A stretch of 44,283 bases of DNA from Nevskia sp. (lineage in GTDB: Bacteria; Pseudomonadota; Gammaproteobacteria; Nevskiales; Nevskiaceae): contig JAQGNU010000216.1 in NCBI GenBank assembly GCA_028291645.1, forward strand, positions 1 through 44,283. The letters are read 5' to 3'. Below are positions 1 through 44,283 of the stretch, piece after piece. Made by a program: the position numbers and the translations under genes. Each line of letters opens with the position of its first letter. Within the stretch, counting starts at the first letter, position 1. The notes beneath the pieces are model-generated. The model worked only from the letters and a program-made list of their open reading frames with translations, was not told where the DNA came from and searched no databases.

Positions 1-504
1 CACCGCGGCAGCATCGGCATTGGCCATTTCAAATGGCGACATCAACGGCACTTCGGCCTGCTCGTGCGTGGAATTGGCGCGTCCATCCCAGTCGTGGCCG
101 CCGGCCGGGCCTTGATCGAGACCATCGTCGCCATCGTCTTCGTGATAGTGCTCGGTGAACGGCTGCACGTTCTGCAGATAACGCAAAGACGGTACTGCAC
201 GCACGCCTGGCAGCTTCATATCGGCGCCACCGAACTGCACTGCCAAGGCATTCGGCGGCCCGTATGCATGTGCGGGATCGTGACAACTCGCGCAAGCCAT
301 CTTGCCCGATGCGGACAGGCCGCGATCGAAGAATAGCGCACGGCCGAGCGCAGTCATCGCCGGCACGCTCGGCTTCTTTTCGAATGGGATCGAGTAGAAC
401 GCATCCGCAGTATTGGGCGCTGCATGCGCAGTCAAGAATGCTTCTGCCGTTACCGCAGCGATGGTGAACAGCGCAAGCACAGCGATCGATCGGGTTCGCG
501 ACAA
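1..504 (-). CDS. Cytochrome c peroxidase (MauG/CcpA family), N-terminal part, cut by window edge
   Basis: This is a periplasmic di-heme peroxidase-type protein, of which only the first 168 residues are in the window. Reading leftwards, the frame stays open to base 1. A hydrophobic signal segment occupies residues 7-20. The first heme site CASCH is at residues 71-75, preceded by the typical LGRALFFDRGLSASGKMAC context. HDWDGRA-type sequence follows, as in the MauG/CcpA family. No ATG lies upstream in frame. The best start is TTG at 504, with an AAGGA ribosome site at 513-517 and 8 nt spacing. The gene diverges from the acid phosphatase gene, and Pho-box-like repeats lie between them, suggesting co-regulation. 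The second heme and C-terminus are outside the window. Family call is strong; physiological substrate unknown. Confidence 0.85.
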   Translation of the reverse strand, partial: MSRTRSIAVLALFTIAAVTAEAFLTAHAAPNTADAFYSIPFEKKPSVPAMTALGRALFFDRGLSASGKMACASCHDPAHAYGPPNALAVQFGGADMKLPGVRAVPSLRYLQNVQPFTEHYHEDDGDDGLDQGPAGGHDWDGRANSTHEQAEVPLMSPFEMANADAAAV

Positions 505-562
505 AAGCCTGTTCCTTGATGGTGAGCGTGAATGGCCGTGACGAGAAAAGCGCCTGTCGTAT

Positions 563-590
563 GTCACGCAAATATGACGATTCGATGACT
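563..590 (-). promoter_or_regulatory. Candidate Pho box for the peroxidase gene
   Basis: On the minus strand GTCAT occurs at 589-585 and again at 578-574, exactly 11 bp apart, and a degenerate third copy (GTGAC) follows at 567-563 with the same phase. Seven-bp units with 4-bp spacers at 11-bp periodicity are the architecture of PhoB sites (consensus unit CTGTCAT). PhoB itself is not in the window, so the assignment is inferred. Confidence 0.45.
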
Positions 591-620
591 GAAAGGAGTC
601 GTCGATGAAAGCTTGGAAGG

Positions 621-649
621 AGTCATCTGCGCGTCATGAAGCGACTTAA
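621..649 (+). promoter_or_regulatory. Candidate Pho box for the acid phosphatase gene
   Basis: AGTCATC (621-627), TGCG, CGTCATG (632-638), AAGC, GACTTAA (643-649). The TCAT cores at 623 and 634 are 11 bp apart, as in PhoB-binding direct repeats. The site ends about 80 bp before the phosphatase start. A phosphatase target makes phosphate control plausible, but no binding data exist here. Confidence 0.5.
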
Positions 650-727
650 CAATGGTTAAGTTTCGTAACTCTGCGTATCGAGTTTCGCAGTCGCTTCCAT
701 TCCACATCAAGGGGAGAACCTTTCGCT

Positions 728-2419
728 ATGAGTACCGCTTTCAACCGTGGCCTGCACATTGCGCTGCCTTTCATGATCACCGTAGGCGCCGGCCTGAGCG
801 CCTGCAACAATAACGACAACAACTCCGACGATCCGGCCGCAGTCACCGAAGCACTGCAGAGCAAGGTCAAGAACATCGTCGTGATCTACGCCGAGAACCG
901 CAGCTTCGACAACCTGTTCGGTAACTTCCCGGGCGCCAATGGTCTTAGCACCGTGGTCGACAGCAGCGGCAAGCCGACTGCCGCCTACGTGCCGCAGAAA
1001 GATCGCGACGGCACCACCGTACTGGCGAAACTGCCGATGACCTGGAACGGCGTGACGGCCGCCGGTGCGACGCCCGTGGTGACACAGGCCCAAAGCGATG
1101 GCCTTGCGAATGCGCCGTTCTCCGTCGAGAGCGCGTTCACCGCTGCCTCGGGCGTGACGCTGAGTACCAACACGGTGACGCGCGATCTCTACCATCGTTT
1201 CTACGAGAACCAGATGCAGATCGGCACCAACGGCGACAGCTATGCCGCCTGGGCCGATGCCGGCGGCTTGACGATGGGCCACTTCGACCAGAGCAGTTCC
1301 AAACTCTACGGTCTGGCGAAAGACTTCGTGCTGGCCGACAACTTCTTCGAAGGCGCCTTCGGCGGCTCGTTCCTGAATCATCAATATCTGATCTGCGCCT
1401 GCGCGCCGGAATATCCGCATGCGGATACCGCCACCGCCAAGCCGACGATTGCGGTGCTCAACACCGACAGCGCCGGCAAGTTCCTGCCGAAGCTGACGAC
1501 CAAGCCGGCGTCGCCCGTTTCCGCGCTCGATGGTCCGCCGCAATTCGTGCTGAGCGGCAACGTCACGCCGGCCAACTACTTCGGCGACGGCAAGTTCTAT
1601 GCGGTCAACACCATGCAGGCACCGTATCAGCCGAGCGGCAACGCACCGGCCGATGCTTCCGCCGCCAGCCTGCCCTATGCCAATACGGCCGCTGCGACCA
1701 CGCTGCCGCCGCAGACGCAGACCAACATCGGCGATCTGCTGACCGCGAAGAGCGTCAGCTGGAAGTGGTATGGCGGTTCGTGGAATGCCGCCCTCGCCGA
1801 CGGCATGCAGGATCCGGCGTCGCCACGCAAAGTGATCTACACGCCGTCGACACCAGCTGCCAGCCCGGACTTCCAACCGCATCACCAACCATTCAACTAT
1901 TACGCCGAGTTCGATCCAGCGACGCACGCCGCCGACCGTACCGCGCATCTGAAGGACTACACCGATCTGGTCGCCGATGCCGCTGCCGGTACGCTGCCGG
2001 CCGTGGCGTTCTACAAGCCGCAGGGCAACCTCAACCAGCATGAGGGCTACGCCAATATCGCCGACGGCGACACGCACATCGCCGATCTGGTGAGCAAGCT
2101 GCAGGCCAGCCCGCAGTACGCCAACATGGTCATCGTCATCACCTACGACGAGTTCGGCGGCGTCTGGGATCATGTGGCACCGCCGAAGGGCGATCTACTC
2201 GGCCCCGGCACGCGTATCCCGGCGATCATCATCTCGCCGCTGGCAAAGAAAGGTACGGTCGATCACACGCAGTACGACACCGCCTCTATCCTGCGCCTGA
2301 TCACGCGCCGCTTCGCGCTGACCACCCTGCCCGGCCTGACTGCACGCGACACCGCACTGGTCGCCAACAAGGCCCAGGCGATGGGCGACCTCACCAATGC
2401 GCTCAAGCTGACCGACTGA
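728..2419 (+). CDS. Lipoprotein acid phosphatase / phosphoesterase (AcpA/PLC superfamily)
   Basis: A 563-residue member of the phosphoesterase family (Pfam PF04185, acid phosphatase AcpA and phospholipase C group). The signal peptide ends in the lipobox LSAC with the acylated cysteine at residue 26, so it is probably a membrane-tethered periplasmic enzyme. The signature AENRSFDNLFG sits at residues 55-65, where E56 and N57 are the metal-ligand pair of the family. The C-terminal metal motif TYDEFGGVWDHV is near residues 471-482. The ATG is preceded by a strong GGGGAGA site. Role: release of phosphate from organic phosphates outside the cytoplasm. A candidate Pho box precedes it and a terminator follows. 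Phosphatase and phospholipase C activity cannot be told apart from sequence alone. Confidence 0.87.
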   Translation: MSTAFNRGLHIALPFMITVGAGLSACNNNDNNSDDPAAVTEALQSKVKNIVVIYAENRSFDNLFGNFPGANGLSTVVDSSGKPTAAYVPQKDRDGTTVLAKLPMTWNGVTAAGATPVVTQAQSDGLANAPFSVESAFTAASGVTLSTNTVTRDLYHRFYENQMQIGTNGDSYAAWADAGGLTMGHFDQSSSKLYGLAKDFVLADNFFEGAFGGSFLNHQYLICACAPEYPHADTATAKPTIAVLNTDSAGKFLPKLTTKPASPVSALDGPPQFVLSGNVTPANYFGDGKFYAVNTMQAPYQPSGNAPADASAASLPYANTAAATTLPPQTQTNIGDLLTAKSVSWKWYGGSWNAALADGMQDPASPRKVIYTPSTPAASPDFQPHHQPFNYYAEFDPATHAADRTAHLKDYTDLVADAAAGTLPAVAFYKPQGNLNQHEGYANIADGDTHIADLVSKLQASPQYANMVIVITYDEFGGVWDHVAPPKGDLLGPGTRIPAIIISPLAKKGTVDHTQYDTASILRLITRRFALTTLPGLTARDTALVANKAQAMGDLTNALKLTD

Positions 2420-2465
2420 TACGGTCCCGGCGCCGGCGCATCAGTCGGCAAGCTAGCGTCTTCCA

Positions 2466-2493
2466 GCGGGCAGTTCAGGCTGCCCGCTTTTTT
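2466..2493 (+). terminator. Rho-independent terminator of the acid phosphatase gene
   Basis: A perfect 8-bp GC-rich stem (GCGGGCAG at 2466-2473, CTGCCCGC at 2480-2487) with a 6-nt loop is followed by six T residues, 47 nt after the stop codon. Confidence 0.9.
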
Positions 2494-2563
2494 GTTGGGA
2501 ATGCAGCAGCAAAAGCTTGCACCGGCCGGGGGCGTCCAGTAACCTTCGCGCTCTGCAAACTGC

Positions 2564-2640
2564 AGGCGCGTAGCTCAGCTGGTTAGAGCACCACCTTGAC
2601 ATGGTGGGGGTCGATGGTTCGAGTCCATTCGCGCCTACCA
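2564..2640 (+). tRNA. tRNA-Val (anticodon GAC)
   Basis: The complete 77-nt cloverleaf has acceptor arms AGGCGCG and CGCGCCT. The anticodon stem CCACC/GGTGG encloses loop TTGACAT with GAC at 2598-2600. The TTCGAGT T-loop and the 3' CCA are genome-encoded. Confidence 0.97.
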
Positions 2641-2740
2641 ATTCAGACCAGATCCTTGACCCGCTTGGGAATCTAACGGTCGGTTTGAAAATCACGCTGT
2701 TGGACTGTTTGGGGACAAGCTTCCCATCGGGCGAGCCGAT

Positions 2741-3217
2741 TTACTTTAGCAGCGAGAACTTCACCGGCAAGTCGAGTTCGAACGAATCTTCGCCGGGCAT
2801 GCAGTCCGCGGGCACTTCTGGAAATCGGGCGACGCGGACGAAGACGTTGTTGGCTTCGACGTCGAGGCGTGAATAGCCGGTCTTCTTGATCACCGACACC
2901 GCGGTGATGATGCCGTCGCGATTGAAGCGAACCCGGGATACGGCCGATCCCTCCTCCCCCAGTTTTATCGAGTTCTTCGGATATCGGATGTGGCGCGCCA
3001 CGACGTCCGCAAGACTTGCCAGATATTCTGCTTCGCTGGCCGACACTGCGCCGGAGTAATACGTCGCTGACCCTAGGTAGGGACCGATATGCGCAGGCAG
3101 AGGCTCGTCACCGGCGGGGCTGTCTCCGCCCACTGTCGCCGCAGATGGATCGGCAGAGAACAGCGGCTCAACCGCTAGCGCAAGAACGACCACTAGAATG
3201 CGCCTGAGCATAGCCAT
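2741..3217 (-). CDS. Exported TonB C-terminal-domain protein
   Basis: A 158-residue protein with an N-terminal hydrophobic signal (residues 5-21) followed by one TonB C-terminal domain (about 75-158). It shows the family pattern: IRYPKNS, GSAVSRVRFNRDGIITAVSVIKKTG, LDVEA, ARFPEVP and a terminal LPVKFSL strand. A true TonB has an uncleaved N-terminal anchor and a proline-rich periplasmic linker; neither is present, and no exbB/exbD lies nearby. It is therefore more likely a soluble periplasmic TonB-like protein than the energy transducer. The start has GTG/ATG alternatives; the chosen ATG gives an intact signal peptide. Function beyond the domain is unknown. Confidence 0.75.
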   Translation of the reverse strand: MAMLRRILVVVLALAVEPLFSADPSAATVGGDSPAGDEPLPAHIGPYLGSATYYSGAVSASEAEYLASLADVVARHIRYPKNSIKLGEEGSAVSRVRFNRDGIITAVSVIKKTGYSRLDVEANNVFVRVARFPEVPADCMPGEDSFELDLPVKFSLLK

Positions 3218-3524
3218 GGCCCCAGCAACAATTACTTCCCCAAGTACTACTTCCTAACGCACACGCTTGTCCGCGTTTTTATTGCGCCGCTCCTGCCGCC
3301 ATCCCGTCTTGCGTCCGGCTCGGTGAGCGTACGTAACAACTTAGTTCAGCGCGAGTTGAAGCAGTATACGGGCCTATGGTCTCGAGCCGCTGGCAGCACA
3401 GCTCCGCCGCAGCCGGATAGGCGTCGCGCTAACCGGCAGACAGGCTACGCCGCGGTGACGAGAGTGAGGAACCCCGCCCGTTCTGTGCGGCACCTTCGCC
3501 AGGCGCTCGCTCAGAAGGTGGCGA
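3218..3524. other. Intergenic region, no gene seen
   Basis: About 300 nt between a gene start on the right strand edge and the end of the four-gene operon. I see no convincing ORF, RNA or terminator. Only a short AAGTACTACTT palindrome near 3242 stands out. Confidence 0.4.
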
Positions 3525-4148
3525 TCATGAGGCTTGGGTCGGACGGTCGGAATACCAGTCCGACATATCGTCGTACATCGCGCCCTTGAACAGATAGTAC
3601 GGCGCCTTGTGATAGATCTTGATGTCGTGAAACGGGTCGCTGAGGATTTTCGAACACCACACCAGACCTGACTGCACGCCCTTCAGGAAGAACAACTGGA
3701 CGGTGCGGAACAGCACCGCGCCGATGCCGACCAGCAGCCACAGGATCGAGGTGTTGTAGAGCAGCCCGCGCGCAACTTCCTGCGGATCGAAGAAGCCGAA
3801 GAAATCCGGCTGCAGAAGCAGCACGAATGGCACCAGCACCCAGATGCTCAGCAGCACGACCTTGCGCTGCAGGTTGTAGCCAACCTTCACGCTTTCCTTG
3901 TACTCGTGGCTGGCGTTGTTGACGGTGTCGTAGGTCTTCGGCTCGAAGAAGAAGTGGCCGATCTGGCGCAGAATCATCGCCAGCAGCCAGCCGACCATCA
4001 CCGCAAGCACCGGGTTAATGAAGATCAGCACATAGCTGGCGATGAAACAGCAGGCGCTGACCAGGTGCAGCGACTGGTTGATGCGGCTGTGATGGTAGTA
4101 ACGATGATCGTCCCAGCGTTGCTGCTGCAGCTCTTCGATAAAGTTCAT
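3525..4148 (-). CDS. Multipass membrane protein, last gene of lipid-type operon
   Basis: A 207-residue protein with about four hydrophobic helices (residues 27-47, 48-65, 98-115 and 131-155). The N-terminal pattern HHSRINQSLHL followed by two helices and IGHFFFEP recalls the DUF962/Mpo1 membrane family, whose yeast member is an iron-dependent lipid alpha-oxidation dioxygenase. The resemblance is weak and I do not claim the activity. The start MNFIEEL has an AGGAG site 6-7 nt upstream; the longer open frame upstream overlaps the decarboxylase gene in another frame and is not used. It lies 38 nt after the phosphatidylserine decarboxylase gene, so it is probably co-transcribed and acts at the membrane on the product of the operon. 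Confidence 0.7.
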   Translation of the reverse strand: MNFIEELQQQRWDDHRYYHHSRINQSLHLVSACCFIASYVLIFINPVLAVMVGWLLAMILRQIGHFFFEPKTYDTVNNASHEYKESVKVGYNLQRKVVLLSIWVLVPFVLLLQPDFFGFFDPQEVARGLLYNTSILWLLVGIGAVLFRTVQLFFLKGVQSGLVWCSKILSDPFHDIKIYHKAPYYLFKGAMYDDMSDWYSDRPTQAS

Positions 4149-4186
4149 GTCGGCTCCTGGGTGACTTCGCAAATAAACAGTTGGTA

Positions 4187-5053
4187 TCAAGCGGCAGCGG
4201 TCATCAGCGCTTCGCCCATGCGGATGATCTCGCCCTGGCGCACGCCTTCGGACAAGGCGTAGTTCGACGTCGCGAAGACGATGATGGTCGAGCCGTGCTG
4301 GAAGTAGCCCATCTCGTCGCCCTTGCGATACTGCGCAGAGCAACGAATGCGATTCGGCCCACGGTATTGCAGATCGAGATCGTGCGGCAGGCAATGGAAT
4401 TTCATGCTGGCAACCAGGATCGCAGCCACCGGCACCATGCAGACACTGCCGGCGTGGCCGGTGTCGCTCAGCGGCACGACCGCACGTTCATTGCGGCAAT
4501 AGAGTTTCTCGATGCGCTTGAGCGCGATCGGATTGACGTTCCAGGTATCGCCGGAGATGTAGCGGACTTCCTCGACCGTGCAATCCAGCGGCGCATGAAA
4601 GCGGTGATACATGCTCGACTTCAATCGCAGCGTCGCGTAGCAACCGTCGCGATAGGTTTCCTGCAGCGCGGGATCGGGCATCAGCTCGCCGATCTCGTAC
4701 GGAAATCCCTTGGCCTGGAACACCGTGGTGCCGGCAATCGGGCCGCATTCGCCGACGATGGCATCGCAGGGACTGACGATGATTTCCTGGCGCAGGTCCA
4801 GCGGCCGCGCATCGGGTTTCAGGCGTCGCGTGAAGCATTCGTGCAGGCTGTTGAACCGCTGCCGCTCCGCTTCCTGCAGATTCAGATCATCAGCGAGCAG
4901 CTGCCACAGCGCGATCGATAATTGCGTCAGCGCCGGACTTTCGATGCGGCTGTACCAGCCGACGAACTGCGTCAATGCGCGACGCGGAATGCGATTGGTC
5001 AGCAGAAAGTTGAGCTGCTCCTGCTGGCTCAGATGACGCAGTGCCGTAGCCAT
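4187..5053 (-). CDS. Phosphatidylserine decarboxylase proenzyme family protein
   Basis: A 288-residue pyruvoyl-dependent decarboxylase of the Psd family, full length compared with E. coli Psd (322 aa with its longer tail). The catalytic triad is visible: D97 in SPCDAIVG, H153 in YHRFHAP, and S255 in the HGST self-cleavage motif that would give the beta chain and the pyruvoyl alpha chain. The family converts phosphatidylserine to phosphatidylethanolamine at the inner membrane. Within this operon it may act on a related amino-acid-headed lipid instead. The gene starts 3 nt after the stop of the PHP-glycosyltransferase gene. Whether the genome has a second, housekeeping psd cannot be seen, so I give no symbol. 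Confidence 0.88.
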   Translation of the reverse strand: MATALRHLSQQEQLNFLLTNRIPRRALTQFVGWYSRIESPALTQLSIALWQLLADDLNLQEAERQRFNSLHECFTRRLKPDARPLDLRQEIIVSPCDAIVGECGPIAGTTVFQAKGFPYEIGELMPDPALQETYRDGCYATLRLKSSMYHRFHAPLDCTVEEVRYISGDTWNVNPIALKRIEKLYCRNERAVVPLSDTGHAGSVCMVPVAAILVASMKFHCLPHDLDLQYRGPNRIRCSAQYRKGDEMGYFQHGSTIIVFATSNYALSEGVRQGEIIRMGEALMTAAA

Positions 5054-5056
5054 GAC

Positions 5057-7756
5057 TCAGGCGGCCGACCGCTGTTCCGCTTCGGCGTCGACGACCGTCA
5101 AACCCATATCGTGCAGGAACTGACGCATGATCGGTTCGGCCTGGTAATCCGCGACGCGCTTGTGCGCCTCGCGCCGCATCGCGGTATGTCGTTCGCGATC
5201 GTTGAAGTGCGCGACAATCTGCGCGGACATCTCGTCGATATTGTTGACCAGATAGCCATTGCGACCGTGCTGGATAATGTCCTTCGGCCCCTTGCAGTTG
5301 TAGGCCAGCACCGGCATGCCGTGTGAGAAGGCTTCCAGAACGACATTGCCGAAGGTATCGAACTGCGAAGGAAACACGAACAGGTCGAGTCCGGCATACA
5401 GCTGTGCCAAGCGCTCGCGACTGATCCAGCCGAGGAAGCTCGCTTCCGGCAAGGCCTTGCGCAATTCGCTTTCCGCCGGCCCCGAGCCGGCGATGACCAG
5501 TTTCAGATCCGGAATCGCGAGGCGCGCCTTGCGATAGATTTCCGGCAGTTCGAGTACGCCCTTTTCCTTGCTGATGCGGCAGGCGGTGAACAGCACCGGT
5601 GTGTGTTCGGTGGCGCCCGCAATCAGTTCCGACTTGCGCACCGGCACGCTATTGAAGCCGACCGGTTCGGTGTGGTGCGCAGTCAGGTGCACCTTGTTTT
5701 CCGGCAAGCCCATCTGGTGGCCGGTGAGCCATTCGCGGTGATCCGAGTTGAGCACGAACACGCCATCGAACTGGTGATACAGCGCGCGCAGCAGGCGCCG
5801 GATGCGATCGCGTTCATGCTGGTTGAGATCGGTGGTGTGTTTGACGAAATCGATCCAGTCGGTGTGCATGAAGAAATACGTCGGCACGTTGAACATGTAC
5901 TTCAGGAACAGCGCGACCAGCACCATCGGACCTTCAGTGGAGCACACCACGCGGTCGTAGCCGCCGCGATAGAACGCGCGCGCGATCTCCAGCACGTCGG
6001 GTACGCGGAAGGTCTGCTCGCCGAGTTTCGGAAAGCTGAACTCGGCCAGCGGCTTCACCACATGCAGATGCGGCTCGGCCGCGGCATCGGCGTGACAGAT
6101 CAGGAAATCGACCGGCAAATCGCTGCGCTGGATCGCGGCCAGCTTGCCCGACAGCGAATTGGAGACGCCGTTCTTGTCGCGCAGCGTATCGGTCAGATAG
6201 AGCGCACGCTGCGGGTGATGGCTGCGGCCTACATGCCCAGCGAACTCGTTGAGGAATGCGCGGTTCTTGTACAGCACGCGGGTGCTGGCGACCTGCGCGC
6301 CGGCCAGCACCAGACTCACCAGCGCCGGAAACATCAGGTTGTCGAGCAAGTCCTTGACGTTGACGCCGCTGAGGTTCTTACCGCCGGAACCGAACAGCAG
6401 CGCGCTGACCTGGCTCGGAATCTCGAAGCGGCGCGTCAGCGATTCGGTTGACAGATCGTCGAGCAGCATGTTGCCGAAGGCCGGCGCGGCGTTGCGCAGC
6501 CGCTTGATCATCAGCTTGTTGAGACCGGTGAACAGCTCGGCAATCGCTTCGTTGACGGTGGCGACGAAACGTTCCGGCGATTGCTTGCGGCTCTCAGCGA
6601 TCTTCTCCAGCTGCATGACGCAGAAGCGGAAATCGCTCGATACATTCCAGCGGATCATCCAGTCGGGCTTCTTGCCGTGCAGCGCGTCGTGCACGTACGC
6701 GATGAACAACTGCGTCTTCTTGTGCTTCTTCATCTCCAGCAGCGCGTTGGCGATGGCGAAGCAGGCGACTTTGTCCTCGAGTTCGCCGCGGTGGAACATC
6801 ATCCGCAGCAGGCCCGGATCTTCGATGCGCGTTGCGATCTGCGAGAAATAATCCAGCAGCGCGATCGTCAGCTTCTGGTTTTCGCCGACATCGCCGAACG
6901 GCGCAGCGTGACCGGCACGCAGCGCTTCCAGCGCGAGCCTCGATAGCGGCGTGTGCTGGCGCCGCTGCGCCAGATTCGGCACCCACAGATACGAGCCGCA
7001 CTGGCCCGCGAACATGCCCATGTGATCGTCGGAACCGCCGGTGAGTGTTTTCGTCCGCAGCGGTGAAACGCCGAAATCCGCCGGATTCAGATGATGCTTG
7101 CGACTGTAGCGCTGCAGCTTCTCTTCATTCAGCCCCTGCGCCCAATGCAAGGTCAGCACGCTCTGCCAGACATCGCGCTGGCCGTTGAGCACTTCGAAGC
7201 GCTGGAACATCAGCGCCAGCTTCTCGAACAGCTCCGGGCTGATGCCGGGATTGGTCGTATAGAAGTACAGCGGGTGCGGCAGGATGACCGGAATATCGTG
7301 TTCGGCGGTGTAGCGCAGGAACTCGTAGATGTCGCCGCGCTTGCGGTTGAGGATGGCTTCCTGCGCCGGCGTGAAGCCGTACGTCAGCACATGCACGTAC
7401 AGGTCGTACTCCGAGAAGAAGCAGGTGAACTCGGCCGCCGGCAATACATCGTGGCCCTTCTCCAGCAGCTTCCAGCACGAGCGTGCGTTGTTGTGATTGG
7501 TGATGGTCAGCACGTCGCTGCCGTTGCCCTGCAGGCATTTCACCAGCTTGCCGGTTTTCAGCCAGGTTTCCGGCAAGCGCAGGATGCGGCCCCACAGCTC
7601 GTCCGGAACATCGCTGTTGTGATCGTGGCAGTGGAAGTCGATGCGCAAGGATTCCGCACGCGGAAAGCGCGCCGCCTCGACCATCAGATAGCGATTGAAC
7701 TCCGCATGCAGTTCATCGCGGAATGAGGAGTGTTCCAGGCTGATGCGATTGAGCAT
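5057..7756 (-). CDS. PHP-domain phosphoesterase fused to GT4 glycosyltransferase
   Basis: An 899-residue two-domain protein. Residues 38-270 form a PHP metal-dependent phosphoesterase: HCH at 42-44, TNHNN at 86-90, E109, H122, LPHP with H161, the EVLNG segment at 188-192 and GGSDDH at 240-245, which together supply the usual metal ligands. A helical linker follows. Residues about 515-890 are a GT-B fold, family-4 retaining glycosyltransferase with TDTLRDKNGVS near the start, an ACRISKEKG phosphate-binding region and the E-x7-E signature DTFGNVVLEAFSHG near 799-812. GT4 enzymes include lipid glycosyltransferases. The pairing suggests that one polypeptide dephosphorylates and glycosylates a lipid intermediate, or that the PHP domain is regulatory. 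The stop is 3 nt before the decarboxylase start; the gene begins 1 nt after the aminotransferase stop. Confidence 0.88.
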   Translation of the reverse strand: MLNRISLEHSSFRDELHAEFNRYLMVEAARFPRAESLRIDFHCHDHNSDVPDELWGRILRLPETWLKTGKLVKCLQGNGSDVLTITNHNNARSCWKLLEKGHDVLPAAEFTCFFSEYDLYVHVLTYGFTPAQEAILNRKRGDIYEFLRYTAEHDIPVILPHPLYFYTTNPGISPELFEKLALMFQRFEVLNGQRDVWQSVLTLHWAQGLNEEKLQRYSRKHHLNPADFGVSPLRTKTLTGGSDDHMGMFAGQCGSYLWVPNLAQRRQHTPLSRLALEALRAGHAAPFGDVGENQKLTIALLDYFSQIATRIEDPGLLRMMFHRGELEDKVACFAIANALLEMKKHKKTQLFIAYVHDALHGKKPDWMIRWNVSSDFRFCVMQLEKIAESRKQSPERFVATVNEAIAELFTGLNKLMIKRLRNAAPAFGNMLLDDLSTESLTRRFEIPSQVSALLFGSGGKNLSGVNVKDLLDNLMFPALVSLVLAGAQVASTRVLYKNRAFLNEFAGHVGRSHHPQRALYLTDTLRDKNGVSNSLSGKLAAIQRSDLPVDFLICHADAAAEPHLHVVKPLAEFSFPKLGEQTFRVPDVLEIARAFYRGGYDRVVCSTEGPMVLVALFLKYMFNVPTYFFMHTDWIDFVKHTTDLNQHERDRIRRLLRALYHQFDGVFVLNSDHREWLTGHQMGLPENKVHLTAHHTEPVGFNSVPVRKSELIAGATEHTPVLFTACRISKEKGVLELPEIYRKARLAIPDLKLVIAGSGPAESELRKALPEASFLGWISRERLAQLYAGLDLFVFPSQFDTFGNVVLEAFSHGMPVLAYNCKGPKDIIQHGRNGYLVNNIDEMSAQIVAHFNDRERHTAMRREAHKRVADYQAEPIMRQFLHDMGLTVVDAEAEQRSAA

Positions 7757-7757
7757 G

Positions 7758-9470
7758 TCAGAGACTCTCCTCGACCGAGCTGCTGGGGATGATTGCGAGA
7801 CCTGGAGACCGGACGGCGGACCGCAATCCGAACCGCTGGATCAGCATGTCCTTAAGCATTTGCCGCTTGATCCACTTATTGGTCAGGTGCGGTGCGGCCC
7901 ACCACCAGCCGTCGTTCTGCATCTGCTGCGCGGCACGCTGGAAGCGGCGCGCGATTTCCGCGAAATCGTCGTCGGAATAGTTGAGGCTCATGATCATCCG
8001 CCCGCTGCCGATCCAGCTCAGCTCCAGGCCTTCCGCGCGCAGATAGAACTGCAGCATCCAGTTGTAGCGCGAAGGCGTGCTGTAGAGGATCGTGACAATG
8101 CTGTGCATGTTGGCCACACGCACCGGCAGGCTCGCGGCCGCGAGTTGCTGGTTCAGACTGGCAACACGCGTGTTCCACAGCGCATCGGCAGCCGCGTAGA
8201 TGCCCTGCACTTCCGGCTGCCGGATGCGCTGCAGGAACTCGTGCATGCAGGCCATCACGTGCGGATGCGAATTGAAGGTGCCGCGCGCGAACGAGATGTT
8301 GGCCGGCTCCGCATCCTTGAAACGCTTCATCAACGCAGCACGACCGCACAGCACGCCGACCGGCAGGCCGCCGCCGAGCGTCTTGCCGTAGGTGACCATG
8401 TCGGCCTGCACCGAGAAGTATTCCTGCGCGCCGCGATATGCCAGGCGGAAGCCGGCGAACACTTCGTCGAAGATCAGCACGATGCCGCGACGCGTGCAGA
8501 CTGCGCGGATGCGCGCAAGCCATTCGGAATAGGCGGCGCGGTCGAACGCGGTGCGGCGTTCGCTGTTGACCAGCGAGGCATCGCCCGGCGCATCCGCGTT
8601 CGGATGCAGCGCCTGCAGCGGATTGATCAGCACGCAGGCGATGTCCTTGCGCGTTTCCAGCACCTGCAATGTGCGCTCGCTGAGATCGGCCAGCGTATAG
8701 ACGTCGTTGACCTGGCGCTGGTTGCCGACGCCGGGCTGCACGCCATCCCACCAGCCGTGATAGGCGCCGCAGAGCCGCACCAGATGCGTCCTGCCGGTGT
8801 GATAGCGCGCCAGCCGCACCGCCTGCATCACCGCTTCGGTGCCCGACATGTGGAACGACACTTCGTCGAGGCCGGAGATTTCCCGCAGCGCTTCGACGTT
8901 GTCGCGGATCACCGGATGGTACGGCCCCAGAACCGGCCCGAGGTCGGCGACCTTGGCGTAGCCCGCGCTCAAGCATTCCTTGTAGAAGTCGTAGCCGAAG
9001 ACATTGACGCCATACGAACCGGAAAGGTCGTAGCGCCAGTTTCCGTCCAGATCACACAACTGGGTGCCGCGTGTCTGCGTGACGATGCTGCCGAACCTGA
9101 ACTCTCGCGGCAGCAGGCTGCGGTAGGGAAACGGCACTCGGTAGTGACTGGTGAACTGCACGTCGGAGATGCTGCTTTCGAGCGATTCGCTGAAGCTCAG
9201 GGTCGCTGGAGACGTACTAGCGAACTGCTGACGCAATCGCGCCATGCCGCTCTTGCGCCGCGCAGCCGCATCCGCAGGCGCGAGGTCGCTGCAGAAATAG
9301 CGCTCGACGCCGTAATCAAAAAAGTGGGTCCACTGCGCCAGCCGGCGCGACATCTTGGCGTGGCCGCTCAGCGACGGGTGCTTGGCGCGAGACAGTTGGA
9401 GTCGGAAGTAAACTTTTCGGAGGAGCAGCGCCCCGAGACCGGCTACGAACAGATATCGAGCGATTTCCAA
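7758..9470 (-). CDS. Membrane-anchored class III (GSA-type) aminotransferase
   Basis: A 570-residue PLP enzyme of aminotransferase class III, closest in pattern to glutamate-1-semialdehyde aminomutases. SGTEAVMQAVRLAR binds the cofactor phosphate, AYHGWWDG follows, D335 in FDEVFAGFR contacts the pyridine nitrogen and K363 in YGKTLGGG is the Schiff-base lysine. Unusually, it begins with a hydrophobic helix (residues 5-22) and has an extra N-terminal region of about 120 residues and a basic C-terminal tail, making it much longer than the usual 430. No ATG or GTG lies between the upstream in-frame stop (three codons before) and the TTG at 9470, so TTG is the start. First gene of the operon; probably membrane-associated. 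Substrate unknown; a haem-pathway HemL is unlikely given the anchor and context. Confidence 0.85.
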   Translation of the reverse strand: MEIARYLFVAGLGALLLRKVYFRLQLSRAKHPSLSGHAKMSRRLAQWTHFFDYGVERYFCSDLAPADAAARRKSGMARLRQQFASTSPATLSFSESLESSISDVQFTSHYRVPFPYRSLLPREFRFGSIVTQTRGTQLCDLDGNWRYDLSGSYGVNVFGYDFYKECLSAGYAKVADLGPVLGPYHPVIRDNVEALREISGLDEVSFHMSGTEAVMQAVRLARYHTGRTHLVRLCGAYHGWWDGVQPGVGNQRQVNDVYTLADLSERTLQVLETRKDIACVLINPLQALHPNADAPGDASLVNSERRTAFDRAAYSEWLARIRAVCTRRGIVLIFDEVFAGFRLAYRGAQEYFSVQADMVTYGKTLGGGLPVGVLCGRAALMKRFKDAEPANISFARGTFNSHPHVMACMHEFLQRIRQPEVQGIYAAADALWNTRVASLNQQLAAASLPVRVANMHSIVTILYSTPSRYNWMLQFYLRAEGLELSWIGSGRMIMSLNYSDDDFAEIARRFQRAAQQMQNDGWWWAAPHLTNKWIKRQMLKDMLIQRFGLRSAVRSPGLAIIPSSSVEESL

Positions 9471-9830
9471 GATGACTTAGACGGACCTTAGAGACGCCAA
9501 TTGGCGCAATCAGGCGACGGTACAAGGTCTGCATGGCAAAAAAATGAAGGTGTCTGTGCGACTCTGATTTTCCGGTGCGCCACGCCTTCCAGCTTCCAAC
9601 CGTTCGAGGATGGAAGCTTGCTTACAGGTTTGTCCACAGGCTATCCAGCACAGGCACACAAGCGCGCGAGCGTCTAGCGCTTTATTTCAATTATCTTTAT
9701 CCGGCCAATGGACACAAAGTAGTCATCGCTCCGTAACAAACGGATCCGGCGAGCACGCCGAGGCCTGTAATCGAGCAGTCATATCAGGCGAGCGACAATA
9801 GCTGCAGCGTGATGACCGAAGTCCCAGCAT
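9471..9830. other. Intergenic region upstream of the lipid-type operon
   Basis: A 360-nt stretch with no convincing gene. It contains a perfect 12-bp palindrome close to the operon start (annotated separately) and otherwise nothing I can name. Confidence 0.5.
9495..9506. promoter_or_regulatory. Palindrome upstream of the aminotransferase operon
   Basis: CGCCAATTGGCG is a perfect 12-bp palindrome, 24 nt before the TTG start at 9470. Its position fits an operator or a 5' leader hairpin. The regulator is unknown. Confidence 0.35.
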
Positions 9831-10169
9831 ATGAATATGTGTTGCAGCTGTTTGCTGATGGGGCCGACACCTTGCGACGCCAACATGCGCTTGCTAGGAA
9901 CTGACGATACGGCCGGCCGTGACGGCGAAGTCGCGATGTGGGTGTGTCGCAGCTGTTCGACCCGTTGGCTGCACTACGCCGTCCAGCATGGTCCGCTCGG
10001 AGAGACGGCCTATGCAGGCCTGATGTCCGCGAATGTCCATCCGATCAACGCTGCAGCAGCGGAGAGCCTGCTTAATGCGTCTGCCCTTGTGTTCGCTTCA
10101 ATCATCGAACGCGCCCAACCGTGTTGGACCCGCGTCAAGGGTCGCGTCTGTCTAGGCATTCGGCATTGA
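9831..10169 (+). CDS. Hypothetical zinc-ribbon-like protein
   Basis: A 112-residue ORF with two CxxC-type knuckles: CCSC at residues 4-7 and CRSC near 39-42, in the context MWVCRSCSTRWLHY. The second knuckle plus WLHY looks like a genuine small zinc-ribbon family rather than random coding. The rest (NAAAAESLLNAS) is predicted helical. The start is uncertain, since no good ribosome site precedes the ATG and an internal ATG is possible. It stands alone between the lipid-type operon and the HxlR gene. I do not recognise a function. It could be spurious, but no other frame here is better. Confidence 0.5.
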   Translation: MNMCCSCLLMGPTPCDANMRLLGTDDTAGRDGEVAMWVCRSCSTRWLHYAVQHGPLGETAYAGLMSANVHPINAAAAESLLNASALVFASIIERAQPCWTRVKGRVCLGIRH

Positions 10170-10332
10170 CGCGCCGACAACCGCTGGTCTCTCCAGAACT
10201 GGTGCGATGGGCGCCGGTCTCTTGTTGGAGCGCGTCGTTGTCTTGCAAAACTTCGTGCTGCATCAGCGCGGCGCGCGGCAAGATTTAGCAGAATGGCGGA
10301 CGCCGCCGAACCACGGCCTCGGCTGCGAACGG

Positions 10333-10698
10333 TCAGGCAGCATCCTCTTCTTCTGAGATCTGCCGGCGTGACATGAGCGTCTCGACTGCGCTCATATGCT
10401 CAGTTCCCCAGACGCAAAGCGGGGCCAATGCTTTGGCCAAGGTCCTGCCGAACGCCGTGAGGGAATATTCGACTTTTGGTGGAATCTCTTTGAAGTCGAG
10501 CCGGTCGACGATTCCGTCTGCCTGCAGTTCCTTGAGCTGCTGGATGAGCATCTTGTCGCTAACGCTGCCAACAGCGCGCCTCAGTTCGCCATAGCGACGG
10601 GTGCCGTGCGCGAGGTGAAAAAGTATCAAGGGCTTCCACTTCCCACCGATTACGGCCAGGGCGGCATCCAAGCCGCAGGTGAACGCGATCCCCGTCAT
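10333..10698 (-). CDS. HxlR-family transcriptional regulator
   Basis: A 121-residue winged-helix repressor or activator of the HxlR/YodB family. The N-terminal CGLDAALAVIGGKWKPLILFHL carries the family cysteine (C8) that senses electrophiles or oxidants in YodB-type members. The DNA-binding core follows as YGELRRAVGSVSDKMLIQQLKELQADGIVDR, then EYSLTAFGRTL. The start MTGIAFTC is preferred because AGGAG lies 8-9 nt upstream; the longer frame would extend into the promoter. The gene diverges from an SDR gene with a palindromic operator region between them, so it probably controls that oxidoreductase and itself, the classic HxlR arrangement. Confidence 0.88.
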   Translation of the reverse strand: MTGIAFTCGLDAALAVIGGKWKPLILFHLAHGTRRYGELRRAVGSVSDKMLIQQLKELQADGIVDRLDFKEIPPKVEYSLTAFGRTLAKALAPLCVWGTEHMSAVETLMSRRQISEEEDAA

Positions 10699-10720
10699 TT
10701 CTGAGTCTCCTAGATAGGCA

Positions 10721-10748
10721 CTTACCAAAAGGTACATACTAGTATAGT
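10721..10748 (+). promoter_or_regulatory. HxlR-type operator and SDR promoter
   Basis: TACC-AAAA-GGTA (10723-10734) is an inverted repeat typical of HxlR operators, and a perfect 10-bp palindrome ATACTAGTAT lies at 10736-10745. CTTACC (10721-10726) and TATAGT (10743-10748), 16 bp apart, could serve as the -35 and -10 of the SDR gene, so a bound repressor would block polymerase. Confidence 0.5.
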
Positions 10749-10796
10749 GAAAAGCACGACCCTATTCTTCGAGAATCACATTCTCAGGAGAATCAC

Positions 10797-11546
10797 ATGG
10801 GCAGGCTTGAAGGCAAAATCGCGGTCGTCACCGGCGGCAATAGCGGCATCGGCTTAGCCACCGCGAAGCGGTTCATAGCGGAGGGTGCCGAGGTCTTCAT
10901 CACCGGCCGCCGCCAGGAGGAGCTGGATAATGCAGTCGAGGCGATTGGCCCCGGTGTGATCGCGGTGCAAGGGGATGTCTCGCATCTGGACGACCTGGAT
11001 CGGCTGTTCGCAACGGTGCGCGCCGAGCGAGGGCGCATCGACATACTCTTCGCCAATGCAGGGCTGGGTGCCTTGGCCCCCATAGGCGCGATCACCGAGG
11101 AGTCGTTCGACCTAGTCTTCGACGTCAACGTCAAAGGAACCTTGTTCACAGTGCAGAAGGCGCTGCCGCTGATGCAGGCTGGCGGGTCGATCATTCTCAC
11201 CGGATCGACCACCGGCTCGATGGGAACGCCAGCGTTCAGCGTCTACAGCGCGACTAAGGCTGCGATCCGCAATTTCGCCCGAAGCTGGGCCTTGGATCTG
11301 AGGACGACGGGGATTCGCGTGAATGTGCTTTCACCCGGCCCCACCGCTACACCTGGCCTCCTCAACGGCTTGGCAAGGTCGGGGCAACAGGACGCGATGA
11401 CCGCAGGCCTGATCGCCCAGATACCCATCGGACGCATGGGCCTTCCGGAGGAAACGGCAGCCGTGGCGCTCTTCCTCGCCTCAGACGACAGCAGTTTTAT
11501 GACCGGAAGCGAAGTGTTCGTTGATGGCGGCATGGCGCAGGTCTGA
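10797..11546 (+). CDS. SDR-family NAD(P)-dependent oxidoreductase
   Basis: A 249-residue classical short-chain dehydrogenase. The cofactor motif TGGNSGIG is at residues 12-19, NAG at 87-89, and the catalytic pair Y150/K154 in YSATK, with a serine-rich segment around S137. The C-terminus [11 protein letters not shown] is typical of the glucose/3-oxoacyl reductase-like group. A good AGGAG site precedes the ATG. It is divergent from, and probably controlled by, the HxlR regulator, a pairing often used for quinone or aldehyde detoxification. Substrate cannot be deduced. Confidence 0.9.
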
Positions 11547-11618
11547 CCATCGCAAGGACCCTGGCCCTGGGCTGGCCAAGTATCCTCCTTCGCTGAGGCT
11601 CCGGAAGGCAATGTCAGA

Positions 11619-11708
11619 TGGCGGAGAGGGAGGGATTCGAACCCCCGGACGGGATGAACCGTCAGCGGTTTTCAAGACCGCCGCAATAGACCACTCTGCC
11701 ACCTCTCC
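11619..11708 (-). tRNA. tRNA-Ser (anticodon TGA)
   Basis: A 90-nt class II tRNA on the minus strand. Acceptor arms are GGAGAGG/CCTCTCC, and the anticodon stem GCGGT/ACCGC encloses CTTGAAA with anticodon TGA. A long variable arm follows, then the GTTCGAATC T-loop and encoded CCA (complement of 11619-11621). Confidence 0.97.
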
Positions 11709-11809
11709 GTGGCCGGCATTTTAGAGGAAGACGGGGAAAAAGGCCGGATCTTTATGTCCGCGGCCGGCACAGCATGGTGGCTTGCATTGCCGCTCAGGCT
11801 AGCGGGCGA

Positions 11810-12181
11810 TTAGCGGTTTCCTGAATAGTCGCCGGGGAATAGCGGCGTTGAGCGACGATCGGTCGCAGGTGAGCCATTGCGCGGTCTTAACTTTGCGCGG
11901 TTCAACAGGCGCAGCGCTTTCAGCGTTCTCCGCCGAAAAAACGGTGGCCGTTTACGAACGATCGCGAAGCTGTCGTCGTCGCCGCCCTTCAAATACAAGT
12001 AGCCGCGGGTGTCGAGCCGCGCCAGCCCTTCCGCCAGATCGGCGCGTCGCAGTCCGGTCAAGAGCCAGTACCGGCCGATGGTGCTCAGGCGAATCCAGCC
12101 GCCGACACGAACCTCCTCGCAGCGCAGAATCTTGAAGATCGCTTCGTCGACGACGACGATGGTATTTATCGGGTTGTTCAT
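11810..12181 (-). CDS. Hypothetical stand-alone winged-helix-like domain protein
   Basis: A 123-residue protein whose residues about 28-80 match the N-terminal extra domain of the neighbouring Crp-like regulator. Both contain TGLRR-x-DLAEG (42-52 here, 39-49 there) followed by a turn and a strand ending in KRP. The pattern resembles a small winged helix. The basic C-terminal tail (RRRTLKALRLLNRAKLRPR) could bind nucleic acid. The gene begins 20 nt after the Crp-like stop and is probably co-transcribed. A longer open frame through this region starts inside the Crp-like gene and is out of frame with it, so the ATG at 12181 is used. Function unknown; probably a partner or modulator of the regulator. 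Confidence 0.7.
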   Translation of the reverse strand: MNNPINTIVVVDEAIFKILRCEEVRVGGWIRLSTIGRYWLLTGLRRADLAEGLARLDTRGYLYLKGGDDDSFAIVRKRPPFFRRRTLKALRLLNRAKLRPRNGSPATDRRSTPLFPGDYSGNR

Positions 12182-12201
12182 GGTCGGCAATCCAACAGCG
12201 T

Positions 12202-13407
12202 TCAAACGAGCGATGCGGAACCGGCGCGCGGCATTGACGCCGGGCCCTGAGCACGTTTCTCCGAGCGTCGACCGCCGGCCGAATTGGCGGCATCGCTTGC
12301 GGCATCCGACGCGCGCTCGCCCAGCGTCGGCCGCAAGCGATCGAACTCGTTCTTGACCACGGCGTAACATTCGCAGGAGTGCTGCGCCAGCACGCGCCGG
12401 TCGAGCAGCGTGATGCTGCCGCGCTCGCAGTCGATCAGCCCGGCACGTTTGAGCTTGCCGATCGCTTCGGTAATCCCGACCCGGCGCACACCGATCATGC
12501 TGGCCACCACTTCGTGTGTCATCGTCAAGCGGTTTGAACGCAGACGGTCGGCGCTTGCCAGCAACAACCGGCACAACTGCTGCTCCACCGAATGATGCCG
12601 GTTGCAGGCAGCTCGCTGCGCCACCTGCATCAACAGCGCCTGCGAGTAACGCAGCAGTAGTCGCTGCAGTACACCGGCGTGCTCGAATTCGTCCTGCAAA
12701 GCGTTCATCTTGAGTCGATAGGCAAAGCCCGCATGCAGCACGATCGCGCGCGTCGGCGCAGTAACGCCGCCAAGCGCCGCCGAGATGCTCACCATGCCTT
12801 CGTTGCCGACGATCGCAATCTCGTTGGAGGAGCCGTCGGCCATCGTCTGCACCAGCGAGACGATGCAGTCGACCGGGAAATACACGTAGTTGAGACGATC
12901 GCCGCTTTCCCACAGCACACGACCGAGCGGCATCGGCACCAACTCCAGATGAGGATCCAGTCGCTCATGCACAGTCTTCGGCAGCACTACGAGCAAGCGG
13001 TTTTTTGCGGACGTGCGCTTATCCGGACTGGCACCGCGCTGCGGTTTGTCTTTGCTGCGCCGGCTCAAAATCGAATCGGATGGATCGCGGCGCACGCGCT
13101 CGGCAGCCTGTGCCAGCAGTCGATCGAGTTCCGGTACGCCGGCCAGCGTACGCTCGCGCGGATTGGCGCCGTCTGGCAACGGCCGCTTGGTCAACACGTA
13201 AACGCAGTTGCCGGCGTGATACCTGGACTGCAGAAAACCGGTATCGGTGAGCGCACGGACACCCTCGGCAAGATCGTCGCGGCGCAAGCCGGTGCCTTCC
13301 CACAAGCGATAGAGCGTGCGCGCTTCCAAAGGCGCGCGACTCCCCAGCGCGTTGGTTGCAAATAATTTACGGATTGCATGCTCTGCCAGTTCAGTCGTCA
13401 CCATCAT
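12202..13407 (-). CDS. Crp/Fnr-family regulator with extra N-terminal domain
   Basis: A 401-residue regulator, far longer than the usual 220-250. Residues about 30-76 form a winged-helix-like unit shared with the next gene, followed by a charged linker (80-134). Residues about 135-255 are a cNMP-binding beta-barrel (LGRVLWESGDRLNYVYFPVDCIVSLV), and 270-345 the Crp helix-turn-helix (MTHEVVASMIGVRRVGITEAIGKLKRAGLI). The C-terminus is a disordered charged tail. No Fnr-type iron-sulfur cysteine cluster is seen, so a small-molecule or redox-independent signal is likely. Start ATGATG has GAGGA 8 nt upstream. The C-terminal regulator half matches a group of Crp-like proteins widespread in proteobacteria. 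Confidence 0.85.
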   Translation of the reverse strand: MMVTTELAEHAIRKLFATNALGSRAPLEARTLYRLWEGTGLRRDDLAEGVRALTDTGFLQSRYHAGNCVYVLTKRPLPDGANPRERTLAGVPELDRLLAQAAERVRRDPSDSILSRRSKDKPQRGASPDKRTSAKNRLLVVLPKTVHERLDPHLELVPMPLGRVLWESGDRLNYVYFPVDCIVSLVQTMADGSSNEIAIVGNEGMVSISAALGGVTAPTRAIVLHAGFAYRLKMNALQDEFEHAGVLQRLLLRYSQALLMQVAQRAACNRHHSVEQQLCRLLLASADRLRSNRLTMTHEVVASMIGVRRVGITEAIGKLKRAGLIDCERGSITLLDRRVLAQHSCECYAVVKNEFDRLRPTLGERASDAASDAANSAGGRRSEKRAQGPASMPRAGSASLV

Positions 13408-14057
13408 CGTCCATGTCCTCAGGGCTAATTGCGCAGCTCGATCGGCGAGTCAGCGCATTTCTTCTCCAGCCCCGGGCAGCACGGTTCGATCGAGTGTCAC
13501 GTCGAACTTCAAGAATCTATAGGTGCCACAATCCAGCGAGTTGGCATTCCAACGCAAACGCTTTCGGTGAAGCGATGACTTCAATGCTGCGCGCTTGAAT
13601 AATGCATGATTCACCGTCTATTTCGGCAACTTTCCCGCTCCATTTCGCGGCTGGATGATGGGCGGTATCGTTTTGTCGCTGCGCGGAGACTTTGCCCTGA
13701 CTATCGTGCAGTTGCGATCACGCGCAGGCACGCCGCAACAGGTGCAGCTGAGGGTTCGCCCTGTTCGCTACCGAACAATTCGGACTCATTCGATCGACCG
13801 TCGTTCAGGCAAGAGCAATCGGATTCGCAGAGAAGCCACGCTGCGCTTCGGCTCCCCGTTCTGAGGCACGACCTTCAACTCGGCGAGCGCAGGCCCCTCA
13901 GCCGTCAAACTGCGAGGCATTTTCTTGGGCGGCCCGGGCACCCTCGCCGCGCAACAAGCTCCGGAACGGCCATCGCCAAGATAGCCTTGACCGAAGATAG
14001 CTCCGGCTTTTTGCGGGCTGTCCCTCGCAAAGGCATCGCCACCGCATCCGCTTTCGT
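13408..14057. other. Intergenic region, no gene supported
   Basis: About 650 nt between the Crp-like gene and tRNA-Thr. A 159-codon open frame on the plus strand runs into the tRNA and has no family features or ribosome site, so I do not call it. Confidence 0.5.
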
Positions 14058-14063
14058 TATAAT
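14058..14063 (+). promoter_or_regulatory. -10 element of the tRNA-Thr promoter
   Basis: A perfect TATAAT lies 12 nt before the mature 5' end of tRNA-Thr. No clear -35 hexamer is visible at the expected distance. Confidence 0.55.
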
Positions 14064-14075
14064 TGCCGACTGTGC

Positions 14076-14151
<76 letters not shown>

Positions 14152-14270
14152 GTTACATCAGGCGGCTACTGCGACAGCAAGTGAACGCCTCTATCGATCG
14201 CCACGGTCAGCGGACTCACAAGGACGCGAGCGCGGCCTGGAGCGCGGCACCAATGACCGGATCGTCGGCG

Positions 14271-14393
14271 TTAAAGCAGCTTGACGAGGATCGTCGAAAG
14301 CACCATGCCAGCGATAAATCCGTAGGCTGCCCAGACATAGCGTCGCTTGAGACGCGCCTTGCCCAGCGCAGAATCGTAGTAGCGGAGACTCAT
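14271..14393 (-). CDS. 40-residue single-span membrane micro-protein A
   Basis: This short ORF encodes 40 residues: a polar basic N-terminus beginning MSLRYYDSALGKARLKRR and one hydrophobic helix (about 20-38, WAAYGFIAGMVLSTILVKL). It has a GGGA ribosome site about 8 nt before the ATG. A paralogue lies 95 nt upstream, sharing YYD-x2-L-x-K-x-R-x-K and WA-x2-GF-x-AG. Conservation of pattern between two neighbouring copies, with independent ribosome sites, is the main reason to call it real. N-terminus probably cytoplasmic by the positive-inside rule. Function unknown. Confidence 0.7.
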   Translation of the reverse strand: MSLRYYDSALGKARLKRRYVWAAYGFIAGMVLSTILVKLL

Positions 14394-14488
14394 GCCGTTT
14401 TCCCGTTGCGTTGATGTGCGACGCAACATAGCCTACCGCTTCTTAGCAACGTCCGGGAACGTCGTCACGAACTTTTTGGGCTTCGGGT

Positions 14489-14620
14489 TCAGGCAAAGCG
14501 TTCTATCAGTCCGATCAGCATCGAACACGTGATCCCGGCAAAGAACCCGTGGATCGCCCATAGGAAATCCGGCTTTACCCTGACTTTTTTAAGCTTGTGA
14601 TCGTAATAGGTAATGTTCAC
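14489..14620 (-). CDS. 43-residue single-span membrane micro-protein B
   Basis: A paralogue of the downstream 40-residue protein. It starts at GTG (14620) with a GGGAG site 5 nt upstream. The polar N-terminus NITYYDHKLKKVRVKPDF is followed by the hydrophobic helix LWAIHGFFAGITCSMLIGLI. Identities with copy A fall at YYD, L, K, R, K, WA, GF and AG. A longer ATG-started frame exists upstream (to 14683) but would add unrelated sequence before the ribosome site. The two form a tandem, co-directional pair. Unknown function. Confidence 0.7.
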   Translation of the reverse strand: MNITYYDHKLKKVRVKPDFLWAIHGFFAGITCSMLIGLIERFA

Positions 14621-15009
14621 GCGCGCTCCCTGAGTTCGTGTGTTTCTGCCCATGCGCAGTTGCTGGACTGCAAGATAAAGCATTCGGTTTGAATTTCAGA
14701 GCTTCAATCGCCCATCACAGGAACCGGTATGTGCCCTAGTTCACATATTGACCAGGCTGATGGCATTCGAACGGCTTGGCCGTCAACTCGTCCTCGTTGA
14801 TCACTGCTCCGGTAGTTGGATTCGCCCTATGGCTCCGCATGCCGACGCGGCATCTTCAAAAGCCAACTCGTCACACGCGGCTGACAGGATTAGGTGCACC
14901 GCGTCCAACAACTGGGCGAACGTTTTTTGATCGTGCGCTACCCTGGGGGTTGGTGACTTAGGTTTGATCGTTGCGGCGGAGGTCGTTTTTGCGTAGCGCG
15001 AGGAGCGAA
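14621..15009. other. Intergenic region with a GGGG-type motif
   Basis: About 390 nt without a gene. The only notable element is CCCTGGGGGTTG at 14941-14952, 57 nt before the next gene, which recurs near 16343 (see findings). Confidence 0.4.
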
Positions 15010-15651
15010 ATGCATTTGAGTCGGTCGGATCTGGCAATGCCGATGCTGAAACGAGCCTGCTCGGGCACTGCTGTGGCGTGCCTGTTCGGATGCGCGTCGA
15101 CGCCGGTTCCTCATGTTGCATCGGCGAACCCGGAGTTGAACGGCTATCAGTTGGTCGTGAGCGCGAACACGCGCGTCATATCGGAGATGAAGGGGCCGAT
15201 GTTGGCGTCACACGGCTCCGCCAGCGAGCTCGTCGCCAAGGCGCAGTATTGCGTGCCGCGGATACTCGATACTTCCGCCCGCACGCAAACCTCGTTGGAT
15301 GCTTTGGTGGCCGATCTGCCGCCCGACGTGCAGGTGGATGGGGGCGACCCTGAAGCCTTGATCGAATCGGTTGATCGCGATCAGGGTCAACTCGTCGCCA
15401 ACAACCGCAGCCCGTTCAGCCATGCTTCGGTCAGCTACGTCGCCCGATCGAAACTCGCGGTGAAGGCGCAAGAGGGCGAGTTCAGAATCATCCAGAGCAA
15501 TCTGCGCTTCGGTAATAGCACAACGGTCAATGTATTCCCGTCGGTGGTGTTTGGCAGTGACGGCTGGGACGATGCTCTGACCGCCCTGCAGCGCAGTGGT
15601 AACAAGCTGGCCGCCTGTATTGCCGACGACAGCCAGGCGCTGGATCATTGA
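15010..15651 (+). CDS. Putative lipoprotein, paralogue of the 16710 gene
   Basis: A 213-residue exported protein. The ATG at 15010 has GAGGAG just upstream; the signal sequence ends in lipobox LFGC with C28. The mature part contains a paired-cysteine fold (C81 in AQYCVPR, C203 near the end) and the core ARSKLAVKAQEGEFRIIQSNLRF (146-167), then GWDDALTALQ. The same ordered motifs occur in the 196-residue protein at 16710. The beta-rich core loosely recalls the DUF4468 TBP-like fold, but I would not assign it. Probably an envelope protein of unknown role; the two copies flank a third small exported protein. Confidence 0.7.
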   Translation: MHLSRSDLAMPMLKRACSGTAVACLFGCASTPVPHVASANPELNGYQLVVSANTRVISEMKGPMLASHGSASELVAKAQYCVPRILDTSARTQTSLDALVADLPPDVQVDGGDPEALIESVDRDQGQLVANNRSPFSHASVSYVARSKLAVKAQEGEFRIIQSNLRFGNSTTVNVFPSVVFGSDGWDDALTALQRSGNKLAACIADDSQALDH

Positions 15652-15735
15652 ATCAGCTTCGGGCTTTCGCGTGTTAGGCGTCCACCAGGGTCGCCCGCGC
15701 CCAGCAGCTCACCGCATCGTAGCCGTTCAATACAA

Positions 15736-15769
15736 AGCAGCCGGCGTGAAATGCTTCACGCCGGCTGCT
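15736..15769. terminator. Strong bidirectional hairpin between convergent genes
   Basis: A perfect 15-bp stem (15736-15750 with 15755-15769) around the 4-nt loop ATGC lies between two convergent genes. It lacks a clean T-tract; on the minus strand it is followed by TTGTATT. It is best read as a shared terminator or mRNA 3'-end stabiliser. Confidence 0.65.
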
Positions 15770-15831
15770 ATCGTTAGTGATTGCGCGAGTGCCCTGGGTT
15801 TTTCAAGCTCGCGCCCCAGCCCTGCAGTCGA

Positions 15832-16245
15832 TCAGAGATTAGCGATCAGCTTGCCGAGTCCAGGCAAAGTGCCCACGTACACGAGGAAGCCGCCGAAAGG
15901 CTTGCCCAGTGCGCCGCCGAGAATGGGGATGCCATTCGGAATCAGGCTGTTCGTGCCGAGGATCAGTTTGCCGATTGGCTTATCCGGGTTCAGCAGGCCA
16001 TCCTGGCTCAGAAGAAGCGTCATCACGCCCGCCGTGATTCCGCCAGTCGTGTCCCTGAATACGACCGTCCGGGTGGTGCCGGAACGATTACCGAGACTGC
16101 TCAGCAAGGGTAGCTTGCTCATGCCGCTGGACGCGCTACGGCTGGCCAGCAACGAGCCTTTGGCGGGGCTGCTGGAAGCCGCGTAAGTGGAAGTCGACGC
16201 CAGCGCAAGCAGTGCGATGGCGGCCAGCGTTATCGGTTTTCTCAT
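15832..16245 (-). CDS. Small exported protein, unrecognised
   Basis: A 137-residue protein with a clear Sec signal (MRKPITLAAIALLALASTSTYA, residues 1-22). A serine-rich segment follows, then a hydrophobic, glycine- and proline-rich C-terminal half (IGKLILGTNSLIPNGIPILGGALGKPFGGFLV). The start at 16245 has AAGGAG 8 nt upstream, while the longer frame has none. It lies convergent with the lipoprotein gene and divergent from the paralogue at 16710. The mature chain has no cysteine. No family is recognised; it may be a surface or outer-membrane-associated peptide. Confidence 0.65.
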   Translation of the reverse strand: MRKPITLAAIALLALASTSTYAASSSPAKGSLLASRSASSGMSKLPLLSSLGNRSGTTRTVVFRDTTGGITAGVMTLLLSQDGLLNPDKPIGKLILGTNSLIPNGIPILGGALGKPFGGFLVYVGTLPGLGKLIANL

Positions 16246-16417
16246 AGATATCTCCTTCAGTCGCACAGGCATTGAAAGGCACAAATCCATCAGCGGCTTG
16301 CCTTCTTGTAATTAGTGAACAACTCGCGCGGATACGCACCGTCCCTAGGGGTTGAATATGATTCGACGTGGCCGCACGCGGCAAGTAGGGAATACACCAC
16401 CCGGCTAGGGGTAACTT
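16246..16417. other. Intergenic region with repeated CTAGGGG motifs
   Basis: It contains CCCTAGGGGTTG at 16343-16354 and CTAGGGGTAAC at 16405-16415, near the -100 region of the minus-strand exported protein. These resemble binding sites of NarL/LuxR-type regulators (TACCCCT on the other strand), but this is speculative. Confidence 0.3.
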
Positions 16418-16570
16418 CTTAAGGAACCTCTGAATAAGCTGCTGTGCTCGGCATCTCTCACGAATCCGGTGCTCGGAATCCTCACATACGTCTATGTATG
16501 CTGCGGTTCCTCCGCTCCGGGTTCGCGCGACCTGCCTTCGCTCGCGACGCTTCTTCAGAGATTCCTAAGG
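16418..16570. mobile_element. MITE-like hairpin element with terminal inverted repeats
   Basis: A 153-bp non-coding element. The left end CTTAAGGAACCTCTGAATAA (16418-16437) and the right end, read on the minus strand as CCTTAGGAATCTCTGAAGAA, form imperfect terminal inverted repeats. Inner segments also pair: GAATCCGG (left) with CCGGGTTC (right), and ACATA with TATGT around a loop near 16494. The whole element can fold into one long hairpin. I associate this type of repeat with xanthomonads from memory. No coding capacity. Confidence 0.6.
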
Positions 16571-16709
16571 TGCGAGCGGCTGAACGCTGCCGCATTTTTC
16601 CGGTCACAACAGCGGCGTGATCTCGGCCTGGCGCGGGTTTTCTGCGTTTCAGATTCAGCTGAGATTCAGGCAGCGCCGGCACAATTCAAACAATGCGAGA
16701 ACTCCCGTT

Positions 16710-17300
16710 ATGAATAAAAAACTCTGCGTAATGCTGTTGCTGGCCTGTTCCCTGCCGGCTTGGGCCGACCACGATGAAGACGATAAGCATCTGAACAACT
16801 ACACCCTGACCTTCGCCTCGCCCAGTTCGCGCCGGATCGACGTGATGACCAGCCAAATCCACGAAGCCTCCGGCAGCGCGGCCGACATCATCAATCGGGC
16901 GCAGGATTGTGTCGCCAGATATGTCAGCAACGAACCGGCCACTTCGAACGGCGTGCTGGGGATCGGCGCGAAAGGCCGGCACTCTGCATCGTCCGACGCG
17001 ACCCAGCCGGTGCTCGAAAGCGCCGATCCGGACAGCGGTGTGCTGATGGCACACAGTCGCGCGCCGTACCACCATCTGCTGTTGTCGTTCGAAGCGCGAT
17101 CCAGGCTCTCGGTGGAAGCCAAGGATGGCCGCTTCAAGATCGTGCAGAACGATCTCGCCTATCGCCAGCTGGATACCGGCAACGACGCCAGCCAGGACTT
17201 CTCGCCGATCCAGCGGCTCGCCGTGACCGGCTGGGATGGCGCGCTGGAAGCTTTGCAGGAGGTCAGCGACAACGTCGCCGAGTGCGTCGAGGGGAAGTAG
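16710..17300 (+). CDS. Exported protein, paralogue of the 15010 lipoprotein
   Basis: A 196-residue secreted protein with a signal peptide ending LPAWA-D (residues 1-19). It shares with the 15010 gene the order GSA, AQDCV (C67), ES-D-x-D-SG, SRAPYHH, ARSRLSVEAKDGRFKIVQNDL (129-149), GWDGALEALQ and a C-terminal cysteine (C192). The two cysteines match C81 and C203 of the paralogue, suggesting a conserved disulfide. Unlike the paralogue it lacks a lipobox and should be soluble in the periplasm. The ATG at 16710 gives the intact signal peptide; the longer frame reaches back toward the MITE-like element. Function unknown. Confidence 0.7.
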   Translation: MNKKLCVMLLLACSLPAWADHDEDDKHLNNYTLTFASPSSRRIDVMTSQIHEASGSAADIINRAQDCVARYVSNEPATSNGVLGIGAKGRHSASSDATQPVLESADPDSGVLMAHSRAPYHHLLLSFEARSRLSVEAKDGRFKIVQNDLAYRQLDTGNDASQDFSPIQRLAVTGWDGALEALQEVSDNVAECVEGK

Positions 17301-17857
17301 CGCTGCGGCTGCATTGCTCGCTTAGACGAATTTAATGCCGATAACGCGACGATTTCGGCCGCGCTGATTGCACTTCGCGCGCCACCAGGCAAGCCGCAGC
17401 CTGCCAATCAAGTTTACGGCCCCGATGATGGATACGCGCTCCGCACGACTTCCGCGCAGGGTCCGCTACGATTATTGAATCGTCCCTGATGCCAATATTC
17501 ATTGGCATCAAGCGCGGATGTTCATGATTCAGTTGTCAGCTCCGTTTTAAGCGGTATCGACAAAGCAGACGAACGGTAAGGTATCCAGACTCGATTGCCG
17601 CTAATCCGCCCTATTGCACCGCACGGCCGTCCGCTGCGCTCGCGTCGAAGGATTTAGGCGGAGCCTTTGCTGAGGCAATTCAACAGCGGAGCTTGTTTAA
17701 ATGAACTACTCGCGCTTTAAGCGGCCCAACAGTCATGTAATCCAGCTCAGTTCTCCGCGAACCCGCTTCAATCGTGCCGCATGACTGCAACAGCATGCGC
17801 CGAAATGGATGCAGGCAGAGCTTCGGATCAGCCCAGTTCATCGGAAGAACTCCTCAA
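17301..17857. other. Intergenic region with an inverted repeat
   Basis: About 560 nt without a supported gene. It contains a perfect 10-bp stem TGATGCCAAT (17487-17496) / ATTGGCATCA (17501-17510) with 4-nt loop, which could be an operator or a hairpin after the 16710 gene. Confidence 0.45.
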
Positions 17858-18298
17858 ATGAAAAAACTATCGTCGCGATTTGCGCCACTGTCCGTGCTGC
17901 TCGGCAGCGCCCTGCTCAGCACCGCATGTACAGTGCAATCCGTACGTGGCACCGGCGACTACGGACCCACTGCCTACAGTAGCGATGCCGGCGTTGCCGG
18001 ACGTGTGAAAGTGGCGCTGCAAAGCCAGCCCGGCATCAACCTGAAGAACATCAAGGTGGACACCTTCCAGGGCATGGTGCAGCTCAGCGGCCAGGTCGAT
18101 TCGCACAAGCAGATGGTCCAAACCGTGGCGGCCGTCAACCACGTCGATGGCGTCAAGACCGTGCGCAGCTATCTCTTCGAAGCTGCGCCACGGCCGTTGG
18201 TCGGTGCGCCAACTGCGGTCGCGCAGGCACAGAAATCTGCGCCGGCACTGGTGGTGGTCGCGTCGAACAGCAGCACTCGGTCCGCAACCAACAAGTAG
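17858..18298 (+). CDS. BON-domain lipoprotein
   Basis: A 146-residue protein with a lipoprotein signal (lipobox LSTAC) and one BON domain (about residues 45-108: VAGRVKVALQSQPGI, VDTFQGMVQLSGQVDS, VDGVKTVRSYL). Such domains bind phospholipid headgroups and help maintain the outer membrane (OsmY/DolP type). One BON copy rather than the two of DolP/OsmY is present, followed by a low-complexity alanine/serine-rich tail. The start at 17858 is chosen because it begins the signal peptide; the longer frame adds 28 unrelated residues. The 3' end lies in a 19-bp tandem duplication. Confidence 0.85.
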   Translation: MKKLSSRFAPLSVLLGSALLSTACTVQSVRGTGDYGPTAYSSDAGVAGRVKVALQSQPGINLKNIKVDTFQGMVQLSGQVDSHKQMVQTVAAVNHVDGVKTVRSYLFEAAPRPLVGAPTAVAQAQKSAPALVVVASNSSTRSATNK

Positions 18299-18324
18299 GC
18301 ACTTAACCAACAAGTAGGCACTTA
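18287..18324 (+). repeat. 19-bp tandem duplication at the BON gene stop
   Basis: ACCAACAAGTAGGCACTTA occurs twice head-to-tail (18287-18305 and 18306-18324). The first copy contains the TAG stop of the BON gene; the second is non-coding. It looks like a recent slippage or duplication event. Confidence 0.9.
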
Positions 18325-18368
18325 CGAGCCTGGAACGGTCGCGCCGCACACTGCGGCCGAGTCCGAGC

Positions 18369-18812
18369 TCAGTAAGTTTTGTACGCCAGGAATTTTCCGC
18401 TCATGACGATGTTGACGCGGTCGCCCTTGGCATCGGCCTCACGCGTCAAATCCATTTTGAAATCGATCGCACTCATAATGCCGTCGCCGAATTCTTCGTG
18501 GATCAATTCCTTGAACGTAGTGCCGTAGACGCTGACCAGTTCGTAGAAGCGATAGATCAGCGGATCGGTCGGCACCGCCGTGGGCAGCGAGCCCTTGTAC
18601 GGCACCACCTGCAGCCAGGCGATTTCATTCTCGTCGAGACCGAACAGCTTGCCGACGGTTTTCGCTTGCTTCGCATCGAGCGTCATCTGGCCCAAGCAGG
18701 CCGCCGTCGTCCACTCCTTGCTCAAGCCGATCTTCTTCGCGACTTCGCTCCATTTGATGCCCTTGGCAACTTTAGCCGCGAGAATTTTTCGGGTGACATC
18801 GGTGCGATCCAT
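18369..18812 (-). CDS. cynS: Cyanate hydratase (cyanase)
   Basis: Cyanase converts cyanate and bicarbonate to ammonia and carbon dioxide in the cytosol. The 147-residue protein has the N-terminal helical DNA-binding-like domain and the C-terminal catalytic domain. The three catalytic residues are visible: R88 and E91 in PLIYRFYELVSVYG and S114 in GIMSAIDF. Length is close to the 156 residues of E. coli CynS. The start has a GGAGGAG site immediately upstream. There is no carbonic anhydrase cynT or cynR beside it, so it stands alone. Confidence 0.96.
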   Translation of the reverse strand: MDRTDVTRKILAAKVAKGIKWSEVAKKIGLSKEWTTAACLGQMTLDAKQAKTVGKLFGLDENEIAWLQVVPYKGSLPTAVPTDPLIYRFYELVSVYGTTFKELIHEEFGDGIMSAIDFKMDLTREADAKGDRVNIVMSGKFLAYKTY

Positions 18813-18910
18813 GACTCCTCCGCTGTAGTTTAAGATTCAGGACAAGCATTGCAGTTGTTCGACGCGCCAGACGGAGAAGCTGGGTTGATGAAACCCAAGC
18901 GGCGGCGCGT

Positions 18911-20605
18911 TCAGGTAAACGCCCGATCGATCAGATACGGCAGCGGCACGCCGGCCGCGAGCGTTCCGAACGCCAGCCCATGCGCGCCGCCAAGCCGCGA
19001 TTCGCAGAAGGTGTCGGCGACGCGCCGATCGCCGGCGCGGACCAGAATCGCCGCCTGCAGCGTCAGCGCCATACGTTCGACCAGGAAGCGCGAACGCGAT
19101 TCCAGCGTGCCGCGGTCGGCGTTGTCGGCTGAGAGTTCGTGCTGTAGTCGGATGACTTCGGCATCCAGTGCCGGATGTCCGCCTTTTGCGGTGTCGAGTT
19201 CGGCAAAGAACGCATCGCGGCTTGCCGGTTCGCGCGTCAATGCGCGCAGCACGTCGAGACATTGGATGTTGCCGCTGCCTTCCCAGATTGAATTCAGCGG
19301 CGCCTGCCGATATAGCCGCGGCAGATTAGATTCCTCGACATAACCGGCGCCGCCCAAACATTCCTGCGCTTCGTTGACGAACGCCGGTGCGCGTTTGCAG
19401 ACCCAGTATTTGCCGACGGCGGTGGCGATGCGCGCGAACGCGGCTTCCGATGAATTTTTCTGGGAATCGCGCGCGCTGGCATCGACGGCTCGCGACACGC
19501 GCGCGGTCAGCGCGGTGTGCGCTTCGCTTTCGATAGCAAGGTCGGCGAGCACATTCTGCATCAGCGGCTGCTCGACTAAGTACTTGCCGAAGGCCTTGCG
19601 GTGGCGCGCGTGATGGATCGCCTGCACCAATGCCTGCCGCATCAGACTGCTGGAGCCGATCATGCAGTCCTGCCGCGTCAGTGCGACCATTTCCAGAATC
19701 GTCGCCACCCCGCGGCCTTCTTCGTCGACCATGCGTGCGGTGGCGCCCTGGAACTCAACTTCCGAGCTGGCGTTGCTCCAGTCGCCGAGCTTGTCCTTCA
19801 GGCGCTGGATGCGAATGGCGTTGCGGCTGCCGTCTTCGTCGAAGCGCGGCAGCAGGAAGCAGGACATGCCGCCGTCGGTTTGCGCAAGCACCAGGAAGGC
19901 ATCGCACATTGGTGCGGAGAAGAACCACTTGTGGCCAACCAGCTCGTACAGCTCGCCGGGTCCGCGCGCGGCAACCGGATACGCGCGCGTGGTGTTCGAG
20001 CGCACGTCGGAGCCACCCTGCTTCTCAGTCATGCCCATGCCGATGGTGACACCGGCTTTTTCGGCGGCCGGAATGAAGCGCTGGTCGTAGGCGTTCGAGA
20101 TCACGCGCGGCAGCCATTCCTTCGCCAGCGATGGCTGATGCCGCAGCGCCGGCACGCAGGCGTAGGTCATCGTCAGCGGACAGCTGGTGCCCTGATCGGC
20201 CTGGTTGTGCAGGTAGCTGATCGCCATGCGCGCAACGTGCGCACCCGCTTTGTCGGCGTGACGCCAGGCGTAGTTCGGTACGCCGTGCTGGATGCCGAGC
20301 TGCATGATGCGGTGATAGGCCGGATGGAATTCGACTTCGTCGATACGATTTCCGTAGCGGTCGAACGGTTTGAACTTCGGTTTGTTCTCGTTGGCTGTGA
20401 AGCCGAGCTGCATCAGCTCGCCGCCGACGATGGTCCCATACGCGGCGATATCAGCCTCGGCCCAGCCGCCGCCTTCACGCTGGACCGCTTCGCGCAGCGG
20501 CAGATCGGTGGCCCAGGCGTCGTACGGCGCCAGCGGCGGCGCCTGGTTGTCGACCTGATGCGTGCTGAAGCGCGCGGCGATCGAAGGGAGTTCGGGTGCG
20601 TTCAT
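18911..20605 (-). CDS. aidB: AidB-type acyl-CoA dehydrogenase
   Basis: A 564-residue flavoprotein of the acyl-CoA dehydrogenase superfamily, closely patterned on E. coli AidB, the DNA-binding protein of the adaptive alkylation response. Shared blocks include EAVQREGGGW, FHPAYH, GMGMTEKQGGSDVRSNTTRA, LVGHKWFFSAPMCDAFLVLAQT, RLKDKLGDWSNASSEVEF, and NSIWEGSGNIQCLDVLR. FAD binding by the TEKQGGSDV region is expected. The C-terminal DNA-binding part is present (RRLQ-like helices). Slightly longer than E. coli AidB (541). No ada or alk gene lies beside it; the neighbour is yqhA, 22 nt upstream on the same strand, so the two are probably co-transcribed. Confidence 0.93.
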   Translation of the reverse strand: MNAPELPSIAARFSTHQVDNQAPPLAPYDAWATDLPLREAVQREGGGWAEADIAAYGTIVGGELMQLGFTANENKPKFKPFDRYGNRIDEVEFHPAYHRIMQLGIQHGVPNYAWRHADKAGAHVARMAISYLHNQADQGTSCPLTMTYACVPALRHQPSLAKEWLPRVISNAYDQRFIPAAEKAGVTIGMGMTEKQGGSDVRSNTTRAYPVAARGPGELYELVGHKWFFSAPMCDAFLVLAQTDGGMSCFLLPRFDEDGSRNAIRIQRLKDKLGDWSNASSEVEFQGATARMVDEEGRGVATILEMVALTRQDCMIGSSSLMRQALVQAIHHARHRKAFGKYLVEQPLMQNVLADLAIESEAHTALTARVSRAVDASARDSQKNSSEAAFARIATAVGKYWVCKRAPAFVNEAQECLGGAGYVEESNLPRLYRQAPLNSIWEGSGNIQCLDVLRALTREPASRDAFFAELDTAKGGHPALDAEVIRLQHELSADNADRGTLESRSRFLVERMALTLQAAILVRAGDRRVADTFCESRLGGAHGLAFGTLAAGVPLPYLIDRAFT

Positions 20606-20627
20606 GGGACGTTCTCCAAGGCAGGAT

Positions 20628-21149
20628 TCAGTGGCCCGGCTCGCGATGGCTGGCGAAGGCGATGCGGTCGACGTACGCCAGAATCAGCGCCGATACGACG
20701 AAGGCGAGATGCACGCCGGTCATCACCATCAGGCGATCGAGCGGCACGTCGCCACTGTTCAGATAAGTCTTCAGCAAGTGGATTGCGGAGATGGCGACCA
20801 GCGACGACGCCACTTTCAGCTTGATCGTGCCGGAATCGTACTTGCCGAGCCAGTTCGGTTTCTCCATCTCCGGCGTCGCATCGATGCGCGACACCATCGT
20901 CTCGTAGCCGGACAGCGCCACCATCACCGCCAGATCGCCGACCAGCGCCAGATCGATCAGCGACAGCGCAGCCAATACCAGCTCGGATTCGGTGATCGAC
21001 AGCAGCGACTGGAAGATGTGCAGCAACTCCAGCACCGCCTTGTAGGCGAAGCCGAGCAGCATCAGCAGCACCACCAGATACAGCGGCACCAGCAGCCAGC
21101 GGCTCGCCAGCAGCAGACGTTCGAAACGGGCTTCAACAGAGTTCGGCAT
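20628..21149 (-). CDS. yqhA: YqhA/UPF0114 family membrane protein
   Basis: A 173-residue inner-membrane protein matching the YqhA family along its length: ASRWLLVPLYLVVLLML, ESELVLAALSLIDLALVGDLAVMVALSGYE, NWLGKYDSGTIKLKVASSLVAISAIHLLKTYL and the terminal span before YVDRIA. Four hydrophobic helices are evident. The start ATG at 21149 corresponds to MPNSVEARFERLLLASRW; a much longer frame upstream overlaps mfd and is ignored. Function of the family is not established. It lies immediately upstream of aidB in the same direction and divergent from mfd. Confidence 0.9.
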   Translation of the reverse strand: MPNSVEARFERLLLASRWLLVPLYLVVLLMLLGFAYKAVLELLHIFQSLLSITESELVLAALSLIDLALVGDLAVMVALSGYETMVSRIDATPEMEKPNWLGKYDSGTIKLKVASSLVAISAIHLLKTYLNSGDVPLDRLMVMTGVHLAFVVSALILAYVDRIAFASHREPGH

Positions 21150-21271
21150 GGACCGCAAATTCTCTGACCAGGGTGCGCTCAGCATACCGTTTCCGCAGCA
21201 CGCTTCGGCCGCCGCTGACAGGCCGACCGCCGGCGGGCGATAATCTCGCTCCTGTCGTTGTCCTTGCCCCC

Positions 21272-24200
21272 TTGGCCGAAGCTCAGAATTCCGCGTTGAC
21301 CCAGCCGACACTGCCCGCGGCCGGGCAAGTTGCGCACTGGCGCGGCCTGCCGGAAGCGAGCCTGGCACTGGCGATCGCCGAAGCGGCACGGCGCCACGAT
21401 GGCCTGGTCATCGCCGTCACCGCCGGCGAGCAGCGCGCCTACCGGCTCGAACAAGAACTGCGTTTCTTCCTCGGCGGCAGCGCCTCCGTGCTGCATTTCC
21501 CCGACAACGAGACGCTGGCCTACGACCCGTTCTCGCCGCACCAGGAAATCCTGTCGGAGCGGCTCGCAGCGCTGTACAGCCTGCCGCAACAGCAGCGCGG
21601 CGTGTTGATCGTCACCGCAGCGACGCTGCTTGAGCGAATGCCGCCGCGCGAATGGCTCGACGGCCGCGTGTTCATGCTGAAGACCGGCCAGAAGCTCGAT
21701 GCCGGACGGTTCCGCGAACGCCTCGTCGGCGCCGGCTACCAGAGTGTTTCGGAAGTCGCGACCCAGGGCGAATTCGCGATCCGCGGCGCCCTGGTCGACG
21801 TGTTCCCGATGGGCGCGCGCGATGCCTACCGGCTCGATCTGTTCGACGACGAGATCGAATCGATCCGGCTGTTCGATCCGGAGACCCAACGCTCGACCGA
21901 GAAAGTCGCCGAAATGCGCCTGCTGCCGGCGCGCGAGTTCCCCACCGATCGCGATGGCATCGAAACTTTCCGGCGCCGCTACCGCGAATATTTCTCCGGC
22001 GATCCGGCGCGTTCGCGCATCTATGCCGAAGTCAGCAAGGCGCTGATGCCGGGCGGCATCGAAGCCTATCTGCCGCTGTTCTTCGCGCAGACCGCGACGC
22101 TGTTCGACTATCTGCCGCCGTACAAGCTGTTCGTCGAGATCGACGATATCGACAGTGCCACCGCAGCCGAATGGCAGCAGATCGGCGAACGCTTCGAGCG
22201 CTACAGCGGCAATATCGAACGGCCGCTGATGCGCCCCGCAGATCTGTACCTGCAACCGGCGGATGCGCTGCAGCAGTTGCATCGCGCGCCGCGCATCATC
22301 CTGCAGCGCGAAGCCGGTGACGACGCCACCGACTTCGATGCGCATCTGCTGACCGCGGGCGGCGATGCCATCCGCAGCTTCCTGCGCGAATCCGAAAACG
22401 GCGCGCCGCAACAGCGCGTGCTGTTCGTCGCCGAATCCGCCGGCCGTCGCGAAGCGGTGCTCGATTGGCTGAAACCGCTCGGCATGCTGGCGCGCGTGCA
22501 CGAGCAGTGGTCGGACTTCGTCGCCGGCAACAATCGCTACGGCATCGTCATCGGTCCGCTGCAGGAAAGTTTCCGCATCGATAGCCGTCTCGCCGTCATC
22601 GCCGAGCCGCAGATTTTCGGCAATCGCGCGGTCGTCGCCTTGCGCAAGCGCGGCAAGGTGCGCGATCCGGAAACCATCCTGCGCGATCTCAACGATCTGC
22701 AGCCGGGCGCGCCGGTGGTGCACATCGCCCACGGCGTCGGCCGTTATCTGGGCCTGCAGCGGCTCGATGCCGGCGGCATCGAAGCCGAGTACCTGGTGCT
22801 GGCTTACGCCGATGGCGACAAGCTCTACGTGCCGGTGGCCTCGCTCAACCAGATTCATCGCTACACCGGCGCCGAGGCCGATGCCGCACCGCTGCACACG
22901 CTCGGTTCGGAACGCTGGAGCAAGGCGCAGACCAAGGCGCGCGAACGCGCGGCCGATGTCGCCGCGGAACTGCTGTCGATCCAAGCACGCCGCGCGGCGA
23001 AGCCGGCGATGGCCTTGCCATTCTTCGAGGACGACTACCAGACTTTCATCGCGGGCTTTCCGTTCGAGCCGACGCCCGATCAGCAGAAGGCGATCGATGC
23101 GGTGCGTGCCGATCTGACCGCCGACAAGCCGATGGATCGCGTGGTCTGCGGCGACGTCGGCTTCGGCAAGACCGAAGTCGCGCTGCGCGCTGCGTTCATC
23201 GCTGCTCGCGCCGGCAAACAGGTCTGCGTGCTCGCGCCGACGACCTTGCTGGTGCAGCAGCACGAGAAGAATTTCCGCGACCGTTTCGTCAGCGACGCTG
23301 CCGCCACCGGTCGGCCTATCCGCGTCGGCGGACTGTCGCGACTGCGCACGACCAAGGAGCAGACGGCGATGCTGGCCGAGCTCGCCGATGGCCGGCTCGA
23401 CATCGTCATCGGCACGCACCGGCTGCTGCAGGACGATGTGCGCTTTGCGGACCTCGGCCTGGTCATCGTCGACGAGGAACATCGCTTCGGCGTGCGCCAC
23501 AAGGAACGCTTGAAGAACCTGCGCGCCGAAGTGCATCTGCTGACGCTGACCGCCACACCGATCCCGCGCACGCTGAACATGTCGATGGCCGGCCTGCGCG
23601 ATCTGTCGATCATTGCGACGCCGCCGCCTTCGCGCCTAGCGATCCGCACCTTCGTCGCCGAGTGGGATAACGCGCTGGTCTACGAAGCCTGCCTGCGCGA
23701 GCTGAAACGCGGCGGCCAGGTCTACGTGCTGCACAACGAAGTGAAGGACATCGAGCGCTTCGCCGCCGAACTGCAGACGCTGGTGCCCGAGGGCAAGGTG
23801 CGTGTCGCCCACGGCCAGATGCGCGAGCGCGAGCTGGAACAGGTGATGCTCGATTTCTATCACGCGCGCTTCAACATCCTGGTGTGCACGACGATCATCG
23901 AATCCGGCATCGACGTGCCGACCGCCAACACCATCGTCATCGACCGCGCCGATCATCTCGGCCTTGCACAATTGCATCAGCTGCGCGGACGCGTCGGCCG
24001 CAGCCATCACCGCGCGTATGCGTATCTGATGGTGCCGAGCAAGCGCTCGCTGTCGGCCGATGCGGCCAAGCGGCTCGAAGCGATCGAAACGCTCGGCGAA
24101 CTCGGCTCCGGTTTCGCACTGGCGACGCACGATCTCGAAATCCGCGGCGCCGGCGAACTGCTCGGCGAGTCGCAATCGGGCCAGATCGAAGAGGTCGGCT

Positions 24201-24733
24201 TCACGCTGTATGCGGAGTTGCTGGCGAACGCGGTGCGCGCGATCAAGTCCGGCAAGCTCGACGACACCCCGTTCGGCAGTGCCGCCTGCGAAGTCGATCT
24301 CGGCGTGTCGGCGCTGATCCCGGAAGACTACGTGCCGGACGTGCACACGCGCCTGGTGCTGTACAAGCGCCTGTCGGAAACGCGCAGCGAAGACGATCTC
24401 GGCGAACTGAAGGTCGAGATGATCGACCGCTTCGGCCTGCTGCCGCCGCAGGCGGAGCGGCTGTTCGAAGCCGCGCTGCTGCGTCAGCTCGGCGAGCGCA
24501 TCGGGCTTACCAAGATTCGCGCCGGTGCTAAGTCGGCAACGCTGGATTTTGGCCCGCAGCCGAAGGTGGAATCGATCAAGCTGATCAAGCTGATCCAGGC
24601 GCAGCCGAAGGTCTACAAGCTCGAAGGCCAGAAACGCTTGCAGATCCTGTCGCAGGATTTCGAAGATGCCGGCAAGCGTGCATCGCTGCTGGCGACGCTG
24701 CTGATCCGGCTGGCGCCGGTAGCACCCGCTTGA
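21272..24733 (+). CDS. mfd: Transcription-repair coupling factor
   Basis: Mfd removes RNA polymerase stalled at DNA lesions and recruits UvrA. From the TTG start the protein is about 1,153 residues, normal for the family. Visible parts in order: N-terminal UvrB-like domains, the RNA-polymerase-interaction domain (VVHIAHGVGRYLGLQ), and the helicase motors with Walker A GDVGFGKTE, DEEHRFGVRHKE and TATPIPRTLNM. The TRG/motif VI region follows (RADHLGLAQLHQLRGRVGRS), then the C-terminal D7 domain. The start is uncertain: the frame is open to a GTG at 21173, but that is only 23 nt from the divergent yqhA start, leaving no promoter room. A weak -10-like TAATCT at 21241 favours a downstream start, but neither candidate has a good ribosome site. 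Confidence 0.96.
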   Translation: MAEAQNSALTQPTLPAAGQVAHWRGLPEASLALAIAEAARRHDGLVIAVTAGEQRAYRLEQELRFFLGGSASVLHFPDNETLAYDPFSPHQEILSERLAALYSLPQQQRGVLIVTAATLLERMPPREWLDGRVFMLKTGQKLDAGRFRERLVGAGYQSVSEVATQGEFAIRGALVDVFPMGARDAYRLDLFDDEIESIRLFDPETQRSTEKVAEMRLLPAREFPTDRDGIETFRRRYREYFSGDPARSRIYAEVSKALMPGGIEAYLPLFFAQTATLFDYLPPYKLFVEIDDIDSATAAEWQQIGERFERYSGNIERPLMRPADLYLQPADALQQLHRAPRIILQREAGDDATDFDAHLLTAGGDAIRSFLRESENGAPQQRVLFVAESAGRREAVLDWLKPLGMLARVHEQWSDFVAGNNRYGIVIGPLQESFRIDSRLAVIAEPQIFGNRAVVALRKRGKVRDPETILRDLNDLQPGAPVVHIAHGVGRYLGLQRLDAGGIEAEYLVLAYADGDKLYVPVASLNQIHRYTGAEADAAPLHTLGSERWSKAQTKARERAADVAAELLSIQARRAAKPAMALPFFEDDYQTFIAGFPFEPTPDQQKAIDAVRADLTADKPMDRVVCGDVGFGKTEVALRAAFIAARAGKQVCVLAPTTLLVQQHEKNFRDRFVSDAAATGRPIRVGGLSRLRTTKEQTAMLAELADGRLDIVIGTHRLLQDDVRFADLGLVIVDEEHRFGVRHKERLKNLRAEVHLLTLTATPIPRTLNMSMAGLRDLSIIATPPPSRLAIRTFVAEWDNALVYEACLRELKRGGQVYVLHNEVKDIERFAAELQTLVPEGKVRVAHGQMRERELEQVMLDFYHARFNILVCTTIIESGIDVPTANTIVIDRADHLGLAQLHQLRGRVGRSHHRAYAYLMVPSKRSLSADAAKRLEAIETLGELGSGFALATHDLEIRGAGELLGESQSGQIEEVGFTLYAELLANAVRAIKSGKLDDTPFGSAACEVDLGVSALIPEDYVPDVHTRLVLYKRLSETRSEDDLGELKVEMIDRFGLLPPQAERLFEAALLRQLGERIGLTKIRAGAKSATLDFGPQPKVESIKLIKLIQAQPKVYKLEGQKRLQILSQDFEDAGKRASLLATLLIRLAPVAPA

Positions 24734-24781
24734 TTGAACAGCGCGCAGCACAACGATCGCTAACGCGAATCGAAGCGCCGA

Positions 24782-25267
24782 TCAGGGGTTGTTGTTCTTC
24801 GGCGTGATGATCTGCTGCGTCAGCTGGCGGTCGAGCTCGTTGGCCTCGGTTTCTTCGGGCGGCCGCGTCGGAATACAGCACTGCTCGGCCACGAACTTGG
24901 CGGCGCGCTCGGTGAAATTGCGATGCTCTTCGATCTTCTTGGTCTTGGTGTCGCAGCCGTTGCACGGCAGCTTGCCGATCAGATCTTTCAGGCGTTTATC
25001 GGACTCGCTCAGCGCATCGCGCTTGCCTTCGACGGTGACGCCCTCGAGCTGCTGCACATCCGCATCGGTCTTTGGCGACTCTTTCGGCGCGGCTGCAGTC
25101 GCGGTTTTGACGGGCGGCGCCAACATCACCGAGTGCGGTGCAGGTGCGTCATTTGCGGGAGCGGACGGCGACGGTGGCGCATCTTGTGCGGACACTAAGC
25201 TGACTGCCGAGCCCAGCAAGGCTAACGCCATAACCGTCGCCGCCCGGGTGATGAACCGCCTGTGCAT
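24782..25267 (-). CDS. Exported cysteine-containing protein, last gene of the cysM operon
   Basis: A 161-residue secreted protein with a signal peptide (MHRRFITRAATVMALALLGSAVSLVSA), a proline/alanine-rich linker, and a C-terminal part with CNGC and CC motifs and ERAAKFVAEQCC. The start at 25267 has GGGAAAA upstream; the longer frame is not supported. The segment VQQLEGVTVEGKR resembles the start of TonB-receptor plugs but is too short to be one. It lies 105 nt after the FecR/SPOR gene in the same direction and converges with mfd. Unrecognised. Confidence 0.65.
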   Translation of the reverse strand: MHRRFITRAATVMALALLGSAVSLVSAQDAPPSPSAPANDAPAPHSVMLAPPVKTATAAAPKESPKTDADVQQLEGVTVEGKRDALSESDKRLKDLIGKLPCNGCDTKTKKIEEHRNFTERAAKFVAEQCCIPTRPPEETEANELDRQLTQQIITPKNNNP

Positions 25268-25372
25268 GATTTTTCCCAGATGGCTGTAGCAATATGGACC
25301 GTGCGCCGGCAGCGAAAGTTGCCGCGGCAGATGCAGCACGCCGCTTGCAAAAAGCGCTCCGCCGAAGCATTT

Positions 25373-26464
25373 CTAAGGCGCGCGCACGACCCAAACGTTA
25401 GCGTAGCCGGATTTGGTTTTCAGTGCCTGCATCTGTGCCTGTGCCGCCGCGCTCGAATCGAAGCCGCGCACCTGCACGCGATACCACTGGCGACCGTTGA
25501 CTTGCGCCGGCTGCACCGTCGCGTTGTAGCCGCCGGCCTGCAGTTCCTTGGCCTGTTTGTCGGCCGGCGCCTGATCCGAGTACGAAGCGATATTGATCGC
25601 CCAGCTGCCGCTCGCTAGCGTGACTGCAGGCGCCGCAGCCACCACTGGCGCCGCTGGCACGGGTCGCACCGGTTCGGTGCGCGCGAGTCGCGCTGCATCG
25701 GCGACGGTCGGCGCCACGGCAGCAGTCGCACGCGGATGTTCCGTAGCGGCAGCGGGCGTTGCGGTGATCGCGGCCGTTGCACCGCGCACCGAGGGATCGT
25801 TCGCCGCCAGTTCAGCCTCCGGCGAGGTCGGCGCGTTGAGACTGAAATTGCGCCGCATGCCGGCCCAGGCTGCGGCGTCGCGCGCGATACTTTCCGGCTC
25901 GGCGCCATTGCTCAGGCGATAGCAGGCGGCGGGGATCAGCAGGTGCGGATTGCTGCCGGCGATCGGGATCGCGGTGAGCTTGCCGCTGGCGACACAGACA
26001 CGCGCCGCGTCCGGTTCACCATCGAAGAAGTATTCGCCTTCAGTGAGGCTGGCGCGCTGACCGCTGAAGTAAAGATAAAACGGCGTCGTCACATTCGCTG
26101 GCGGTGCCCAGGCAATGCGCAGATAACCATGCGCCAGATTGAAAATGCTTTTGTGATCGTTGCGCGCGGTGCCGGGCAGCTTCTCGACACTCAGTTCGGC
26201 ATGCGGCCCGAGTTCCAGCACGCCGCCGCGCGCCAATCGCAGTGCCAGATGACCGTCATCGTCGAGATGCAGCACGTCGCGCTCGTCGAGGACATCGCCG
26301 ACTTGCAGTCGATGGCGCTCGCCGAGACGTTCAACCTCGGCGCGGCCGGCGACCGCGGCGACGGTCAGCACGGGTTCTGGATCGGCGGCGCGCGCAGCGG
26401 GCGCACCGCACAGCAGCAAGGCGCCGCACAGCGCTGACCACACCCGCAATCGACATGCGCTCAC
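25373..26464 (-). CDS. FecR-like and SPOR-domain exported protein
   Basis: A 363-residue protein with a signal peptide (1-26), a FecR-like beta domain (about 33-170: VAGRAEVERLGERHRLQVGDVLDERDVLHLDDDGHLALRLARGGVLELGP), an alanine/proline-rich linker and a C-terminal SPOR domain (about 288-362: WAINIASYSDQAPADKQAKELQAGGY...WYRVQVRGF). SPOR domains bind denuded septal peptidoglycan; FecR-type domains occur in signalling and periplasmic anchoring. A role at the cell wall or division site is inferred. The start is GTG at 26464, 30 nt after the MTI phosphorylase gene stop. Confidence 0.8.
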   Translation of the reverse strand: MSACRLRVWSALCGALLLCGAPAARAADPEPVLTVAAVAGRAEVERLGERHRLQVGDVLDERDVLHLDDDGHLALRLARGGVLELGPHAELSVEKLPGTARNDHKSIFNLAHGYLRIAWAPPANVTTPFYLYFSGQRASLTEGEYFFDGEPDAARVCVASGKLTAIPIAGSNPHLLIPAACYRLSNGAEPESIARDAAAWAGMRRNFSLNAPTSPEAELAANDPSVRGATAAITATPAAATEHPRATAAVAPTVADAARLARTEPVRPVPAAPVVAAAPAVTLASGSWAINIASYSDQAPADKQAKELQAGGYNATVQPAQVNGRQWYRVQVRGFDSSAAAQAQMQALKTKSGYANVWVVRAP

Positions 26465-26493
26465 TACAGCAGTGTATCGAATAGCCTGCAGCC

Positions 26494-27243
26494 TTATTGA
26501 TCGAGCGCGTCGAGCACCGGCAGCGCACGCTCGAGGATGCTGCGGATCTTGGCCATGCCCTGCTCGATCGACTGCGCGATCTCGGCATGGATGTCGCCTG
26601 CGCCGATACCGGCGGCCCAGTTCACGCTGAGCGCGAGGCAGGCGTAGTCCAGCGCCAGTTCGCGCGCCAAGCCTGCTTCAGGCATGCCGGTCATGCCGAC
26701 CATGTCGCAGCCGTCGCGCTTCATGCGCTTGATCTCGGCTGGCGATTCCAGCCGCGGGCCCTGGGTCACGCCCAAGACGCCACCATCGACGATGTCGATA
26801 CGCGCAGCCAGCGCCGCGTGCACCAGCTCGCGTCGCACGCGGCTGCTGTACGGCTCACCGAATTCGACGTGCTGCAGCTGCGCGCTGCTGCCATCCGAAT
26901 AGCTGTGCGCGCGGCCCCAGGTGTAGTCGATCAAATCGACCGGTGCGGCCACTGCGGCCGGCGGGAACCACGGCGCGATGCCGCCAACCGCCGCGATCGC
27001 CACCACCGATTTGACCCCGGCCTTGCGCAGCGCCCACAGATTGGCGCGGTAGTTGATCGCGTGCGGCGGCAAGCTGTGGCCCTCGCCGTGACGCGCGAGG
27101 AACACCGCTTGGACGCCATAGACCTTGCCGATCAGCAGCGGCGCACTCGGCGCGCCGTACGGCGTTTCGATGACGCGGTGCTGCTGCACGTCCAGGCCCG
27201 GCCATTGATTCATGCCGGTGCCGCCGATGACTGCGATGCTCAT
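26494..27243 (-). CDS. S-methyl-5'-thioinosine phosphorylase
   Basis: A 249-residue nucleoside phosphorylase that splits methylthioinosine to hypoxanthine and methylthioribose-1-phosphate, as in Pseudomonas PA3004. The pattern matches that enzyme through IETPYGAPSAPL, FLARHGEGHSLPPH, NYRANLWALRKAG, TQGPRLESPAEI and VGMTGMPEAGLARELALDYACLAL. PA3004-type sequence rather than human MTAP, because NWAAGIGAGDI replaces the MTAP substrate loop. The start ATG at 27243 is directly after an inverted repeat. hpt and nagZ lie upstream in the same operon, as in pseudomonads; hypoxanthine produced here is the substrate of HPRT. Confidence 0.92.
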   Translation of the reverse strand: MSIAVIGGTGMNQWPGLDVQQHRVIETPYGAPSAPLLIGKVYGVQAVFLARHGEGHSLPPHAINYRANLWALRKAGVKSVVAIAAVGGIAPWFPPAAVAAPVDLIDYTWGRAHSYSDGSSAQLQHVEFGEPYSSRVRRELVHAALAARIDIVDGGVLGVTQGPRLESPAEIKRMKRDGCDMVGMTGMPEAGLARELALDYACLALSVNWAAGIGAGDIHAEIAQSIEQGMAKIRSILERALPVLDALDQ

Positions 27244-27247
27244 AAAA

Positions 27248-27342
27248 GCAGTTTCCAGTTGCCGGTTTCTAGTTTCCAGAAAAGCAAGGGCCGGCTCATG
27301 CGATTTCTCTGGAAACTGGAAACTGCAGTTCCCGGAAACTGC
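27248..27342. repeat. Inverted repeat overlapping the 3' end of hpt
   Basis: The left arm (27248-27279) and right arm (27309-27342) are reverse complements over about 30 nt with a few differences, both built of GGAAACT/AGTTTCC units. They enclose a 29-nt loop. The right arm encodes residues about 185-196 of HPRT and the left arm lies just before the MTI phosphorylase start, so the element bridges the two genes. Confidence 0.75.
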
Positions 27343-27895
27343 TGTGCGCTTCGCGCACGGCATAGATCGCCGGCAGCTGGCGCCAGTATTCCTTGTAATC
27401 CATGCCGCAGCCGAAAACATAACGGTCCGGCAGTTGCACGCCGATGAACTCGGCGTGCGCCGACGACGCACGGCGCGCGTGCAGCTTTTCAGCCAGCACC
27501 GCGACTTTCAGACTGGCCGGCTGCGAGGTCTGCAATTCTTCGCGGATCGCGACCAGCGTATGGCCTTCGTCGAGGATATCGTCGATCACCAGCACATGAC
27601 GCCCGGTCAGTACGGCGTCGGGCCGCCGCTTCCACTGCAGGCCGCCACCGCTGGTTGCGCCGTGGTAACGCGTCGCATGCAGGTAGTCGACTTCGAATGC
27701 GAAATCGAGGCGCCGCAGAATTTCCGCGGCCGGTACCAGACCGCCGATCATCACCACCAGCATCAGCGGATTCAGCGCGGCGTATTCGGCGCGAATCTGC
27801 GTGGCCAGCACGTCATACGCCGCGCTCACCTGCTCAGCGGCGCAGACGCAATCGGCTTGCGCCAGCACCGCCTGCGCTTCTTCGAGCCGGCTCAT
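27296..27895 (-). CDS. hpt: Hypoxanthine-guanine phosphoribosyltransferase
   Basis: A 199-residue phosphoribosyltransferase converting hypoxanthine or guanine plus PRPP to IMP/GMP. The PRPP-binding signature VLVIDDILDEGHTL is at residues 101-114, with the HATRYHGATSGG loop before it (73-84). The last dozen residues (SFRELQFPVSRE) come from an extragenic-type inverted repeat and are probably not part of the native fold. The ATGA overlap (27892-27895) with the nagZ stop indicates translational coupling. It probably salvages the hypoxanthine released by the next gene. Confidence 0.93.
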   Translation of the reverse strand: MSRLEEAQAVLAQADCVCAAEQVSAAYDVLATQIRAEYAALNPLMLVVMIGGLVPAAEILRRLDFAFEVDYLHATRYHGATSGGGLQWKRRPDAVLTGRHVLVIDDILDEGHTLVAIREELQTSQPASLKVAVLAEKLHARRASSAHAEFIGVQLPDRYVFGCGMDYKEYWRQLPAIYAVREAHSSFRELQFPVSREIA

Positions 27896-28869
27896 GCGAG
27901 CACGCGGCCGGCGACTTCGCGGCGATACAGGTTCTCCAGCCGCGCGCTAGGCAGCGCGCGCCGTGCCGGCACCTTCAACTGCGCCAGCAGCGTCGTCAGC
28001 GCGCCGCGGTCGTTGCACACCGGCAGCATGTCGCAATCCGCATCGAGCGCGACCTGCGCGCGCTCGACGATGTCGCCGATCACCGCCGCACCGGCCATGC
28101 TCAGATCGTCGGCGAACACCGCACCGTTGTATTTCAGCTGACCGCGCAGGACGCCGCGCACCCAGGCGCGCGAGAACGAGGCCGGCTTGTCGTCCACCGC
28201 GCTGTAGCGCACGTGCGCCAGCATCAGCGATTCGATGCCGTCTTCGATCAGCGCGCGGAACGGCAGCAGATCCTTGCCTTCGATCTCCGCTAAGGGGCGC
28301 CGGTCGATCGGCAGATCGACGTGCGAATCCGCGGCCACGCCGCCGTGGCCCGGGAAGTGTTTGCCGGTGGCGGCGAGGCCGGCGGCATTGAGGCCTTCAC
28401 GGAACGCGCGCGCCAGCGCGATCACGATCTGCGGATCGGCCGCGAACGCGCGGTCGCCGATGATCTTGCTGATGCCGTGATCCAGATCGAGCACCGGCGC
28501 GAAACACAGGTCGATGCCATAGCTGGCGAGCTCCTGGCCGATCAGCAGGCCCTGCGCCTGCGCTTCGGCCTTCGCGCGCAGTGCCGACTCGACATGCAGC
28601 TTGCCGATCGTGCCCATCGCCGGAATGCGCGAGAAGCCGACGCGGAAACGCTGCACGCGGCCGCCTTCGTGATCCACTGCGAGCAGCAGCCGCTGTTTCG
28701 GTTTGATCGTCGCCAGATCCGCACACAGCCTGCGCAACTGTTCCGGTTCCGAATAGTTGCGTGCGAACAGGATGACGCCGCCGACCAGCGGATGCGCCAG
28801 CACCTCGCGGTCTTCGGCGCTGACTTCGAGACCGCCGATGTCGCCCATCAATGGGCCAATGCTGCTCAT
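27892..28869 (-). CDS. nagZ: Beta-N-acetylhexosaminidase NagZ
   Basis: A 325-residue GH3 cytoplasmic enzyme that removes GlcNAc from anhydro-muropeptides in peptidoglycan recycling. Diagnostic motifs: VDHEGGRVQRFR (65-76), KHFPGHGGVAADSH (170-183) with the catalytic histidine loop, and D254 in VFADDLSM, the nucleophile. Length is close to that of E. coli NagZ (341). The product affects AmpR-type beta-lactam signalling in other bacteria; no ampC/ampR is here. It overlaps the hpt start by 4 nt. Confidence 0.95.
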   Translation of the reverse strand: MSSIGPLMGDIGGLEVSAEDREVLAHPLVGGVILFARNYSEPEQLRRLCADLATIKPKQRLLLAVDHEGGRVQRFRVGFSRIPAMGTIGKLHVESALRAKAEAQAQGLLIGQELASYGIDLCFAPVLDLDHGISKIIGDRAFAADPQIVIALARAFREGLNAAGLAATGKHFPGHGGVAADSHVDLPIDRRPLAEIEGKDLLPFRALIEDGIESLMLAHVRYSAVDDKPASFSRAWVRGVLRGQLKYNGAVFADDLSMAGAAVIGDIVERAQVALDADCDMLPVCNDRGALTTLLAQLKVPARRALPSARLENLYRREVAGRVLA

Positions 28870-28887
28870 GCGTGTAGTGGTTCTTCT

Positions 28888-29463
28888 TCAGTTGCGCTCG
28901 GACAGCGGCCAATCGCGGTAGGGATTGGAGGCGAGTGCATGATTGTAATAGCGTCGCTCGGCGGTGACTTCGCGGCCGAGCCATTCGGGTGTGACGAAAG
29001 TCTGATCCTCGCGCGTCAATTCGATCTCGGCGACCACCAGGCCGGCGTTGCAGCCTTCGAATTCGTCGATCTCCCAGACCAATGCCTGCGCCGAATCGCG
29101 CTCGTCCGGCGCCGAAAAATCCGCTTGCGCGCGCACGTAGTGGCGCGTTTTCAGAATCAGGCCCGCGCAAAGTTTGTCCAGCATCTCCTGCGCATCTGTC
29201 ACCGGAATTTCATATTCATATTCGGCGCGCGCCGCACCGACCACCGCGGCCTTGATGTTCAACACGCCGACCCAGGGCCCGCCCTGGCGTGAGGCGTGCG
29301 CCTCATCGGCCAGACCTGCGCCGCGCCCTTCCAGGCGCACACGGACCGACGCGCGGCCGCCAACATCCTGCAGATAGCCGTGCCGCATCGGCACCTGCTT
29401 GAACACCTGCGCGCGCCAGCCGTCGCCGCTGACGAGGAATTTACGTTCGATCTCTAAAGCCAT
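28888..29463 (-). CDS. CYTH-domain protein (triphosphate tunnel metalloenzyme)
   Basis: A 191-residue CYTH-family protein. The N-terminal ExExK signature is EIERK (residues 4-8), followed by GYLQD, RVRLEG, ILKTRHYV and a terminal AERRYYNHAL segment, as in bacterial triphosphatase/adenylate cyclase-like proteins. Compared with the usual length of about 155, there is an insertion of roughly 20 residues (about 48-66, AGLADEAHASRQGGP) in a loop. The start ATG at 29463 is 23 nt from the rlmD stop. Activity likely hydrolysis of inorganic or nucleoside triphosphate; not proven. Confidence 0.85.
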   Translation of the reverse strand: MALEIERKFLVSGDGWRAQVFKQVPMRHGYLQDVGGRASVRVRLEGRGAGLADEAHASRQGGPWVGVLNIKAAVVGAARAEYEYEIPVTDAQEMLDKLCAGLILKTRHYVRAQADFSAPDERDSAQALVWEIDEFEGCNAGLVVAEIELTREDQTFVTPEWLGREVTAERRYYNHALASNPYRDWPLSERN

Positions 29464-29486
29464 GCATGAAAGTTTCCGGAAATGAT

Positions 29487-30809
29487 TCAGGGCCGCTCGA
29501 ACAGCGCCATCGATTCGACATGCGCAGTATGCGGAAACATGTCGAGCACGCCCGCGCGGGACAGACGATAACCGTGCATCTTCACCAGTTCAGTCGCATC
29601 GCGCGCCAGCGTCGCCGGATGGCAGGAGATGTAGACGATACGCTGCGGGCGCTTCATTGCCACCAGCGGCAGCACTTCGCGCGCACCGGTGCGCGGCGGA
29701 TCGAGCAACACTTGGTCGAAGGGTTCGCGCAGCCAGGCCGCCTGCGCATCGGGCACGAACAGATCGGCCTGCACGAAGTTGACGTCGTAGCCGTTGCGCT
29801 GCAGGTTCTGCCGGCCTTTGGCGACCAGCGCGGCCTCGCCTTCAACCGCCGTGACCTTGGCGCCAAGTGCCGCCAGCGGCAGCGTGAAGTTGCCCAGCCC
29901 GGCGAACAGCTCCAGCACCGCGGTGCCCGGCTGCGGCGCCAGCCAGGCCAGCGCCTGACGCACCATCTGCTGGCTGACGCCGGTGTTGATCTGCACGAAA
30001 TCCATCGGCCCGAATTCGAGCTCCGCGGCACCGCCGTCCGGCGAATAGTGCAGCGGCCGCACCGCGCCCAGCGGTTCGATCTGTGCGCGGCTGCCGGTCT
30101 GCAGATACAGGTCGAAATCCTGCTCGGCGGCAAACGCAGAGAGCGCTTCGACATCCGTAGCGCTCGGCGCGCGCATGACGCGGATCACCAGCGCCGCATG
30201 ATCGGCGCAGGCGACTTCGACCTGCGGGATTTCTGCGGCGATCGACAGGCGATCGAACAGTTGCGCGAGCGCACGCAACTTCTGACCGACGCGATCGTCG
30301 AGCACGACGCAGGAGTCGATCGCCGCGAGCAGCGGCGCTTCGCGTTCACGGAAACCGACCAGCACGCCGCCCTTCTTCGGCACCTGCTTAACACCGAGCC
30401 GCGCACGCCGGCGATAGCCCCAGACCGGACCGGTGATCGGTGCCGCGACCACTTCCGGCGCGACACCGCCGATGCGCAGCAGCGCATCGAGCAATTGCTT
30501 CTGCTTGAACGCGATCTGCGCCCTCGGCGCCAGGTGTTGCAGCGCGCAGCCGCCGCAGACGCCGAAGTGCGCGCACAAGGGCTCGACCCGATCCGGCGAG
30601 GCAAGCTCGACTGCGGACACCGCGCCCTCGTCGGCGGCGCGCGAAATCCTGCTGAGCCGATAGCGCACCCGTTCGCCCGGCAAGGCGCCGTGAATGAAGA
30701 CAACCTTGCCGTCACGCCGCGCGACACCGCGACCGTCGTGCGCGAGATCGACGATGTCGGCGGTGAATTCTCCGCTCGGCAGCGGCTTGTGGCGTGCGCG
30801 ACGTCCCAT
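29487..30809 (-). CDS. rlmD: 23S rRNA (uracil-1939-C5)-methyltransferase
   Basis: A 440-residue RumA/RlmD enzyme using SAM to make m5U1939. The iron-sulfur cysteines C79, C85, C88 and C167 match the E. coli set (C81, C87, C90, C162). An N-terminal TRAM-like domain (about 10-70) precedes them; the methyltransferase domain has ELFAGLGNFTLPLA, LLDPPRTGAREVL and the catalytic cysteine C396 in YISCHPATLARD. The start ATG overlaps the exonuclease stop by 1 nt (TGATG). A longer upstream frame is the exonuclease gene in another frame. Confidence 0.95.
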   Translation of the reverse strand: MGRRARHKPLPSGEFTADIVDLAHDGRGVARRDGKVVFIHGALPGERVRYRLSRISRAADEGAVSAVELASPDRVEPLCAHFGVCGGCALQHLAPRAQIAFKQKQLLDALLRIGGVAPEVVAAPITGPVWGYRRRARLGVKQVPKKGGVLVGFREREAPLLAAIDSCVVLDDRVGQKLRALAQLFDRLSIAAEIPQVEVACADHAALVIRVMRAPSATDVEALSAFAAEQDFDLYLQTGSRAQIEPLGAVRPLHYSPDGGAAELEFGPMDFVQINTGVSQQMVRQALAWLAPQPGTAVLELFAGLGNFTLPLAALGAKVTAVEGEAALVAKGRQNLQRNGYDVNFVQADLFVPDAQAAWLREPFDQVLLDPPRTGAREVLPLVAMKRPQRIVYISCHPATLARDATELVKMHGYRLSRAGVLDMFPHTAHVESMALFERP

Positions 30810-31609
30810 CAGCCCGGATTCGCGTCTGCAGCAGCCCAGGCGGCGCCGAACTCGCGCCAGTGCGACGCGCTGCTCGCGGCGACGAAGTCGCGCGCACGCT
30901 GCAGTTCGGCCGCATGTTCGTGGGCCGTCAGCAGTCCGCGCATCAGCTGGAAGCGCAGATAGACCAGGTAGGTGTTCAGCACGTCGGTTTCGCAGTAATC
31001 GCGGATCGCGCCGATCTGGCCGTCGCGGAACGCGCCGGCGACTTTCGATCCATCCATGCCGAGCTTGCCGGGGAAACCGAGCAGCAGCGCGATCTCGTTG
31101 AGCTTGGCGACGGCGCGGCCGTTGTACAGCGCCAGCACGTCCATCAGATCGGTGTGGCGGAACTGATAACGGCCGAGATAGCTGTTCCACTTGGCTTCGC
31201 GATCGAAATGGCCGGTATCCCAATAAGCCGGCGCCACCACGCTGTGAATCAGCGCGCGGTAATGCAGCACCGGCAGGTCGAAGCCGGAACCGTTCCACGA
31301 CACCAGCGTCGGCTTGTACTTCTCGATGCCATCGAAGAAGCGGCGGATCAGATCGGCTTCCGGCGCATCGGCTTCACCGAGCGTCCACACCTTGAAGTCA
31401 TCGCCGCGTCGCAGTGCCACCGAAATCGCCACCACGCGATGCAGATGCAGCGGCTGGAAGTCGGTGCCCTTCTCGGCCATGCGCAAGCTCGCCATCGCCT
31501 GCTCGGCGGCGGCATCGTCGAGGCCTTCGAGGCCGTGGATGCGACGGCCGCCGGCGACGTCCGGCACCGTCTCGATATCGAACACCAAAACAGGTTCACG
31601 CAACGCCAT
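30809..31609 (-). CDS. Predicted 3'-5' exonuclease, PolB-associated type
   Basis: A 266-residue DEDD-type exonuclease related to the proofreading domain of family B DNA polymerases (PF10108-like). FDIETVP contains D11 and E13; SWNGSGFDLPVLHYRAL provides the second metal-binding motif and DYCETDVLNTYLVYLRFQL the third. A stand-alone version without polymerase is typical of the family. Its start overlaps the TIR-protein stop by 1 nt (TGATG) and its stop overlaps rlmD, so the three are translationally coupled. DNA or RNA as substrate is unknown. Confidence 0.85.
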   Translation of the reverse strand: MALREPVLVFDIETVPDVAGGRRIHGLEGLDDAAAEQAMASLRMAEKGTDFQPLHLHRVVAISVALRRGDDFKVWTLGEADAPEADLIRRFFDGIEKYKPTLVSWNGSGFDLPVLHYRALIHSVVAPAYWDTGHFDREAKWNSYLGRYQFRHTDLMDVLALYNGRAVAKLNEIALLLGFPGKLGMDGSKVAGAFRDGQIGAIRDYCETDVLNTYLVYLRFQLMRGLLTAHEHAAELQRARDFVAASSASHWREFGAAWAAADANPG

Positions 31610-32055
31610 CAGAGTCGCACCAGCCAGCGGTTGAGTTCGGTGCGCGTGCGCTCGTTGATGCGGCGCGCGCTGCTGCGGGTGAAGCCCTTGCTGCCGAAGA
31701 TATGCACGTAGCCACCGAGGTCGGACGGCAGATAGAACTCGCCGAATTTCAGCACCGCGACCTTGTCGTGGCCGAAGTGCCCGTAGAAGTAGCCGAATTC
31801 GAACAGCACGTTCAGATTCGGAATTGCCTGTTTCTTGCGCCGCACGATGGTGGTCGATTCCGGTGCGAACAGCAGCAAGGCGCCATCGACACGATGCTTG
31901 ATGCCGTCGAGTTCCTCCAGCAAGGTGCGGCCGGCGGTGAAGGCTTCCCACCAGGGTAGGAACTTCAAGGTTGCGCTCTCGAATTCGGTGATCACCGCCT
32001 TCGCCTGCGCACGCGCAGCACTCGATGAACCCAGAAAAATATTCAGTTGTGGCAC
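31609..32055 (-). CDS. Stand-alone TIR-domain protein (CAP12/PCTIR type)
   Basis: A 148-residue single-domain protein with the CAP12/PCTIR TIR pattern. FLGSSSAARAQAKAVI (7-22) comes first, then the WEAF-x4-TLLEELDGIKHRVDGALLLFAPE strand-helix unit. NVLFEFGYFYGHFG (82-95) contains E86, the position of the catalytic glutamate in TIR NADases, and LPSDLGGYVHIFG follows. In CBASS and Pycsar systems this fold is an NAD-depleting effector fused to a cyclic-nucleotide sensor; here no sensor is attached. It begins at GTG, 13 nt after cysM, and overlaps the exonuclease start. Defence function is possible but not shown; a housekeeping nucleotide-binding role is equally open. Confidence 0.78.
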   Translation of the reverse strand: MPQLNIFLGSSSAARAQAKAVITEFESATLKFLPWWEAFTAGRTLLEELDGIKHRVDGALLLFAPESTTIVRRKKQAIPNLNVLFEFGYFYGHFGHDKVAVLKFGEFYLPSDLGGYVHIFGSKGFTRSSARRINERTRTELNRWLVRL

Positions 32056-32068
32056 GGGGTCTGTGAGC

Positions 32069-32959
32069 CTAATCCGGGTAAATCCCGGTGGAGATATAGC
32101 GGTCGCCGCGATCGCAGACTATCGCCACGATGGTCGCGCCGCTCAGCTGACGGCACAGCTGCAGCGCCGCCCAGACCGAGCCGCCTGAGGACGGACCGGC
32201 AAAGATGCCTTCGCGCACCGCCAGCAGACGCATGGTTTCTTCGGCGTCGTGGCTGCTGACCTCGACCACGCGATCGACCCGGCGCGCGTCGAAAATCTTC
32301 GGCAGGTAGGCCTCGGGCCACTTGCGGATGCCCGGAATCGACGACTCGCCATCCGGCTGCACGCCGATGATCTGCAGATCCGGTTTTTGTTCTTTGAAAT
32401 AGCGCGAGCAGCCCATGATGGTGCCGGTGGTGCCCATCGTCGCGACGAAGTGCGTCAACTGGCCTGCCGTGGCGCGCCAGATTTCCGGCGCCGTGCCTTC
32501 GTAGTGCGCGCGCGGATTGTCCGGATTGGAGAACTGGTTCAGCACATGGCCCTTGCCCGCCGCTTGCATCTGGTCGGCGAGGTCGCGTGCGTACTCCATG
32601 CCCTGTTCCTGCGATACCAGCACCAATTCGGCACCGTAGGCCTTCATCGACGCGCGCCGCTCGGCGCTCATGTGCTCCGGCATGATCAGCAGCATGCGAT
32701 AGCCCTTCACCGCCGCCGCCATCGCCAGCGCGATGCCGGTGTTGCCCGAGGTCGCTTCGATCAGGGTATCGCCTGGCTTGATCTCGCCGCGCTCCTCGGC
32801 ACACCGGATCATCGAATACGCCGGCCGATCCTTCACCGAGCCGGCCGGATTATTGCCCTCCAGCTTCAGCAGCAGGCGGTTGTCGCCAATCCCCGGCAAA
32901 CGCGTGACCGCGACCAGCGGCGTATTGCCGATGGTGTCGGCGAGAGTGGTGTTCGGCAT
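32069..32959 (-). CDS. cysM: Cysteine synthase B
   Basis: A 296-residue PLP enzyme making cysteine from O-acetylserine and sulfide or thiosulfate. K43 in NNPAGSVKDRPA is the Schiff-base lysine, ATSGNTGIALAMAAA binds the substrate, and TMGTTGTIMGCSRYF with GPSSGGSVWAAL binds the cofactor phosphate. CysM rather than CysK is favoured by short length, RLPGIGDNRLLLKLEGNNPAGSVKDR and the IYPD terminus. The start at 32959 is the family start; the longer frame upstream is not. First gene of the ten-gene minus-strand run. Confidence 0.94.
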   Translation of the reverse strand: MPNTTLADTIGNTPLVAVTRLPGIGDNRLLLKLEGNNPAGSVKDRPAYSMIRCAEERGEIKPGDTLIEATSGNTGIALAMAAAVKGYRMLLIMPEHMSAERRASMKAYGAELVLVSQEQGMEYARDLADQMQAAGKGHVLNQFSNPDNPRAHYEGTAPEIWRATAGQLTHFVATMGTTGTIMGCSRYFKEQKPDLQIIGVQPDGESSIPGIRKWPEAYLPKIFDARRVDRVVEVSSHDAEETMRLLAVREGIFAGPSSGGSVWAALQLCRQLSGATIVAIVCDRGDRYISTGIYPD

Positions 32960-33092
32960 GGCGCGTAGTTTAGCGGAGCCGCGCGCTCGAACCCCAGTGT
33001 TCTCCTGAAGCAGCCTGCAACGAACCAACAGCGCGCGCCTGAAGCGCGCAACGCGCCCAGGCGCTATATCGATTGACCTGTTACAGACCGCG

Positions 33093-33908
33093 CTAGGCAG
33101 CGACCGGCGCTTCAATCTTGTAACGATCGGCCGCATGCCGGTGCGACAGATTCGGTTTCAGCGCTTCGCGTGCATCGATCAGCCTTTGCCAGTCGGCGAC
33201 ATTCGGCAAAGCCGGAACAGTCAGGCCTTCGCCTTGATCGAAACCGGCGAGTGCGGCATCCACCATTTCGTCGACTTCCATGATCATTTCGGCCGGCAGA
33301 TCGTGCAGTTCGACGCCAGAATCATCCCAGATCGCTGTGCGCGTAGCACCGGGCAATACCGTCTGCACCCGCACGCCGGAGCCGGCCACTTCCTGTTCGA
33401 GCACCTGGCTGAAGTGCAGCAGATACGCCTTGGTTCCACCGTAGACCGAGTTGCCTGGCTGCACCATCTGCGACATCACCGAGGCGATGTTGACGATGGC
33501 GCCGTGGCCACGCGCGACCAATCCCGGCACCGCTGCATGCGCAAGGCGCGTCGGCGCGACGATGTTCAGCTGGATTTCGCGATGCAGGCGCGCGATATCG
33601 GCATCCGCTAGCGGCCCGATTGTCGCGGTGCCGGCATTGTTGATCAGCAGGTTGATAGCGGCATCTTCGCGCAGCACTTTTTCGACCTGGGCGAGATCGC
33701 TTTCCGCGGTGAGATCGGCGGGCAGCACGCGTATCTGCACGCCGGTTTCGGCGCGCAGTTTCGTCGCCAGCTTTTCCAGATCGTCCTTTCTGCGCGCGAC
33801 GATCACCAGATCGTAGCCGCGGCGCGCCAGGCGGTCCGCATAGACCGCGCCGATGCCCGTCGATGCGCCGGTCACCAGCGCCGTACCCATTTTGTTCGAT
33901 TTGCTCAT
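33093..33908 (-). CDS. SDR-family oxidoreductase
   Basis: A 271-residue short-chain dehydrogenase of the type with TGASTGIG (13-20), NNAG (90-93), S143 and Y156/K160 in VYGGTKAY. The VYADRLARRGYDLVIVARR segment after the cofactor motif favours NADP. It diverges from a TetR regulator, with an 18-bp palindrome in the 168-nt spacer, suggesting TetR control. The C-terminal 50 residues are longer than in minimal SDRs and resemble the DltE-like group. Substrate unknown. Confidence 0.88.
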   Translation of the reverse strand: MSKSNKMGTALVTGASTGIGAVYADRLARRGYDLVIVARRKDDLEKLATKLRAETGVQIRVLPADLTAESDLAQVEKVLREDAAINLLINNAGTATIGPLADADIARLHREIQLNIVAPTRLAHAAVPGLVARGHGAIVNIASVMSQMVQPGNSVYGGTKAYLLHFSQVLEQEVAGSGVRVQTVLPGATRTAIWDDSGVELHDLPAEMIMEVDEMVDAALAGFDQGEGLTVPALPNVADWQRLIDAREALKPNLSHRHAADRYKIEAPVAA

Positions 33909-33936
33909 GTGACGACTCCGGTTGTGGCTTATTTGT

Positions 33937-33954
33937 GGATGATGATCATCATCC
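33937..33954. promoter_or_regulatory. TetR-type operator palindrome
   Basis: GGATGATGATCATCATCC is a perfect 18-bp palindrome, 29 nt before the SDR start and about 120 nt before the TetR gene. It is well placed to be the TetR operator controlling both genes. Confidence 0.6.
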
Positions 33955-33991
33955 TTTTTCAGGCTAGTCGATCTTGAATGTGGATGTCAAC

Positions 33992-33997
33992 TATAAT
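33992..33997 (+). promoter_or_regulatory. -10 element for the TetR gene
   Basis: A perfect TATAAT lies 79 nt upstream of the TetR-gene start. No matching -35 at normal spacing is clear, so the promoter assignment is tentative. Confidence 0.35.
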
Positions 33998-34076
33998 CCT
34001 CGATGATCGCAGACGACCGGCTCCTGGTGGCGCCGGCCCTGCCCGATCGAAAGACACCGGGGTTTGGAGAATCGCA

Positions 34077-34688
34077 ATGGGCTACTCGCAAGCCAGCAAA
34101 GCACAGACCCACCAGCGCGTGGTGCAGGCCGCGGCCGCGCAGTTCCGCCAGAACGGCATCGACGGCATCAGCCTCGCCGACCTGATGAAGGAACTGGGAC
34201 TCACCCACGGCGGCTTCTACAAACACTTCGGCTCGCGCGACGAACTGGTCGCCGAGGCAATCGACTACGCGCTGGAAGACAGCGAGCAGACGATGCGTGA
34301 GCTGCTGTTCAAGGGCGGCAAGCCGAACCTCGCGCGGTACCTGAAAACCTATCTGAGCGAAACGCATCGCGACAGTCGCGCGACCGGCTGCAGCTTTACC
34401 GCACTCGCCGGCGACGTCGCCCGCAAAGGCGAAGCGCTGCAGACCGCGATGGCCGAGCAGATCGAGCGCAATCTTGAACTGGTCGGCGAAGCACTCGATC
34501 AGGTACGTCCCGATCAGCGCCGGAATCAGGCGCTGCTCTTATTGAGTACGCTCTATGGCGCCTTGATGATGGCGCGCACGGTGGGTGATTCCGCACTGTC
34601 CCGCGAAATCCTGCGTAGCGTCCGCGATGTCCTGTTGGCGAAGGTTAACGCTGTGCCAGATGCACGCACGCGTTCACGTGCAGACTGA
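34077..34688 (+). CDS. TetR/AcrR-family transcriptional regulator
   Basis: A 203-residue repressor with the N-terminal HTH: VVQAAAAQFRQNGIDGISLADLMKELGLTHGGFYKHFGSRDELVAEAI (about 15-62). The remaining all-helical ligand-binding domain has the RATGCSFTALAGDVAR segment found in the TetR_C_13-like group. The start at 34077 follows a GGAGA site at 8 nt spacing. It is divergent from an SDR gene and convergent with an MFS transporter (gap 5 nt); the palindrome at 33937 is the likely operator. Confidence 0.9.
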   Translation: MGYSQASKAQTHQRVVQAAAAQFRQNGIDGISLADLMKELGLTHGGFYKHFGSRDELVAEAIDYALEDSEQTMRELLFKGGKPNLARYLKTYLSETHRDSRATGCSFTALAGDVARKGEALQTAMAEQIERNLELVGEALDQVRPDQRRNQALLLLSTLYGALMMARTVGDSALSREILRSVRDVLLAKVNAVPDARTRSRAD

Positions 34689-34693
34689 AACGT

Positions 34694-35878
34694 TCAACCT
34701 GCCGATTCGCGCACATCGCGCGCACTCAACTTCGGCCAACAGTTGGCCAGCAGCGTGATCAGGCCGAAGCCGAAACCGACCGCGCAGACCGCGTGCCAGC
34801 CGCCATAACTCCAGGCCCAGCTGCCGGTGATCGAACCGAGTGCGCCGCCGAGGAAGCGGCAGAACATATAGACACCGTTCAAGCGTGCCGCCGCTTTCGG
34901 GCAATGCGAGAACACTTCGGATTGATTGGCGATGTGATTGGCCTGCGCGCCGGTATCCAGCACCAGCACGCCGACGACCAGCAGCGGCAGCAGGCCTAGA
35001 CTGCCGAAATACAAGATGCCGAAAGCTGCCAGGCACAGCAGATTGGCCAGCAGCAAGGTAAACGGCGTGCCCTTCAGGTCGGATAGGCGGCCGGCGTAGG
35101 GTGCGGTCAATGCGCCGATCGCACCAACCACGCCGAAGGCGCCGGCGACCGCCGGACCGTAGCCGTAAGCCGGCGACTCCACCAGAAACGCCAGCGTGGT
35201 CCAGAACGCGCTGAACGCCGCGAACGAAGACGCCGCCGACAGACAGCTATGCCTGAGCGCCGGTATTTCGACGAAAAAGCGCAGCATCGATGCCAGCAGC
35301 CCGCGATACGACAGGCTGGTGTCGCGCACTTCCTGCTTGCCGAGATGCCGATGAATCAACCAGCCGATCACCAGCATCAGGGCCGCAGCCAGCAGGAACA
35401 CCCAGCGCCAGCCGAGCCAATTGCCGATCGCGCCGGACACGGTTCGCGCCAGCAGAATGCCGACCAGCAGTCCACCCTGCACGGTGCCGACCACGGTCGA
35501 ACGCTGCGCGGGTTCGGCCAAGCCGGCCGCATACGGAATGATGATCTGCGGCACGATCGTGGTCAGACCGATCAACAGGCTGGCGGCATAGAGCCAGGCG
35601 AGATTCATCGCGCTGGCCGCCGCCAACAGCGCCAGGCTGACGCCGCCGAGCAACAGCAGAATCAGCGAACGGCGCTCGCGCACGTCGGCCAGCGGCACGA
35701 TCAGCAGGATACCGATGCCGTAACCGATCTGGCACAGCGTCGCGATCAGTCCGGCCACATGTGCCGAGGAACCGAAGTAGCGCGCGAATTCACCGAGCAG
35801 CGGCTGGTTGTAATACGCGTTGGCAACGGTGGCGGCACATACGAAGCCGAGGAAACGGGTCGTCTTTCGATCAATCAC
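34694..35878 (-). CDS. MFS efflux transporter
   Basis: A 394-residue major facilitator superfamily protein with about 12 hydrophobic helices. The loop motif after helix 2 reads PLADVRERRSL, and PYAGRLSDLKGTPF is the equivalent loop in the second half. The sequence resembles the YbcL/YnfM-like drug or sugar efflux group. The start is GTG at 35878, with no closer ATG. It converges with the TetR gene. Substrate unknown; a solvent, drug or aldehyde is possible from the SDR/TetR context. Confidence 0.88.
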   Translation of the reverse strand: MIDRKTTRFLGFVCAATVANAYYNQPLLGEFARYFGSSAHVAGLIATLCQIGYGIGILLIVPLADVRERRSLILLLLGGVSLALLAAASAMNLAWLYAASLLIGLTTIVPQIIIPYAAGLAEPAQRSTVVGTVQGGLLVGILLARTVSGAIGNWLGWRWVFLLAAALMLVIGWLIHRHLGKQEVRDTSLSYRGLLASMLRFFVEIPALRHSCLSAASSFAAFSAFWTTLAFLVESPAYGYGPAVAGAFGVVGAIGALTAPYAGRLSDLKGTPFTLLLANLLCLAAFGILYFGSLGLLPLLVVGVLVLDTGAQANHIANQSEVFSHCPKAAARLNGVYMFCRFLGGALGSITGSWAWSYGGWHAVCAVGFGFGLITLLANCWPKLSARDVRESAG

Positions 35879-36104
35879 ACACTATCCAATCGCTGCCGCG
35901 GTTCAAAACAGTCGTCCATGATTCGAGGCCACAAAATTCGCGCACACCCTAGCCGCAAGCGCCGCCGGAAACCAGGCCGGCATCTGCACAAGTCCTTTGC
36001 GCACGGCGCCGAACGCGACAAACTGCCGGGATCGCGCCGCGGTCGTCAACACGCAGATCTCCAACCCGGGCCGAACATTTATACAATGCGGGACGAGGTG
36101 CGCA

Positions 36105-36431
36105 ATGCAAAGGCCGTTCAGCTACGTCTGGGAATTCGAAGTGACATCCGCAACGCTTGCGGAGTTCCAGCGGCACTATGGATCGGGCGGCAGCTGGGTC
36201 GCGCTATTCCGTCGGAGCCCGGCGTATATCGAGACACTTTTGCTACGGGATTGCGCGCGTCCTGAACGCTATCTGACGATCGATCGCTGGCAAAGTATCG
36301 AGGCCTATCGCGCGTTCCGCGAACAGTTCGCCGAGCAGTACGCAGCACTCGACCGTGCGTGCGAAGGTTTGACGCGGCGCGAAACCGATCTCGGTTCCTT
36401 CGACGAGCTCGCCGGTCAATCCGGCGGCTAA
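36105..36431 (+). CDS. Antibiotic biosynthesis monooxygenase-like protein
   Basis: A 108-residue ABM-type dimeric alpha/beta-barrel protein. The sequence YVWEFEVTSATLAEFQRHYGSGGSWVALFRRSPAYIETLLLRD, then RYLTIDRWQSIEAYRAFREQFAEQYAALDRACEGL gives the typical beta-alpha-beta-beta-alpha pattern. A GAGG ribosome site precedes ATG 36105; the longer frame upstream is not needed. Such proteins act on haem or small aromatic substrates or simply scavenge; the exact role is unknown. It stands between the MFS and OsmC genes. Confidence 0.78.
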   Translation: MQRPFSYVWEFEVTSATLAEFQRHYGSGGSWVALFRRSPAYIETLLLRDCARPERYLTIDRWQSIEAYRAFREQFAEQYAALDRACEGLTRRETDLGSFDELAGQSGG

Positions 36432-36526
36432 GCGTTCCACCGGGCCATCTCGAAAGCACAGCGTCGCGCGTGGATGGTTCGCGGCAATCTCCCGACTACC
36501 GCGAACCGTCGTCATTGCTGCGCGCT

Positions 36527-36952
36527 TCAGGTCAGCAGCGTCGCATCCAGCGTGATCTTCGCATTGAGCAGTTTCGATACCGGACAGCCGGCTTTCGCCT
36601 TCGCGGTGAGTTCCTCAAACTTAGCCTTGTCCGCGCCGGGAATCTTGGCTTTCAGTGTCAGATGCACCGCGGTGATCGCATAGCCGTCGTCGACTTTGTC
36701 GAGCGTCACCTCGGCCTTGGTCTCCATCTGCTCCGCAACCAGCTTGGCTTCGCCGAGGATCAGCGACAGCGCCATCGTGAAGCAGCCGGCGTGCGCCGCA
36801 CCGATCAGTTCCTCCGGATTGGTGCCGGGCTTGCCCTCGAAGCGACTGGCGAAGCCATAGGGATATTCCTTCAGTGCGCCGCTCTGCGTCGAGATCGCGC
36901 CCTTGCCGTCCTTGATCCCGCCTTTCCAGATTGCCGAGCCGTTGGTCTTCAT
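36527..36952 (-). CDS. OsmC-family peroxiredoxin
   Basis: A 141-residue OsmC-type protein that reduces organic hydroperoxides using two thiols. The peroxidatic cysteine is C57 in HAGCFTMAL and the resolving cysteine C123 in AGCPVSKL; GTNPEELIGAAHAG is the family signature. Its length and N-terminal WKGGIKDGKGAIST indicate OsmC rather than Ohr. The stop is close to the convergent ABM-like gene. Confidence 0.93.
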   Translation of the reverse strand: MKTNGSAIWKGGIKDGKGAISTQSGALKEYPYGFASRFEGKPGTNPEELIGAAHAGCFTMALSLILGEAKLVAEQMETKAEVTLDKVDDGYAITAVHLTLKAKIPGADKAKFEELTAKAKAGCPVSKLLNAKITLDATLLT

Positions 36953-37312
36953 GCCGCTTCTCCTGCGTTATCGTTTGGAGTGATTGGACAACAGATATGG
37001 GTCAATTGCATGAGGCGCTGATCCGAAGAGCAATCGCAGCTTCCGACAAGCCCTAAACCGTCGCCGATTGCAAGCCGCGCCCGGACCGCCGGATCAGCAG
37101 CACGATGAGCGCTGCGAACAGACAGGGACCGCAAATCTGTGGCGCAAGCCATTTCGCATTGGCAATGTTTTGGACGTTGCGATCCAAGACCACCCCTGCC
37201 CGGTTTGCGAGCATCGCTGCATGCCCGTGCAAGACCGTCACCGTCGAAGGCGAAAAGCCGGCCTGAGCGACAGGCCGGCGGCAGACGACCGCCGGCAAAT
37301 GGAGAAAAGCTT
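36953..37312. other. Intergenic region upstream of the TauD-type gene
   Basis: 360 nt with one minus-strand open frame (98 codons) that I cannot support; its last part ICGPCLFAALIVLLIRR looks like a membrane helix but has no ribosome site. A perfect 9-bp hairpin lies at 37257-37279. Confidence 0.4.
37257..37279 (+). repeat. Hairpin in the leader of the TauD-type gene
   Basis: GCCGGCCTG (37257-37265) and CAGGCCGGC (37271-37279) form a perfect 9-bp stem with loop AGCGA, ending 22 nt before the ribosome site. It could be a leader hairpin or an operator. No T-tract follows. Confidence 0.5.
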
Positions 37313-38209
37313 GTGTTGAACTTGGTGGAACCGCAGCACAACGCCGCACACAACGTACCCGCGCCGGTGACGCTGTGCCGGCGCGACCTCAAGCCGGGTT
37401 TCGGCAGTGAAATCCTCAATCTTGACCTGCCGACCGCGGACGCCGCGACGCTCGCCGCGGTGGTCGACACCTTCCATCGCACCGGCGCCATCCTGCTGCG
37501 CGGTCAGCAGATGACACCGCAGGATCTGCTGCAGTTCGTGCGCCTGTTCGGCCAGCCCGAAGGCCACACGCTGCAGGAATACACGCTGCCGGGATTCCCG
37601 GAGGTGTATGTGCTGTCGAATCGCGTCGTCAACGGCAAGCCGATCGGCGCGCACAACGACGGCGTGGTCTGGCACACCGACTACTCGTATCGCGAAGAGC
37701 CGGTGATGTGCACGATGCTGTACGCGGTAGAAGTGCCGGCGGAAGGCGCCGACACTTTGCTCGCCGACATCTGCGCGGCCTACGACGCGTTGCCCGAAGG
37801 CCAGCGCCGCCAGCTCGACCGCCTGATCGTGCATCACAGCTTTCGCCACTTCATGGAAAGCCGCGTCTACGGCAAGGCCGAGACCAGCCCGGAGTTGTTC
37901 GCACAGAATCCGGACGTATTCCATCCGCTGATCCGGCGTCATCCGGCGGATGGACGCAAGGCGCTATGGGTCAGCACCGGCACGGTCAAAGGCATCGTCG
38001 GCATGCCGGAGCCGCAGGGCTCGGCGCTGGTCGAAGAGCTCGTCGAGTTTGCCACGCAGGAGCGCTTCGTACACCGCCACAAGTGGCAGGTCGGCGACGT
38101 GCTGATGTGGGACAACCGCTGCACGTTGCATAGCGGCACGCTGTTCGACGATACGCAGTACATCCGCGAAATGCATCGTCTGTGGGTGAAAGGCGACAAA
38201 CCTTATTGA
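37313..38209 (+). CDS. TauD/TfdA-family dioxygenase
   Basis: A 298-residue Fe(II)/2-oxoglutarate-dependent oxygenase of the TauD/TfdA family. H121 and D123 in VWHTDYSY and the distal H273 in CTLHSG form the iron facial triad; R289 or R285 in the YIREMHRLW segment binds 2-oxoglutarate. The start is GTG with GGAG 8 nt upstream; an upstream in-frame extension lacks family similarity. The substrate of this branch ranges from taurine to herbicides and betaines, so it cannot be named. The isochorismatase-type gene follows on the same strand, 63 nt away. Confidence 0.9.
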   Translation: MLNLVEPQHNAAHNVPAPVTLCRRDLKPGFGSEILNLDLPTADAATLAAVVDTFHRTGAILLRGQQMTPQDLLQFVRLFGQPEGHTLQEYTLPGFPEVYVLSNRVVNGKPIGAHNDGVVWHTDYSYREEPVMCTMLYAVEVPAEGADTLLADICAAYDALPEGQRRQLDRLIVHHSFRHFMESRVYGKAETSPELFAQNPDVFHPLIRRHPADGRKALWVSTGTVKGIVGMPEPQGSALVEELVEFATQERFVHRHKWQVGDVLMWDNRCTLHSGTLFDDTQYIREMHRLWVKGDKPY

Positions 38210-38272
38210 GCGCGCCGCCATGCCCGCACACGCTGCGTCAGCGGCTCGATCGAACCTCAACGGAGCCTGACG

Positions 38273-39100
38273 ATGACGATCGACGTGGATACGCACCTGC
38301 AGCCCGAGCGACACGCGCTCGGCAACAGCCCGACCTATCGCTGGAGCGCCGACACAACGACAGTGGATATGTCGATGCCGCTGCCTCCGGTGCGGCGCGC
38401 ACAGATCGCCTGCACGCCGCAGAGCCTGATCGTCGATCTGAATCGCACCGCAATGATCGTCATCGACATGCAGAACGATTTCTGCGCTGGCACAGGCTGG
38501 GCAGCCACATTCGGGCCGGACTACCTGCAGGCGCGCACGCCAATCGCACCGCTGCAGAAACTGCTGCCGGCGCTGCGCGCGGCTTCGGTGCCGATCATCT
38601 GGCTCAACTGGGGCAACCGCCCCGACCTGCTGAACCTGCCACCGTCGCAGATCCACATCTGCAAACCCGATGGCAGCGGCCTCGGTTTCGGCGATGCGCT
38701 GCCAAACGGCTGCGGCAACGTGTTGCAGAAAGACAGCTGGTCGGCCGCGGTGATCGACGAGTTGCAGCCGCATGCAGACGACATCCATGTCGACAAAACT
38801 CGCATCAGTGGCTTCTTCGATACGCCGCTCGATACCATCCTGCGCAACCTCGGCGTGCGCACGCTGCTGTTCGCCGGCGTCAACACCGACCAGTGCGTGC
38901 TGTGCACGCTGACCGATGCGAGCTTTCTCGGTTACGGCTGCGTGCTGCTGAGCGACTGCTGCGCGACGGTATCGCCATCGTTTTGCACCGCCGCGGCGAT
39001 CTGGAATGTGCAGCGCTGTCTGGGTTTTGTCAGTGAGTCGCACCACGTACTGGATGGATTGAATGAAGGCGGTTACTGCAGCCACGACGCTGATCGGTGA
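38273..39100 (+). CDS. Isochorismatase-fold cysteine hydrolase, first copy
   Basis: A 275-residue amidohydrolase with the nucleophilic triad D65 (MIVIDMQNDF), K175 (HVDKTRISGF) and C208 (NTDQCVL). A 55-residue N-terminal extension precedes the core. It resembles the RutB/ureidoacrylate and biuret amidohydrolase group, which release carbamate or ammonia from ureido or amide compounds. A GGAG site is 7 nt from ATG. It lies 63 nt after the TauD gene, so both are probably co-transcribed. The second copy at 40013 belongs to the opposite-strand gene set. Confidence 0.88.
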   Translation: MTIDVDTHLQPERHALGNSPTYRWSADTTTVDMSMPLPPVRRAQIACTPQSLIVDLNRTAMIVIDMQNDFCAGTGWAATFGPDYLQARTPIAPLQKLLPALRAASVPIIWLNWGNRPDLLNLPPSQIHICKPDGSGLGFGDALPNGCGNVLQKDSWSAAVIDELQPHADDIHVDKTRISGFFDTPLDTILRNLGVRTLLFAGVNTDQCVLCTLTDASFLGYGCVLLSDCCATVSPSFCTAAAIWNVQRCLGFVSESHHVLDGLNEGGYCSHDADR

Positions 39101-39356
39101 TCTTCACCTATGACTTCAGGACGACATCGTCGGCGGCTCCTGTCGCTTCAACATCCATCGCACAACACGAGGGAAGCGGTTGTGCTGTCCTCTGACTTCT
39201 CCTTCGCACGGATGCAGACACGCCGCATCGCTACCGTCTAATCGAACCTTCGCTGCCGCATCCAGGTCGCGCAGGGCGAGTCAGCGGTTTTATCGCGCAA
39301 CCCGTCCTACAATTGCTTCGCCTTATTGCCTTAGGTCTCGACAAGGGGAGAAACCA

Positions 39357-39854
39357 ATGCGACCAGCAGTAACCCAGCGCGCTCATCCCGTCTTCGCCGT
39401 ACTGCTCGGCGGCAGCATCGCCGCGACCTTGGACCTCACTTACGCCTGCATCAGCAATGCCCAGTACGGCAAGACGCCGCTCTGGGTATTTCAGTCGGTC
39501 GCAACCGGCTGGCTTGGTTCACAAGCTTTTGCAAGCGGTCTTGCGGGAGGACTGCTCGGAGTGGCATCGCACTACTCGATCTTACTGATCGCAGCCTCGG
39601 TCTATTTCATGCTTAGTCGGCGGTTTCAGATCTTGCGCTCGCAGGCGGTTGCGTGCGGGGCTGTGTTCGGCGTGCTGGTCTATCTCTTCATGAACTTCGT
39701 TGTGCTGCCACTCTCCGCGTTCCCGTACAAGCTCTCGTATCCTCCGCTCAGACTCATCGAGGGTTTTGCGTCGCACGCGATGTTTGTCGGCATCCCGATC
39801 GCCGTCTGTATTCGCAGGTGGTCGCAGCCACGGCTCACTGCAGCAGGTGAGTAG
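39357..39854 (+). CDS. Four-helix membrane protein, unrecognised
   Basis: A 165-residue protein with about four transmembrane helices: residues 13-30, 45-75, 95-115 and 135-155. The pattern LLGGSIAATLDLTYACI ... WVFQSVATGWLGSQAFASGLAGGLLGVASHYSILLIAASVYF resembles a small DUF family of inner-membrane proteins. The start ATG follows AAGGGGAG. The upstream in-frame extension has no signal features and is not used. Function unknown; it may be independent of the flanking hydrolases. Confidence 0.75.
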   Translation: MRPAVTQRAHPVFAVLLGGSIAATLDLTYACISNAQYGKTPLWVFQSVATGWLGSQAFASGLAGGLLGVASHYSILLIAASVYFMLSRRFQILRSQAVACGAVFGVLVYLFMNFVVLPLSAFPYKLSYPPLRLIEGFASHAMFVGIPIAVCIRRWSQPRLTAAGE

Positions 39855-40012
39855 CAGATTTTGGCCTTGGCGCGCGTAGGCTGGGATGAAGCCGAGCGAA
39901 TCCCTGCGTACATGCGCTAAGGGGAGTCGGTGCTTTCTTGATTCGGGATATCGAAGGTCACTAAGGAGGCGGGAATTGCCAGCAGCCTCGATCCTTGTTC
40001 CAGATCGAACGG

Positions 40013-40687
40013 CTATCCGCCCAGCGCTTCCACCAGCGTCTGCGTCGTCGCCAGCAATGCGCAGTTCTTCGACAGATTATCCAGCGCCGAAACATGGATC
40101 GCCTCGCCGTAGCCGGCGCAGGCGTCGGCGATGATGAAGACGTCGTAGTCGCGGTGGAAGGCATCGCGCGCGGTGCAATCGACGCAGCACTCCGTGGTCA
40201 GGCCGATCATCACCAGTGCGCCGATGCCACGCCGTCGCAGCAATTCGTCGAGCGGCGTGCCGTGGAAGCCGTTGTATAGCGTCTTGCCGATTTCGAGATC
40301 GCCGGTTTGCGGGAACAGGCGGTAGTAGTCGGCGCCACGCGTGCCTTCACGGCAGACGGCGAGCGCGGAATCGGGATAGCCGCGACGTGCGTTGAGGCGC
40401 TTCGATGCGGCACTGTCGGTGTCTTCGCGCGTGATCACGCGCAGCCAGACGATCGTCATTCCCGCTGCGCGTGCGGCATCGATTGCGGTCGCCATGCGGT
40501 CGATCGACGGCTCGATCGCCGACATGTCGGCGCCGAAGCCGGCCATCGCACCGTCGGCAGCGGCGAAGTCGACCTGCACATCGACCACCACCAGCGCAGT
40601 ACGCGACGGATCGATCATCGCACGCAGCAGATCGGCGTCGCGCACCATTTCCAGCGGCGTCGACACGGCGTTCACGCCTGCCGCCAT
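40013..40687 (-). CDS. Isochorismatase-fold cysteine hydrolase, second copy
   Basis: A 224-residue hydrolase of the same superfamily as the 38273 gene but of different subtype. The triad is D36 (VVVDVQVDF), K135 (EIGKTLYNGF) and C168 (TTECCVD). The C-terminal CTARDAFHRDYDV is typical of biuret/N-carbamoyl or nicotinamidase-like enzymes. It is the last gene of the minus-strand group headed by the Rieske oxygenase, downstream of the formamidase (spacer 65 nt). Identical triad with low sequence similarity suggests successive hydrolysis steps rather than redundancy. Confidence 0.88.
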   Translation of the reverse strand: MAAGVNAVSTPLEMVRDADLLRAMIDPSRTALVVVDVQVDFAAADGAMAGFGADMSAIEPSIDRMATAIDAARAAGMTIVWLRVITREDTDSAASKRLNARRGYPDSALAVCREGTRGADYYRLFPQTGDLEIGKTLYNGFHGTPLDELLRRRGIGALVMIGLTTECCVDCTARDAFHRDYDVFIIADACAGYGEAIHVSALDNLSKNCALLATTQTLVEALGG

Positions 40688-40752
40688 CCACCGCGCGACA
40701 ACGCAGCGCTCGGCGTAACGGTAACCACCGCATCGGTTTCACACATCGGACG

Positions 40753-41829
40753 CTAACTCCGCTTCTTCGGAAAAATGCCGCGCGGCATGCGCACGTGAAT
40801 GCCCTGCCGGCCGTCGACCACCTGCGTCACCGCGAAATCCGCGGCGACGCTCATCAGCGAATACGCGTCGACTTTGGACAGGCCCTGATGCTCCGTCAAC
40901 AGTCCGAGCATGTCGACCGAGGCACTGCGCATCGCCAGGTTCAGGTCTTCGTTGAAGCCGTGCACGATCCAGCTGTCGGCGGTTTCCAGCAGCGGCGACG
41001 GAAAATCGAAATCCTTGCGCACGATGACCTGGAACAGCACGTTGAGCGAGGCTTCGATCGCGGTGCCGCTGAGTTCGCCGTCGCCCTGCGAGATGTGCGG
41101 ATCGCCGATCGAGAACAGCGCGCCGTCGACCATCACCGGGTAGTACATCGTCGCACCCGCACCGATGCGCCAGTTGTCGATGTTGCCGCCGTGCTTGCCG
41201 GGCGGAATGGTGCTGGTGCGGCCGTTGATGTCGGGCGCGACACCGGCAGTGCCGAGATGCGGACGCACCGGCACGCGTACGCCTTCGAGCGCGCTCTGGC
41301 GGTTGCACTCGGGGCAGTCGGTGATGGTGCCGGGGATCAGGTACTTGCCCGGAAAGTCGTAGGCATACAAAGCAGCGGCCTGGTTGGTGTTGGCATCGAG
41401 CTCGTAGATGGTGACGCGTTCGCGTTCGCCCATCTCCTGGTACAGATAGCCCCAGTTGGCAGCAAGGTTGGAGCCGTAGTTGTTGCGCGGCGTCATCCGC
41501 AGGTAGCGCACTTCGAGGATATCGCCGGGCCTGGCACCTTCGACATAGATCGGCCCGGTCATGATGTGCACGCCCGGATTGCGATCCTCTTCCGGAATCT
41601 CGCGGAAGATGCGGCGGATGCCTGCGTCCATCATCAAGTGCGGTGCATCGCCGGCGTGGTGCGTGATCGCCTCGGCCTGGATCAGATCGCCGCTTCTGAC
41701 TTTCAGCACCGGCGGCTGCGCCGGATCGAAGTAGCCCCAGTGAACCGTCTCTGGGCTTGCGGTCAACCGGTGCAGGTCGCTCGGAATCGTCTCTTGCCGC
41801 ACCACCGTTTCGTCACAGATCAGCGCCAT
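40753..41829 (-). CDS. Formamidase/acetamidase family protein
   Basis: A 358-residue enzyme of the FmdA/AmdA family that hydrolyses small amides to the acid and ammonia. Motifs include HHAGDAPHLMMD, GPIYVEGARPGDILEVRYL, GRTSTIPPGKHGGNIDNW, GDPHISQGDGEL and the C-terminal GRQGIHVRMPRGIFPKK. A cysteine pair in TITDCPECNRQ (about 170-180) may bind a metal. It lies in the minus-strand run between the extradiol dioxygenase and a cysteine hydrolase, suggesting release of ammonia from an amide formed by ring opening. Confidence 0.9.
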   Translation of the reverse strand: MALICDETVVRQETIPSDLHRLTASPETVHWGYFDPAQPPVLKVRSGDLIQAEAITHHAGDAPHLMMDAGIRRIFREIPEEDRNPGVHIMTGPIYVEGARPGDILEVRYLRMTPRNNYGSNLAANWGYLYQEMGERERVTIYELDANTNQAAALYAYDFPGKYLIPGTITDCPECNRQSALEGVRVPVRPHLGTAGVAPDINGRTSTIPPGKHGGNIDNWRIGAGATMYYPVMVDGALFSIGDPHISQGDGELSGTAIEASLNVLFQVIVRKDFDFPSPLLETADSWIVHGFNEDLNLAMRSASVDMLGLLTEHQGLSKVDAYSLMSVAADFAVTQVVDGRQGIHVRMPRGIFPKKRS

Positions 41830-42033
41830 CGTGTTCGTTCTCCCTGAAGCATCTAGCCATCATTGCCGAGACGCTCCACCGTGGAGCGTACGGATAGCTG
41901 TAGCAACGACAGTAGCAATCGGCCGAAGCCAGGGTCTTGTCCGCAAACGCATGATTCATTGCCGGCTTGTGGATGCGGACTACGCGTGGGCCACGCAACT
42001 TGTGGGCAAATCTCGAGCCTGTACCGACACCAC

Positions 42034-42852
42034 TCAGGCCGCAGCCGCAGTGTCCGCGGTTGCGGCGATGCCGAAGCTGACCGTCATCATGCTCAGCGAG
42101 CCGTGCTCGATATGGTCGACCTCGAAGCGCACCGCGTCGTCGTCGCGGCGCGCGCCGAGCACGTACAGCAGTGGCCAGTAGTGATCCGGCGATGGAATGC
42201 TCAGCTGCGCATCGCGGCCGCAGGCTTCGTAGTTGCACAGTTTGGCCGGCGTGTTGTCGACGATCGCCTGACGCACGGTGTCGTTGAAGCGCATCGCCCA
42301 GTCGAACGGCGGCGCGGTATTGCTCCAGTCCATCGCGCCGAGGTTGTGGACGACGTTGCCGGTGCCGACGATCAGCACGCCTTCGTCGCGCAGCGCCGAC
42401 AGCTTGCGGCCGAGTTCGAAGTGATACGCCGCCGGCTGGTTCGCATCCATGCTCAGCTGCACCACCGGCACGTCTGCATCCGGATAGGCCTTCAGCAGCA
42501 CCGACCAGGCGCCGTGATCGAGGCCCCAGGAACTGTCGAGCGTCACCGCAACCGGCGCCAGCAGTTCACGAATGCGTTGTGCCAATTGCGGGCTGCCGGG
42601 CGCCGGATATTGCATGTCGAACAGCGCTTTCGGAAATGCGCCGAAATCGTGGATGGTGCGCGGCTTCGCCATTGCGGTCACTGCAGTGCCGTGCGTGCAC
42701 CAGTGCGCGGAGATGCAGAGGATCGCGCGCGGCTTCGGCATGCGCTGCGCGATGCGACGCCAGGCCGCGGTGACCGCATTGGTCTGCAGCGCGATCATTG
42801 GGCTGCCGTGGCCAAAGAATACAGTCGGCATCGTTGGAGTATTGGCGCTCAT
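42034..42852 (-). CDS. ygiD: Class III extradiol dioxygenase (YgiD/DODA type)
   Basis: A 272-residue LigB-superfamily protein, similar along its length to E. coli YgiD, a 4,5-DOPA dioxygenase. It has FFGHGSPM (H15), ISAHWCTHG (H50), LDHGAWSVLLKAYPDADVPVVQLS (H113), GNVVHNL (H169) and HYWPLLYVLGA (H224), which comprise the metal and catalytic histidines. Ring opening of a catechol-like substrate is expected. YgiD-like genes are common, so its presence may be general rather than specific to this cluster. Separated from the Rieske gene by 169 nt that hold an inverted repeat. Confidence 0.92.
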   Translation of the reverse strand: MSANTPTMPTVFFGHGSPMIALQTNAVTAAWRRIAQRMPKPRAILCISAHWCTHGTAVTAMAKPRTIHDFGAFPKALFDMQYPAPGSPQLAQRIRELLAPVAVTLDSSWGLDHGAWSVLLKAYPDADVPVVQLSMDANQPAAYHFELGRKLSALRDEGVLIVGTGNVVHNLGAMDWSNTAPPFDWAMRFNDTVRQAIVDNTPAKLCNYEACGRDAQLSIPSPDHYWPLLYVLGARRDDDAVRFEVDHIEHGSLSMMTVSFGIAATADTAAAA

Positions 42853-42934
42853 GAACTCAGGTATTCAGTGATCTATGGAATGACCGCTATTGAATTGAGG
42901 CGGAACGCTGCAGATCAATAGTGCACGCAGGATC

Positions 42935-43020
42935 GTAGCTTGGGGTGAGTGCAGCGAAGCCCAAGCTCGCAGGTTCGGGCAGTGCAAACGTCGGGGTTCG
43001 CGTTGCTCACCCCAACCTAC
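42935..43020. repeat. Inverted-repeat element after the Rieske gene
   Basis: The outer arms at 42935-42962 and 42993-43020 are reverse complements over about 28 nt with a few mismatches (GTAG-x-TTGGGGTGAG... and ...CTCACCCCAA-x-CTAC). The 30-nt centre includes GCCCAAGCT, which also pairs with AGCTTGGGG in the left arm. The right arm abuts the Rieske stop codon. The element could act as a transcript-end hairpin between the Rieske and extradiol genes. Confidence 0.75.
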
Positions 43021-43021
43021 C

Positions 43022-44209
43022 CTAGGCTGCAGCCTTGCGTGTGCGTTCCCAGGTACTGCGATAACGCGGCACCAGCCAGCAATTGAACTGCCGTTGCGCG
43101 CCTTCCTGCCACGAATAGCGGCCACGTGCGGCGAAGCGCGAGCGCAGGCCGAGTTGCACCAGTTCGTCGACGTGCAGATCCTGTGCGGTGATCGCCATCG
43201 CCGCGTGCATGATCATCGCCATCTTGTCGTCGAAGCCCGGATCCTGCATCGCACCGGGTGCGAACAGCAGGCCGATGTCCATCTCGTGGGTCTCGGGGCC
43301 GTCGGCGCGCAGGATGAAGTAGATGATCATGTCGCAGACCATCACCAGCGACAGCGTCGGCGGCAGGTTGGCGAACACCATGCGGTTGCGCTCCTCCGCG
43401 GTCAGCTGCGGGAAGATCGGCATCAGCGCCTTCTGGGTGACGTTGAAGCTGGCATCTGCATGCGTGGTGCCGTTGAGACGGTAATAGCCCGCTGTCTCTG
43501 CCGGTAACTGCGGAAAGCTGGCCAGCGCGCTCGGCACGAAATCATGCAGATGGCCCTTGTGCAGCTTGTTGGCGTGATAGCCGTCGTTGTTGTTCTCGAA
43601 CATCACCTTCCAGTTGAACGGATAGCGCGCGGCCTTTTCCGGCAGCGGACCTGCGGCGTTGGCAATGTCGAAGTTCGCCAGCACCGGGTTCAGCGCGGTC
43701 AGCCGCGGCGCCAGCGGCGCGGCATTCGCATCGAAGTTGATGAAGACGAAACCCATCCAGACCTCGACCTTGAATTCCGGCAAGCGAATGCTGGATTTGT
43801 CGAAGTTGCAAGTCTTGTCCATCGCCGGCGCGCCGATCAGCTTGCCGTCGAGCGAATACGCCCAGTGGTGATAAGGGCAGATGAAATTCTTCGCGCTGCC
43901 ACGGCCCTCGGCGACCAGCATTGCGCGGTGCTGGCACACCGAGGACATCGCCTTCAGCTCGCCCTGCGTATTGCGCACCACCAGGATCGGCTCGCCGATG
44001 ATGGTGGTGTTGAAGTACTCGCCCGGCTTCAGCGCCCAGGCTTCGCGGCCGACGCAGAGCCATTCGTGGTTGAACAGCGCTTCCTTCTCGAATTCGTAGA
44101 ATGCGGCGTCGGTATAGCACTCCGGCGGCAGGGTCTCGGCGTTGTCGATCTCGGCGATCGAGCTTTCCATGCCGACGAAGAACTCATCGTTAAACAGCTT
44201 GGCCCTCAT
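43022..44209 (-). CDS. Rieske non-heme iron oxygenase, alpha subunit
   Basis: A 395-residue ring-hydroxylating or demethylating oxygenase. The [2Fe-2S] ligands C92, H94, C111 and H114 lie in VCQHRAM and CPYHHW. The catalytic iron ligands are H212 and H217 in ENNNDGYHANKLH, with D209 as the bridging acid and an aspartate near 344-348 (QDLHVDELVQ) as third ligand. No beta subunit follows, so it is probably an alpha3-type enzyme, as with N-demethylases and carnitine or betaine oxygenases. Electron-transfer partners are not in the window. The start has AGGAG 9 nt upstream. Substrate unknown. Confidence 0.9.
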   Translation of the reverse strand: MRAKLFNDEFFVGMESSIAEIDNAETLPPECYTDAAFYEFEKEALFNHEWLCVGREAWALKPGEYFNTTIIGEPILVVRNTQGELKAMSSVCQHRAMLVAEGRGSAKNFICPYHHWAYSLDGKLIGAPAMDKTCNFDKSSIRLPEFKVEVWMGFVFINFDANAAPLAPRLTALNPVLANFDIANAAGPLPEKAARYPFNWKVMFENNNDGYHANKLHKGHLHDFVPSALASFPQLPAETAGYYRLNGTTHADASFNVTQKALMPIFPQLTAEERNRMVFANLPPTLSLVMVCDMIIYFILRADGPETHEMDIGLLFAPGAMQDPGFDDKMAMIMHAAMAITAQDLHVDELVQLGLRSRFAARGRYSWQEGAQRQFNCWLVPRYRSTWERTRKAAA

Positions 44210-44283
44210 GAATTGAAACTCCTGATCATTGTGCGGCGTTCATAGCGCAAGGTTCGGTATCGGCCGACGGTCCAGGCATCCTA
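44210..44283. other. Region upstream of the Rieske gene, window edge
   Basis: The final 74 nt hold the likely promoter side of the Rieske gene and no identified feature. Confidence 0.3.

Follow-up and report, generated by a model that had tools for sequence, protein, structure and literature searches.

Replacement of phospholipids by phosphorus-free lipids reduces the phosphate need of bacteria. Known phosphorus-free routes lead to glycolipids, sulfolipids, ornithine-type lipids and betaine lipids, and PE and PC are synthesized by the PssA-Psd-PmtA/PEMT pathway. In PlcP-Agt remodelling, a phosphoesterase and a GT4 glycosyltransferase lie behind a Pho box (PMC4796936, PMC8528852, PMC9239053). 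OlsB/OlsA ornithine and lysine lipids are made under phosphate limitation, with a Pho box before olsB (PMC11828411).

The operon analysed here, part of the window (the whole stretch of 44,283 nucleotides from Nevskia sp.), consists of four ORFs, all on the minus strand, in the order aminotransferase (AT), PHP-GT4, PSD and Mpo1-like (Table 1). The operon is real and its intergenic gaps are exactly the 1, 3 and 38 nt on which a single four-gene transcription unit had been predicted. As in PlcP-Agt remodelling as described in the papers cited above, the operon combines a putative phosphoesterase and a GT4 glycosyltransferase with a Pho box; however, its phosphoesterase domain is PHP-like and fused, whereas PlcP is a separate protein. 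"Decarboxylase" and "aminotransferase" are absent from the main text of PMC4796936, PMC8528852 and PMC9239053, and the core formed by AT, PSD and Mpo1-like has no counterpart there. Aminolipids and a Pho box would be shared with the OlsB/OlsA system, but the window operon has no acyltransferase and the amino group would be supplied through AT and PSD. No description of this gene set was found in titles or abstract openings among the matches listed, in a search that covered mainly open-access literature. We propose that the locus is probably a PhoB-controlled membrane-lipid remodelling operon, switched on at phosphate exhaustion, in which PHP-GT4 would lead to a glycolipid and the core to an amine-bearing lipid. 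This reading is based on three observations: the core genes are co-inherited, many relatives within Pseudomonadota have a Pho box before AT, and the catalytic residues are intact.

Table 1. Predicted features of the operon and its upstream region (window positions).
Feature	Position	Strand	Basis
Pho-box-like site CCTTCATTTTTTTGCCAT, first base 80 nt 5' of AT start	9533..9550	-	score 17.0 of 24
AT, class-III PLP aminotransferase, 570 aa, TTG start	7758..9470	-	PF00202
Predicted PLP lysine K363 (YGKTLGGG) of AT	8382..8384	-	invariant in 33 sequences
PHP-GT4, PHP-like phosphoesterase + GT4 glycosyltransferase fusion, 899 aa	5057..7756	-	profiles, alignment, model
PHP-like domain, residues ~36-290	6887..7651	-	invariant metal-ligand residues, 31 sequences
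GT-B fold GT4 glycosyltransferase domain, residues 514-887	5096..6217	-	model + structure search
PSD, phosphatidylserine-decarboxylase-family proenzyme	4187..5053	-	TIGR00163
Predicted G254/S255 self-cleavage (pyruvoyl) site within HGST	4289..4294	-	alignment
Mpo1-like (DUF962) multi-helix membrane protein, 207 aa	3525..4148	-	PF06127, alignment, model

AT, PSD and Mpo1-like constitute a co-inherited core, with PHP-GT4 optional. All three were present in 79 of 84 loci (L012-L016 having been removed as the same loci as L020-L023 and L063), and the remaining five were cut by contig ends; chance association is therefore ruled out. Among 61 genomes, own included, PSD and Mpo1-like occurred in the same 10 and AT in nine of these, the tenth being cut by a contig end; with the thresholds applied, all three were missing from the remaining 51. 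Relatives of PHP-GT4 adjoin AT in 41/84 loci, and no such relative was found on plasmids at E 1e-40. Of the original four-gene set, three genes thus form the unit that is kept together elsewhere, clustered and co-inherited, while PHP-GT4 falls outside it. The core is clustered in Gamma-, Beta-, Alpha- and Zetaproteobacteria, and also in a few loci titled Holophagae, Acanthopleuribacter, Sulfidibacter and Planctomycetota. Of 397 genomes sampled from the window's phylum, 28 carried an AT of this type; in other phyla it was found in a few loci.

The Pho box before AT in many relatives is a feature that the original prediction had missed. PMC11828411 gives the Pho box consensus as CTGTCATNNNNCTGTCAT. 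In the window itself the box is weak (17.0, versus 17.5 for pstS and 18.0 for the phoB ORF of the same genome); of 1874 overlapping 160-nt stretches taken from both strands of seven own-genome contig pieces, 1.9% reached a score of 17. The window's box shares TTCATTTTTTTGCCAT with L020 and, less exactly, L063. PhoB is encoded in the own genome above the curated cut-off. The mean best score of 80 AT upstreams (84 loci minus four with too short an upstream) was 16.84 at period 11, versus 14.2-15.7 at other periods, and 1497 permuted motifs gave 14.26 +/- 0.44, none reaching 16.84. Scores of at least 18 were found in 30/80 AT upstreams versus 3.7%, and of at least 16.5 in 49/80 versus 8.8%, of 762 other ORF upstreams from the same loci, these being ORF-caller products of at least 150 aa outside the four main clusters, some of which may not be genes; 31/80 AT upstreams scored below 16.5. 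An EM search given no motif, using 67 dereplicated AT upstreams (13 near-duplicates removed from the 80), recovered tGTCATa....TGTCA with a log-likelihood of ~254-257, versus 91-97 for shuffles. The top EM motif (278) was PSD coding sequence, and the Pho box ranked second. In a hold-out of 22 loci (27 new loci minus five identical to earlier ones; 10 of the 22 from one genus), 17 scored at least 16.5 and 14 at least 18, five had CTGTCATGAATCTGTCAG, and the mean score was reached by 0 of 999 permuted motifs. These counts are not independent, because the loci are related. Strong boxes are carried, for example, by a Bradyrhizobium strain of the L098 type and by Marinobacter sp. ELB17 (L051).

Inside operons, boxes of at least 16.5 were at or below background upstream of PSD (3/39) and PHP-GT4 (1/39). 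Mpo1-like genes inside operons exceeded background (10/45), and some operons may therefore have a second promoter; for separately placed Mpo1-like genes the figure was 11/32, a difference that was not significant (P 0.06 and 0.30). Where PSD is divergent from AT, 1/31 had such a box on the PSD-facing strand. No box was found in the five loci outside Pseudomonadota (L053, L058, L059, L069, L083) or in Methylocapsa L086, whose best scores were 14.0-15.5. The predicted Pho box upstream of AT is conserved across many Pseudomonadota relatives, and family-level Pho regulation is supported by these comparisons.

PSD exceeded the cut-offs of TIGR00163 (157.4 bits; cut-off 111.75) and PF02666 (PS_Dcarbxylase; 188.8 bits; cut-off 22). 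Its D97, H153 and S255, which had been predicted to be intact, did not vary among 26 sequences (the window's own among them) and lined up with D90/H147/S254 of the E. coli enzyme, indicating that the Asp/His/Ser self-cleavage triad is present. The cleavage motif is HGST in this PSD clade and LGST in E. coli PSD and in the own genome's other PSD. That paralogue (G000:C13) showed 30% identity to the window PSD and 45% to E. coli PSD. The likeness to PssA-Psd-PmtA/PEMT synthesis lies in the PSD family and in phospholipid-methyltransferase-like neighbours, which were found near the core in 10/84 loci: a cluster with a PEMT (PF04191) member in five and a cluster with a PmtA-like member in five, one member of each being scanned. 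The window PSD differs in being a second paralogue with a clade-specific HGST, tied to AT and Mpo1-like. The lipid role is strengthened by these neighbours and, above all, by the Pho box before AT in many relatives. Together with the conserved core, they lend support to the earlier reading of synthesis or remodelling of a glycosylated or amino-modified membrane lipid.

AT scored 104.5 bits against Aminotran_3 (PF00202; cut-off 30.5). The membrane anchor originally ascribed to it would be a short hydrophobic stretch visible at its N-terminus, and its N-terminal extension of ~120 aa gave no match in the Pfam profile search. Assignment of AT as glutamate-1-semialdehyde aminomutase (HemL) was rejected, since its 163 bits did not reach the equivalog cut-off of 527.3.

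Yeast Mpo1 is an Fe(II)-dependent 2-hydroxy fatty acid dioxygenase. The Mpo1-like protein belongs to the same Pfam family (PF06127) by a marginal score, 24.1 bits versus a cut-off of 24, and the match spans residues 11-72 of 207. Its predicted structure is mainly helical (pLDDT 86.7), and a fold search of PDB gave no match under E 0.001. The mechanical ORF caller starts the gene at 4394, within PSD; we preferred the ATG at 4148 because in 22 of 35 alignment rows the first residue lies no more than two positions away from it; the remaining rows are longer ORF-caller starts.

PHP phosphoesterases have the PHP barrel fold, and their metal-ligand motif set consists of HxH, an H/N-rich motif II, Glu, His, HP and DxH. 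The N-terminal half of PHP-GT4 carries this set, with H42, H44, H88, E109, H122, H161, D243 and H245 invariant. The curated PHP model PF02811 did not match this half, alone or in a genome search, and hmmsearch of PDB with the domain alignment returned no PHP protein. In hhalign comparisons the domain aligned in register with YcdX (P 0.018, probability 2.5, which is low) and RNase AM (P 0.019, probability 2.4, also low); the control comparison with PSD gave P 0.67. Fold searches with PHP-GT4 gave match lists filled by the GT domain. The metal-ligand motifs and weak profile alignments support a putative PHP assignment. The AlphaFold model of the GT4 domain (pLDDT 83.9) matched MshA 3c4q (VIA Z 35.4, rmsd 2.8, 350 residues) and PimA and PimB' (VIA Z ~31), and the domain scored 92.1 bits against PF00534; its GT-B fold and profiles place it in the GT4 family. 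In the PHP-GT4 fusion as originally predicted, the GT4 part is therefore confirmed by profiles and fold, and the PHP part is a prediction from motifs and weak alignments.

In the proposed mechanism, the PHP-like domain would release phosphate, or the head group that carries it, from a phospholipid. The diacylglycerol thus freed would be glycosylated by the fused GT4 domain, and the two domains together would resemble the separate enzymes PlcP and Agt. AT would aminate a lipid-linked carbonyl, the PSD-type enzyme would decarboxylate a head group of the alpha-amino-acid type and so leave a primary amine, and the substrate of the Mpo1-like protein would be a 2-hydroxy acid or a fatty acid of the core route. 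The outcome would be a glycolipid and an amine-bearing lipid, the latter N-methylated in some hosts. We infer these products, which, as the original prediction held, still cannot be read from sequence; the linkage of the genes and their family-level regulation are supported by the data. A more specific version, which we offer tentatively and do not yet favour, is that the core is an undescribed route to a phosphorus-free PE analogue, or a PC analogue with PmtA or PEMT. The starting compound would be a 2-hydroxy-acid lipid; once oxidised, it would receive an amino group to form a serine-like head, which would finally be decarboxylated to an amine, the PSD family thereby gaining a non-phosphate substrate. 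The route would be PhoB-switched in several Pseudomonadota classes, and most of the bacteria concerned would have no betaine lipids. Should the core make a new aminolipid, it would add a biosynthetic route, extend the PSD family to a new use and give a bacterial DUF962 protein a function. Bradyrhizobium is among the hosts, which makes the role of the core directly testable.

BtaA/BtaB betaine lipids are a phosphorus-free PC substitute in other bacteria. We discarded the idea that a DGHS/betaine route supplies the PSD substrate: BtaA (PF11899) was found in 5/35 core-bearing genomes, was unmatched in the other 30 and had no match in the own genome. A few hosts therefore have another phosphorus-free lipid.

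PSD could instead be a second phosphatidylserine decarboxylase of the ordinary kind, there to increase the supply of PE (and then of PC, through PmtA/PEMT) in stress, with AT and Mpo1-like in co-regulated fatty-acid or amino-acid metabolism. Its score above the curated PS_decarb cut-off, its retained catalytic residues and the PmtA/PEMT-like neighbours, which use PE in known pathways, fit this explanation. However, extra PE from a phosphate-starvation promoter would be hard to explain, AT, PSD and Mpo1-like are inherited as one, and the clade has its own cleavage-site residue, HGST not LGST; we consider it unlikely. It is still less probable that the operon builds or modifies an envelope glycan or lipid-A-like molecule, with GT4 and AT making and transferring an aminosugar, PHP removing phosphate, and PSD and Mpo1-like tuning lipid supply. 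Many glycan enzymes are among the best NCBIfam relatives of the GT4 domain, class-III C-6' sugar aminotransferases are among the PDB relatives of AT, and a UDP-glucose-dehydrogenase-like cluster (our reading of its identity) lies near the core in 4/84 loci. No such family recurred beyond those four loci among recognised clusters, most clusters being unannotated, and the core is found without an adjacent GT at some loci, e.g. L043 and L049.

The closest PDB relative of AT is the aminotransferase part of mycosubtilin synthase subunit A (225 bits), and an ABC-transporter-ATPase cluster (our reading, probably mixed) occurs in 14/84 loci. Both would suit a small specialised-metabolite or lipopeptide-like pathway to a beta-amino fatty acid. 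Unlike that part of the synthase, AT stands alone as a protein and carries an N-terminal extension of its own. Among the largest clusters (most unannotated) we saw no PKS or NRPS gene that recurred, and wide conservation and the Pho box point to stress physiology; this pathway seems very improbable.

Within the remodelling operon that we prefer, a simple swap of PHP-GT4 for PlcP was also rejected. At E <= 1e-40, 59/61 genomes had a PlcP-like (calcineurin-type) gene, the own genome among them, so PHP-GT4 does not simply take the place of PlcP; "PlcP-like" is our provisional label for relatives of a query from L082, and one family member, from L062, scored under LpxH-type cut-offs. The PlcP-like cluster c7 was found in 7/84 loci, none among the 39 with a PHP-GT4 orthologue. 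A PlcP gene beside a GT gene was not seen here, the window operon having no calcineurin-type gene; the PlcP-like gene of this genome is found on a different contig, where its neighbours are, by our ORF reading, trehalose genes.

The four genes that the original prediction had placed in one operon are intact and co-directional on the minus strand, with intergenic gaps of 1, 3 and 38 nt, and the operon was borne out.

Positions of the operon genes and nearby features in the window
Feature	Position	Strand	Remark
AT, class-III aminotransferase	9470-7758	minus	TTG start
PHP-GT4, PHP-like/GT4 fusion	7756-5057	minus	
PSD, phosphatidylserine-decarboxylase-family proenzyme	5053-4187	minus	
Mpo1-like membrane protein	4148-3525	minus	207 aa
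Candidate Pho-box-like site CCTTCATTTTTTTGCCAT	9550-9533	minus	score 17.0, weak
PF04185 phosphoesterase	728-2419	plus	253 bits; about 1.1 kb past operon end
Crp/Fnr-type regulator	12202-13407	minus	PF13545 and PF00027; extra N-terminal ~150 residues

The core genes (AT, PSD and Mpo1-like) are linked and co-inherited. From at least 590 genome_contigs stretches encoding an AT relative, 80 were kept; addition of our own loci and removal of duplicates gave 84. Among the matches listed, PSD and Mpo1-like were both present in 79/84 loci, and the three core genes lay within ≤8 kb in 77 of those 79. In the five remaining loci (L020, L028, L031, L040 and L060), the contig end falls within the PHP-GT4 gene adjoining AT. 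Conservation of the set held for AT, PSD and Mpo1-like; a PHP-GT4 orthologue was next to AT in 39/84 loci among the matches listed. Low-identity PHP-GT relatives adjoin AT in Planctomycetota L069 and L083. Many other loci showed an alternative layout, with PSD and AT divergent, Mpo1-like convergent, and often a stand-alone GT4 gene. Five loci among the matches listed, mostly MAGs, had an AT of 79-84% identity and were titled Nevskia soli, Nevskia sp., Hydrocarboniphaga sp., 'Sinobacteraceae' and, once, 'Rhodospirillales bacterium'.

A search of 61 genomes, own included (E ≤ 1e-10 for Mpo1-like, 1e-50 for core-type PSD, 1e-60 for AT, 1e-80 for PHP-GT4), revealed Mpo1-like and core-type PSD in an identical set of 10 genomes; the other 51 had none of the four genes at these thresholds. 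AT was found in 9 of the 10 and PHP-GT4 in 8. In the tenth genome (G001), the contig stops 44 nt before the PHP-GT4 gene begins, at AT's expected place. Across the phylum, AT was present at E ≤ 1e-120 in 28/397 genomes sampled, including that of the window.

AT matched the Aminotran_3 profile, and its YGKTLGGG (with the PLP lysine), SGTEA and DEVF motifs showed little or no variation across 33 sequences. It scored 163 against the HemL equivalog, far under the cut-off of 527.3; the nearest solved protein was the aminotransferase part of mycosubtilin synthase. Residues 1 to ~120 gave no Pfam match. The operon PSD passed the cut-off of the curated PS_decarb model and retains the self-cleavage residues. 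A second PSD in the same genome showed 30% identity to it and 45% to E. coli PSD. The cleavage motif was HGST in 11/11 core PSDs compared, with H in at least 90% of 26 sequences; at this pyruvoyl cleavage site (window 4289-4294, and in relatives), E. coli PSD and the genome's other PSD have LGST. For the C-terminal half of the fusion, the GT-B GT4 identity is clear, with Z scores of 35.4 to MshA (350 residues) and of about 31 to both PimA and PimB'. PHP-type metal ligands in its N-terminal half are invariant in 31 proteins, but no curated PHP model recognised this half, and we therefore term it PHP-like. The Mpo1-like protein barely exceeded its Pfam cut-off (24.1 vs 24) and aligned over its full length with 34 relatives.

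The DNA 5′ of AT gave the best direct clue to operon function. We scored 150-nt AT upstreams (n = 80) against the Pho box consensus CTGTCAT N4 CTGTCAT, as given by PMC11828411 (maximum score 24). Among the matches listed, the mean was 16.84, attained by 0/1497 column-permuted motifs (mean 14.26, sd 0.44); other repeat spacings scored 14.2-15.7, and reverse orientation 14.65. Scores ≥18 were found in 30/80 AT upstreams vs 3.7% of the regions preceding 762 other ORFs of these loci, and in 33% of 81 AT upstreams when ORF-caller starts were used (both among the matches listed). A consensus-free search of 67 dereplicated upstreams recovered tGTCATa....TGTCA, with log-likelihood about 254-257 vs 91-97 for shuffles. 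It ranked second; the top-ranked motif (278) is the reading frame of the oppositely oriented PSD, and there were weaker motifs as well. Of 22 hold-out loci, retrieved later than the main set, 17 scored ≥16.5 and 14 scored ≥18; their mean of 19.05 was attained by 0/999 permuted motifs. These loci are far from independent, because ten belong to one genus (78-81% DNA identity to Bradyrhizobium locus L098). Counting against PhoB control, 31/80 AT upstreams among the matches listed scored <16.5. No box was found in L053, L058, L059, L069 and L083 (non-Pseudomonadota by title) or in Methylocapsa L086. Within the operon, PSD (3/39) and PHP-GT4 (1/39) upstreams were at or under background at ≥16.5. 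Mpo1-like upstreams (10/45) exceeded it, which may reflect a second promoter there in some hosts. Predicted PhoB control of the operon is well supported in Pseudomonadota relatives.

In the Nevskia genome itself, a score of 17 was attained by 1.9% of 1874 stretches. The pstS and phoB upstreams scored 17.5 and 18.0, and the genome encodes a PhoB over the curated cut-off. TTCATTTTTTTGCCAT is common to the window and the Nevskia soli locus, and near-identical in L063. The window's own box is weak, though close in score to the pstS and phoB upstreams, and control of this copy by PhoB is likely but not proven. A candidate Pho-box-like site, GAGTCATCTGCGCGTCAT (score 18.0), lies 108 nt before the start of the PF04185 phosphoesterase, which may take part in the same response to phosphate starvation.

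Class-III aminotransferases of AT's branch add an amino group to long-chain or sugar carbonyls, PSD enzymes remove the carboxyl group of an amino-acid head group, and Mpo1 substrates are 2-hydroxy fatty acids. Phosphoesterase and GT4 enzymes of the PlcP-Agt pathway convert phospholipid to glycolipid, according to PMC4796936, PMC8528852 and PMC9239053. Because these family chemistries combine under a Pho box, the operon is best explained as a lipid remodelling unit. It would yield a glycolipid, and the core an amine-bearing lipid that may be N-methylated in some hosts. The data establish the integrity of the genes, their linkage, co-inheritance and the Pho box in relatives; we infer all substrates and the order of steps. 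PHP-GT4 as a simple stand-in for PlcP was rejected, because 59/61 genomes, own included, carry a PlcP-like gene (our label for a calcineurin-type phosphoesterase). BtaA, a betaine-lipid enzyme, occurs in 5/35 core-bearing genomes, which counts against the remodelling explanation. Literature searches revealed no description of the AT/PHP-GT4/PSD/Mpo1-like set among the titles and abstracts listed.

Neighbours within ~10 kb of AT were surveyed in the 84 loci; methyltransferases were clustered by BLAST, with a profile scan of a single representative per cluster. Among the matches listed, a PEMT-type membrane methyltransferase (scanned member, PF04191 48.4 bits) was near AT in 5/84 loci, its start overlapping the AT stop by 4 nt in L018. 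A PmtA-like methyltransferase adjoined Mpo1-like in 5/84, all alphaproteobacterial (scanned member, 143.7 bits vs a PmtA cut-off of 390), and a PlcP-like phosphoesterase was near AT in 7/84. Such vicinity is not proof of a shared pathway.

Among the matches listed, ~270-aa membrane proteins of cluster c9 lay near the core in 7/84 loci (L036, L041, L055, L062, L076, L085 and L099); the L062 member had no Pfam or NCBIfam match. Putative patatin-like proteins (c44) lay near the core in 3/84 (L041, L062 as a short copy, and L076). L085, titled Bordetella parapertussis, is a 9-kb metagenome-bin contig with a Burkholderiales-locus layout, and its title probably stems from binning. L096 has two Mpo1-like genes about 8 kb apart, the second (11802-12455) more distant, about 48% to the window protein. 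In the window, the Crp/Fnr-type regulator has its extra N-terminal part, and the ORF immediately downstream contains a short stretch that, by eye, seems related.
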